Made by a program: the position numbers and the translations under genes. The notes under the pieces are model-generated. The model was not told the origin of the DNA. It ran no database searches and saw nothing but the letters and a program-made list of their open reading frames with translations. Positions 1 through 42,918 of a stretch of 42,918 nucleotides of DNA are shown here, in pieces; positions within the stretch are counted from its first letter, which is position 1, and each line of letters opens with the position of its first letter. Source of the stretch: an uncultured Agathobacter sp. Lineage in GTDB: Bacteria; Bacillota; Clostridia; Lachnospirales; Lachnospiraceae. The stretch covers positions 1 through 42,918 of the forward strand of contig CAMDYX010000021.1 in the NCBI GenBank assembly GCA_945910395.1, written 5' to 3'.

Positions 1-2
1 TT

Positions 3-161
3 TATGATATTGTCTGGAAAGAACCCTATTCCGGCGATTATAACATCGTCATGAGTCATGTCCGGAATGTTCGGGAGAAGATAGAGGATAACCCAAGCAA
101 GCCAATCTATATACAGACTGTTTGGGGAGTCGGCTATAAATTTAATAACGAACAAAAATGA
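3..161 (+). CDS. Response regulator, OmpR/PhoB type, C-terminal fragment
   Basis: The window opens inside this gene; 52 codons remain before a TGA. The visible part is the second half of an OmpR-family winged-helix DNA-binding domain. The recognition-helix segment reads VMSHVRNVREKIE and the closing beta-hairpin reads IQTVWGVGYKF, the hallmark end of this family. The receiver domain and any partner kinase would lie to the left of the window. It is followed directly by a terminator, so it is the last gene of its transcript. Family assignment is firm; the signal sensed cannot be told from this fragment. Confidence 0.85.
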   Translation, partial: YDIVWKEPYSGDYNIVMSHVRNVREKIEDNPSKPIYIQTVWGVGYKFNNEQK

Positions 162-198
162 GCAGGTATTGCAGAGTGTTTGTAATATCTGCTTTTTA
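161..198 (+). terminator. Rho-independent terminator after the response regulator
   Basis: AGCAGGTATT (161-170) pairs with AATATCTGCT (184-193) as a 10-bp stem containing one G-U pair. A 13-nt loop separates the arms and a TTTTTA tract follows. The stem starts on the last base of the preceding stop codon. Confidence 0.8.
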
Positions 199-214
199 TA
201 TGGCGATAAAAGGC

Positions 215-243
215 TTGATTTTATATAGAAATAGGATTAAAAT
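215..243 (+). promoter_or_regulatory. sigmaA-type promoter for leuA
   Basis: A -35 box TTGATT (215-220) and a -10 box TAAAAT (238-243) are separated by exactly 17 bp. Transcription would start near 250, giving a leader of roughly 88 nt. That is too short for a T-box, and no T-box consensus is seen. Confidence 0.7.
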
Positions 244-254
244 GTATCAAGATA

Positions 255-274
255 AATGATTAAATTTAATCATT
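255..274. promoter_or_regulatory. 20-bp perfect palindrome, candidate operator of leuA
   Basis: The sequence AATGATTAAATTTAATCATT is a perfect palindrome. It lies 11 bp downstream of the -10 box, across the expected start of transcription, which is a classic repressor position. Which protein binds it is unknown; the AraC-type domain carried by the downstream enzyme is one candidate, but AraC proteins usually bind direct repeats. Confidence 0.55.
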
Positions 275-286
275 CAAAGTACAGAA

Positions 287-307
287 GTTATGTGATACCA
301 TCATAAC
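287..307. promoter_or_regulatory. Second inverted repeat in the leuA leader
   Basis: GTTATG (287-292) and CATAAC (302-307) are perfect inverted arms with a 9-nt spacer, ending 30 nt before the start codon. It could be a second operator or a small RNA hairpin. No U-tract follows, so it is not a terminator. Confidence 0.35.
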
Positions 308-337
308 ACAAAAAAGGAACAAAAAGGAAGTAGAGAT

Positions 338-2326
338 ATGAAAGGATACGAAAAATATGAGCGAGCATACTTTATGCCGCCGGAATGTACATATGATTGG
401 GTGAAAAAGGATTATGTGGATAAGGCACCTTACTGGGTGTCTGTTGATCTTAGAGATGGTAACCAGGCACTGATTGAGCCAATGAGTCTGGAGGAAAAGC
501 TGGAATTCTTCCAGATGCTGGTAAAGATTGGCTTTAAGAAGATTGAGATCGGTTTTCCGGCAGCGTCTGAGACCGAATATATTTTTGCAAGAGAGCTGAT
601 TGAGCGTAATATGATTCCGGAGGATGTGACGATTCATGTGCTGACACAGGCCAGAGAGCATATCATCCGAAGAACCTTTGAGGCACTTGCGGGGGCACCG
701 AGGGCAGTTGTCCATCTTTACAATTCCACATCCGTTGCACAGCGTGAGCAGGTGTTTAAGAAGGATAAGGAAGAAATCAAGCAGATTGCAGTGGATGGCG
801 CGAAGCTTTTAAAGGACCTTGCTGCTGAGACGGAAGGAAACTTTACGTTCCAGTACAGCCCGGAGAGCTTCCCGGGAACAGAGGTAGACTATGCGGTGGA
901 GGTATGTAATGCCGTACTGGATGTATGGGACCCAAAACCGGATAACAAAGTAATCATCAACATTCCCACTACCGTGGAGAATGCAATGCCACATGTTTTT
1001 GCAACCCAGGTGGAATATATCAACAAGAACTTAAGACACCGTGATGGAGTAATCCTGTGTCTGCATCCGCACAACGACCGCGGTTGCGGAGTCAGCGATG
1101 CAGAGCTTGGTATGTTAGCAGGAGCGGAGCAGATCGAGGGAACGCTGTTTGGAAACGGAGAGAGAACCGGTAACGTTGATATTGTTACCCTTGCCATGAA
1201 TATGTATTCCCATGGCGTTGACCCGGAGCTTGATTTTTCCAATATTCCGGAAATCCGTTCCGCATACGAGCGGCTTACCCGTATGCATGTGCATGAGAGA
1301 CAGCCTTATGCCGGTGATCTTGTATTCTCCGCATTTTCGGGATCTCATCAGGATGCAATTGCAAAGGGAATGGCCTGGAGAGAAGAGAAAAAACTGGATA
1401 AGTGGACCGTTCCTTATCTTCCGATTGATCCAAAGGATGTGGGAAGAACCTACGAGGCAGATGTAATCCGAATCAACAGCCAGTCCGGAAAGGGTGGCGT
1501 TGCCTACATCTTAAAGCAGAACTTTGGAATTGCGATTCCGGAGAAGATGCGTGAACAGGTAGGATATATGGTAAAGCAGGTATCGGACGAGGAGCACAAG
1601 GAGCTTTCTCCGCAGTGGGTATATGAGATTTTTGAAGACAACTATGTAAATCACAATCCGATTTTCCTGGTGCCGGAATGCCACTTTAAGCAAATTGATG
1701 GCATTATGGCTGAGGTTTCCATTCATCAGGGTGAGCAGTCCCGTGTGGTTACCGCCAATGGTAATGGACGACTTGACGCAGTAAGTAATGCCATTAAGCA
1801 GTATTTTAACATCAGCTATGAGCTTTCTGTATATGAGGAGCACGCCCTCTCTCACGGCTCTTCTTCAAAGGCCATGGCATATGTGGGGCTGACTTACCAA
1901 AACCAGATGTACTGGGGTGTCGGCATGAAGGAGGATATTATTCAGGCCTCTGTAAATGCCCTTGTTGTTGCTGTAAACCGGCTCCTTGAAGTCAAGAAGG
2001 TTGAAAATGTGCAGGATGAGCGTCTGATAGCAATGCAGAACTTCATTCAGGCAAATTATCAGACCGTAACCCTAACGGACATGGCAGAAGAATTCCATCT
2101 GTCTGAGCCGTACATTTCCAAATACATCAAAGAAAAATCAGGAAAAACCTTTGGTGATCTTGTGCAGAATGCAAGGATGAAAAAGGCAAGAACCCTGCTT
2201 CGAAACAGCAATATGACGGTTGAAAGTATCGCATATACTGCCGGATACCAGAATGTGGAACATTTTAACAGGCAGTTTAAAAAGAAATACAATATGACAC
2301 CAATCGAATATCGCAATCAGAAATAA
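338..2326 (+). CDS. leuA: 2-isopropylmalate synthase fused to a C-terminal AraC-type HTH domain
   Basis: Residues 1 to about 555 match the long-type 2-isopropylmalate synthase, which condenses acetyl-CoA with 2-oxoisovalerate in the first committed step of leucine synthesis. Visible landmarks are the N-terminal VDLRDGNQ catalytic motif (36-43), the metal-binding HPHNDRG near 243 and GNGERTGN of the TIM barrel. The LeuA dimer/allosteric region follows at about 430-555. Residues ~566-662 form a complete AraC/XylS DNA-binding domain with two helix-turn-helix units; the second reads [21 protein letters not shown] and ends in the family signature TPIEYR. The ordinary enzyme is about 560 residues, so the extra 100 residues are a true fusion in one open frame. 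A GGAAG ribosome site lies 10-14 nt upstream. The gene has its own promoter and terminator, so it is monocistronic. Direct transcriptional control by the enzyme is an inference. Confidence 0.93.
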
Positions 2327-2335
2327 CACTCAGAT

Positions 2336-2370
2336 AAATCCTTCCTCATATATCCGGGGAAGGATTTTTT
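2336..2370 (+). terminator. Rho-independent terminator of leuA
   Basis: AAATCCTTCC (2336-2345) pairs with GGAAGGATTT (2358-2367) and runs into TTTTTT. It begins 10 nt after the leuA stop codon. Confidence 0.85.
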
Positions 2371-2396
2371 AAATCTCTTTTCGGATGGAATGTAAT

Positions 2397-3185
2397 ATGA
2401 AACAATTATATTTTTATAAGACATACAATGACGACGTAGTGACAAATGAAAATCAGGATTTTAAGCTGCCGGATAACTACGAGTGGATCAAAAGCTCCTT
2501 TTGGGATCGAATAAAATCCGCTGCAGTTTACGCACTGGCAATCGTGGGAGGCTTTTTATATTGCAAATTCGGTCTTCATCTGCGGGTCGTGGGAAGAAAA
2601 AAATTAAAAGAGAATAGGTACCGTGGCTTCTTTGTGTACGGAAATCACACACAGATGGTGGCAGATGTTTTTCTGCCGGCAATCGCCTGCCTTGGAAAGC
2701 GCATTTACACCATCGTAAGCCCCGCCAATTATGGTCTGCCGGTAATCGGAAAGCTGCTTCCGGCTCTTGGGGCGCTTCCGATACCGGATAGCATGTCCAT
2801 GATGAAAAAGTTTCAAAAGGCCATCGCGACACGAATTGAGCAGAAGCATGTGGTGGTGATTTTCCCGGAGGCCCATGTCTGGCCCTACTATACAAAAATC
2901 AGACCCTTTTCAAATACCTCCTTTCATTATCCGGTGGAGCAGCATGCACCCGTGTATGCGCTGACCACCACCTATCAAAAGCGCATCATAGGGAAAAAGC
3001 CGAAAACAACACTCTATGTGGACGGCCCCTTTTATCCGGATCAGACCCTTTCTGCAAAAGAGCAAAGGGCTAAGCTGTGTGAAAGTGTATCGGCGGTGAT
3101 GCAGCAAAGAAGCAAAAGCAGCAGCTATGAATACATCTCTTATATCAAACAGAAAGAGAGTATTGACAACAGCGTGGTGAAGTGA
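2397..3185 (+). CDS. PlsC-like lysophospholipid acyltransferase family protein
   Basis: This 262-residue protein resembles 1-acyl-glycerol-3-phosphate acyltransferases, which add the second acyl chain in phospholipid synthesis at the membrane. A hydrophobic segment at about 41-58 precedes the catalytic block. The block reads YGNHTQMVAD: His84 and Asp90 are five residues apart, whereas the usual motif is HX4D. A later FPEAHVWP (146-153) corresponds to the FPEG substrate-binding block. An in-frame ATG at 2385 is possible, but GGATGGAA (2383-2390) is a ribosome site placed correctly for 2397. The gene stands upstream of a glycosyltransferase set, so a role in lipid or glycolipid modification is plausible. 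The acceptor is not known. Confidence 0.75.
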   Translation: MKQLYFYKTYNDDVVTNENQDFKLPDNYEWIKSSFWDRIKSAAVYALAIVGGFLYCKFGLHLRVVGRKKLKENRYRGFFVYGNHTQMVADVFLPAIACLGKRIYTIVSPANYGLPVIGKLLPALGALPIPDSMSMMKKFQKAIATRIEQKHVVVIFPEAHVWPYYTKIRPFSNTSFHYPVEQHAPVYALTTTYQKRIIGKKPKTTLYVDGPFYPDQTLSAKEQRAKLCESVSAVMQQRSKSSSYEYISYIKQKESIDNSVVK

Positions 3186-3194
3186 TATAACATG

Positions 3195-3215
3195 ATGTAG
3201 TAATAAATGCTACAT
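3195..3215 (+). other. Small hairpin before the GT8 gene
   Basis: ATGTAG (3195-3200) and CTACAT (3210-3215) form a 6-bp stem just ahead of the ribosome site of the next gene. No U-tract follows, so this is not a terminator. It may be chance. Confidence 0.25.
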
Positions 3216-3232
3216 AACGGAGTTTAAAAAGC

Positions 3233-4075
3233 ATGAACATCTTGTTTTGCGGAGATAAGAAAATTGAAGAAGGATTACTGCTTTCCATTTTGTCGATTAC
3301 AAAGCAGGTATGGGAAGAGCTTCATATTTATGTGCTTACAGCCCAGTTCGATTATGAGGGAAAACGTTATGACAGGGTTTCGGAATCGGCGGTTTCCTTT
3401 CTGGATACCCTGGTAAAGCAGAAGCGAACAGAGAATTCTGTGGAATGCTTTGATATCTCTTCGCACTTTTTGGCGGAGCTTCCGGATAAGAACATGGGAA
3501 CAAGATTTACTCCTTGCTGCATGCTACGGCTTTTTGCGGATCTGGTGCCGCAGCTTCCGGATAAGATACTGTATCTGGACAATGATGTGATCTGCAGAAG
3601 AGATTTTACGCCGTTTTATAGTCAGGATATCACAAATTTTGAGTTTGTTGGTGTATTAGACTATTACGGGAGCTGGTTTTTCCGGAAAAAATGGTACAAG
3701 CGGGATTACTGTAATTCCGGAGTACTTCTCCTTAATCTGAAAAAAATCAGACAGACCAATTTGTTTGGAAAATGCAGAAAAGCCTGTATCGAAAAAAATA
3801 TGTTTATGCCGGACCAGTCGGCACTGAATAAACTGGCAGTAGCTAAGGGCATCGATGAAAGAAGGTATAATGACCAGCGCAGACTCCGGGAGGACACGGT
3901 GCTGCAGCATTTTACAACCACCTTCCGCTTTTTCCCATGGTTTCACACAGTTACCGTAAAACCGTGGCAGATCGAGGACATGCACAGGGTGCTTAAGCTT
4001 CATGAGTATGATGAACTTTTGGATGAATTTGTAGTGTTAAAAAGAAAGATGAATCAGGAGGAACTTTCCCTATGA
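3233..4075 (+). CDS. Glycosyltransferase family 8 protein
   Basis: A 280-residue GT-A fold enzyme. The nucleotide-sugar/metal motif appears as KILYLDNDVI, with DND at 116-118 in place of the generic DXD. The next block, DYCNSGVLLLNLKKIR, is the conserved acceptor-side NSGVLLLN motif of family GT8, and DQSALNKLA follows as expected. There is no signal peptide or membrane segment, so it acts at the cytoplasmic face. It overlaps the next GT8 gene by 4 bases (ATGA), implying translational coupling and a shared product. The sugar donor and acceptor cannot be read from sequence; likely products are surface polysaccharide or glycolipid. Confidence 0.88.
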   Translation: MNILFCGDKKIEEGLLLSILSITKQVWEELHIYVLTAQFDYEGKRYDRVSESAVSFLDTLVKQKRTENSVECFDISSHFLAELPDKNMGTRFTPCCMLRLFADLVPQLPDKILYLDNDVICRRDFTPFYSQDITNFEFVGVLDYYGSWFFRKKWYKRDYCNSGVLLLNLKKIRQTNLFGKCRKACIEKNMFMPDQSALNKLAVAKGIDERRYNDQRRLREDTVLQHFTTTFRFFPWFHTVTVKPWQIEDMHRVLKLHEYDELLDEFVVLKRKMNQEELSL

Positions 4076-5034
4076 CAACAGTAAAGAACAGGATACCGGT
4101 TTTCTTTTCCATTGACGATCGTTATGCAGCGTGTCTTGCAGTGGCAATGAAATCCTTAATAAGCAATGCAAATCCGGATAACCATTATCATTTAATTGTG
4201 TTGCACAACAATTTAAGTGAAGAGCATCAGAAACGAATCGGCGCTCTTTCTACGGATTTTGCCAAGGTGGAATTCGTTTCCATGGAGGGGAAGCTTAGCG
4301 AAATCAATGATCGTGCAGGAAGTCGTCTGCGCTGTAACTATTTTACCCTGACTATTTTCTTTCGGCTGTTAATTGCGGACATGTTTCCCCAGTATGATAA
4401 GGGAATCTATGTGGACAGCGACATTATTGTTCCGTCAGATATTGCACAATTGTATCAGATTGATATCGGAGACTGTCTGCTTGGTGCCTGCTCGGATCTT
4501 TCCATTACGGGAATTCCGGTATTTATGAAATATCTGGATGAGGCGATAGGCGTCGGTGGCAGAAATTATGTCAACTCCGGGGTACTTCTTATGAATATGA
4601 AAAAGCTTCGGGAGGTTTCCATGGGCAGAAGATTCTTAGAGCTTTTTCATAAGTATCACTTTGATTCTGTTGCTCCGGATCAGGACTACATAAATGCCAT
4701 GTGCAAGGGCAAGATCTTTTATCTGCCAAAAGAGTGGGATACCATGCCCAATGAAAATGAACCGGAGATTCCAAATCCAAAGCTGATTCATTATAACCTG
4801 TTTTCAAAGCCATGGAATTACGATGATATTCAGTACGAAGATTATTTTTGGAAATATGCAAAAGAGTCTGATTACTACGAGGAGATTCTGGCAGAAAAGG
4901 AAGCCTTTGATGATGCAAAAAGGGAAGAGGAGCAGAAGATGCTGGAGGGCATGCTTGAAAATGCTGCCCGCATCATGAAGGAAGAGGTCACTTTCCGGAG
5001 GGTATTTGAAAGCGGGAAAGAGCAAAGACTGTAA
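4072..5034 (+). CDS. Glycosyltransferase family 8 protein
   Basis: A second GT8 enzyme of 320 residues, not a close duplicate of its neighbour. The start IPVFFSIDDRYAACLAVAM is the typical GT8 N-terminus. GIYVDSDIIV carries the metal-binding DSD at 115-117, NYVNSGVLLMNMKKLR the NSG block, and PDQDYINAM the next conserved helix. The motif LIHYNLFSKPWN contains the conserved C-terminal HY/F...KPW block. The last 50 residues are a charged helix (Glu/Lys rich), possibly for contact with the membrane or a partner. An AGGAGG ribosome site lies inside the end of the preceding gene. A strong terminator follows. Confidence 0.9.
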   Translation: MTTVKNRIPVFFSIDDRYAACLAVAMKSLISNANPDNHYHLIVLHNNLSEEHQKRIGALSTDFAKVEFVSMEGKLSEINDRAGSRLRCNYFTLTIFFRLLIADMFPQYDKGIYVDSDIIVPSDIAQLYQIDIGDCLLGACSDLSITGIPVFMKYLDEAIGVGGRNYVNSGVLLMNMKKLREVSMGRRFLELFHKYHFDSVAPDQDYINAMCKGKIFYLPKEWDTMPNENEPEIPNPKLIHYNLFSKPWNYDDIQYEDYFWKYAKESDYYEEILAEKEAFDDAKREEEQKMLEGMLENAARIMKEEVTFRRVFESGKEQRL

Positions 5035-5045
5035 AAAATGATAAA

Positions 5046-5093
5046 CCGTGAAGCTTTAGAACGAAGAAAGGTCTTTAGTTTCACGGCTTTTTT
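5046..5093 (+). terminator. Rho-independent terminator after the GT8 pair
   Basis: CCGTGAA (5046-5052) pairs with TTCACGG (5080-5086), with further pairing inside the loop (AAGCTTTAGA against TCTTTAGTT is partial). A run of seven T follows. Confidence 0.8.
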
Positions 5094-5141
5094 TATTATA
5101 CTATCCTTTGAATGGATTTTTTTGTATAATGGGAGAAGAAT

Positions 5142-6260
5142 TTGAAAGAACGACTGCGAATCTATACAATGACACATAAGCCCTTTGAGATTCCTAAGGA
5201 CCCTCTCTATGTTCCGCTACAGGTGGGAAGTGCCCTGCAGGAAGACTTAGGATATTTAAGGGATGATACCGGGGACAATATTTCCGCGCAGAACTGCTAT
5301 TACAGCGAGCTTACCGGCTTGTACTGGATCTGGAAAAATGTAAAGAATCTGGATTATGTGGGAACCTGTCATTACCGCAGATATCTGATCAATGACCGGG
5401 AGCTTATTTTTACCGAAGAGGAGTATCTGGACCTGCTTACAGAGTTTGATCTGATTACGACAAAACGGGTTCATCTGAACAATTCTTACCACTTTGGTTT
5501 TTCCGCAAACCATAATATAGTGGCTTTGGATACCACCGGAGAGGTGATCCGGGAATTGTTTCCGGACTATTACGATACCTTTGTAAGACTTGTAAACGGA
5601 CCACAGACCTACTTTGGAAATATTTTTGTGACATCGAAGGAGGTCTTTGACGAATACTGCCACTGGCTGTTTACCATCTTTTTCGAGGTGCAAAAGCGTA
5701 TCGATATGGAAACCGATGAGGATTCCTATCATAAAAGAGTATTCGGCTTTATCTCGGAATTTCTGCTCTATGTTTTTACGACGGTAAAGGGTCTAAGGGT
5801 ATGTGAATGCAAGGTGGGAATGATTGGGGAGAAGGCAGAAACCAGAGAAATGAAGCAGCATCTGGCTGCGTATTTAAAAGCGCATGATATTGACGGGGCA
5901 AAGGAATATTTCATGCAGCAGCACAAGCTGCGGCCGGATATACTGATGGAAGCCTCCGATATCACAGGAGAGCTTCATCTTGCGATGCAGATCATCGCTA
6001 CCGCAGATGCCGAGATGAAACGATACAAAAGCAGCATTTTGGATACGGAAGATGATTTTTATAAGCTGGTGCCGTTCTTTGCAAAATTAAACCGTGCGGT
6101 AACGGATCTGGCGGAAGGAGCACCTTTAGAGGAAGACTTGATATACATAAAGAATATGCCCTTATCGGATGTGGCAATCTGGGTTGCAGTACAGATCTAT
6201 CCGGGAAAAAAGGGAAATAAGGAGGAATTATTCAAATGGTTAATCCAGCAACGTTCATGA
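5142..6260 (+). CDS. DUF4422 family glycosyltransferase-like protein
   Basis: Residues 1-230 belong to the DUF4422 family found in capsule and surface-glycan loci. The diagnostic blocks are SELTGLYWIWKN (55-66), YVGTCHYRRYL (72-82) and the later SYHFGFSANHN. The remaining ~140 residues are helical and unclassified. The start is TTG: GGGAG at 5131-5135 is well placed for 5142 and there is no in-frame ATG before the conserved block (YTM at residues 8-10 would be too late). A TATAAT at 5125-5130 may be the -10 of a promoter, but no good -35 box is seen. It lies in the same direction as the GT8 pair, separated by a terminator. Confidence 0.8.
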   Translation: MKERLRIYTMTHKPFEIPKDPLYVPLQVGSALQEDLGYLRDDTGDNISAQNCYYSELTGLYWIWKNVKNLDYVGTCHYRRYLINDRELIFTEEEYLDLLTEFDLITTKRVHLNNSYHFGFSANHNIVALDTTGEVIRELFPDYYDTFVRLVNGPQTYFGNIFVTSKEVFDEYCHWLFTIFFEVQKRIDMETDEDSYHKRVFGFISEFLLYVFTTVKGLRVCECKVGMIGEKAETREMKQHLAAYLKAHDIDGAKEYFMQQHKLRPDILMEASDITGELHLAMQIIATADAEMKRYKSSILDTEDDFYKLVPFFAKLNRAVTDLAEGAPLEEDLIYIKNMPLSDVAIWVAVQIYPGKKGNKEELFKWLIQQRS

Positions 6261-6472
6261 AATTAATGGGAGCAAAAAATAAATTTGCAAGTGCACATCC
6301 AAAGTTTGTGGCTTTTTTCTCTGCGGTATTGAAGCAGCAGATAGAGGAGGGGACTGTGATTGAAATTACGGTTACAAAGCCCGACGGAACTTCCCTGACC
6401 GGAAATATGCGTGTGCAGCAGTCCGATCTTGAAATTTTTGAAGAACTAAAGAATCTTTCCGTAAATTCGTAG
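6236..6472 (+). CDS. Small conserved-looking protein, 78 residues
   Basis: Overlaps the end of the DUF4422 gene by 25 bases in another frame. A GGAGG ribosome site (6221-6225) is correctly spaced from the ATG, so the overlap is a real translational arrangement. The protein is soluble: an N-terminal helix (FMKLMGAKNKFASAHPKFVAFF) with many Lys/Phe, then a predicted beta-hairpin (GTVIEITVTKPDGT) and a final helix. No catalytic motif is visible. Its function is unknown; its coupling to the glycosyltransferase gene suggests co-production. Confidence 0.65.
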   Translation: MVNPATFMKLMGAKNKFASAHPKFVAFFSAVLKQQIEEGTVIEITVTKPDGTSLTGNMRVQQSDLEIFEELKNLSVNS

Positions 6473-6498
6473 AATAGAAAGAAAGTGAGAAAGATTTT

Positions 6499-8262
6499 AT
6501 GAACAGTAATGAGGAAGAGCAAAAGCTTGGTCGGATCAGGGGAGCAATGTATGGGAAAACGCTTTCCTTTCGGGAATTTTGGAATGCCTATTATAAGGGG
6601 CAGGCAGACGATACGGATTTGATGAGCAGGACGACCCAGCCCTTCTGGCAGAGTATGCGTCTGAGTAAGAAGCGCCTGGAGACAAAAGGGCTTACCATGG
6701 AGACAAGGCTTGTGCCGGATACAAAGCATAATTCCGGAAGAGATGGTGGGGTCATGGTACAAAAAAATGGCAGTGACCTTAGCGGATGCAGTATCTGTGA
6801 CATGAAAACAGAGCGTATCTTCTGGAAGGATGGAAAGCGTATTTATAAGAAAAGGGATCGTGAGATTTGTACCACTTCCATCCTTCAATCGGATGTGGAG
6901 GCGGGACAGGCAGCCTGTCCAAACTGTGGATATGTGGCACCTATCAGCAGCTTTATAGATGGCTGTGATTCCTGCGGATCAAAATATACAGTAAGTGATT
7001 TTGAAGCCAAAATTTCCGGATTTTCTTTGGAAGAAAATGTAAAAAAGAAAATCCTGTTTACAATGAAAAATACAATTACCATACTTGCAGGACTGACGGT
7101 TGGATTTTTGATTATAGGCACCGTGGCATTTTTCCTTTTGGGAATTCTTCTGGTAAATGGCAGGAATGGAGTAGGGGCAGTGGGCTCGCTGACTGCCCTT
7201 CTCTTTTCGGCGGACTTAGTTGGAATTCTGTTTCGCTCCATCATTATTTCAGGCTTCCTTTTTGGATTTGGCGGGGCAATCCTGCTGGCGATGAAGCACG
7301 ATCCCATTGTGGGAGAAGGGATTGCAAAAGCAGTGATAGAGGGCTTTTCGGGGAATGACTTTTATCAGAATCTGGAATACAAGCTTCGAAACATTCATCT
7401 GACCGAACGGGCGGAGGATGTGGCGGCATTCGCCTCTATCCCATTGGATTCCATCGTATCCCGGTATGAGGATGTGGTGGACTGTGACATGACCAAACTG
7501 GACATCAAAAATGTCTATCGGGTAAAAGACGGATATCAGATGGATGCACAAGTAAAGGTGCGAATGATAACGCTTGTCGGGAAGCGCATATCGGAGAAGT
7601 ATGAGGATATAAAACTGACGTTGTTCGGTCGAGCTGATGTAGTACATGGAAAGGTTACTGCGCTTCGTGAATTTAAGTGCTGCAACTGTGGCAGCACAAT
7701 CAATCTGTTAGAGGGAAGCACCTGTGCATATTGTGGCTCAAAGTTTGACTATTCCGACTATGGATGGATCATTACCGGCTATGAGCCCTTGAAGAAAAAG
7801 CATAATCTGTACCGCGAAATAAAGGTTGGCATGTTTGCAGCATATGCGGTGGTACTTGGAGTGCACTTGATCGCACTTTCCCGCAATTCTACAGAGAATT
7901 CCTGGCTTAGTCTTACAAAAGAAGTGAAACAGGAATGGCAGTTTTTTCAGGAATTGTATCAGGATATTCCGATGCCGGAGGAGCTGTGGGCGGAGGCCGT
8001 TCTTGTGGATTCCACGGATGAGCTGATTGAGCGGACATATACCTATGAATTGCCCATGGACGAGGAAAGGATGCTAAGCTATAGGAATGTATTTTTGGAG
8101 AAGGAATACATTCCATATAATCAGGGGCCAAATTATTTTACGGTCTGGAAGTATGCCTATTTTGAACCAACCGAAGAGGAGGCATATCTTAAAATATCAA
8201 CCATCATATCCGAGGATGGATTGAAGCTTTACATAGAAATATTGGAAGATATCAACGAGTAA
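6499..8262 (+). CDS. Membrane protein with two zinc ribbons and a Tim44-like region
   Basis: A 587-residue protein with an unusual plan. Residues 1-135 are polar. A first zinc ribbon follows (CPNC at 140-143, CDSC at 156-159), then two or three hydrophobic segments (about 190-220, 238-265). Residues ~285-430 resemble the Tim44-like fold (region DDFYQNLEYKL through AQVKVRMITL). A second zinc ribbon sits inside or after that fold (CCNC 394-397, CAYC 409-412), and there is another membrane helix at about 441-460. The C-terminal ~125 residues are acidic and probably extracellular. The Tim44-like call is from recollection of the pattern and is moderate. It sits 26 bp after the small gene and 30 bp before the DUF815 gene, so it is probably co-transcribed. 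Confidence 0.7.
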   Translation: MNSNEEEQKLGRIRGAMYGKTLSFREFWNAYYKGQADDTDLMSRTTQPFWQSMRLSKKRLETKGLTMETRLVPDTKHNSGRDGGVMVQKNGSDLSGCSICDMKTERIFWKDGKRIYKKRDREICTTSILQSDVEAGQAACPNCGYVAPISSFIDGCDSCGSKYTVSDFEAKISGFSLEENVKKKILFTMKNTITILAGLTVGFLIIGTVAFFLLGILLVNGRNGVGAVGSLTALLFSADLVGILFRSIIISGFLFGFGGAILLAMKHDPIVGEGIAKAVIEGFSGNDFYQNLEYKLRNIHLTERAEDVAAFASIPLDSIVSRYEDVVDCDMTKLDIKNVYRVKDGYQMDAQVKVRMITLVGKRISEKYEDIKLTLFGRADVVHGKVTALREFKCCNCGSTINLLEGSTCAYCGSKFDYSDYGWIITGYEPLKKKHNLYREIKVGMFAAYAVVLGVHLIALSRNSTENSWLSLTKEVKQEWQFFQELYQDIPMPEELWAEAVLVDSTDELIERTYTYELPMDEERMLSYRNVFLEKEYIPYNQGPNYFTVWKYAYFEPTEEEAYLKISTIISEDGLKLYIEILEDINE

Positions 8263-8292
8263 AAATGAAGTAACGATTGTTGGAGGAATACC

Positions 8293-9609
8293 ATGTACCA
8301 GGAAATATCACAATTGCTAATGTATGGGGATTTGGACAAGGACAGTATTCTCTATCAGCTTGGAGAACTTTTTGCAAAATTTGACAGCGGGGAATACCAT
8401 AAGATGGAGCTTGTGCGGGATATCAATACCCAGGTGAAGCACATTTTAAAGGTGGCAACGGATTACGGATTTGATGACAATCTATGGCACAACTACCTTA
8501 CCTTCTTTTTGATGATGAGTGAGAATCCCTTCTCCATGACCTGTGAAAAGGTGGGAGCCAGCGAGGGTACGGTAAATGAGCTGGTAAAGAATGATTTTCG
8601 TATCATGAAGGCGCTCTTCGATTATGACTTTGCGCCAATTGAAAGGGAGCTTGGCATCAGCTGCTTTTCTATGATTTCCGATTATAAGGCAATCCATAAA
8701 AAAGAGCTGATGTACAATAAAAATGTCAGCGAGAAGGTTCGTGCCCTTTCCAAAAAATTGGAGCAGGCAAAGGATGAAAAGGAATTTTTCGATGCCGTAA
8801 CCGGATTTTACAAGGACTACGGTGTGGGAATGTTTGGACTGAACAAGGCATTCCGTATTGATGAGCTTTTGCAGGGAGGAATCAGGCTTAGGCCAATCAA
8901 CAACATGGATGCCGTTGTTTTAGATGATCTGGTGGGCTATGAGCTTCAGAAGAAAAAGCTTGTGGATAATACGGAGGCTTTCGTAAACGGAAAGAAGGCC
9001 AACAATGTTCTGCTGTTTGGTGACAGCGGAACGGGAAAATCCACCAGCATCAAGGCAATCGTCAATCAGTATTATGATCAGGGACTTCGAATGATTGAAA
9101 TCTATAAGCATCAGTTTAAGAATCTGTCCTCCGTCATTGCCCAGATCAAAAACCGCAACTACAAATTTATCATTTATATGGATGATCTGTCCTTTGAGGA
9201 GCATGAAATCGAGTACAAGTTCTTGAAAGCCGTGATTGAAGGCGGAGTAGAGACAAAACCGGATAATATCTTAATCTATGCCACATCCAACCGGAGACAT
9301 CTGATCAAAGAAACCTGGAATGACCGCAATGATCAGGACAATACCAACGGCAGACATCATTCCGATACGGTGGAGGAGAAGCTTTCCTTAGTCAATCGGT
9401 TTGGTGTCACCATCAGCTATTCGAAGCCCACCCAGAAGGAGTACTTTGACATCGTGGTAAATCTTGCAAGACGCGCAGGAATTACCAGTCCAGAGGAGGA
9501 GCTTAAGGCGGAGGCAAATAAGTGGGAGCTGTCCCACGGCGGAATCTCAGGAAGATGCGCACAACAGTTTGTAAACTACCTTTCAGGCAGCAGAAATGAG
9601 GAAAAATAA
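8293..9609 (+). CDS. DUF815 AAA+ ATPase
   Basis: A 438-residue protein of the DUF815 family of AAA+ ATPases. Walker A is GDSGTGKST (243-251), Walker B is FIIYMDDLSF (about 292-301), and the sensor-type segment ILIYATSNRRHLI follows. HHSDTVEEKLSLVNRFGVTI is the conserved family block. The N-terminal 200 residues are helical and specific to the family. The cellular role of DUF815 proteins is not established. A GGAGG site precedes the ATG. Its stop codon overlaps the start of the ABC-F gene (TAATG), so the two are translationally coupled. Confidence 0.85.
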   Translation: MYQEISQLLMYGDLDKDSILYQLGELFAKFDSGEYHKMELVRDINTQVKHILKVATDYGFDDNLWHNYLTFFLMMSENPFSMTCEKVGASEGTVNELVKNDFRIMKALFDYDFAPIERELGISCFSMISDYKAIHKKELMYNKNVSEKVRALSKKLEQAKDEKEFFDAVTGFYKDYGVGMFGLNKAFRIDELLQGGIRLRPINNMDAVVLDDLVGYELQKKKLVDNTEAFVNGKKANNVLLFGDSGTGKSTSIKAIVNQYYDQGLRMIEIYKHQFKNLSSVIAQIKNRNYKFIIYMDDLSFEEHEIEYKFLKAVIEGGVETKPDNILIYATSNRRHLIKETWNDRNDQDNTNGRHHSDTVEEKLSLVNRFGVTISYSKPTQKEYFDIVVNLARRAGITSPEEELKAEANKWELSHGGISGRCAQQFVNYLSGSRNEEK

Positions 9610-11567
9610 TGTTATACCAGATTAGCAACGGAGCCGTGGCTTATGCGGACGACCTTGTGTTGCACGATATTAATTTTGAAATTCGAAATACAGAAAAAAT
9701 TGCCGTAGTCGGACGAAACGGCTGCGGAAAAACCACGCTCCTCAAATTGATTTCGGGAGAAGTGGAATTGGAGCATTGGGATGGGGACAATGCCACCATT
9801 GCAAAGGCAGGGAATCCCCAGATCGGCTACTTAAAGCAGATTGCATTTGAGAATCCGGACCTGTCCCTGGAGGAGGAAATCAAAAAAGTATTTCTTCCCA
9901 TGATAAAAAGAAAGGCCGAGCTGGATGCAGCGGCAGCAGCCCTTGAAACCAACTATTCCGAGGAGGCCGTTGCGAAATATACGGCGATGGAAGAGCAGTT
10001 TAAGGAGGACGGCGGGTATTACTTTGAAAAAGAGTACGAGGTGCTGATCAGAAAGTTCGGATTTTCTGAGGAGGAGAGAAAGAAGCCTCTTCGGGATTTT
10101 TCCGGAGGGCAGCAGACGAAGATTGCATTTATCAAGCTTCTGCTATCAAAGCCGGATATTCTGCTTTTGGACGAGCCTACGAACCATCTGGATGTTACCA
10201 CCATTGAATGGCTGGAGGGATATTTAAAGAACTATCCAAAAGCGGTTGTTGTAGTATCCCACGACCGAATGTTTTTGGACAATGTGGTGGATGTGGTCTA
10301 CGAGATTGAGTACGGAGTATCCAAGCGATATCCGGGAAACTATACCGCCTTTGTGAACCGCAAAAGAGAAAACTATGAGAAGCAGATGAAGGATCACCTC
10401 GCACAGCAAAAGGAGATTGAGCGTCTGCAGGCTTTGGTGGAGCGCTTTAAAAATAAGCCTACAAAGGTTTCCATGGCAAGATCAAAGCAGAAGGCTATCG
10501 AACATATGGAAATTATTGAGGCGCCGGATAAGTATGATAACAAGACCTTTCATGCGAATTTCCAGCCCGAGAAGGAGACCGGAAATGATGTGCTTTTAGT
10601 AACGAATCTAAGCATAGGCTACGACCATGAGCTTTCTACGGTAAGCCTGGATTTAAAAAAGGGAGAGAAGCTTGGAATTTTGGGAGGAAACGGGCTGGGA
10701 AAATCCACCTTTTTGAAAACCATCGTAGGAAAGATACCGGCGCTGTCCGGTGAGTATCGGTACGGAACAAACGTAGAGATCGGATACTTTGACCAGCAGA
10801 TGGCCATGTACACCAGCAATAAGACGGTAATCGATGATTTTTGGGATGAATTCCCCAATCTGACGGAAACGGAAGTAAGAAACGCCCTGGGGGCATTTAT
10901 GTTCAGCAAAGATGATGTGTTTAAGAATATCAGCATGCTTTCCGGAGGAGAGAAGGTTCGTCTGGCACTCTGTAAGATTTTAAAGCGCAGACCCAATGTA
11001 CTGATCTTAGATGAGCCCACAAACCATATGGACATCATTGGAAAAGAAACCTTAGAATCCATGCTTAAGGACTTTAAGGGAACGCTGATCTTTGTATCCC
11101 ATGACAGATATTTTGTAAAAAAGGTTGCAGACAGGCTTCTTGTCTTTGAGGATGGGACCACGCACCTCTATCAGTTTGGCTACGAAGAATATCAGGAAAA
11201 GATAGAGAAGGAGGCTGCCCTTGCAGAAAAAAGTACCCAGGGTCCCGCTGTGCTCGGGGGGGTGATCAGCCAGAATGGTGCCGCTTCGGCGCCTGCGACA
11301 AATGCAGGAGCAAAGAAGCCTTATTATAATCCGGGAAAGGAGCGGTCAAAGCTTGAGAAGAAGGTGCAGAGGGCAGAGGAGGAGCTGGCAGAAAAGGAAG
11401 AAAAGCTAAAGGAGCTTCAGTCAGAGCTGCTCTTGCCCCAGTATCAGTCCAGCTATTCAAAACTGACGGAGATTCAGAGCCAGATAGACGCCATGGAGGA
11501 GGAAATCATGGCCGCTATGGAGGTCTGGGAGGAGCTCTCTTCTCAACTGGAAGAAATGATGGAATAA
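9609..11567 (+). CDS. ABC-F family ATPase
   Basis: A 652-residue soluble protein with two tandem ABC ATPase domains and no membrane segment, the ABC-F plan of ribosome-acting factors. First domain: Walker A GRNGCGKT (35-42), signature SGGQQ near 164, Walker B LLLDEPTNHLD. A linker rich in Lys/Arg with KPTKVSMARSKQKAIE follows. Second domain: GGNGLGKST near 358, LSGGEKVRL near 443 and LILDEPTNHMD. The C-terminus has an Ala-rich spacer and a ~80-residue coiled coil. The family acts at the ribosomal E site in translation quality control or antibiotic protection; which applies here cannot be decided. Start ATG overlaps the preceding stop. Confidence 0.9.
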   Translation: MLYQISNGAVAYADDLVLHDINFEIRNTEKIAVVGRNGCGKTTLLKLISGEVELEHWDGDNATIAKAGNPQIGYLKQIAFENPDLSLEEEIKKVFLPMIKRKAELDAAAAALETNYSEEAVAKYTAMEEQFKEDGGYYFEKEYEVLIRKFGFSEEERKKPLRDFSGGQQTKIAFIKLLLSKPDILLLDEPTNHLDVTTIEWLEGYLKNYPKAVVVVSHDRMFLDNVVDVVYEIEYGVSKRYPGNYTAFVNRKRENYEKQMKDHLAQQKEIERLQALVERFKNKPTKVSMARSKQKAIEHMEIIEAPDKYDNKTFHANFQPEKETGNDVLLVTNLSIGYDHELSTVSLDLKKGEKLGILGGNGLGKSTFLKTIVGKIPALSGEYRYGTNVEIGYFDQQMAMYTSNKTVIDDFWDEFPNLTETEVRNALGAFMFSKDDVFKNISMLSGGEKVRLALCKILKRRPNVLILDEPTNHMDIIGKETLESMLKDFKGTLIFVSHDRYFVKKVADRLLVFEDGTTHLYQFGYEEYQEKIEKEAALAEKSTQGPAVLGGVISQNGAASAPATNAGAKKPYYNPGKERSKLEKKVQRAEEELAEKEEKLKELQSELLLPQYQSSYSKLTEIQSQIDAMEEEIMAAMEVWEELSSQLEEMME

Positions 11568-11631
11568 TTGTGCAAATTTTATAAAGAATTATGATAATTT
11601 ATAAAAGAAACATAAAGTTGCACAAAAATAA

Positions 11632-11659
11632 TTGTCTTTTTACTGCAATATGATATAAT
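11632..11659 (+). promoter_or_regulatory. sigmaA-type promoter for hpf
   Basis: TTGTCT (11632-11637) and TATAAT (11654-11659) are separated by 16 bp, in the otherwise AT-rich 141-nt gap upstream of hpf. Confidence 0.7.
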
Positions 11660-11666
11660 AAATCCA

Positions 11667-11683
11667 TGATAAGCTTCTTATCA
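11667..11683 (+). promoter_or_regulatory. Hairpin/dyad at the hpf transcription start
   Basis: TGATAAG (11667-11673) and CTTATCA (11677-11683) form a perfect 7-bp inverted repeat with a CTT loop, starting at the predicted +1. It could stabilise the mRNA 5' end or be an operator. Confidence 0.4.
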
Positions 11684-11708
11684 AATAAACGGTAGGGGGT
11701 ACCAAACC

Positions 11709-12239
11709 ATGAGAATTACGATTACAGGAAGAAACATCGACTTAACAGCTGGAATCAAGGAGGCAGTAGAAGAGAAGCTTTCCAAATTGGACAAGTATTT
11801 TACAGCAGATACGGACGTATATGTAACGCTTAGCGTAGAAAAGGAGCGCCAAAAAATAGAGGTTACCATTCCTACAAAGGGACATATTATTCGTTCCGAG
11901 CAGGTTAGCAATGATATGTATGTATCCATTGATCTGGTAGAAGAGGTCATCGAGCGTCAGCTGAAAAAGTATCGGACAAAGATTGTATCCAAGAAGCAGA
12001 ATGCAGCCGCAAATTTCCAGCCGGCATACATTGACTCCCCGGAAGAGGATGAGGAAGAGATCAAGATTGTTCGTACCAAGAGGTTTGGTGTAAAGCCAAT
12101 GTACCCGGAGGATGCCTGCATCCAGATGGAATTATCCGGACACGATTTCTTCGTATTCCGCAATGCAGAGACGGACGAGGTGAACGTGGTATATAAGAGA
12201 AAAGGCAATACATATGGATTGATTGAGCCGGAATGCTAA
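11709..12239 (+). CDS. hpf: Ribosome hibernation promoting factor, long form
   Basis: A 176-residue long-type HPF (YvyD/RaiA family), which dimerises 70S ribosomes into inactive 100S particles in stationary phase. The N-terminal domain begins MRITITGRNIDLTAGIKEAV and spans about 1-100. A Pro/Glu-rich linker (EEDEEEIKIVRTKRF) leads to the C-terminal dimerisation domain (about 118-176), recognisable from KPMYPEDACIQMEL and HDFFVFRNAETDEVNVVYKR. The GGTAGGGGG ribosome site is 8 nt from ATG. It has its own promoter and terminator, as expected for a stress-regulated gene. Confidence 0.95.
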   Translation: MRITITGRNIDLTAGIKEAVEEKLSKLDKYFTADTDVYVTLSVEKERQKIEVTIPTKGHIIRSEQVSNDMYVSIDLVEEVIERQLKKYRTKIVSKKQNAAANFQPAYIDSPEEDEEEIKIVRTKRFGVKPMYPEDACIQMELSGHDFFVFRNAETDEVNVVYKRKGNTYGLIEPEC

Positions 12240-12247
12240 AGAAACGG

Positions 12248-12287
12248 AAGGTCAAACCGCAGATAGCGGTTTGACTTTCTTTTTTTG
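12248..12287 (+). terminator. Rho-independent terminator of hpf
   Basis: GTCAAACCGC (12251-12260) pairs perfectly with GCGGTTTGAC (12266-12275) around AGATA. A-rich flank on the left and TTTCTTTTTTT on the right extend it. Confidence 0.92.
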
Positions 12288-12353
12288 TGTGGGTAAGCTT
12301 TTTTATGCCGAAGGGGCATTCAAAAGAAAAAGAGGAGGAAACAAAAAGCAAAA

Positions 12354-12575
12354 ATGGCGGAGGATCTTATGTGTAGTGGCAGGCTGGGAGAAAGCCAGAT
12401 CAGGCGAATCCGGTTGCTCTGGAAAATCTTCGTGGAAACAGACTTAAATGATGTTGAGGAACTGGAAAAGGAAATCTATGAATACGGAAGCTATCTGGGG
12501 GAGAAGGACCTATTAGGGCGGAGAATATTCCTGCGCATGGTCTGTATTCTTCAAATGGTAAAAAGCTGCAATTAG
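12354..12575 (+). CDS. Possible small protein, 73 residues, unrecognised
   Basis: An ORF after the hpf terminator. It encodes a Glu/Leu-rich helical protein (DLNDVEELEKEIYEYG) with no motif I recognise. AGAGGAGG lies at 12331-12338, 15 nt from the ATG, further than usual. No promoter is obvious. The amphipathic composition favours a real protein; the poor ribosome-site spacing and the surrounding repeats argue against. It might be a remnant of a larger gene. Confidence 0.35.
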   Translation: MAEDLMCSGRLGESQIRRIRLLWKIFVETDLNDVEELEKEIYEYGSYLGEKDLLGRRIFLRMVCILQMVKSCN

Positions 12576-12585
12576 ATAAACTTTA

Positions 12586-12638
12586 AACTCCCATTTCGGA
12601 AAAGTGTTCCCGAATGAATTTGCATATTCGAATCAGAA
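12586..12638 (+). repeat. Solo left arm of the palindromic repeat (copy B)
   Basis: These 53 bases match 12901-12953, the left arm of the full palindrome downstream, at 52 of 53 positions. The right arm is absent. Together they form a direct repeat 315 bp apart, bracketing the segment 12639-12900. Confidence 0.85.
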
Positions 12639-12678
12639 TTGTGGAATTTGGCAAGATTTAAGGTTCTAGAATTGTCGT

Positions 12679-12870
12679 ATACCTAAAATCCTTGAAAAAC
12701 AGCTTTGAATTGCGGATTTTTTATGCGAATTGTACTATTTTGAGGAGTGGACTTCACGATATACCTAATATTTGCAATTTTTTAGGTACAGGCTAAAACG
12801 GACCCGGTGAAAACATACAATCGACCATAAAAAGCGCTTAAAATGTCGCTTTTTTCATAAATTTTAGGTA
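12679..12870. repeat. Nested hairpin segment with spaced ACCTAA / TTAGGT motifs
   Basis: ATACCTAA occurs at 12679-12686 and 12761-12768; the inverse TTTAGGTA occurs at 12781-12788 and 12863-12870. Each pair is 82 bp apart. ACCTAAAAT (12681-12689) can pair with ATTTTAGGT (12861-12869), and the inner pair forms its own hairpin. Two further hairpins followed by T-runs lie inside (AAATCC 12686-12691 with GGATTT 12714-12719; AAAAAGCG 12829-12836 with CGCTTTTT 12847-12854). No coding sequence is seen. This may be a separate small element or a structured RNA. Confidence 0.55.
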
Positions 12871-12903
12871 CTGGAAGAAAATCAACCAGCGAAATAATAC
12901 AAC

Positions 12904-13083
12904 TCCCATTTCGGAAAAGTGTTCCCGAATGAATTTGCATATTTGAATCAGAACCCACTCTCGTTTGTAAAAAGCGTAGCGGTACTAAATTCGCAATAAA
13001 TTGCTCATTAAGTACCGACGCTTTTTAAACGTTCTGATTCAAATAGCAAAATTCATTTTCAGGAACACAATTTCGAAAAGGGA
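12904..13083. repeat. ~180-bp imperfect palindrome, full copy A
   Basis: The left arm begins TCCCATTTCGGAAAAGTG and the right arm ends with TTTCGAAAAGGGA. Between them GAATGAATTTGC pairs with GCAAAATTCATT, ATTTGAATCAGAAC with GTTCTGATTCAAAT, AAAAAGCGT with CGCTTTTT and GGTACT with AGTACC. The tip holds a small hairpin, GCAAT-AA-ATTGC. Nearly the whole element folds into one long stem. It sits in the gap before ddl; no coding sequence is seen in it. Copy D at 38356-38536 shares the core. Confidence 0.9.
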
Positions 13084-13114
13084 CATTATAAAAAAGAAAA
13101 AAATTAACAGATTC

Positions 13115-13146
13115 TTGTATCGAAAAAGAAAAAATGCGAGTATAAT
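13115..13146 (+). promoter_or_regulatory. Probable promoter for the ddl operon
   Basis: A clear TATAAT lies at 13141-13146. The best -35 candidate, TTGTAT (13115-13120), is 20 bp away, longer than ideal, so only the -10 box is trusted. Confidence 0.4.
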
Positions 13147-13183
13147 GGGTATATATTTTGGACTGACGAAAAGAGGTAAGAAT

Positions 13184-14236
13184 ATGAACATCGTTGTATT
13201 AGCCGGAGGACTCAGCACAGAACGAGATGTATCCATCAAAACCGGCAGCATGGTAGAGAAGGCATTGAAGGAAAACGGACACAAGACCATTCTTTTGGAT
13301 GTGTTCATGGGATATGGTGATAAGGAGGAAGATCTTAAGGGTATTTTTGACCGTGGGGAAGAAATCGGAATCAAGGTCAGCAATATTCCGGAGGTTGCGC
13401 CGGATCTTGCAAAGGTAAAGGCATCCAGAAAAGACCAGTCGGACTGCTTTTTTGGACCGAATGTGATCCGCCTCTGCCAGATGGCAGACATTGTATTTAT
13501 GGCGCTTCACGGAGAAAACGGAGAGAATGGAAAGCTTCAGGCGGCCTTTGACCTTCTGGGAGTAAAATATACCGGAAGCGATTACTTAAGCAGTGCCATT
13601 GCAATGAACAAGGGAATTGCAAAACAGCTCATGAATGCAAATGGTATTCCTACTCCCCGGGGAATGTCCATGACAAGAGACCAAAGAGAGGATGACCTGT
13701 CAAAGCTCCCCCTTCATCTTCCGCTGGTCATCAAGCCCTGCTGTGGCGGTTCAAGCATCGGTGTGACTATCGTAAGAAATGAAGAAGAATACAAAGCCGG
13801 CCTTGAGGAGGGCTTCCGTTTTGAAGATGAACTGATCATTGAAGAGTATGTAGAGGGAAGAGAGTTCTCAGTAGGAGTGCTAGAGGGGAAGGCGCTTCCG
13901 ATCATCGAGATTGCTCCAATCAGCGGCTTTTATGATTATAAGAACAAGTATAAGGCCGGAAGTGCAGTAGAGACCTGCCCGGCAGAGCTTCCCCAAGAGA
14001 TTACAGAGAAAATGCAGGGCTACGCAGAGGCAGTTGCAAAGACCCTCGGACTGGATACCTATTCCAGAACGGATTTCCTGTTGAACCGGGACAATGAAAT
14101 CTTCTGCTTAGAGGCCAATACGCTGCCCGGAATGACACCAACCAGTCTTCTACCTCAGGAAGCAAAGGTTGTGGGAATGAATTTTAACCAGCTTTGTGAA
14201 AAGCTGATAGAGATTTCTCTTGCAAAATATAATTAG
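13184..14236 (+). CDS. ddl: D-alanine--D-alanine ligase family protein
   Basis: A 350-residue ATP-grasp ligase that joins two D-alanines for the peptidoglycan stem peptide. Visible motifs: the N-terminal VVLAGGLSTERDVSIKTG, the ALHGENGENGKLQAAFDLLG block, GVKYTGSDYLSSAIAMNKG, KPCCGGSSIGV for ATP binding, and FCLEANTLPGMTPTSLLPQEA near the end. The frame is open back to 13001, but the upstream part is Lys/Ile-rich repeat DNA; AAGAGGT at 13171-13177 sets the start at 13184. murF follows after 12 bp, giving a substrate-and-user pair: Ddl makes the dipeptide that MurF attaches. Confidence 0.92.
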   Translation: MNIVVLAGGLSTERDVSIKTGSMVEKALKENGHKTILLDVFMGYGDKEEDLKGIFDRGEEIGIKVSNIPEVAPDLAKVKASRKDQSDCFFGPNVIRLCQMADIVFMALHGENGENGKLQAAFDLLGVKYTGSDYLSSAIAMNKGIAKQLMNANGIPTPRGMSMTRDQREDDLSKLPLHLPLVIKPCCGGSSIGVTIVRNEEEYKAGLEEGFRFEDELIIEEYVEGREFSVGVLEGKALPIIEIAPISGFYDYKNKYKAGSAVETCPAELPQEITEKMQGYAEAVAKTLGLDTYSRTDFLLNRDNEIFCLEANTLPGMTPTSLLPQEAKVVGMNFNQLCEKLIEISLAKYN

Positions 14237-14248
14237 GAGGCTTTCATT

Positions 14249-15682
14249 TTGAGTCTTACAAAAATGCCGAATATGACACTTTCCAACATTGCAGAGGCCT
14301 GCGGTGGCACATACATTGGTGCAGAAGAGAAAAAACAGGAAACGGTATCCGGAGTCGCAACGGACAGCAGACAGGTGGAAGAAGGATTTTTATATGTCCC
14401 CATTAAAGGGGCTCGGGTGGACGGACATGAGTTTATTCCCGATGTCTTCCAAAAGGGTGCCCTTGCGGTGCTTTCCGAGAAAAAGCTAGAAAACCCGGCG
14501 GGCCCTTATATCCTCGTGGAATCCTCCATCACCGCAATGAGAAAAATCGCTTCCTTTTACCGGAGGAGTCTTTCTATCAAAGTGGTTGGAATTACCGGAA
14601 GTGTTGGAAAGACCAGCACGAAGGAAATGATCGCATCCGTTCTTTCGGAGAAATACAATGTACTAAAGACTGCCGGAAATTTTAATAATGAAATCGGACT
14701 TCCCCTTACCATTTTTCGAATCCGCAAGGAGCATGAGGTGGCGGTTCTTGAAATGGGTATTTCTGATTTTGGAGAGATGAGCCGTTTGGCGGAAATGGCA
14801 AATCCCGATGTCTGTGTAATCACCAACATCGGCTGGTGCCATCTGGAAAACTTAAAAACGAGAGATGGAATTTTACAGGCAAAGACAGAAAGCTTTGCAT
14901 ACATCAAAGAAAAGGGTGTTGCAGTCTTAAACGGAGATGATGACAAGCTTTGTACAAAAAAGCAGGTAAACGGAAAATCTGCCGTTTTCTACGGTATTCA
15001 TGAGAAATCCGACGTAGATCCCAATCTGGTAAAAGACATTTACGCAACAGAGGTGGTAAACAACGGTTTTGACGGAATGCTTGCAAGGATTCATACCCCA
15101 AAGGGATGCCTTGACGCCGAAATCTCGATTCCGGGAGAGCACAATGTCTATAATGCATTGGCGGCAACGGCGGTGGGGCTGGAACTGGGACTTACGATTG
15201 AGGAAATCCGGGCGGGAATTAAGAATGCAAAGACCATCCCCGGAAGAACCAATGTGTTAAAGCTGGAAGATATTACCGTCATTGATGACTGCTATAATGC
15301 AAATCCTGTTTCCATGAAAGCATCCCTTGCGGTGCTTTCCAAGGCAAAGGGAAGAAGCATCGCGGTTTTAGGCGACATGGGAGAGCTTGGAGATGAGGAG
15401 CGCACGCTTCACGCTGAGGTGGGAACAAGCGTGGGGGAGAATCACATTCATACGCTTTTTGCAACAGGAGAGCTTTCCAAAGAGTATGTCACCTATGCAA
15501 GGCTTGCAAATCCTGATGTAGAACTATATTATTATAAATCAAGGGAAGAGATGACAGAGGCTCTGCTTGCCTATGTCAGATCCGGTGATACGATTTTAGT
15601 AAAGGCATCTCACTTTATGGAGTTCCCGAAGGTGATCGAGGCTTTTTGCGAAAAATACAAGGAAAAGAAAGAGAGAGAATAA
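14249..15682 (+). CDS. murF: UDP-N-acetylmuramoyl-tripeptide--D-alanyl-D-alanine ligase
   Basis: A 477-residue Mur ligase, the cytoplasmic enzyme that adds D-Ala-D-Ala to the UDP-MurNAc-tripeptide. The ATP-binding loop is GITGSVGKTST (114-124). NFNNEIGLPLT and VLEMGISDFGEM are the MurF-specific blocks, and VIDDCYNANPVSMKASL marks the C-terminal domain. The start is TTG at 14249: AGGAGG (14235-14240) is 8 nt upstream, while the first in-frame ATG is 15 nt further on. It lies 12 bp after ddl and only 1 bp before the peptidyl-prolyl isomerase gene, so the three form an operon. Confidence 0.95.
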   Translation: MSLTKMPNMTLSNIAEACGGTYIGAEEKKQETVSGVATDSRQVEEGFLYVPIKGARVDGHEFIPDVFQKGALAVLSEKKLENPAGPYILVESSITAMRKIASFYRRSLSIKVVGITGSVGKTSTKEMIASVLSEKYNVLKTAGNFNNEIGLPLTIFRIRKEHEVAVLEMGISDFGEMSRLAEMANPDVCVITNIGWCHLENLKTRDGILQAKTESFAYIKEKGVAVLNGDDDKLCTKKQVNGKSAVFYGIHEKSDVDPNLVKDIYATEVVNNGFDGMLARIHTPKGCLDAEISIPGEHNVYNALAATAVGLELGLTIEEIRAGIKNAKTIPGRTNVLKLEDITVIDDCYNANPVSMKASLAVLSKAKGRSIAVLGDMGELGDEERTLHAEVGTSVGENHIHTLFATGELSKEYVTYARLANPDVELYYYKSREEMTEALLAYVRSGDTILVKASHFMEFPKVIEAFCEKYKEKKERE

Positions 15683-15683
15683 C

Positions 15684-16205
15684 ATGGCACAGAATCCAAT
15701 CGTAACCTTTACAATGGAAAACGGAGCAGTAATTAAGGCAGAGCTTTACCCGGAAATTGCTCCAAACACAGTAAACAATTTTATCAGCTTGATCAATCAC
15801 AATTTTTATGATGGAGTCATCTTCCACCGCGTTATTCGCGGATTTATGATTCAGGGCGGGGATCCGGATGGAACCGGCGCCGGTGGACCGGGATATTCCA
15901 TCAAGGGAGAATTTTCACAGAATGGTTTTAAGAATGATCTTCTTCATGAGCCGGGAGTCCTTTCCATGGCACGCACCATGATCCCGGATTCCGCAGGAAG
16001 CCAGTTCTTTATCATGCATAAGACCTCTCCGCACTTAGACGGTGCATATGCTGCATTCGGAAGAGTGATCGAGGGAATGGATGTGGTAAATGCAATCGCA
16101 GAAACCCCTACTGATTACATGGACCGCCCGTTGGAGGATCAGGTTATGAAGACGGTAACCGTTGAGACCTTTGGTGTGGATTATCCGGAGCCAAAGACCG
16201 TATAA
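15684..16205 (+). CDS. Cyclophilin-type peptidyl-prolyl cis-trans isomerase
   Basis: A 173-residue single-domain cyclophilin that speeds proline isomerisation during protein folding. The signature FHRVIRGFMIQGGDPDGTG is complete, with the catalytic Arg in HRVIRGF. LSMARTMIPDSAGSQFFIM and HLDGAYAAFGRVIEGMDVV complete the fold. No signal peptide is present, so it is cytoplasmic. It begins 1 bp after the murF stop, sharing the cell-wall transcript; a functional link to wall synthesis is not implied by the enzyme itself. Confidence 0.95.
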   Translation: MAQNPIVTFTMENGAVIKAELYPEIAPNTVNNFISLINHNFYDGVIFHRVIRGFMIQGGDPDGTGAGGPGYSIKGEFSQNGFKNDLLHEPGVLSMARTMIPDSAGSQFFIMHKTSPHLDGAYAAFGRVIEGMDVVNAIAETPTDYMDRPLEDQVMKTVTVETFGVDYPEPKTV

Positions 16206-16236
16206 TTGCAGGAATTTGATCGAAAATGAACATATT

Positions 16237-16281
16237 GGGATGCTGCCTGGGAATCGGAATTCTTGTGTGGTGTCCCTTTTT
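16237..16281 (+). terminator. Probable terminator of the ddl-murF-cyclophilin operon
   Basis: GGGATGCT (16237-16244) can pair with GGTGTCCC (16269-16276) using three G-U pairs. TTTTTGTTTG follows. The stem is weaker than the other terminators here. Confidence 0.5.
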
Positions 16282-16311
16282 GTTTGTTGTTTTTGTTTGG
16301 AAAATGGAGGG

Positions 16312-16575
16312 TTACGTATAAGCCCCTTACTTTTCCTGGAGTGATATGTAGTTTTTGCCCGAATCACATTGCTGGAAAACAAGGGATACATATAAATCAT
16401 CAACTTTTCCGCTATTTATATGTAATATTTAGCTTGAGCTACATTTTGGGAGAGTGAAATTTACATATAAGCTGGCTGTTTTCGTTTAGTTTATATGTAA
16501 TTATTGGGTTAAGCGCATCTCGCAGAGAGCTAAAATTACATATAATTCTACTGACTTTTCACTATTTATATGTAA
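16312..16575. repeat. Four-unit tandem array of hairpins, 75-nt period
   Basis: Inverted arms of the form TTACATATAA ... TTTATATGTAA recur with left arms starting at 16312 (degenerate TTACGTATAA), 16386, 16461 and 16536, and right arms at 16344 (degenerate), 16415, 16490 and 16565. The period is 74-75 nt. Each unit is a 40-nt hairpin with a conserved TTTTC in its loop, followed by a 35-nt spacer. Loop and spacer sequences differ between units. No coding sequence is seen. The array fills most of the 542-nt gap between the cyclophilin and GNAT genes. Confidence 0.85.
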
Positions 16576-16670
16576 ATTTTCGATTTGTTGGATTTTAGTC
16601 AATTCCGGGGCTGGAAGATGAATATGAATGGGGCATTATTGAGTGCACAAAAGCGAGCATTGATAGGAAG

Positions 16671-16690
16671 AGCAAAATTCATTCGGGAAG
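16671..16690 (-). repeat. Short remnant of the palindromic repeat (copy E)
   Basis: AGCAAAATTCATTCGGGAAG, read in reverse, matches the TTCCCGAATGAATTT-GC segment of the left arm of copies A and B almost perfectly. Only about 20 bases are left. Confidence 0.5.
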
Positions 16691-16747
16691 GCAGAGTGGA
16701 AAAGGGATTGCTTTTATACAAGGGAAAGGAAAATCAAACGTAAAAAG

Positions 16748-17647
16748 ATGCAATGGAAAGCACTTTTATATTCGAAGAAAATAGCAGATAAGGAAAAAGA
16801 ATTAAGCCTCTTCCTCCGGGAGATACAGCAGGAAATCCGGTGTATAGGAATATATCCGGATAATGACTTGGATAATCTGAAAAGACAGATTGAAGCGGAA
16901 ATTGAGAAAGCAAAAGTTGTTGTTGAAGACTGTCTGTATATTCTGGAAGAGAAAGAGGAATGGGATGCATCGCAGGCCCTTGGCATGGCGGTCCTTCCCT
17001 TTGTCCCGGAAGGAAAAAAACAGCCGGACTGCTTTTCTGATGCATGGATTGTAGTGGAAGGCTTTGAGGATTTGGATATGGACTTTCTTCAAAAGACTTA
17101 TGAACGGGCCCATAACCTGCCCTGGACTATACTTAAGACAAAGCGGTGCGTAATCAGAGAGTTTTCCATGGAGGATTTACCTGCATTGTATGAGTTGTAT
17201 GCACAGCCTTCGGTGACGGAATTTATGGAGCCACTTTTTGACTGGGAGAAGGAACAAGAGTATGAAGAGGCATATATTTCCAACGTCTACCGATACTATG
17301 GTTATGGAATGTGGCTGGTGTGCAAAAGGGACAGCGGACAAATCATCGGCCGGGCAGGCTTTGAGTATCGGGAATACGAAGATGAGACGGAGCTGGAGAT
17401 GGGATATCTGATTGCTCCAGAGGAGCAAAGAAAGGGATATGCAACAGAGGTCTGCAGGGCGTTAATTGATTACGCAGAGAAAAATCTGGATTTTCCAAGT
17501 ATAAATTGTCTGATTCAGAAAGAAAACAAGGCATCAATCCATCTGGCCGAAGGCTTGGGATTTGAATTTGCAGGGGAAACGGATATTTCCGGGAAACCGA
17601 TGCTTCGCTATACAAAATATTGCTTTTTCAAAACAAATAAAATATAA
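16748..17647 (+). CDS. GNAT family N-acetyltransferase with an extra N-terminal region
   Basis: The C-terminal half (about 136-290 of 299) is a RimJ/RimL-type GNAT acetyltransferase. TKRCVIREFSMEDLPALYELY is the standard domain start, EEQRKGYATEVCRALIDYA carries the acetyl-CoA-binding R/Q-x-x-G-x-A loop, and NKASIHLAEGLGFEFAGE ends it. The N-terminal 100 residues contain a Glu/Lys-rich helix and the phrase AWIVVEGFEDLDMDFLQKTYERA, which often precedes this GNAT type in Lachnospiraceae; I cannot assign it a fold. The ribosome site (AAAGGAAA) is about 18 nt from ATG, rather far, so the true start may differ. Substrate unknown. Confidence 0.8.
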   Translation: MQWKALLYSKKIADKEKELSLFLREIQQEIRCIGIYPDNDLDNLKRQIEAEIEKAKVVVEDCLYILEEKEEWDASQALGMAVLPFVPEGKKQPDCFSDAWIVVEGFEDLDMDFLQKTYERAHNLPWTILKTKRCVIREFSMEDLPALYELYAQPSVTEFMEPLFDWEKEQEYEEAYISNVYRYYGYGMWLVCKRDSGQIIGRAGFEYREYEDETELEMGYLIAPEEQRKGYATEVCRALIDYAEKNLDFPSINCLIQKENKASIHLAEGLGFEFAGETDISGKPMLRYTKYCFFKTNKI

Positions 17648-17648
17648 T
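17620..17648 (+). promoter_or_regulatory. sigmaA-type promoter for rel
   Basis: TTGCTT (17620-17625) and TATAAT (17643-17648) are separated by 17 bp. Both boxes lie across the 3' end of the upstream GNAT gene, and the start point would fall near 17655, 39 nt before the rel ATG. Confidence 0.6.
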
Positions 17649-17693
17649 TTATCAATATATATCCTTTTACAAAAGGTGCGAGCAGGTGAGACT

Positions 17694-20036
17694 ATGACAG
17701 ATATTTCAAGTGAAGAACTTAAGCGTTTGGAGCAGGAAGTACAATCAAATAGCATCACGATTAAGGAAACCAAGGATTTTACCAGTCCGGAGGCTTTGTA
17801 TGAAGAATTGATCGCGAGCATTCACAGATATCATCCCTCTGCGGATATTTCCCTTGTGGCAAAGGCTTACAAGGTGGCTTTTGCTGCTCATGACGGACAG
17901 GTGCGTAAGTCAGGAGAACCATATATCATTCATCCCTTAAGCGTTGCCATCATACTGGCAGATCTTGAGCTTGATAAGGAGACCATTGCGGCAGGCATTC
18001 TTCATGACGTATTGGAGGATACCGTGATGTCTGAGATGGAGATGCGGGCGGAATTTGGCGAAGAGGTTTTACTTTTAGTAGATGGTGTTACAAAACTGGC
18101 ACATCTGCATCTGACGGACGGAGGAAATATCGACCAGAAAGAAAAAAATGCGGCCAGACTTGAGATGCAGGCAGAGAATCTGCGTAAGATGTTCCTTGCC
18201 ATGGCAAAGGATATCCGTGTCATCATGATCAAGCTTGCAGACCGTCTGCACAATATGCGGACACTGCAGTACCAGTCTGTGGAGGCACAGCAGCGCATCG
18301 CAAGAGAAACACAGGAGATATACTGCCCAATCGCACAGCGTCTTGGTATCAGCAAGATCAAGATCGAGCTGGACGATCTGGCACTGAAATATTTGCAGCC
18401 GGAAGCCTACTATGATTTGGTAGAAAAAGTAGCTCTCCGTAAAAATGAGCGGGATGATTACATTCAGAGTCTTGTGGAAGAAGTGCGCAAACAGATCGAC
18501 GAGGCAGGAATTAAAGCTGAGATTTCCGGCAGGGCAAAGCATTTCTTCAGCATCTACAAAAAGATGGTAAATCAGAACAAGACCATCGATCAGATCTATG
18601 ACCTTTTTGCAATCCGCATTGTAGTGGACAACATCAAAGACTGCTATGCGGCTCTTGGAATTATGCACGAAAAGTATAAGCCGATTCCGGGACGTTTCAA
18701 AGACTATATCGCAATGCCAAAACCGAATATGTACCAGTCCCTTCATACCACCTTGATCGGACCCAGTGGTCAGCCTTTTGAAATCCAGATCCGTACCTTT
18801 GAGATGCATCGTACCGCTGAATATGGTATTGCCGCTCATTGGAAATACAAAGAAGCCAATAACGGAAATGCCACTTCTACAACCGTTACCGAGGAAGAAA
18901 AGCTAAGCTGGCTCCGCCAGATCTTGGAGTGGCAGCAGGACACCTCAGACAATATGGAATTTATGAGCCTGCTTAAGAGTGACTTGGATCTGTTTTCGGA
19001 TAACGTATTCTGCTTTACCCCCACCGGTGAAGTCAAGAATCTGCCGAAGGGCTCCACAACCATTGATTTTGCTTACAGCGTGCATTCTGCTGTGGGAAAT
19101 AAGATGGTGGGCGCAAAGGTAAACGGAAAGCTTGTACCCATTGATTATGAGATTCAAAACGGAGACCGCATCGAGGTAGTCACTTCGCAGAACTCCAAAG
19201 GGCCGAGCCGGGACTGGTTAAAGCTGGTCAAGAGCACACAGGCAAAGAATAAGATTAACCAGTGGTTTCGAAGTGAATTAAAGGAAGAGAACATCGTACA
19301 CGGAAAGGATCTGATGGTGGCCTACTGTAAGGCAAAGGGCATCGCCTTTTCCGATATCAATACACCTGCATACCAGGAAAAAATTATCCGGAAATACGGC
19401 TTCCACGACTGGAATTCTGCCCTTGCTGCAATCGGCCATGGAGGACTGAAGGAAAGCCAGATCGTTAATCGAATGTACGAGGAGTACCAGAAGGATCATG
19501 TTGTTCCGGTAACGGATGAGGATATTTTAGAGTCCGTTGCGGAAAATCGTCCTCAGGAGCAGCCAAAGCACTCAAAGAGCGGAATTGTGGTAAAGGGACT
19601 CTATGATGTAGCGGTTCATTTTTCCAAGTGCTGCAGCCCTGTCCCGGGAGACGAAATTGTCGGTTTTGTAACGAGAGGCCGGGGTGTGTCCATTCACCGT
19701 ACGGATTGCGTTAATGTAATCAACCTAACGGAAATAGAAAAAGCCCGTCTGATTGAGGCAGAGTGGCAGGCCGGAGCAGAAGAGGAGGGCTTCGGAGAAT
19801 ATCTTGGAGAGATCAAGATCTATTGTAACGATAGATCCGGGCTTCTTGTGGATATTTCCAGGGTATTTAGTGAGCGGGATATCAATATTAACGGAATTTA
19901 CTCCCGAACAAGCAAGCAGGGCATTGCAACAATCGAGGTGGCCTTCAATACAAAGGGACGAGAACAGATCAACAGTCTGATAGAACGAATCAGACAGATT
20001 GACAGTGTCATTGATATTGAGAGAACCACAGGCTGA
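17694..20036 (+). CDS. relA: Bifunctional (p)ppGpp synthetase/hydrolase
   Basis: A 780-residue long Rel enzyme, the stringent-response switch. The HD hydrolase domain has HPLSVAIILADL and ILHDVLEDT (about 102-110), with the intact HDxxED hydrolysis motif. The synthetase domain includes FAIRIVVDN and GRFKDYIAMPKPNMYQSLHT; the RFKD form of the RXKD loop is typical of bifunctional rather than RelA-only enzymes. The TGS domain follows (VFCFTPTGEVKNLPKGSTTIDFA, about 440-500), then a Cys-containing region (FSKCCSPVPGD) and the C-terminal ACT domain (about 707-780). The frame extends upstream to 17562, but GCAGGTGAG at 17682-17690 supports the ATG at 17694. The next gene begins at the stop codon. 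Confidence 0.96.
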   Translation: MTDISSEELKRLEQEVQSNSITIKETKDFTSPEALYEELIASIHRYHPSADISLVAKAYKVAFAAHDGQVRKSGEPYIIHPLSVAIILADLELDKETIAAGILHDVLEDTVMSEMEMRAEFGEEVLLLVDGVTKLAHLHLTDGGNIDQKEKNAARLEMQAENLRKMFLAMAKDIRVIMIKLADRLHNMRTLQYQSVEAQQRIARETQEIYCPIAQRLGISKIKIELDDLALKYLQPEAYYDLVEKVALRKNERDDYIQSLVEEVRKQIDEAGIKAEISGRAKHFFSIYKKMVNQNKTIDQIYDLFAIRIVVDNIKDCYAALGIMHEKYKPIPGRFKDYIAMPKPNMYQSLHTTLIGPSGQPFEIQIRTFEMHRTAEYGIAAHWKYKEANNGNATSTTVTEEEKLSWLRQILEWQQDTSDNMEFMSLLKSDLDLFSDNVFCFTPTGEVKNLPKGSTTIDFAYSVHSAVGNKMVGAKVNGKLVPIDYEIQNGDRIEVVTSQNSKGPSRDWLKLVKSTQAKNKINQWFRSELKEENIVHGKDLMVAYCKAKGIAFSDINTPAYQEKIIRKYGFHDWNSALAAIGHGGLKESQIVNRMYEEYQKDHVVPVTDEDILESVAENRPQEQPKHSKSGIVVKGLYDVAVHFSKCCSPVPGDEIVGFVTRGRGVSIHRTDCVNVINLTEIEKARLIEAEWQAGAEEEGFGEYLGEIKIYCNDRSGLLVDISRVFSERDININGIYSRTSKQGIATIEVAFNTKGREQINSLIERIRQIDSVIDIERTTG

Positions 20037-20047
20037 TGGAGGTTTTT

Positions 20048-20677
20048 ATGGGAATGATGAAACTAGAACAATATGTAGTTGGTCCGGTACAGACCAACTG
20101 CTTTTTTGTTATCAACGAAAAGAGCAAGGAAATGATCATTATCGATCCGGGGGCGTCTGCGGATAAGCTTGCAGAAAAAATCCATACCGCCGGATACAAG
20201 CCGGTTGCGATTTTGCTTACCCATGGACATTTCGACCATGCCACCGGGGCAGAGGAGCTGGCAAAACATTTTAATATCCTGATTTACGCATACGAGGATG
20301 AAAAGGAAGTATTGGAAAGCTCAGAAAAGAATTCCAGCTGGATGATTGGAAAAGAGCTGACCTTCCGTGCAGATGTGTACCTGCAGGATGAGCAGGAGCT
20401 GGATCTGGCAGGATTTCATATCCGGGTGCTCCACACACCGGGGCATACCATCGGTGGCTGCTGCTATTATTTTGGATACGAGGATGTGCTGTTTTCCGGG
20501 GACACCTTATTTCAGGAGTCCGTTGGAAGAACGGATCTTCCAACCGGAAGTATGTCGCAGATTGTTCATTCCATTCAGGAAAAGCTTATGGTGCTTCCGG
20601 ATGCTACCGTTGTGTATCCCGGACATGGGGAAGCTACCAGTATCGAAGCAGAGAGGATGTATAACCCTTATTTATGA
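20048..20677 (+). CDS. MBL-fold metallo-hydrolase, glyoxalase II-like
   Basis: A 209-residue metallo-beta-lactamase-fold protein. The zinc-binding motif THGHFDH and the later LHTPGHTIGGCCYY, FSGDTLF and YPGHGEAT supply the metal ligands of the glyoxalase II-like (YcbL/YqgX) subfamily, which hydrolyses thioesters. The frame opens at 20036, but GGAGG at 20038-20042 lies inside that extension and favours ATG 20048. It sits between rel and hemZ, its usual place in clostridia. The exact substrate is not known. Confidence 0.9.
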   Translation: MGMMKLEQYVVGPVQTNCFFVINEKSKEMIIIDPGASADKLAEKIHTAGYKPVAILLTHGHFDHATGAEELAKHFNILIYAYEDEKEVLESSEKNSSWMIGKELTFRADVYLQDEQELDLAGFHIRVLHTPGHTIGGCCYYFGYEDVLFSGDTLFQESVGRTDLPTGSMSQIVHSIQEKLMVLPDATVVYPGHGEATSIEAERMYNPYL

Positions 20678-22221
20678 TTATTGTATTATTCAGCAGACCG
20701 GAATTTGAATATGACGTTCATTCTTTAATAAAGGCATTTTTCCCGAAGGAAGAAGTAAACATGTATTATACCTGCCCAGAAAAAGAGGTGGAAGGAGAAA
20801 ATCTTGCCTGTGCCCATCACGAGGCGGGAGCAGAGCTGGACGCCCTGCTGGATACCGCAGACCAGGTATTTGGGATTTCCTATGTGGGAATGCCGGACGA
20901 GACAGGCAGAATCGAAATCAGTTGGGAGAAAAGGAACCCAGCGGCACTTTATTCCAGACAGGTTGCGGTGGATTACAGGGACCGCAGTGCCACGAAGAAT
21001 CATCTAAAGCAAAGCCTGTATGATCTTTTAACAGAAGGGGTAGGGCAGAAGCTCCCTTGGGGAACCTTAACCGGAATCCGTCCTACCAAGATCCCCATGA
21101 AGCTTCTGGAGGAAGGAAAAAGCGAGGAAGAAATCGTCTCTTACATGAAGGAAACCTATCTTGCCTCCGATGAAAAGGTAAGGCTTAGCATAGATATCGC
21201 AAAGCGTGAGAGGACGCTTTTGGAAAAGATTGATTATGAGAACGGCTACAGCCTGTATATCGGCATACCCTTCTGCCCCAGCACCTGTGCTTACTGCTCC
21301 TTCACCTCCTATCCCTTATTTTCCTGGAGAGGAAAGGTGGATGCCTATTTAGATGCGGTGGAGAAGGAAATCGACTATACGGCGGAGGCGTTTCGGGATA
21401 AAAAAATTAACTCCGTCTACATCGGTGGAGGGACCCCCACCACACTTTTGCCATACCAGCTGGACCGGCTGATCAAAAAAATAAAAGCAAGCTTTGACCT
21501 GTCGGATTGTCTGGAATTTACCGTAGAGGCAGGAAGGCCGGACTCCATTACCGAGGAAAAGCTTATCGCACTTTTGGACAATGGAATCAGCAGAATATCC
21601 GTAAATCCCCAGACCATGAAGCAGGCAACGCTGGATCTGATCGGAAGACATCATACCGTGGAACAGACCATAGAAAGCTATAAGCTTGCCAGACGTCTCG
21701 GCTTTGACAATATCAATATGGATCTGATCATCGGTCTTCCGGAGGAGGATTTAAATGATGTCCGGCATACCATGGAGATCATCGCGGATTTAAAACCGGA
21801 CAATGTTACCGTTCACTCTCTCGCCGTGAAGCGCGCCGCAAGAATGACCATTTTTAAGGACCGTTTTAGGGATATGCAGATGGTTAATACCCAGGAGCAT
21901 ATGGATCTTTGCGAGGAGTATTGCAGGAATATGGGACTCTATCCCTATTATCTGTACCGCCAGAAGGGAATGGCAGGGAACATGGAGAATGTGGGTTACG
22001 CGGCAGAGGGAAAAGCCGGTGTGTACAACATTCTGATCATGGAGGAGAAACAGACCATCGTTGCCTTAGGCGCCGGTGCCACCACAAAGCGCGTCTGGAC
22101 TACTCCGAATCCGGATGGAACCCATCGGATTGAACGGTGCGAGAATGTGAAGGATGTGGGGCTTTACATTGAGAAAATTGATGAGATGATTGAGAGAAAA
22201 AGAAATCTATTTAAAGAATAG
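20674..22221 (+). CDS. hemZ: Coproporphyrinogen III dehydrogenase-like radical SAM protein HemZ
   Basis: A 515-residue radical SAM enzyme of the HemZ type. IPFCPSTCAYCSFTSYP holds the CX3CX2C cluster motif (201-208), and YIGGGTPTTLLPYQL is the HemN-family GGGTP block. The N-terminal ~190 residues are the HemZ-specific extension; GTLTGIRPTKIPMKLL is diagnostic. The C-terminal part contains the conserved LYPYYLYRQKGMAGNMENVGY. In Bacillus the protein acts in anaerobic haem synthesis; many clostridia keep it without a full haem pathway, so the true reaction is uncertain. It overlaps the preceding gene by 4 bases (ATGA). Confidence 0.93.
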   Translation: MIIVLFSRPEFEYDVHSLIKAFFPKEEVNMYYTCPEKEVEGENLACAHHEAGAELDALLDTADQVFGISYVGMPDETGRIEISWEKRNPAALYSRQVAVDYRDRSATKNHLKQSLYDLLTEGVGQKLPWGTLTGIRPTKIPMKLLEEGKSEEEIVSYMKETYLASDEKVRLSIDIAKRERTLLEKIDYENGYSLYIGIPFCPSTCAYCSFTSYPLFSWRGKVDAYLDAVEKEIDYTAEAFRDKKINSVYIGGGTPTTLLPYQLDRLIKKIKASFDLSDCLEFTVEAGRPDSITEEKLIALLDNGISRISVNPQTMKQATLDLIGRHHTVEQTIESYKLARRLGFDNINMDLIIGLPEEDLNDVRHTMEIIADLKPDNVTVHSLAVKRAARMTIFKDRFRDMQMVNTQEHMDLCEEYCRNMGLYPYYLYRQKGMAGNMENVGYAAEGKAGVYNILIMEEKQTIVALGAGATTKRVWTTPNPDGTHRIERCENVKDVGLYIEKIDEMIERKRNLFKE

Positions 22222-22249
22222 AAAAAGATACGGAAGAAGGGGATTTTGT

Positions 22250-23169
22250 ATGGAGATTTTGGAGTATTTTACAACAGAAAGAAAAGAACATTGGCTGTCG
22301 GAAATCAAAAAAGCGACTGGGGCGCCGGGCAGTTTTTAGCATCTCTGATTGAAAAAGAACAGCTAAAGGATGCCGCCGGGGAAACCACACTGGTGCCGAT
22401 GCTGGTGGAGGGGGACAAGCTGGTTGCTTTTTGCACCCTTGCGCCCTACGATGATATACAGCCCACGGAGTTGACCCCTTGGATTGGATTTGTCTATACA
22501 TTTCCGGAGTATCGGGGACACCGATATGTGGGGCGTCTTCTGGATTATGCCGAGAGCATCGCAACCATCATGGGCAGGGAATATGTTTATATCTCTACCA
22601 ATCATGTGGGATTATATGAAAAATATGGCTATGAATTTTTCCGCATGGATAAGGATATGGAGGGAGAGGATTCCAGAGTATACCGGAAAGCCCTTGCAGT
22701 GGAGGGACCGGAAAAGGACCGCCGCATAAAAGCCGGTGGGGCATACAAAGGAGCAATCGTAGAAAAGGCGAGAAAGGGTACCGACCCCATTGCATACTGC
22801 GGATTCTCCTGCAATCACTGCTTCTTAGGGGAATGGTGCGGAGGCTGTAAATCCGTCTTTAGCTGCTGTTCCTTCGGAACCTTATTCGAGGGTGGAAAAT
22901 GTCCGAACATGGTCTGCTGCAAGGAGCGGGGAATCGATGGATGCTACGAATGCGAAGAGCTTGCAGGTTGTAAAAACGGGTTTTACAAGGATGGAAATGA
23001 CGGGGCAGTTGCATGCAAGGCCCAGGCAATGTTCCTAAAGAAGCACGGGAAGAAAGCATTCTTACAGGTCCAGGATGCGTTACATAAATCCTATGATTTC
23101 AAAAAGGTCCAGGAAATCTTAGGAGAAAATCTTGAGGATGCCATAAAAATCTTAGAGTCTTGCATCTAG
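22250..23169 (+). CDS. GNAT acetyltransferase plus DUF3795 protein, apparent N-terminal frameshift
   Basis: Two parts are seen: a GNAT domain (about 1-150; [25 protein letters not shown] is its acetyl-CoA loop) and a Cys-rich DUF3795-like C-terminal part with [17 protein letters not shown] and further CX2C pairs, suggesting metal binding. The natural start is ATG 22250 behind AGAAGGGG, reading [15 protein letters not shown]... That frame stops soon after an A6 tract at 22307-22312. The long frame is -1 relative to it and continues [18 protein letters not shown] at 22246 could open the long frame directly, but would give an unlikely N-terminus. Thus the gene has lost one A, is read by -1 slippage, or contains an error. 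It lies 28 bp after hemZ. Confidence 0.7.
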
Positions 23170-23211
23170 GCGGTAAGACCATTTTTGAAAGAAAAAACTA
23201 CGAAAAAAAAG

Positions 23212-23240
23212 TAGAAAAATGGAAGAACCCATACTATAAT
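23212..23240 (+). promoter_or_regulatory. Possible promoter for the chemotaxis receptor gene
   Basis: TATAAT (23235-23240) is clear. TAGAAA (23212-23217), 17 bp upstream, is a poor -35 box with 4 of 6 matches. Confidence 0.4.
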
Positions 23241-23288
23241 AAATTGCAGAGCAAAAATAACAGAAGCGGATTCAAGGAGAACATCAAA

Positions 23289-24788
23289 ATGGAAGGAACA
23301 AACGAGAAGAAATACCGCTACAATGATATAAACGAACGGTATAAAACGATGAACAAAATCTATATTCTGGCAATGAGCTGTTTATGGATTATGTATGTGG
23401 TGTATTTGCTTTTAAAGCTGTCAAGAAAGGATATTCAGCCAATTATCGTTTATGCAAATATGGTGCTGATTCTGATTTTTGTATTTGGAAATGTATTTAT
23501 ATATTTTAGGGACAAGGCAAGTAAAAAATTCAAAATCGTCACGATAATTGAAATCGGTATAGAAGTATTTTTGATCGGTGCCCAGACCAATGCAGAGTTT
23601 ATCTATTTTACCATGCTGGGAGTTTTGGCTCTTCAGATACCATACTATGATAAGAAGAACTTCAAGCGGTGTTGTGTTGGGTATACGATTCTTTATACAT
23701 TTCTTATTGTGGTAAGAACCATAAAGGGTATGGGAATCACGGATATTGATTCTCTGTGCAGATGCATTTGTATTTATCTGATGATTTATGTGTTAAACAG
23801 AGTTGCTGCAACCACAAGGGAGTTTAGTGATGATGCCCTGGGCTCAGCAGAGGAACAGACAGGAAAGCAGAAAAAAATGTTCGACGGAATCCTCGGGGTT
23901 TCCAAAACGGTTCAGACGGAAGCGGAAAAGAGCAACGGCATGGTAGACGAGCTGGTTCAGGTTACAGAGACGGTAGCAACCAGTATGCAGGAAATTGCTG
24001 CTGCAGCCAATACAACGTCCCTGAGTATTGAAGAGCAGAATACCATGACCCAGACTATTCAGAAAGCAATCGAAAAGACCGGAGAGCGATCCAAAAAGAT
24101 GGTGGATATTGCGGTAAGCTCCAATGAGAGTATTCAGGAAAATATCAAGGTTATGGATGAAATGAAGGAGCAGTCGAAGCGGATTGCAAAGACAAACGAA
24201 GGCGTAACGGAATCTATGACCAGACTCTCCGATAAGACAAAAGAGGTAGAAGAAATTGCCGGAATGATTTTAAATATTTCCGGGCAGACGAATCTTTTGG
24301 CATTAAATGCTTCCATTGAAAGTGCCCGGGCAGGAGAAGCCGGAAGAGGCTTTGCAGTAGTAGCAGACCAGATCCGGCAGCTTGCGGAGCAGACGAAGAA
24401 GTCTACGGAAGAAATTACACGAATTATCAACGAGTTAAATCAGAATGCAGATGAAGTTGTAAAGTCTGTTGCGGATTCCGTGGATGAAACCGTTAGCCAG
24501 AATGAAAAGATTCTATCTGCTGCTAAGGCATTTGAGAATCTGAATGCAAATATGACGGAATTGATTTCAGACATCAATGAAATGGATCAGGAAATCTTCG
24601 GACTGTCTGAGTCAAACAATAAGATCATTGAAAATATTTCACATCTGTCTGCAGCAACAGAGGAAGTAACAGCAAGTGCAGAGCAGGTTCGGCAGATGAG
24701 CGAGGATAACTTAAGATATGCGGAGCAGGTAAAGGCTGCAATCAATATGATTGGTGATACGACAGATGATATGAAGCAGTATATGTAA
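23289..24788 (+). CDS. Methyl-accepting chemotaxis protein with a six-helix membrane domain
   Basis: A 499-residue receptor. Residues ~20-180 form about six closely spaced hydrophobic segments, so there is little extracellular ligand domain; sensing would occur in or near the membrane. The rest is a cytoplasmic coiled-coil signalling domain whose hairpin tip reads [20 protein letters not shown] near 345, the site that contacts CheA and CheW. No HAMP domain is evident. The frame runs back to 23160, but AAGGAG at 23274-23279 fixes the ATG at 23289. It interrupts the hemZ-hisS order and ends at its own terminator. It implies that the host is, or recently was, chemotactic. Confidence 0.9.
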
Positions 24789-24797
24789 AAAATAAAA

Positions 24798-24834
24798 AAT
24801 GCTCCTGACTTTGGGTTGGGAGCATTATATTTTT
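24798..24834 (+). terminator. Rho-independent terminator after the chemotaxis receptor
   Basis: AATGCTCC (24798-24805) pairs with GGAGCATT (24819-24826); ATATTTTT follows, and an A-tract on the left gives partial bidirectional character. Confidence 0.8.
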
Positions 24835-24844
24835 GGGAGGAAAA

Positions 24845-25420
24845 ATGGGACTTAATTTTCGAAAGAGTATAAAAGTTGCAGACGGAGTAAAGCTGAATAT
24901 CGGGAAAAAGAGTGCCGGTGTTTCCGTTGGAGGAAAATATGGCGGAGTATCCTACAACACAAAGTCCGGTGCCAGAGTGCGTGCATCACTTCCGGGAACC
25001 GGGCTTTCCTATACCAAATCATTAAACAGTGTTGGGAAAAAGAGCAAATCAAAGAGCAAGTCAAAAAGTAGCGCAAAGAAAACGGTTCAGACTATTCTTA
25101 CGGTGCTTATTGTCCTTGTGGCAGTCATCTTCCTTATCCATAAAAACTGGGATAAAATCTCCGACACTCTGGGGCTTCAGAAGCAGGCAGCAGTTTCTGC
25201 AGCTGCAGACAGCACAGCGGAAACAGATACCATAGTTGATGCAGCAGGAAACGCTTCCGGAGATTCAATAATCTATGTGATTAATACGAATACAAAGAAG
25301 ATTCATGTGTCGACCTGCAGTTATGCGGATACCACCAGCAAAAATATGGAAGAAACTGATAAATCTTTAGAAGAGCTTCTTGGTGAAGGCTACGAAAAGT
25401 GCAGCAGATGCTTGAAATAG
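24845..25420 (+). CDS. DUF4236 membrane protein with a C-terminal Cys-rich tail
   Basis: A 191-residue protein. It begins with the DUF4236 pattern (MGLNFRKSIKVADGVKLNIG, then GVSVGGKYGGVSYN and SLPGTGLSYTKS), followed by a Lys/Ser-rich stretch. One membrane helix follows (about 79-97, TILTVLIVLVAVIFLI). A Ala/Ser-rich linker leads to a C-terminal module with HVSTCSY and KCSRCL, spaced like a small metal-binding motif. DUF4236 has no established function. An upstream TTG at 24833 is in frame, but GGGAGG at 24835-24840 supports 24845. It follows a terminator closely and has no clear promoter. Confidence 0.8.
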   Translation: MGLNFRKSIKVADGVKLNIGKKSAGVSVGGKYGGVSYNTKSGARVRASLPGTGLSYTKSLNSVGKKSKSKSKSKSSAKKTVQTILTVLIVLVAVIFLIHKNWDKISDTLGLQKQAAVSAAADSTAETDTIVDAAGNASGDSIIYVINTNTKKIHVSTCSYADTTSKNMEETDKSLEELLGEGYEKCSRCLK

Positions 25421-25423
25421 ACG

Positions 25424-25452
25424 TTGACAATACCGGTCTTCGAAAATACAAT
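25424..25452 (+). promoter_or_regulatory. Strong sigmaA-type promoter for hisS-aspS
   Basis: A consensus TTGACA (25424-25429), 17 bp spacing, then TACAAT (25447-25452). The leader is only about 20 nt, so no T-box or other RNA switch fits. Confidence 0.85.
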
Positions 25453-25480
25453 AATCTAGAGAAACTAGGAGGAAAATGTC

Positions 25481-26740
25481 ATGGCATTAAGCAAGAAGCC
25501 GGTAAACGGCATGAAGGATATATTACCAGCAGAAATGGAAATCCGTGATTATGTGACAAGTGTAATCAAGGAGACCTACCGAAGCTTTGGTTTTACCCCA
25601 ATTGAGACTCCGTGTATGGAGAACATCGCCAACCTTTCCAACAAGCAGGGCGGCGAAAATGAGAAGCTGATCTTTAAGGTATTAAAAAGAGGCGAAAAAT
25701 TAAATCTTGAGAACGCAAAGGAAGAGGCAGATGTGGTGGACTTTGGAATGCGCTATGATCTTACGGTTCCTCTTTCCAGATTTTATTCCAATAATGCAAA
25801 TGATCTGCCGACTCCTTTTAAAGCACTTCAGATTGGAAGTGTCTGGAGAGCAGACCGCCCACAGAGAGGACGTTATCGTCAGTTTACCCAGTGTGATATC
25901 GATATTCTGGGAGAACCAAGTAATCTGGCGGAAATTGAGCTTATCACAGCGACCACAACCACGATTGGAAGACTGGGATTTAAGAATTTTGAGATTCGGA
26001 TTAATGAGCGCCGTATCTTAAAGGCAATGGCTGCATACAGCGGATTTGCAGAGGAAGATTATGACAGTGTATTTATTACCCTTGATAAGATGGACAAGAT
26101 CGGTGTGGAAGGCGTTGCAGAGGAGCTTGCAAAGAGCGGATACCCACAGGAGTCCATTGATAAGTATCTGAATCTGTTTGCACTTTTAGAAGAGAAAAAG
26201 GATGTAGCAGAAGGGGTAAGCTTCTTAGCCGAGACTCTAGGAGAGTATCTGGATGCGGATGTGGTTACAAACATGACGGAAATTGCAGCCGCTGTAAACG
26301 CTACAAAGGCTGCAGAGTTTACCTTAGTGTTCGACCCCACGCTGGTCCGCGGCATGAGCTATTATACCGGAACCATTTTTGAAATCTCCATGCCGGAGCT
26401 TGGAGCAGCCTGCGGTGGAGGCGGCCGCTACGATAAAATGATCGGTAAATTTACCGGAAATGATGTGCCGGCCTGCGGATTTTCCATTGGATTTGAGCGT
26501 ATCATTCTTCTTTTGATGGAGAGTGGATTTAAGATTCCGGAAAGCCCAAAGAAGGTTGCTTATCTGGTGGAGAAAAATTATCCGGCAGACAAGCTGGTTG
26601 ATGTCATGCAGCAGGCTAAGGAGGCCAGAGCAAAGGGACAGACAGTGCTTGTGGTTCGCATGAACAAGAATAAGAAGTTCCAGAAGGATCAGCTGACGGC
26701 TCAGGGCTATGAGGATTTCGTTGAATTCTTCAATAACTAG
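25481..26740 (+). CDS. hisS: Histidine--tRNA ligase
   Basis: A 419-residue class II aminoacyl-tRNA synthetase that charges tRNA-His. Motif 1 lies at the start (GMKDILPAEMEIRDYV); motif 2 includes GSVWRADRPQRGRYRQFTQCDID. The two histidine-specific blocks are VRGMSYYTGTIFEI (classic LVRGLDYYTG) and GGGGRYDKMIGKFTG, with GFSIGFERI as motif 3. The C-terminal anticodon-binding domain follows. AGGAGG is 10 nt before ATG. aspS lies 55 bp downstream with no terminator between, so they are co-transcribed from the promoter just upstream of hisS. Confidence 0.96.
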   Translation: MALSKKPVNGMKDILPAEMEIRDYVTSVIKETYRSFGFTPIETPCMENIANLSNKQGGENEKLIFKVLKRGEKLNLENAKEEADVVDFGMRYDLTVPLSRFYSNNANDLPTPFKALQIGSVWRADRPQRGRYRQFTQCDIDILGEPSNLAEIELITATTTTIGRLGFKNFEIRINERRILKAMAAYSGFAEEDYDSVFITLDKMDKIGVEGVAEELAKSGYPQESIDKYLNLFALLEEKKDVAEGVSFLAETLGEYLDADVVTNMTEIAAAVNATKAAEFTLVFDPTLVRGMSYYTGTIFEISMPELGAACGGGGRYDKMIGKFTGNDVPACGFSIGFERIILLLMESGFKIPESPKKVAYLVEKNYPADKLVDVMQQAKEARAKGQTVLVVRMNKNKKFQKDQLTAQGYEDFVEFFNN

Positions 26741-26795
26741 ATGAAGAGCGAAACGTAAGTACGCTTTATAAGATATATCAAAGGAGATAAAAGGA

Positions 26796-28556
26796 ATGAC
26801 ACAGTCAAGAACACACAATTGTAACGAGCTTCGCCTGTCGGATGCAGGAAAGAAGGTTACTCTTGTAGGATGGTTTGAGAATATTCGTAAGGTTAGTAAA
26901 AATTTGGGATTTTTAATTCTTAGGGATTTTTACGGAACTACACAGGTGGTTATTGAGACGGAAGAGATGATGGCAATCATCGATGGCATCAATAAGGAAA
27001 GCACAATCTCTGTAACCGGAGAGGTAAGAGAGCGCTCCAGCAAGAACACGGAGCTTGCTACCGGAGAGATTGAAGTAGTGCCGGAAAGCATTGAGATTTT
27101 AAGCAAGTGCAGATACAATGCACTCCCCTTTGAAATCAATCAGTCAAAGGATGCAGACGAGAATACCCGTCTGAAATACAGATATTTAGATCTTAGAAAC
27201 CCTGCGGTAAAGAGCAAAATTGTTTTAAGAAGCAAGATTGTAGCAGAGCTTCGCCAGAAGATGAACGAGCTTGGCTTCATGGAGATTACCACGCCGATTC
27301 TTACCTGCTCTTCACCGGAAGGAGCAAGAGATTATCTTGTGCCTGCAAGAAATCATCCGGGAAAGTTCTATGCGCTTCCACAGGCTCCGCAGCAGTTTAA
27401 GCAGATCCTTATGGCATCCGGATTCGACCGCTATTTCCAGATTGCTCCCTGCTTCCGTGATGAGGATGCAAGAGCAGACCGTTCACCGGGAGAGTTCTAC
27501 CAGCTGGATATGGAGATGGCATTTGCGACACAGGAGGATGTGTTTGCAGTCATTGAGGAGGTTCTTCCGCCTGTATTTGAGAAGTATGGTGTGTACACCA
27601 ATGCTTCAAGGGCTCCTTTCGTAAGAATTCCTTATCTGGAGGCTATGGACAAATACGGAAGCGATAAGCCGGATCTGCGCATCGATTTAGTTCTTCAGGA
27701 TGCAACAGAGGTCATGGCAGACTGTGGCTTTGGTCCATTTGAGGGAAATGTAGTAAAAGCCATCGTTGTGGACGAGTTTACCGCAACAAGAAAAGTAATC
27801 GATAAGATCTGTGCGGATGTTGAGATCGCAACGGCAAATAAGGCATACTGGTTCAAGCTTGACGAAAACGGAGAGCTTGTGGGAGGAATTTCCAAGTTCC
27901 TTCAGGATAGAAAGGATGCGGTTGTATCAGCCCTTGGCTTAAAGCCGGGAGACTTTGTGGGACTTACCGCAGGAAAGCTTCTTGCCGCACAAAAGACTGC
28001 CGGAGTTTACCGAAAGCTTCTTGGCGCTGCAAGCGAAAAGCACATGAAGCAGAATGCTTATGAGTTCTGCTGGATCGTGGATTTCCCGATGTATGAGATC
28101 GGTGAGGAATCCGGAGAGCTGGAATTCTGTCATAATCCATTCTCTATGCCACAGGGTGGTATGGATGCCCTCTGCAGCCAGGAGCCACTTTCTATTTTAG
28201 CTTATCAGTATGATTTGGTATGCAACGGGGTAGAATTATCATCAGGAGCTATTCGAAACCATGATCCGGAAATCATGATCAAGGCATTTGAGCTTGTGGG
28301 TCTTGGGGAAGAGGATGTGAAGGCAAAATTCCCTGCAATGTACAATGCGTTCTGTTACGGAGCACCACCACATGGAGGTATTGCTCCGGGAGTGGATCGT
28401 ATGATCATGCTGATCTGCGGCGAGGAGAGCATTCGTGAGATCATTCCATTCCCAATGAACAAGAATGCAATGGATATCATGATGGGGGCACCGGCTGCGG
28501 TAGAGCAAAAACAGCTGGATGATGTGCATATTGCCATCGTTATGCCTGAGGAATAA
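26796..28556 (+). CDS. aspS: Aspartate--tRNA ligase
   Basis: A 586-residue bacterial-type AspRS that charges tRNA-Asp. The N-terminal OB-fold anticodon domain starts VTLVGWFENIRKVSKNLGFL. The class II core has FMEITTPILTCSSPEGARDYLVP, the motif 2 block FQIAPCFRDEDARADRSPGEFYQLD, and motif 3 GAPPHGGIAPGVDRMIM. A GAD insertion domain (about residues 290-420) marks it as the bacterial form. Whether it also charges tRNA-Asn (non-discriminating) depends on whether the genome has an asnS, which cannot be seen here. The ribosome site is AAAGGAG. Confidence 0.96.
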   Translation: MTQSRTHNCNELRLSDAGKKVTLVGWFENIRKVSKNLGFLILRDFYGTTQVVIETEEMMAIIDGINKESTISVTGEVRERSSKNTELATGEIEVVPESIEILSKCRYNALPFEINQSKDADENTRLKYRYLDLRNPAVKSKIVLRSKIVAELRQKMNELGFMEITTPILTCSSPEGARDYLVPARNHPGKFYALPQAPQQFKQILMASGFDRYFQIAPCFRDEDARADRSPGEFYQLDMEMAFATQEDVFAVIEEVLPPVFEKYGVYTNASRAPFVRIPYLEAMDKYGSDKPDLRIDLVLQDATEVMADCGFGPFEGNVVKAIVVDEFTATRKVIDKICADVEIATANKAYWFKLDENGELVGGISKFLQDRKDAVVSALGLKPGDFVGLTAGKLLAAQKTAGVYRKLLGAASEKHMKQNAYEFCWIVDFPMYEIGEESGELEFCHNPFSMPQGGMDALCSQEPLSILAYQYDLVCNGVELSSGAIRNHDPEIMIKAFELVGLGEEDVKAKFPAMYNAFCYGAPPHGGIAPGVDRMIMLICGEESIREIIPFPMNKNAMDIMMGAPAAVEQKQLDDVHIAIVMPEE

Positions 28557-28576
28557 AAAATACGGAGACAAAAAAT

Positions 28577-29647
28577 TTGAAGAACAAGTGGGATGTTATT
28601 TTTCGAATTGTGTTCGGAATCATTCTTGTAGCAATGGCGGTACTTCTGGGAATCACAGGGTACCGCTATAACAATATGAGCATTGCTCTTAACAAAATAT
28701 CCAATCAGCTGTCCTATCTGGAGGACACCTCCAAGGTGATTGAATCCAATGTGGACAATCTGGAGGCAGAGCTGTCATCCATCTTACAGGAAGATGCCAG
28801 TATGATTGAAGATTATTCGGTTCGTGTGACAGGCTGTGATTTTGCAAATGGAACCTATGATGTGCTGATTACCGTTGTTCCCAGAGAATATACGGATACA
28901 ACGGAAACGAGCATCTATTTTGGAACCACAGAGTATCGTCTGGCACTAAACAGATATGCATATCAGGGAACCGCATCGCTTCCAATCGATACTTCATATG
29001 ATGGGAATATGACAATCCTGATTGCGGACGGAAACAAGAAAAATACAGAGGTTGTCCATAGTTATGTAGGTTTCCAGACGATGGCTTCGGATATTTTAAG
29101 TGGAAGCACCATTGCGATGCCGGAATATGCGGATGGAGTGCTGAGTATTTCGGATGATGTGACGGTAAATCTGGATGGAAATGGGCTGTATGAGTTTGGA
29201 ACCTTGTGTTATGTCGTGGAGGCGGATGATCAGATCCTTTATGTGCAGGATCTTCTGGAAGAGGATGCACAGGATTTAGAGGATGTGGACGGCGAAACAG
29301 AGGCGACGGGAGAGCCAGAAAAAAACGGTGAAACAGATGAAAAGTTACAGGAAAATGAACAAAATCCGGAGACTGCTTCCATAGAGGACCTTGCCCTTTC
29401 CTATAGCCATGATTCCATCTGGGGAGTTAGCAAAGAGTATGTGGTATCGGCAGAGAAGGAAGTTACTCCGGGGGCTAAGATCCGGGTGCTGCTGGTTTCT
29501 GGCACCGCCGAAGGATATCGATTTGAGTATGATCTGTTTAACGGGGTACTTAAGGACGAACAGGAAGGCTTTGTAGAGTCAGCCGATTATTTTGCACCTC
29601 ATTTTACAATGTATGATGAAAAAGGTGGACGCTGGAATATAAAGTAA
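28577..29647 (+). CDS. Membrane-anchored extracellular protein of unknown function
   Basis: A 356-residue protein with one N-terminal signal-anchor helix (about 10-29, IVFGIILVAMAVLLGITGY). A short coiled-coil region (about 33-70) comes next, then two beta-rich regions separated by an acidic Glu/Asn-rich linker at about 228-272. The start is TTG, with GGAGA 8 nt upstream; no in-frame ATG precedes the helix. I recognise no family. It begins 20 bp after aspS and probably shares its transcript by read-through. A terminator hairpin starts at the stop codon. Confidence 0.7.
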   Translation: MKNKWDVIFRIVFGIILVAMAVLLGITGYRYNNMSIALNKISNQLSYLEDTSKVIESNVDNLEAELSSILQEDASMIEDYSVRVTGCDFANGTYDVLITVVPREYTDTTETSIYFGTTEYRLALNRYAYQGTASLPIDTSYDGNMTILIADGNKKNTEVVHSYVGFQTMASDILSGSTIAMPEYADGVLSISDDVTVNLDGNGLYEFGTLCYVVEADDQILYVQDLLEEDAQDLEDVDGETEATGEPEKNGETDEKLQENEQNPETASIEDLALSYSHDSIWGVSKEYVVSAEKEVTPGAKIRVLLVSGTAEGYRFEYDLFNGVLKDEQEGFVESADYFAPHFTMYDEKGGRWNIK

Positions 29648-29685
29648 GGGATTGTTCAGGAATTTCCTGAACGATCCCTTACTTT
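29641..29685. terminator. Bidirectional terminator between convergent genes
   Basis: AAAGTAAGGGAT pairs with ATCCCTTACTTT, and the stem continues through GTTCAGGAA with TTCCTGAAC. It overlaps the stop codon of the plus-strand gene and can also stop the minus-strand kinase transcript. The T-tracts are short on both sides. Confidence 0.75.
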
Positions 29686-29699
29686 AATATTCCTTTTCG

Positions 29700-29777
29700 G
29701 AATTTAGTACCGTTACGCTTTTTTACGAACGAGAGTGGGTTCTGATTCAAATATGCAAATTCATTCGGGAACACTTT
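29700..29777 (-). repeat. Partial palindromic repeat in reverse orientation (copy C)
   Basis: Read on the minus strand, this matches the left arm and part of the loop of copy A, from GTGTTCCCGAATGAATTTGC to AACGGTACTAAATTC, with about three changes. The right arm is missing, as is the outermost left segment. Confidence 0.85.
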
Positions 29778-29792
29778 TTTTATGTGGGAAAT

Positions 29793-31223
29793 TTAGTTTT
29801 CCGCATCCTCCTTCACGGAGAGCGGGAGGGTGAATATAAATTCGGTTCCTACCCCTTCCGTGCTGATGACGTTGATATTCTGGTGATGTGCCTGAATAAT
29901 TTCCTTTACGATAGAAAGTCCCAGACCGGTTCCCTTCTTGTCCTTTCCACGGGAAAGATCGGTCTTGTAAAAGCGATCCCAGATTTTTTTGATACTGTCG
30001 GAGGGAATTCCGATCCCGGAATCCTTTACAGAGACAAACACCTTTTCGTTTTTGACGCTGGTCTCAATCTTGATGGAAGAATTGTGATGGGAAAACTTTA
30101 CTGCGTTATCGATCAGATTGTAAAGTACCTGCTGGATTTTTGCCATATCTCCTGTGACAAGAAGCTCTTTTCCTGTCAGAACGAGATCGAAAGAAATCCC
30201 CTTTTCCGAACAGATTCCCTCAAAGGTAAGGATCGTGGTTCGAATCATATTGTTGATATCAAAATCCGCAATGTCAAGCATCATGCCGTGCTGACCGAAA
30301 CGGTTCAGATCCAGTAGGCTCTGGGTCAGCTTATTGAGTCGTTCTGTTTCAAACAGAATGATGTTTAAGTACTTTTCCTGCATCTCCACAGGAATGGTTC
30401 CATCAAGCATGGCCTCCACATATCCCTTGATGGAGGTCAGGGGTGAACGAAAGTCGTGGGATACATTGGACACAAACTTTCTCTGCTCCTCCTCCAGGGT
30501 GCCCAGCTCCTTCGCCATGTAGTTTAAGGTGTTGGCCAGATAACCGACTTCGTCGGAGGAGTGGATGGAGATTACTTTGTCAAAATCTCCCTGGGCATAG
30601 GAATCCGCCGCATTCGTAATTTTACGCATTGGTATGTAAACCACCCAGGTAAAAATTAATAGAATGATGAAGGAACATAAAAATACAATTCCAACGGTAA
30701 AAAAGGTGATATTTACAAATTTGTTGGTATCACCTGTGATCGTCGAAAGCGGTTTATGAATCAGAACATAGCCGCGGTTCTGGTATCCTATGGTAATCGG
30801 AGTAAAAACGGTCAGAACATCGGAAGAAAAGTTGTGATAAAAGGTTCCGGTGATGGCATATTTACTGCCGAAATCTCCGATATCAAATCCCTCGATAACA
30901 GGAAATTCTTCCTCCTCTATGGTGGAATCAGCGGAGTTGATTAAAATTGCACCTTGATTGTCTACAATCCAGATTTCAGCGGCAAGATAGGTGGAGATGG
31001 CCTCCATTTCCTGCTGCAGAGATTCTCTGGAAACAGAATTGCTGTAGTAATTTGCTGCATAATTGATTGCCAGAAGATTTGCTTCACGGTAGAGCGTTTC
31101 ACTTTCTGTCTGCATGAGGTGCTGACTGGTCAGCTTTTGTGTAAAGGTACACACCACGATAATTCCTGCAAAGGCGAAAAGTAAATAGCTAAACAGCAGC
31201 TTGGCATAGAGCGTTCGTTTCAT
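29793..31223 (-). CDS. Two-component sensor histidine kinase
   Basis: A 476-residue membrane kinase. Transmembrane helices at about 9-28 and 172-197 flank an extracellular domain of ~140 residues with no recognised ligand motif. A HAMP linker follows, then the HisKA domain with phosphoacceptor His256 in VSHDFRSPLTSIKG. The ATPase domain has NLIDNAVKFSHH (N box), VKDSGIGIPSD (G1) and GTGLGLSIVKEI (G2). Its ATG overlaps the stop of the response regulator by 4 bases, so the pair is co-translated. The signal sensed cannot be told. Confidence 0.93.
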   Translation of the reverse strand: MKRTLYAKLLFSYLLFAFAGIIVVCTFTQKLTSQHLMQTESETLYREANLLAINYAANYYSNSVSRESLQQEMEAISTYLAAEIWIVDNQGAILINSADSTIEEEEFPVIEGFDIGDFGSKYAITGTFYHNFSSDVLTVFTPITIGYQNRGYVLIHKPLSTITGDTNKFVNITFFTVGIVFLCSFIILLIFTWVVYIPMRKITNAADSYAQGDFDKVISIHSSDEVGYLANTLNYMAKELGTLEEEQRKFVSNVSHDFRSPLTSIKGYVEAMLDGTIPVEMQEKYLNIILFETERLNKLTQSLLDLNRFGQHGMMLDIADFDINNMIRTTILTFEGICSEKGISFDLVLTGKELLVTGDMAKIQQVLYNLIDNAVKFSHHNSSIKIETSVKNEKVFVSVKDSGIGIPSDSIKKIWDRFYKTDLSRGKDKKGTGLGLSIVKEIIQAHHQNINVISTEGVGTEFIFTLPLSVKEDAEN

Positions 31224-31918
31224 TCTTTTACCTCAAATTTGTATCCGATTCCCCATACTGTCGCAATCTGCCAATCCTCGTGATCGTTGATTTTTTCCCG
31301 GAGACGCTTTACGTGTACATCCACAGTTCTGGTATCCCCAATGTACTCATATCCCCAGATGTGATCCAAAAGCTGCTCTCTGGTAAATACCTGATTGGGA
31401 GAGGAGGCAAGAAAATACAAAAGCTCCAGCTCCTTCGGGGGCATATCTACGGCATGACCCTGATAGATTACGGAGTAATTGGACAGATTAATGGTAAGGT
31501 CCGGATACTCCACACATTTGATTTCCACAGGCGCAGGCTCTGCCTTTACCGGCTGATAGCGGCGAAGAACCGCTTTGACACGGGCAACAAGCTCTTTGGA
31601 GTCAAAGGGCTTCATGATGTAGTCATCGGCTCCAAGCTCCAGTCCCAGCACCTTGTCAAAGATCTCACCCTTTGCGGAAAGCATGATAATTGGAACGTTC
31701 GCTTTGGAACGAATCTCACGGCATACCTGATAGCCGTCAATGCCGGGAAGCATTAAATCCAGCAGAATCAGGTTAGGATTGTAGTGCTCAAAGGCGCGAA
31801 GCGCCTCCTCCCCATCATTTACGATCTGGGTATCATAGCATTCCTTGGTAAGATATAAAGAGATCAGCTCTGCGATATTATTGTCATCATCTACGATAAG
31901 AATTTTCTGTTTTGCCAT
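31220..31918 (-). CDS. Two-component response regulator, OmpR/PhoB type
   Basis: A 232-residue regulator partnered with the kinase downstream. The receiver domain has acidic residues Asp10-12, phospho-acceptor Asp54 (LILLDLMLPG) and Lys103 (YIMKPF). The DNA-binding domain ends in TVDVHVKRLREKI and ATVWGIGYKF. The frame opens at 31942, but that N-terminus encodes the ribosome site: the AAAGGAG overlapping the mutS2 stop lies 11 nt before the ATG at 31918, which gives the normal MAKQKILIVDDD start. The gene begins 16 bp after mutS2 and shares its transcript. Confidence 0.93.
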   Translation of the reverse strand: MAKQKILIVDDDNNIAELISLYLTKECYDTQIVNDGEEALRAFEHYNPNLILLDLMLPGIDGYQVCREIRSKANVPIIMLSAKGEIFDKVLGLELGADDYIMKPFDSKELVARVKAVLRRYQPVKAEPAPVEIKCVEYPDLTINLSNYSVIYQGHAVDMPPKELELLYFLASSPNQVFTREQLLDHIWGYEYIGDTRTVDVHVKRLREKINDHEDWQIATVWGIGYKFEVKE

Positions 31919-31934
31919 ATAGTGTTTGTCTCCT

Positions 31935-34313
31935 TTATTCAAATTCTGCGATGGTCACACCGGCATCGCCTTCTCCAAACTCCCCAAGATGGAAGGATTT
32001 TACATATTTTAAGCGTTTTAGATGGTTGTGTACCGCACTTCGAAGTGCACCGGTTCCTTTTCCGTGGACAATGCGGACAGATGGAAGATGGGCAATATAT
32101 GCGTCGTCTAAATATTTGTCCAATTCAGCAATGGCTTCATCTGTCGTTTTTCCAATCAGATTAATTTCTGTGGAGACGGACGCAGATTTGCTCATCTTAA
32201 TTTTTCCACTGCCATTGCCATACTTTTTGGTAACCGGAGAAGGATCTTCATTGATCAGGATCAAATCATTGATATTCACAAGCGAGCGCAGAATTCCCAT
32301 CTGCACATAGAGATCCCCCTTGGCATTCGGCAGGGTGTGGACGGTTCCTTTTAGGTTCATGGACAGAACCTTTACGCTGTCTCCGATGCGGAGCTTCTTT
32401 GGAACATTGTGGTTTACTGCTTCCTGCTTTTTGATACCGGAAAGGTTTTTCTCTTTTTCGGACATCTTGTTGCGCAGGCTGGTACGCTCCTTTTCCATCT
32501 GGCTCATGGGCACAGTTCCCTGGCCGTACTTGTTAAAGTTGCGGATGGTCTCATCGGCAAGGTCCTTGGCTTCCTTTAAGATCAAAAGAGCTTCCTCGTT
32601 TGCTTTTTGAAGGATTTTTTCCCTGCTTTGATCTAAGTGCTCCTGCTTTTGCTCCAGCTTTTTCTTTAAATCCTCAACCTCGGATTTGTACCGGTTTATT
32701 TCCAGCTGCTCCTTTTCAATGGTCTGGCGGCTTGCCTCAAGATTGGAAAGAAGATCTTCAAAGTCCACATCCTTCTGCCCCAGTCTGGTTCTTGCATCCT
32801 CGATGATATTGTCGGAGAGACCAAGCTTGGAGGAAATGGCAAATGCGTTACTTTTTCCGGGAATACCGATGAGCAGACGATAGGTGGGACTTAGGGTTTC
32901 CACGTCAAATTCACAGCAGGCATTTTCTACGCCATCGCTGGTAAGTGCATATACCTTCAGCTCGCTGTAATGGGTGGTGGCCATGGTAATGGCCCCGTAC
33001 TGGTGCAGCTTATTTAAAATAGAAATCGCCAGTGCGGCCCCTTCTGTCGGGTCGGTTCCTGCGCAAAGCTCATCGAACAGCACAAGGCTTCGGTCATCTG
33101 CCTGATTTAAGATTTTTACGATGTTGACCATATGGGAAGAGAAGGTACTTAAGCTTTGCTCGATGCTCTGTTCGTCTCCGATGTCCGCAAACACTTCTTC
33201 AAAGACAGCAAGCTCGGAACGGTCTGCCGCCGGAATGTGAAGTCCGGACTGCCCCATGAGGGTGAGAAGCCCCACGGTCTTAAGGGACACCGTTTTTCCT
33301 CCGGTATTTGGTCCGGTGACAATTAACTGCTTATAGGTATCGCCCATCGTCACATCGATGGGAACCACCTTTTTTGCATCCAAAAGCGGATGGCGGCCCT
33401 TTCGGATATTGATATAGCCCCGCTCATTAAAAATGGGAGCAATGCCGTTATAGCTCTTTGCAAGATTCGCCTTGGCGAAAATAAAATCCAATTCGGAAAG
33501 GGCAGTGTAGTCGGTCAGGATTGCCATAGAAAAATTCGCAACCTGATTAGACAGGTCCGAGAGAATGACATTGATTTCCTCCTGCTCCTTGATAAACAGC
33601 GCCTTTAGTTCATTGTTTAAATTGACAACAGCCATGGGCTCTATAAAAAGTGTGGAGCCGCTGGAGGACTGGTCGTGGACCATGCCGGGAACATTTCCTT
33701 TAGCCTCGGCCTTGACCGGTAGACAGTAACGGCCGTCACGCATGGTTACGACTGCATCCTGCAGGTACGTTCTTGTGGTGGTATTGCTCATGATCGTAGT
33801 AAGCTGTGCATGGATGCGATCGTTCATTCCCCGGATGGATTTTCGTATTTTGGAAAGCGCAGGACTTGCGTCATCAGCAATTTCATCCTCGGATAAAATG
33901 CATCTTCGGATTTCCTCATGAAGCGGAGTAAGAGGTTCAATCTCTGCAAAAAGAGGAGAGATGGAATCTACCTGCTCTTCTTCCCGGTCTGTGCGGTTGT
34001 ATGCCTTTGCACGCTTTGCGGCTTCTAAGAGACTGCAGATATGAAGCAGCTCTGTTGTATTTAAAGAAGCACCGATATCCAGACGCTTTAAGGATGCACG
34101 GACATTGCAAACTCCGGAAAAGGTGATATTGCTGTTTTTATATAAACGGCTTAGGGCATCTTTGGTATTTTGCTGCAGCTCGTTGATCCGATGAATATCG
34201 GTAAGCGGATGAATCTTCAGACAACGGCGCTTTACCTCCTCTGAGGAGGCGTAGCCTGCCAGCAGCTCTAAGATTTTATGATATTCCAGTGTGTTTAAAA
34301 CTTTGTGATTCAT
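31935..34313 (-). CDS. mutS2: Endonuclease MutS2
   Basis: A 792-residue MutS2 protein. It has the MutS core and ATPase domain with Walker A GPNTGGKTVSLKT (about 333-345) and LVLFDELCAGTDPTEGAAL as Walker B. A long coiled coil follows (KEQLEINRYKSEVEDLKKKLEQ region), then the C-terminal Smr nuclease domain (about 715-792), with LIGKTTDEA and VRIVHGKGTGALRSAV as its signatures. MutS2 proteins lack the mismatch-recognition domain; they limit recombination and, in Bacillus, act on collided ribosomes. It is the first gene of an operon with the two-component system. Confidence 0.96.
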   Translation of the reverse strand: MNHKVLNTLEYHKILELLAGYASSEEVKRRCLKIHPLTDIHRINELQQNTKDALSRLYKNSNITFSGVCNVRASLKRLDIGASLNTTELLHICSLLEAAKRAKAYNRTDREEEQVDSISPLFAEIEPLTPLHEEIRRCILSEDEIADDASPALSKIRKSIRGMNDRIHAQLTTIMSNTTTRTYLQDAVVTMRDGRYCLPVKAEAKGNVPGMVHDQSSSGSTLFIEPMAVVNLNNELKALFIKEQEEINVILSDLSNQVANFSMAILTDYTALSELDFIFAKANLAKSYNGIAPIFNERGYINIRKGRHPLLDAKKVVPIDVTMGDTYKQLIVTGPNTGGKTVSLKTVGLLTLMGQSGLHIPAADRSELAVFEEVFADIGDEQSIEQSLSTFSSHMVNIVKILNQADDRSLVLFDELCAGTDPTEGAALAISILNKLHQYGAITMATTHYSELKVYALTSDGVENACCEFDVETLSPTYRLLIGIPGKSNAFAISSKLGLSDNIIEDARTRLGQKDVDFEDLLSNLEASRQTIEKEQLEINRYKSEVEDLKKKLEQKQEHLDQSREKILQKANEEALLILKEAKDLADETIRNFNKYGQGTVPMSQMEKERTSLRNKMSEKEKNLSGIKKQEAVNHNVPKKLRIGDSVKVLSMNLKGTVHTLPNAKGDLYVQMGILRSLVNINDLILINEDPSPVTKKYGNGSGKIKMSKSASVSTEINLIGKTTDEAIAELDKYLDDAYIAHLPSVRIVHGKGTGALRSAVHNHLKRLKYVKSFHLGEFGEGDAGVTIAEFE

Positions 34314-34354
34314 GTTACATAATTCCTTATAAACTTAGTGGCTAAACTACTTTG

Positions 34355-34382
34355 ATTATACTCTATGGCGAGGCATTTTCAA
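34355..34382 (-). promoter_or_regulatory. sigmaA-type promoter for the mutS2 operon
   Basis: On the minus strand TTGAAA (34382-34377) and TATAAT (34360-34355) are separated by 16 bp. It is back to back with the plus-strand promoter at 34395-34423. Confidence 0.65.
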
Positions 34383-34394
34383 AGGCAAAAATGG

Positions 34395-34423
34395 TTGCAA
34401 GAGGGAATAAATGCGCATATAAT
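34395..34423 (+). promoter_or_regulatory. sigmaA-type promoter for the HtrA-like gene
   Basis: TTGCAA (34395-34400), 17 bp spacing, TATAAT (34418-34423). The start of transcription falls near 34430, only 14 nt before the ATG, so the leader is little more than the GGAGG ribosome site. Confidence 0.75.
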
Positions 34424-34443
34424 ATTTTTTGGAGGCATTTTTT

Positions 34444-35745
34444 ATGGAAGACAAGCAGTCACAGAAGAATGAATTTGTTCGGGAAAAAATCAAAGATAAA
34501 CCTCGCAATAAAAAGAGACTTGTTTTTCGCCTGCTGAATGCGGCACTGTGCGGTGTGGTTTTTGCAGTAGCAGCAAGCATAGTCTTTGCTTTTATATTGC
34601 CTAAAATCATAAAGAACGATCAGGGAACACCGGCGGCCACCGAAGAGACGGAGCAAACGCAAACAGAGGAAATCGTGGTCGATACGGAACCGGAAACGCA
34701 ATCCACAGAACAGGAAGCAGCCGGGCCGGAGACCGAGACCCAGGCAGAGCTTCCACCTCAGGAATACAGCCTGACCATTGAAGATTATCAGGATATGCAG
34801 AATCAGCTCTATGCAATCGGAATGGAAGTGAACCACTCCATTGTGACCATAACCAGTGTGCTGAACGATACGGATATTTTTAACAATCCCTACGAGATGG
34901 AAGGCCAGGGCTCCGGTATCATTATTGCAGAGAATGACACCGAGCTTCTGATTCTGACAGAGAAGAAGGTCATTAACGGGGCAAAAAGCTTAAGCGCAAC
35001 CTTTATTGATGAAAGTATGTGCGAGGTACAGATAAAGAAGCAGGATGGAAATACCGGACTGGCAATTCTGTCTGCGCAAAAGGCGGATCTCACAAAAGCC
35101 ACCAGGGATGCCATCAAAATTGCACCTATCGGAAGCTCCACCAGAATAAAAAACGGAACCATGGTTATCGCCCTTGGAAGTCCCTTGGGTACAAATTATT
35201 CGATTTTGACCGGCAATATTACTTCCACGGAAAATGAGATTACAACGGAAGACCACAACTATTCGCTTTTTACAACAGACATCATCGGAAGCAAGGATGG
35301 AAGTGGAATACTGATTAATGTGCAGGGCGAAGTAATTGGAATTGTCATGCAAAGCTACAATACCAAGAGCGCAAACAATACCTTAACGGCAGTAGCAGTC
35401 TCTGACCTTATTCCGGTCATCGAAATGCTTTGTGAGGGAAAGGCCATTCCGTATCTGGGACTTCATGTATCTACGGTTACGGATAAGGTTGCAAAAGCCT
35501 ATGACATTCCAAAGGGAGTATATATAAGAGAGGTCACCCTGGATTCCCCTGCAATGAACACAGGACTGCAGAGCGGAGATGTGATCATTCAGGTAAATGG
35601 GGAACCTGTAATGACGGCAGGAGCATACAGTGCAAAGCTTCTGGCATGTGAGCCGGGGCAGAATGTAACCCTTATGGTAGACCGGAAGGGTGCGAATGGA
35701 TATTCGGAAATTACATATACTGTTGAGGCGGGAATATTAAAGTAG
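34444..35745 (+). CDS. HtrA/DegP-like membrane protein with PDZ domain, catalytic residues missing
   Basis: A 433-residue protein with the HtrA plan: a cytoplasmic N-terminus, one membrane helix (about 33-53), a Glu/Thr-rich linker (60-105), a trypsin-like domain (about 120-320) and a C-terminal PDZ domain (about 335-430; YLGLHVSTVTDKVAKAY, SPAMNTGLQSGDVIIQVNGEPV). Aligned by eye to active HtrA, the His of TNNHVV is Lys175 in LTEKKVI and the Asp of TDLAVL is Gly205 in TGLAIL. The GNSGGPL segment is KDGSGIL, with Gly at the Ser position (a Ser lies one residue off). So it is probably a pseudo-protease with a binding or scaffold role. Start 34444 is set by GGAGG at 34431-34435; a TTG at 34429 overlaps that site. 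Confidence 0.82.
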   Translation: MEDKQSQKNEFVREKIKDKPRNKKRLVFRLLNAALCGVVFAVAASIVFAFILPKIIKNDQGTPAATEETEQTQTEEIVVDTEPETQSTEQEAAGPETETQAELPPQEYSLTIEDYQDMQNQLYAIGMEVNHSIVTITSVLNDTDIFNNPYEMEGQGSGIIIAENDTELLILTEKKVINGAKSLSATFIDESMCEVQIKKQDGNTGLAILSAQKADLTKATRDAIKIAPIGSSTRIKNGTMVIALGSPLGTNYSILTGNITSTENEITTEDHNYSLFTTDIIGSKDGSGILINVQGEVIGIVMQSYNTKSANNTLTAVAVSDLIPVIEMLCEGKAIPYLGLHVSTVTDKVAKAYDIPKGVYIREVTLDSPAMNTGLQSGDVIIQVNGEPVMTAGAYSAKLLACEPGQNVTLMVDRKGANGYSEITYTVEAGILK

Positions 35746-35758
35746 TTTGGAGGATGTA

Positions 35759-36700
35759 ATGAGATATATTGAAGCACTTCGCGAAGGAGAAAGAATTAGC
35801 GAAGTATATTTGGTTAAGAGTAAGACATCAGCGCTTACAAAGAGTGGAAAGCCATATGAAAATGTGATTTTACAGGATAAGACAGGAACCCTGGATGCAA
35901 AGATCTGGGACCCGGATTCTGTGGGAATCGAAGAGTTTGATGTAATGGACTATATTGCAATTAACGGTGATATTTCCAGCTATCAGGGAAAACTTCAGTG
36001 CTCCATCAAGCGTGCGCGAAAAGCCTCTGAAGGAGAGTATGAGGTAGGAGATTATATTCCTGTCAGTGAGAAAAATATCGATGGGATGTACACCGAGCTG
36101 ATGGAATGCATTGCGACGGTGGAAAATCCATATCTTAGCCGCCTGTTACATACGTTTTTCGATGATGCGGATTTTGCAAAAAGATTTAAATTCCATTCTG
36201 CCGCAAAGAGTGTGCATCACGGTTTTGTAGGCGGTCTTTTGGAGCACACCCTAAGTGTAACAAAAAACTGTGAATATTTTTCCAAGGCCTATCCAATCTT
36301 AAATCATGATCTTTTGATTACCTCAGCCATCTTCCATGATCTTGGAAAACTAAAGGAATTGTCTGTTTTCCCGGAAAATGATTACACCGATGAGGGACAG
36401 CTCCTTGGTCATATCGTCATGGGCACCGAGTGGATCGGAGAAGAAATCGAAAAAGTTGACGGATTCCCGGTGGTGCTGGCAAACGAGTTAAAGCACTGTA
36501 TCTTAGCACACCACGGAGAACTGGAATTCGGCTCACCGAAAAAGCCGGCTCTAATTGAGGCCCTTGCCCTTAGCTTTGCAGACAATCTGGACGCAAAATT
36601 AGAAACCTTTAAGGAAGCCGTAAATGCGGTTCCTGAAAACAGCGCGCAGTGGCAGGGCTTTAACCGCTTATTGGATACAAACATTCGCAGAACCATATAA
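35759..36700 (+). CDS. YhaM-like 3'-5' exonuclease, OB-fold plus HD domain
   Basis: A 313-residue protein resembling Bacillus YhaM/CbfI exoribonucleases. Residues 1-95 are an OB-fold nucleic-acid-binding domain (ENVILQDKTGTLDAKIWD). Residues ~130-300 are an HD phosphohydrolase domain with HHGFVGGLLEHTLSV, the metal-binding IFHDLGKLKEL (HD at 193-194) and ILAHHGELEFGSPKKP. The frame also has a TTG at 35747, but it overlaps the GGAGG site that serves ATG 35759. It begins 13 bp after the HtrA-like gene and 13 bp before rlmD, so the three are one operon. Confidence 0.9.
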   Translation: MRYIEALREGERISEVYLVKSKTSALTKSGKPYENVILQDKTGTLDAKIWDPDSVGIEEFDVMDYIAINGDISSYQGKLQCSIKRARKASEGEYEVGDYIPVSEKNIDGMYTELMECIATVENPYLSRLLHTFFDDADFAKRFKFHSAAKSVHHGFVGGLLEHTLSVTKNCEYFSKAYPILNHDLLITSAIFHDLGKLKELSVFPENDYTDEGQLLGHIVMGTEWIGEEIEKVDGFPVVLANELKHCILAHHGELEFGSPKKPALIEALALSFADNLDAKLETFKEAVNAVPENSAQWQGFNRLLDTNIRRTI

Positions 36701-36713
36701 TTTGAGGGAATAC

Positions 36714-38123
36714 ATGCAAAAAAACGATTTATTTGAACTTAAGATAACCGACATCGGAGTGGACGGCGAAGGCATTGGAAAATACGAAGGAATGACGTTT
36801 TTCGTAAAGGACGCCTGCATCGGTGACGTAATCCGTGCAAGAGTAATAAAATTAAAAAAGAATTATGGCTATGCAAGAGTGGAAGAGGTGTTAACTCCTT
36901 CCACTTTTCGTATTATGCCAAAATGTCCGATTTACAGGCAGTGCGGAGGCTGTCAGATTCAGGTGATGTCCTATGAGAGCCAGCTTATGTTCAAGCAGAA
37001 TAAGGTGCTGGGCAATCTTGTGCGTCTGGGACATTTTGACGAAGCCGAAATAAAAGAAAAAATGCTGCCGATTATCGGAATGGAGGAGCCCTTCCGGTAT
37101 CGCAACAAGGCACAGTTTCCGGTTGGCTATGACAAGAACGGGGATATTGTATTCGGATTTTATGCAAGCAGAAGTCACAATATCATTCCGGTGGAGGATT
37201 GCTATCTCGGAGTGGAGCAGAACAAAGAAATCCTTGGTATCGTTAAGAAATGGATGGAACAGTATGGGATTGCACCATATGATGAGACTACCGGGAAGGG
37301 ATTGCTCCGTCATGTGCTGATTCGCTACGGATTTGCCACGAGAGAAATCATGGTCTGCATGATTATCAACGGAAAGAGCCTGCCCCATGGGGCAGAGCTT
37401 TCCGGGCTGCTGCGGGAGGTGGAAGGAATGACATCCATTTCCTATAACGTAAATACAGAAAATACAAACAAGATTCTCGGCGACCGCACAGAGTGCATAT
37501 GGGGACAGGCCTATATTACAGACCATATTAAGCAGTTTGCATTTCATATTTCGCCCCAGTCCTTTTATCAGGTAAATCCGGTGCAGACAGAGAAGCTATA
37601 CAGCTGCGCGCTGGATTTTGCGGGCCTGACCGGAAAAGAAAGCGTGTGGGATTTGTACTGCGGAATTGGAACAATCTCCCTATTCCTGTCCCAGAAGGCA
37701 AGGCAGGTATATGGCGTGGAAATCGTACCCCAGGCCATTGAGGATGCAAAGAACAATGCGAAGTTAAATGGCGTAACAAACGCAGAATTTTTTGTGGGAA
37801 AAGCAGAGGAAATCCTTCCGCAGTTCTATGAGAGAGAAAGTAAAAAAGAAGCCGATAACGACAGAAATTCTGCTGCCATGCTCCGACCGGATGTGATTGT
37901 GGTGGACCCTCCGAGAAAGGGCTGCGATGCGGTCTGTCTGGACACCATGCTTAAGATGCAGCCGGAGCGCATCGTCTATGTAAGCTGCGATTCGGCCACC
38001 CTTGCAAGAGACCTTCGGATTCTCTGTGATGGAGGGTATGAGATCCAGAAGGTGCAGGCGGTGGACCAGTTCGGGCAGACCGTCCATGTGGAGACGGCCT
38101 GCTTACTTAGCCGAAAATGCTAG
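36714..38123 (+). CDS. rlmD: 23S rRNA (uracil-C5)-methyltransferase RlmD
   Basis: A 469-residue RumA/TrmA-family enzyme that methylates uracil C5 in 23S rRNA with S-adenosylmethionine. Residues 1-60 form the TRAM RNA-binding domain. Four Cys for a 4Fe-4S cluster are visible: CPIYRQCGGC (71, 77, 80) and a Cys near 161 in EDCYLG. DLYCGIGTISLFLSQ is the SAM motif, VVDPPRKGCD and YVSCDSATLARDL (catalytic Cys) complete the active site. The open frame reaches back into the previous gene, but GAGGGA sets ATG 36714. Firmicute homologues may modify both U747 and U1939; which applies here is not decidable. Confidence 0.94.
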   Translation: MQKNDLFELKITDIGVDGEGIGKYEGMTFFVKDACIGDVIRARVIKLKKNYGYARVEEVLTPSTFRIMPKCPIYRQCGGCQIQVMSYESQLMFKQNKVLGNLVRLGHFDEAEIKEKMLPIIGMEEPFRYRNKAQFPVGYDKNGDIVFGFYASRSHNIIPVEDCYLGVEQNKEILGIVKKWMEQYGIAPYDETTGKGLLRHVLIRYGFATREIMVCMIINGKSLPHGAELSGLLREVEGMTSISYNVNTENTNKILGDRTECIWGQAYITDHIKQFAFHISPQSFYQVNPVQTEKLYSCALDFAGLTGKESVWDLYCGIGTISLFLSQKARQVYGVEIVPQAIEDAKNNAKLNGVTNAEFFVGKAEEILPQFYERESKKEADNDRNSAAMLRPDVIVVDPPRKGCDAVCLDTMLKMQPERIVYVSCDSATLARDLRILCDGGYEIQKVQAVDQFGQTVHVETACLLSRKC

Positions 38124-38355
38124 GTTTTGTGCGACTTTTGGGTTCTGTTCCCGAAGACTGTACCTGTGTTTTTAGGTTGTATGTGGAAACATATCTACAT
38201 AAGGGGGTAAATTTTACGCATAGAGTCAGCATGTGCGCCGGAATGGTATCCATGTGCGCGAATTGTCTTCCCCCCCATACTAATAAATGTAATTGTTCTG
38301 GAGTGTTGTAGATGGAAAAATATTTAGAAAATACATACTAAGATAATTAGAATAC
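38124..38355. other. Non-coding gap after rlmD
   Basis: No supported gene, terminator or promoter. CATGTGCGC occurs twice (38230-38238 and 38251-38259), 21 bp apart, and TATGT-GGAA-ACATA forms a small hairpin near 38180. A 64-codon ORF here has no ribosome site and an implausible composition. The palindromic copy D begins at the right end. Confidence 0.4.
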
Positions 38356-38536
38356 TCCCATTTTACATTTGTGTGTCTGAATGAATTTGCATATTTGAAT
38401 CAGAACCCACTTTCGTTTGTAAAAAGCGTAGCGGTACTAAATTCGCAATAAATTGCTCATTAAGTGCCGACGCTTTTTAAACGTTCTGATTTCAAATAGC
38501 AAAATTCATTCATAGACGCACAATTGTAAAATGGGA
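38356..38536. repeat. ~181-bp imperfect palindrome, full copy D
   Basis: The core is nearly identical to copy A (GAATGAATTTGCATATTTGA, ATCAGAACCCAC, AAAAAGCGTAGCGGTACT, then the tip and the complementary right arm). The outer arms differ from copy A: TCCCATTTTACATTTGTGTG on the left is matched by CACAATTGTAAAATGGGA on the right. One G-U pair replaces a G-C in GGTACT/AGTGCC. It lies upstream of the XRE-fusion gene. Confidence 0.9.
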
Positions 38537-38584
38537 CTTAGAAAATATAAAAATTCACTTTGTATTATTGGAAGAAAGAATGAC

Positions 38585-38613
38585 TTGTAAAAAATAGCAG
38601 CAAATGATACAAT
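38585..38613 (+). promoter_or_regulatory. sigmaA-type promoter for the XRE-fusion gene
   Basis: TTGTAA (38585-38590), 17 bp spacing, TACAAT (38608-38613). The start point lies near 38620, inside TCCGA-N4-TCGGA (38615-38628), a small dyad. Confidence 0.75.
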
Positions 38614-38654
38614 ATCCGAAAAGTCGGAAACTAAATGAAAGGATATTGTATCAT
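38604..38654. promoter_or_regulatory. 14-bp perfect inverted repeat over the promoter and start codon
   Basis: ATGATACAATATCC (38604-38617) and GGATATTGTATCAT (38641-38654) are perfect inverted copies with a 23-bp spacer. The left arm contains the -10 box; the right arm covers part of the AAAGGA ribosome site and the first two bases of the start codon. A second dyad, TCCGA-N4-TCGGA, sits between them. This layout fits self-repression by the encoded XRE protein. Confidence 0.65.
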
Positions 38655-39534
38655 GAATATATATGAAAAAATCTTTGCTAGACTTGATGAATTACATATG
38701 AGCCAGATTGAATTATCACGAAGGACTGGTATTGCTACTAGTACCATCAGCGACTGGCGTAAGAAAAAGATAAATCCACAGGCGGATAAATTGGTTGCTA
38801 TTTGTAAGGCACTAGATGTGTCACTTGTGGATTTACTTTGCAATGATGAAGAATCAGAACAAACAATTCAGACTGATTATATATTTGATGAAAAACATAT
38901 TATCGATGTATTTAGAAATTCTGATATTGAAACAAAAAGAAGATTAATAAGATATTTTGAATTGATAGAAATATGCAGAGAAATCAATCAAGAAAATAAT
39001 TCGAAAAATATTAAGAGAAACGTATCTGTTATACAGGATGTTGATGGAAATAATATTGTTATTATTAATGATATAAGATTTAAGGGAAAACGTTCAGTAG
39101 ATTGGAAGGATGTTCGAGAATATTTAAAAGAGCATGTTGGGGAATTTTATACGATTGCTGCAACAGGAGATGTTATTTATATTGGATCAGATTTGCCGAA
39201 TGAATATTCTGGTTCAAAATATACTCATAGTATTAAAGGTGCAAATGCAAAGGCGAAAGCAAATGCAGCACAGGGAATACCTGAACTGATAGAAATAGCT
39301 GTTGGTAAATATTTTCGTGAGAATAATGAAGAAAAACATTGGAGAAATGCAAAATATGGTTGGTATCGATATGACTCACGATTTGCATTGCCAGTGTATG
39401 GTGAAACAGGAGAAATAGAAAGATATAATGTGTTTCATGCATCGTTAATTGTCAGACATTCCGAAGATAAAAAATTATACTTGTATGATATTTTAGACAT
39501 AAAAAAAGAAACGAGCAACTCGATTGAGCCGTAA
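38653..39534 (+). CDS. XRE-family regulator fused to a mobile-element-associated C-terminal domain
   Basis: A 293-residue protein. Residues 1-65 are a phage-repressor-like helix-turn-helix (MSQIELSRRTGIATSTISDW). Residues 66-120 are a helical linker. Residues ~135-293 form a separate domain with TGDVIYIGSDLPNEYSGSKY, KGANAKAKANAAQGIPELIE, NAKYGWYRYDSRFALPVY and LYLYDILDIKKET. I recall this pattern from large polyvalent proteins of phages and integrative elements, where such domains are proposed nuclease-like or accessory effectors; this is memory, not a search. The frame starts at 38635, but AAAGGA (38638-38643) supports ATG 38653. The gene is AT-rich compared with its neighbours, a sign of transfer. 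Confidence 0.75.
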   Translation: MNIYEKIFARLDELHMSQIELSRRTGIATSTISDWRKKKINPQADKLVAICKALDVSLVDLLCNDEESEQTIQTDYIFDEKHIIDVFRNSDIETKRRLIRYFELIEICREINQENNSKNIKRNVSVIQDVDGNNIVIINDIRFKGKRSVDWKDVREYLKEHVGEFYTIAATGDVIYIGSDLPNEYSGSKYTHSIKGANAKAKANAAQGIPELIEIAVGKYFRENNEEKHWRNAKYGWYRYDSRFALPVYGETGEIERYNVFHASLIVRHSEDKKLYLYDILDIKKETSNSIEP

Positions 39535-39887
39535 GGCTGTACACGACAAAAACCCATTTCTTTATATACAGATAATATTATAATAAGGCGGAATTGTCAA
39601 TCCGAATATTTGAAAAATGTTTTCGCATGTTTGCACATATAGTAGATATCGAAACAGTCATACTTTTACGGGGGTAAAAATTCTTGATTTTAGACACTTT
39701 GAGAGTTTTTTTAGTCAATAAGAGAATAATAGCTGATTTTTTGCAGAATGGTTTTAGCAAAATCAGAGTTGGAAATAGACAATTCCTTGTCATTTTGTAG
39801 AATAGGTTTTTAGGGACCTATAGATGCTTGAAACATCAAGTATGGAGGAGTAACATAAGGATATTAAAGAAATTACGGAGGTTCATG
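39535..39887. other. AT-rich gap between the XRE-fusion and ArsC-like genes
   Basis: No supported gene. A TATAAT at 39579-39584 has no good -35 partner, and TTGTCA at 39787-39792 has no good -10. CTTGA-AACA-TCAAG forms a short hairpin near 39827-39840. No terminator was recognised. Confidence 0.3.
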
Positions 39888-40259
39888 ATGCAATTTATAT
39901 GTTACCCGAAATGTTCAACCTGCCAGAAAGCAAAAAAATGGCTGGATGGACACAAGATAGAATACACAGAACGTCATATTGCGGGAGACAATCCTTCCTA
40001 TGATGAATTGAAGGAATGGTATGAAAAGAGTGGACTTTCACTAAAGAAGTTCTTTAATACCAGTGGTCTGCTTTATAAGGAAATGCAGCTGAAGGATAAG
40101 CTTCCTGCAATGAGCGAGGAGGAGCAGCTACAGCTTTTATCAACAGATGGGATGCTTGTGAAGCGTCCTCTTATTGTAAATGGCGATATGGTGCTTGTAG
40201 GATTTAAGGAAACAGAATGGGCTGAAAAAATATTAGGAACTGCACCAAATTGTAATTAA
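39888..40259 (+). CDS. ArsC/Spx-family thioredoxin-fold protein
   Basis: A 123-residue protein of the arsenate reductase (ArsC)-related / Spx / MgsR family. It opens with the active-site segment YPKCSTCQKAKKWLD (CX2C), followed by the characteristic ERHIAGDNPSYDELKEWYEKSG and the later conserved KRPLIVNGDMVLVGFKE, which carries the cis-Pro loop. The length fits YffB/ArsC-like reductases better than a DNA-polymerase-binding Spx regulator, but the two cannot be separated by eye. The ribosome site ACGGAGG (39875-39881) is best spaced for ATG 39888; ATG 39885 is also possible. Confidence 0.85.
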   Translation: MQFICYPKCSTCQKAKKWLDGHKIEYTERHIAGDNPSYDELKEWYEKSGLSLKKFFNTSGLLYKEMQLKDKLPAMSEEEQLQLLSTDGMLVKRPLIVNGDMVLVGFKETEWAEKILGTAPNCN

Positions 40260-40305
40260 AATGCGATAATTAGAGGGATTCAATGGAAGAAAAGGAGATC
40301 ATTAT

Positions 40306-41307
40306 ATGCCACCGAGCAGAAAAAGTTCCAGTTCACATAGCAGCCATTCACATCGAAGCAGCTCTTCACATCGCTCTTCCGGTGGGCACAGTTCAAGACA
40401 TAGCAGCTCCAGCCATAGCAGTCGCAGCAGTTCTTCTGTTTATATGACAAGAAAGAGAACCAATCAGCCGACTTGTGTGCCACGGCAGATTCGAAAGAAT
40501 GCAATCAGTTTAAGCTGCCGTTATCATGATTACGTGTTTTATGACACGCCATGGCAGGATGAAAAAGCAGGCATCTTTTATCAAAAAGGATACTATGATG
40601 AGACCGGACAATATTATGACGCCAATGATATTGCCTTTAAACGTCCAAACGGCTCCTATACAGCTCACTATACCTGCCCGTTTTGCGGTACAGAATTTGA
40701 AAACACCTGGCAGGAAGGTGTTTATCCGGTGTGTCAGAATTGTGGTGCACAGATGGAAAAGCAGCCTGTTTTTGTAGATGAAATCATACATATTGAAAAA
40801 TGTGGAGAAGGCAACTCAAACAGCGCACTTCCCCAGATATTAAAAGTAGTAATGATTCCTGTTGCCTTCTACCTGATTGTGTCCTTTCTGTTCGGGGGAT
40901 TTTTCCGGATTCAGCAGATAAACAACATACAAGATGCAAGTTCTTCTTATGTAGATAATGAGGTAACGAACCTGGATATTTACGGGGATCGTATCTATTT
41001 AATAGACATTGGTAATCAGACTTATGAGATCTGTGATTCGGATGATGCCTATGATAAATGTTTGGAATGGGATTACGGAGCCGATTCTTATTATGATTAT
41101 GAAAGTAATTGTTATCTCTGGTATAACACAGATGTTGCTCCGAATTTGTGGCAGTACTGGTATGACGATATTGCAGGTGATAACTATTACGGATGGATGG
41201 AATGTGAGAATGGTACCTGGTATATAGAGACATCCGACACAGAGTGGACAGAATATACAGGGGACACCTCAAATTTGTGGCATATTCAAAATCGGTTCGA
41301 TGAATAG
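40306..41307 (+). CDS. Membrane protein with His/Ser-rich head and zinc ribbon
   Basis: A 333-residue protein of unknown function. The first 44 residues are almost only Ser, His, Arg and Gly, with seven His, and use mixed codons, so the bias is at protein level rather than a slipped DNA repeat. A zinc ribbon follows (CPFCG near 125 and CQNCG near 144), then one membrane helix (about 176-195). The C-terminal ~135 residues are probably outside the cell and are rich in Tyr, Trp, Asp and Asn. AAGGAG lies 8-10 nt before ATG. The His-rich head suggests metal binding, an inference. It follows the ArsC-like gene by 46 bp in the same direction. Confidence 0.7.
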   Translation: MPPSRKSSSSHSSHSHRSSSSHRSSGGHSSRHSSSSHSSRSSSSVYMTRKRTNQPTCVPRQIRKNAISLSCRYHDYVFYDTPWQDEKAGIFYQKGYYDETGQYYDANDIAFKRPNGSYTAHYTCPFCGTEFENTWQEGVYPVCQNCGAQMEKQPVFVDEIIHIEKCGEGNSNSALPQILKVVMIPVAFYLIVSFLFGGFFRIQQINNIQDASSSYVDNEVTNLDIYGDRIYLIDIGNQTYEICDSDDAYDKCLEWDYGADSYYDYESNCYLWYNTDVAPNLWQYWYDDIAGDNYYGWMECENGTWYIETSDTEWTEYTGDTSNLWHIQNRFDE

Positions 41308-41360
41308 TTTCTTTTAAAGAGATTATAAAACCTTTGTGTTTGAAGTGGAAAAGAGAAAAA

Positions 41361-42086
41361 ATGAACAAAATTTTAGCAACACAATTATCCATTGACTTCT
41401 GTTGTACAGAAGAAATGGTACTGAGTAAAGAAAACATTTTTACGGAATATAAAGCACAGGAAGGAAGACGAATCTTCAACGAATCAGAGTGCTATCTGAA
41501 GGTCGCATCCGTAAACGGAAAGATACTGGCTTCCGGGAAAAAGGAAATCATCACTTGGGCGGAAGAAAGATACAAAAACGGAAGCGGCGCATGGTTCATG
41601 GATTTTGATAACCTTCGGGAGTTGGATGCAAAAATGAAGGAATTTGGCTGTCATATCGGGCAGGCCCATCCATTCTATATCGCAACAGAAAAAACGATAG
41701 TGGATACAAAAGGCTATGAAATAAAGAAATATGTGGGAGATGAAATCAATCAGTTCCGGGGCGATGACCGTTTTGGCGAGGCATTTATTTTTAGCGATTT
41801 ACCCAAGGACGAAATCGGAATTGCCGCAATAAAAGACGGAAATATTCTGGGAATGGCCGGGGCTACAAGCGACAGCAACAGGATGTGGCAGATCGGAATC
41901 AATGTGATGGAAGAAGCAGAAGGACTGGGAATTGGTTCCATGTTAGTAGAATTACTGAAAAATGAGATTCTTGATTTGGGAAAAATTCCATTTTACGGAA
42001 CCGCAATGTCCCATATTTCATCACAGAAGGTTGCCCTGAATGCGGGGTTTTATCCGGCCTGGGCAGAGCTGTACTGCGAAAAGTAG
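41361..42086 (+). CDS. GNAT family N-acetyltransferase
   Basis: A 241-residue protein whose C-terminal half is a GNAT domain. IGIAAIKDGNILGMAGATSD is the central beta-hairpin, EEAEGLGIGSMLVELLKNEI the acetyl-CoA-binding loop, and SSQKVALNAGFYPAWAELY the C-terminal strand region. The N-terminal half (about 1-110) is a paired domain common in GNAT proteins of this size. The frame opens at a TTG (41334), but ATG 41361 has GGAAAAGAG just upstream, a weak ribosome site. Substrate unknown. Confidence 0.8.
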   Translation: MNKILATQLSIDFCCTEEMVLSKENIFTEYKAQEGRRIFNESECYLKVASVNGKILASGKKEIITWAEERYKNGSGAWFMDFDNLRELDAKMKEFGCHIGQAHPFYIATEKTIVDTKGYEIKKYVGDEINQFRGDDRFGEAFIFSDLPKDEIGIAAIKDGNILGMAGATSDSNRMWQIGINVMEEAEGLGIGSMLVELLKNEILDLGKIPFYGTAMSHISSQKVALNAGFYPAWAELYCEK

Positions 42087-42143
42087 CACATCCGATACTG
42101 ACATAAGCGAAAGGGATTGAGTGGACAAAAAGAGGATGCAATT

Positions 42144-42475
42144 ATGAATATAAACCAGATTAAGTACGTACTTACCGTTGCACAATCATCCTCTATGAGG
42201 GAGGCGGCAAGTAAGCTGTATGTATCGCAGCCGGCACTCTCAGCCAGCATACGGGAATTGGAGGATGAGCTTGGAATATTGATTTTTGAAAGATCCAACA
42301 AAGGAATCACCTTGACCGAGGCGGGACATGAGTTTATTTCCTATGCAAAAAAGGCGGTTAGCCAGTATGAAATCCTAGAGGATAAATATCTGTCAAAGGA
42401 TAAAGAAAAGGCAGCAGTCTTTCTGCCTATGGAAAAAAGTATGTAGAGGAACTGCAAAAATATAAGGAACTGTAG
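42144..42475 (+). pseudogene. LysR-family regulator remnant, effector domain deleted
   Basis: The first ~88 codons are a normal LysR DNA-binding domain (MNINQIKYVLTVAQSSSMRE, YVSQPALSASIRELEDELGI, and LTEAGHEFISYAKK). The frame then ends at a TAG at 42444, giving 100 residues instead of about 300. In another frame, 42422-42475 encodes SAYGKKYVEELQKYKEL, which looks like the C-terminal end of a LysR protein. So an internal deletion of ~600 bp joined the two ends out of frame. The short product could still bind DNA. Confidence 0.7.
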
Positions 42476-42476
42476 T

Positions 42477-42510
42477 CAGAACCACTCCGAAAAGGGAGTG
42501 GTTCTTTTAA
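42477..42510 (+). terminator. Rho-independent terminator after the LysR remnant
   Basis: AGAACCACTCC (42478-42488) pairs with GGAGTGGTTCT (42495-42505), followed by TTTT. Confidence 0.85.
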
Positions 42511-42568
42511 AAAACGGTGATAAGGAATAGTTATCACAAACGAAAAATACTGTGTAATTTTCAAACGC

Positions 42569-42777
42569 CTGGTGGGAAGAACAACGGTGTTTGAGGATAG
42601 TGTCAGATATGGCAGAAAAGGAAGTGATTTTTTGCTGCCGGCTTTAGAATCCCATTCCCCTATCGATACCGTTGTGCTTATGTTAGGAACCAATGACTGT
42701 AAAAGTATCTATAAGGCTTCCGCTACGGTAATCGGGAAAGGAATAGAAATACTGCTCCGGCAAATACGAAGCTTTGA
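42569..42777 (+). pseudogene. SGNH/GDSL hydrolase fragment
   Basis: About 70 codons match the middle of an SGNH acylhydrolase: GRTTVFED, GRKGSDFLLPALESHSPID, VVLMLGTNDC (the block III GTND motif) and a helix IGKGIEILLRQIRSFD. The N-terminal GDS nucleophile block and the C-terminal DxxH block are absent, and no proper start exists. It ends at a terminator stem. An internal relic of a ~200-residue esterase. Confidence 0.65.
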
Positions 42778-42783
42778 TAAGTC

Positions 42784-42832
42784 GCCACCGCACACTCGTG
42801 ACTTAAGTCGTGAGTGTGCGGTGGCTTTTCTT
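42784..42832 (+). terminator. Strong rho-independent terminator
   Basis: GCCACCGCACACTC (42784-42797) pairs with GAGTGTGCGGTGGC (42812-42825), and the loop holds a further palindrome GACTTAAGTC. TTTTCTT follows. Confidence 0.9.
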
Positions 42833-42859
42833 GTAAAAATGTAAAACATATGGTATAAT
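42831..42859 (+). promoter_or_regulatory. sigmaA-type promoter for the gene at the right edge
   Basis: TTGTAA (42831-42836), 17 bp spacing, TATAAT (42854-42859). The first ATG is only 7 nt past the -10 box. Confidence 0.7.
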
Positions 42860-42865
42860 ATAAAT

Positions 42866-42918
42866 ATGGATAAAACAACCTATTTTACAATGCCAAAAGA
42901 TGTAACGCATGGTAGGGG
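42866..42918 (+). CDS. Start of an unidentified gene, cut by the window edge
   Basis: Seventeen codons are visible, beginning MDKTTYFTMPKDVTHGR. No ribosome site precedes either this ATG or the next one at 42890, and the predicted transcript would start at or next to the ATG, so the message may be leaderless. Too short for a family call; a transposase is a guess given the decayed neighbourhood. Confidence 0.4.
   Translation, partial: MDKTTYFTMPKDVTHGR

Follow-up and report, generated by a model that had tools for sequence, protein, structure and literature searches.

The gene at positions 338..2326 (forward strand) of a 42,918-nucleotide contig of an uncultured Agathobacter sp. (GCA_945910395.1, CAMDYX010000021.1; hereafter, the window) raises the question of whether the biosynthetic enzyme 2-isopropylmalate synthase (LeuA) can at the same time be a transcription factor, and, if so, which gene it regulates and by which signal. 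The initial annotation had read here a complete LeuA that runs in frame into a complete AraC/XylS helix-turn-helix (HTH) pair, and both the open reading frame and the Pfam domains agree with it. The ORF (leuA-HTH) starts with ATG, has zero internal stops, and encodes 662 amino acids. The domain search of the product yields three LeuA domains, all on the forward strand: the HMGL-like catalytic domain (residues 31–307, positions 428..1258, E 1.5e-68), the post-catalytic domain IPMS_D2 (residues 327–393, positions 1316..1516, E 1.8e-34), and the leucine-binding regulatory domain LeuA_dimer (residues 424–550, positions 1607..1987, E 4e-24). They are followed, on the same strand, by a short variable linker (residues 551–560, positions 1988..2017), seen in the conservation comparison and the AlphaFold2 model, and by the AraC/XylS-type DNA-binding domain with two HTHs (residues 561–661, positions 2018..2320), delimited by Pfam, conservation, and AlphaFold2. 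The C-terminal HTH pair expected of the AraC/XylS family is present, with HTH_18 at residues 582–661 (E 6e-22) and HTH_AraC at residues 621–660 (E 4e-14); all five Pfam matches exceed the curated cut-offs. The LeuA part scores 801.9 bits against NF002991 (cut-off 455); the equivalog cut-off of TIGR00970 is not reached (663.2 vs. 697.4). The AlphaFold2 model contains seven helices within residues 561–660, and its pTM of 0.61 means that the packing of the domains in it is not reliable.

The survey of homologues confirms that the fusion is real, that is, the enzyme and the DNA-binding domain share one chain. Among 60 genomes of the same genus, 47 (own included) carry the full-length in-frame fusion and two carry partial genes that reach the HTH; of the rest, two genes end early, one (G058) is unfused, in six genomes the only LeuA is a distant, unfused one, and two have none. 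In Lachnospiraceae, sampled at 250 genomes, approximately one per genus, the in-frame fusion is found in 60 (own included). Hence the C-terminal part is not missing or frameshifted in every close homologue, and an assembly artefact or a chance frame is ruled out by the conservation of the fusion across relatives. The fusion is absent from all 92 genomes with a LeuA match in the order outside the family, and a class-wide sample of 391 genomes has it outside the family in three (G555, G681, G683).

The active-site residues of the enzymatic part are intact. Residues R39, D40, E176, H243, H245, N279, H337, and Y360 are invariant in 52 aligned proteins; their equivalents in LeuA of Mycobacterium tuberculosis (1sr9) are R80, D81, E218, H285, H287, N321, H379, and Y410, which have catalytic or metal-binding roles. 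The M. tuberculosis protein (1sr9; 3fig, leucine-bound) is an enzyme of the same type and the best sequence and fold match of the window protein, with both catalytic and leucine-sensitivity residues in common; unlike the window protein, it has no DNA-binding domain after the regulatory domain. The fold search gives LeuA and other TIM-barrel enzymes, with no AraC protein among the 50 matches listed. Mutants of M. tuberculosis LeuA at Y410 and E218 lose leucine sensitivity (available part of PMC10464499), and the window residues matching these two are invariant in the same 52 proteins. The leucine pockets of LeuA lie where the regulatory domains of the dimer meet (PMC11057210, in the portion accessible), and it is to this domain, the site of the pockets, that the HTH of the fused protein is attached. 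The window gene is the sole LeuA_dimer match in its own genome (89% complete), which also has leuC- and ilvD-like genes, named by family search, and leuD-, leuB-, and ilvB-like genes, named by the look of their sequences. Since no other LeuA was found and these further genes are present, the fused protein is most likely the working 2-isopropylmalate synthase of the cell.

The HTH part is conserved as well. Mean identity to the window protein in 38 fused relatives is 69% for the HTH halves, 66% for LeuA_dimer, and 46% for residues 551–575; the LS-PY-SKY and GY-NVEHFNR stretches of the HTH halves are conserved equally with the regulatory domain. That the HTH has lost its DNA binding and is now a structural add-on seems barely credible to us, as both halves are as conserved as the regulatory domain.

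De novo motif search in the upstream regions of 102 fused genes, limited to the 320 nt closest to the gene, yields a single strong motif, tTAAAAtA.ATCAAtaAAA.TGATTAAATTTAatcaTt (38.8 bits, estimated in 88% of sequences). In the window, it corresponds to an AT-rich conserved candidate operator of approximately 38 bp, TTAAAATAnATCAATAAAAnTGATTAAATTTAATCATT (positions 237..274, forward strand), whose architecture is a forward half-site plus the palindrome TGATTAAATTTAATCA. It has a PWM score of 40.7 and, by the operator model, 33.6 bits (E 1.4e-7), the window's own site being among the training sequences of both the PWM and the model. Self-similarity of the PWM fits both half-site layouts (inverted, centre 16, 0.24; direct, shift 23, 0.17). 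An inverted repeat near the −10 region, GTTATG...CATAAC, was also considered as an operator and dropped, as it is not seen in the promoter alignment. Further downstream are a predicted extended −10 element, TG-A-TACCAT (positions 293..301, forward strand), 56 nt from the operator start, which is the conserved distance, and a likely ribosome-binding site AGGAAG (positions 325..330, forward strand), read from the sequence. This conserved candidate operator upstream of fused leuA is new here and was not part of the initial annotation.

The position of the candidate operator relative to the promoter is nearly rigid. The extended −10 element (TGnTAnnAT), which lies downstream of and outside the 44-nt motif, has the same offset from it in 75 of 92 promoters and is one nucleotide closer in 9; two promoters have it elsewhere, and in six it is not found. 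The site is more remote than the 320 nt searched in eight loci (L042, L047, L074, L119, L133, L124, L064, L065), all of which keep the −10 offset. The window promoter has no consensus −35 element, and at the −35 position only one of 90 operator promoters matches TTGACA in five of six nucleotides, the other 89 matching in at most four. Class II activators, such as AraC at araBAD, are marked by a site abutting the −35 region, nearly constant spacing, and an extended −10 with the −35 missing; the AraC site at araI2 adjoins −35, and the site of fused leuA does likewise. An extended −10 without a good −35 makes it probable that RNA polymerase is recruited by the bound protein. Alternatively, the AraC domain might act at the same site as an autorepressor that blocks RNA polymerase when leucine-bound, yielding negative feedback. 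The site extends to the −35 region and so could serve a repressor, and half-sites over the −10/start region exceed the shuffled expectation (at score 6, forward in 28 of 88 promoters vs. 1.4, some of which may be the −10 element itself, and reverse in 18 of 88 vs. 0.4); the near-rigid −10 spacing and the missing −35, however, suit an activator, and three fused genes with a weak or decayed site (L034, L035, L068) have a TTGAC-type −35 instead. We thus regard autorepression as an unlikely main mode, and activation as the preferred one.

Just upstream of leuA, the window contains the end of an OmpR-type response-regulator-like gene, cut by the contig end (positions 1–161). A hairpin followed by a T run at positions 2335–2372, read by eye, is a likely terminator, so leuA may be transcribed alone; beyond it (positions 2385–6260) are an acyltransferase-like ORF and three glycosyltransferase-like ORFs, the latter recognized by eye. 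In L064, an alpha/beta hydrolase-like ORF of approximately 290 codons (~4960–6000) lies between the operator/promoter and leuA, which may therefore be second in the transcript; in L065, the operator is at a distance like that in L064.

The candidate operator and the HTH occur together. With a site called present at a PWM score of 10 or more, it is found within 500 nt upstream of 92 of 102 fused genes vs. 0 of 31 unfused genes; in another four fused genes (L133, L124, L064, L065) it is more distant, and these are counted as positive. Of 168 leuA genes, 102 have both HTH and site, 6 have HTH without the site, 60 have neither, and none has the site without HTH; L081, a gene truncated at its contig end, and L030, with 85 nt of upstream sequence, had been left out beforehand, and L266 is counted as lacking HTH, though the gene is cut by the contig end. 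As the first sample leaned to closer relatives, 44 distant upstream regions were added, of which two near-copies were left out. In the resulting held-out set of 42 more distant fused genes, the site is present in 31, with the −10 offset the same in 21, one nucleotide less in 6, two less in 1, and no −10 recognized in 3. Adding these genes lowers the share with the site from 102/108 to 133/150, so that overall 133 of 150 HTH-bearing genes have it vs. 0 of 60 genes without HTH. The 17 HTH-bearing genes below the threshold comprise six scoring −8.5 to 8.4 and eleven from the distant set, ten of these at −3.7 to 8.2, mostly diverged copies, and one, L317, at −38.1, with no trace of the site; several of the 17 are diverged or shifted copies. 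For the 31 original unfused leuA genes, the 700 nt downstream contain no HTH in any of the frames. Only a few evolutionarily independent pairs are available, and hence shared ancestry accounts for much of this table: well-supported branches provide five pairs, with a mean of 4.9 concordant and 0 opposite (sign test, p 0.0625; made without the 42 distant genes).

The fusion appears, from the trees, confined to one LeuA clade, with later losses. In a tree of 136 LeuA proteins, every fused one falls in a single clade (108 rows, SH-aLRT 95). The same clade contains L086, L094, and L151, where the HTH has been lost, and L081, whose gene runs off a contig end. With 170 proteins, the tree requires nine changes of the HTH state; both trees are of a quick kind. 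The fused genes of G555, G681, and G683 (L248, L249, L250) keep the operator, with PWM scores from 24.6 to 47.8; fused leuA together with its operator has perhaps reached these other families of the class by transfer. Three more genes are split, with the HTH in another frame directly after the leuA stop: L105 (7640–7680), L261 (G122), and L255 (G109). Their HTH parts are conserved (47–73% identity), and all three keep the operator (PWM 42.4, 24.8, 48.1). In two of them, A9 and A8 runs stand just before the leuA stop; no A-run of seven or more is present in any of 103 in-frame linkers, which suggests slippage on the A-run in these two, and the third may use re-initiation.

Another transcription factor might use the operator, the HTH of LeuA being unrelated to it. 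The own genome has 18 further matches to the AraC-type HTH part, and 17 of the 150 fused genes have no strong site; on the other hand, the site is found at none of the 60 leuA genes without HTH, yet kept in the split forms and in the three distant genomes, and family genomes without the fusion show only two weak matches inside other genes (20.2 and 19.7 bits) and one at a split leuA. We consider this reading very unlikely, and take the HTH of the fused protein itself as the probable ligand of the site.

Genome scans indicate control mainly of the own gene, with occasional added targets, as nearly all matches are at leuA. In the own genome, the best place is the leuA site, with 33.6 bits, followed by one with 17.7; the eight other places score at most 2.4 by the full PWM, and a wider own-genome regulon was rejected on this ground. 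Of these weak places, four (L177, L179, L180, L183) overlap an ORF away from its start; L176 overlaps the end of one ORF, 111 nt before the next; L182 precedes a 105-aa ORF; and no ORF of 100 aa or more is near L178 and L181. The leuCD and leuB-ilvD-ilvB regions of the window's genome have no operator site. In 878 kb from 72 loci, both strands, all PWM matches of at least 12 are in fused-leuA promoters, except L090. Of the 250 family genomes, 46 have a match at E 0.003 or better, and 45 of the 49 places listed are within approximately 830 nt upstream of leuA; at this threshold and with strict filters, the leuA site is recovered in 43 of 60 genomes with the in-frame fusion, so weaker sites are missed. 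The other four places are in G232, G086, G087, and G270. The one in G232 (L253, C12:187806-187840) has a PWM score of 34.4 and is upstream of a leuC-like gene, with the extended −10 one base further; the weak matches in the other three are inside an ORF or have no ORF found downstream. In the genus sample, the operator model matches in 30 of 60 genomes; here, L224 (3918–3948, G033) and L225 (3061–3088, G013), with PWM scores of 19.7 and 19.2, are upstream of cstA-like transporter genes, named by the look of their sequences, and two matches in G001 are at contig ends.

The signal is suggested by what stands upstream of leuA in unfused relatives, where the leucine T-box leader (RF00230) is predicted to control leuA by leucine supply. 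Unlike the fused protein, the T-box is an RNA that senses tRNA, and it is absent at window leuA: no RF00230 leader or other Rfam match is found in the window, so a T-box or other known RNA leader on this gene was rejected, and none of nine T-box matches in the own genome is on this contig. A simple T-box motif is present at 43 of 60 leuA genes without HTH (20/31 and 23/29), and Rfam confirms a T-box in 9 of 18 such loci searched. In 14 aligned T-boxes, the expected specifier, at the position that we take to be the specifier one, is CTC in 11 and CTG in 3, both leucine codons. At least six fused genes carry both a T-box and the operator: Rfam finds a T-box at leuA in 6 of 17 fused loci searched, most of them picked as unusual-looking (L042, L047, L074, L119, L124, L133), the operator being upstream of the T-box in each, and the same order is seen by motif in L288, L291, L293, L306, L315, and L323 of the distant set. 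The operator system thus seems to take the place of the leucine T-box used by related bacteria, and this position, held in relatives by a leucine-sensing RNA, indicates leucine as the signal. Gating might instead be by a substrate or product in the active site (2-ketoisovalerate, acetyl-CoA, or 2-isopropylmalate). The catalytic residues are intact, and yeast Leu3 is gated by 2-isopropylmalate; against this, the leucine-binding domain is the one to which the HTH is directly attached, and many unfused relatives have a leucine T-box in the same place, so that gating from the active site appears rather improbable, and leucine the preferred signal.

From these comparisons we infer DNA binding by LeuA–AraC, activation, and leucine as the signal; taken as a whole, LeuA–AraC is likely to be a bifunctional trigger enzyme that turns on the promoter of its own gene, probably at low leucine. 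The LeuA part would make 2-isopropylmalate and, as in relatives, be feedback-inhibited by leucine at the regulatory domain, between the two subunits; the AraC domain, a short linker away from it, would bind the 38-bp candidate operator upstream of the leuA promoter, and the bound protein would probably recruit RNA polymerase by class II activation. With leucine scarce, the regulatory domain would be open, the enzyme active, and leuA activated; at high leucine, the domain would close, and both the enzyme and activation would be off. In promoters with a second half-site over the −10/start region, excess protein may also repress. The initial annotation had proposed a sensor, an enzyme, and a regulator in one protein: the enzyme and the regulator are well supported by the intact active site, the conserved HTH, and the candidate operator at the gene's own promoter, seen there only with the HTH; leucine gating of DNA binding is suggested by the conserved leucine domain and residues and by the operator in the place of the T-box. 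Concerning origin, a tentative course of events, to which we would give somewhat less than an even chance, is that a single fusion event produced a leucine-gated autoactivator; that the gene and its promoter spread together; that the T-box was lost via a dual-control stage; that targets (leuC, cstA) were added in some lineages; and that in split genes A8–A9 slippage or re-initiation determines how much plain enzyme is made relative to enzyme-regulator.

Enzyme/regulator fusions as a kind are already known. AraC/XylS regulators of the AraC, RhaS, and YesN type have a complete two-HTH domain, as does the window protein; the partner of the HTH there is a cupin or other sensor, and in LeuA–AraC it is a biosynthetic enzyme. 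Ada, a methyltransferase with an AraC-type HTH that activates its own gene, is a similar pairing of enzyme and HTH; it differs in acting in DNA repair, and its switch is covalent methylation instead of the end product of a pathway. PutA, BirA, NadR, and RbkR are trigger enzymes with DNA-binding domains, often regulating their own pathway; to our knowledge, these are other enzymes with other DNA-binding folds, and none of them catalyzes the first step of leucine synthesis. The abstract of PMC3602430 describes it as widely held that enzymes recruit DNA-binding domains, and the LeuA–AraC fusion is not mentioned in the available part of PMC7478625. No description of the fusion was found in the literature searched, which is weak evidence, as most subscription journals are outside its coverage; the fusion must also appear in many publicly annotated genomes, where others may have seen the architecture and left it unremarked.

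Since relatives exist with fused and unfused genes, with split ones, and with dual control by T-box and operator, the origin of a trigger enzyme and the replacement of an RNA switch are directly testable. A leucine-gated AraC activator would double as a ready-made biosensor. If the proposed mechanism is true, allosteric and transcriptional feedback would share one leucine site on a single protein, and such dual feedback would occur in common gut bacteria, e.g., Roseburia.
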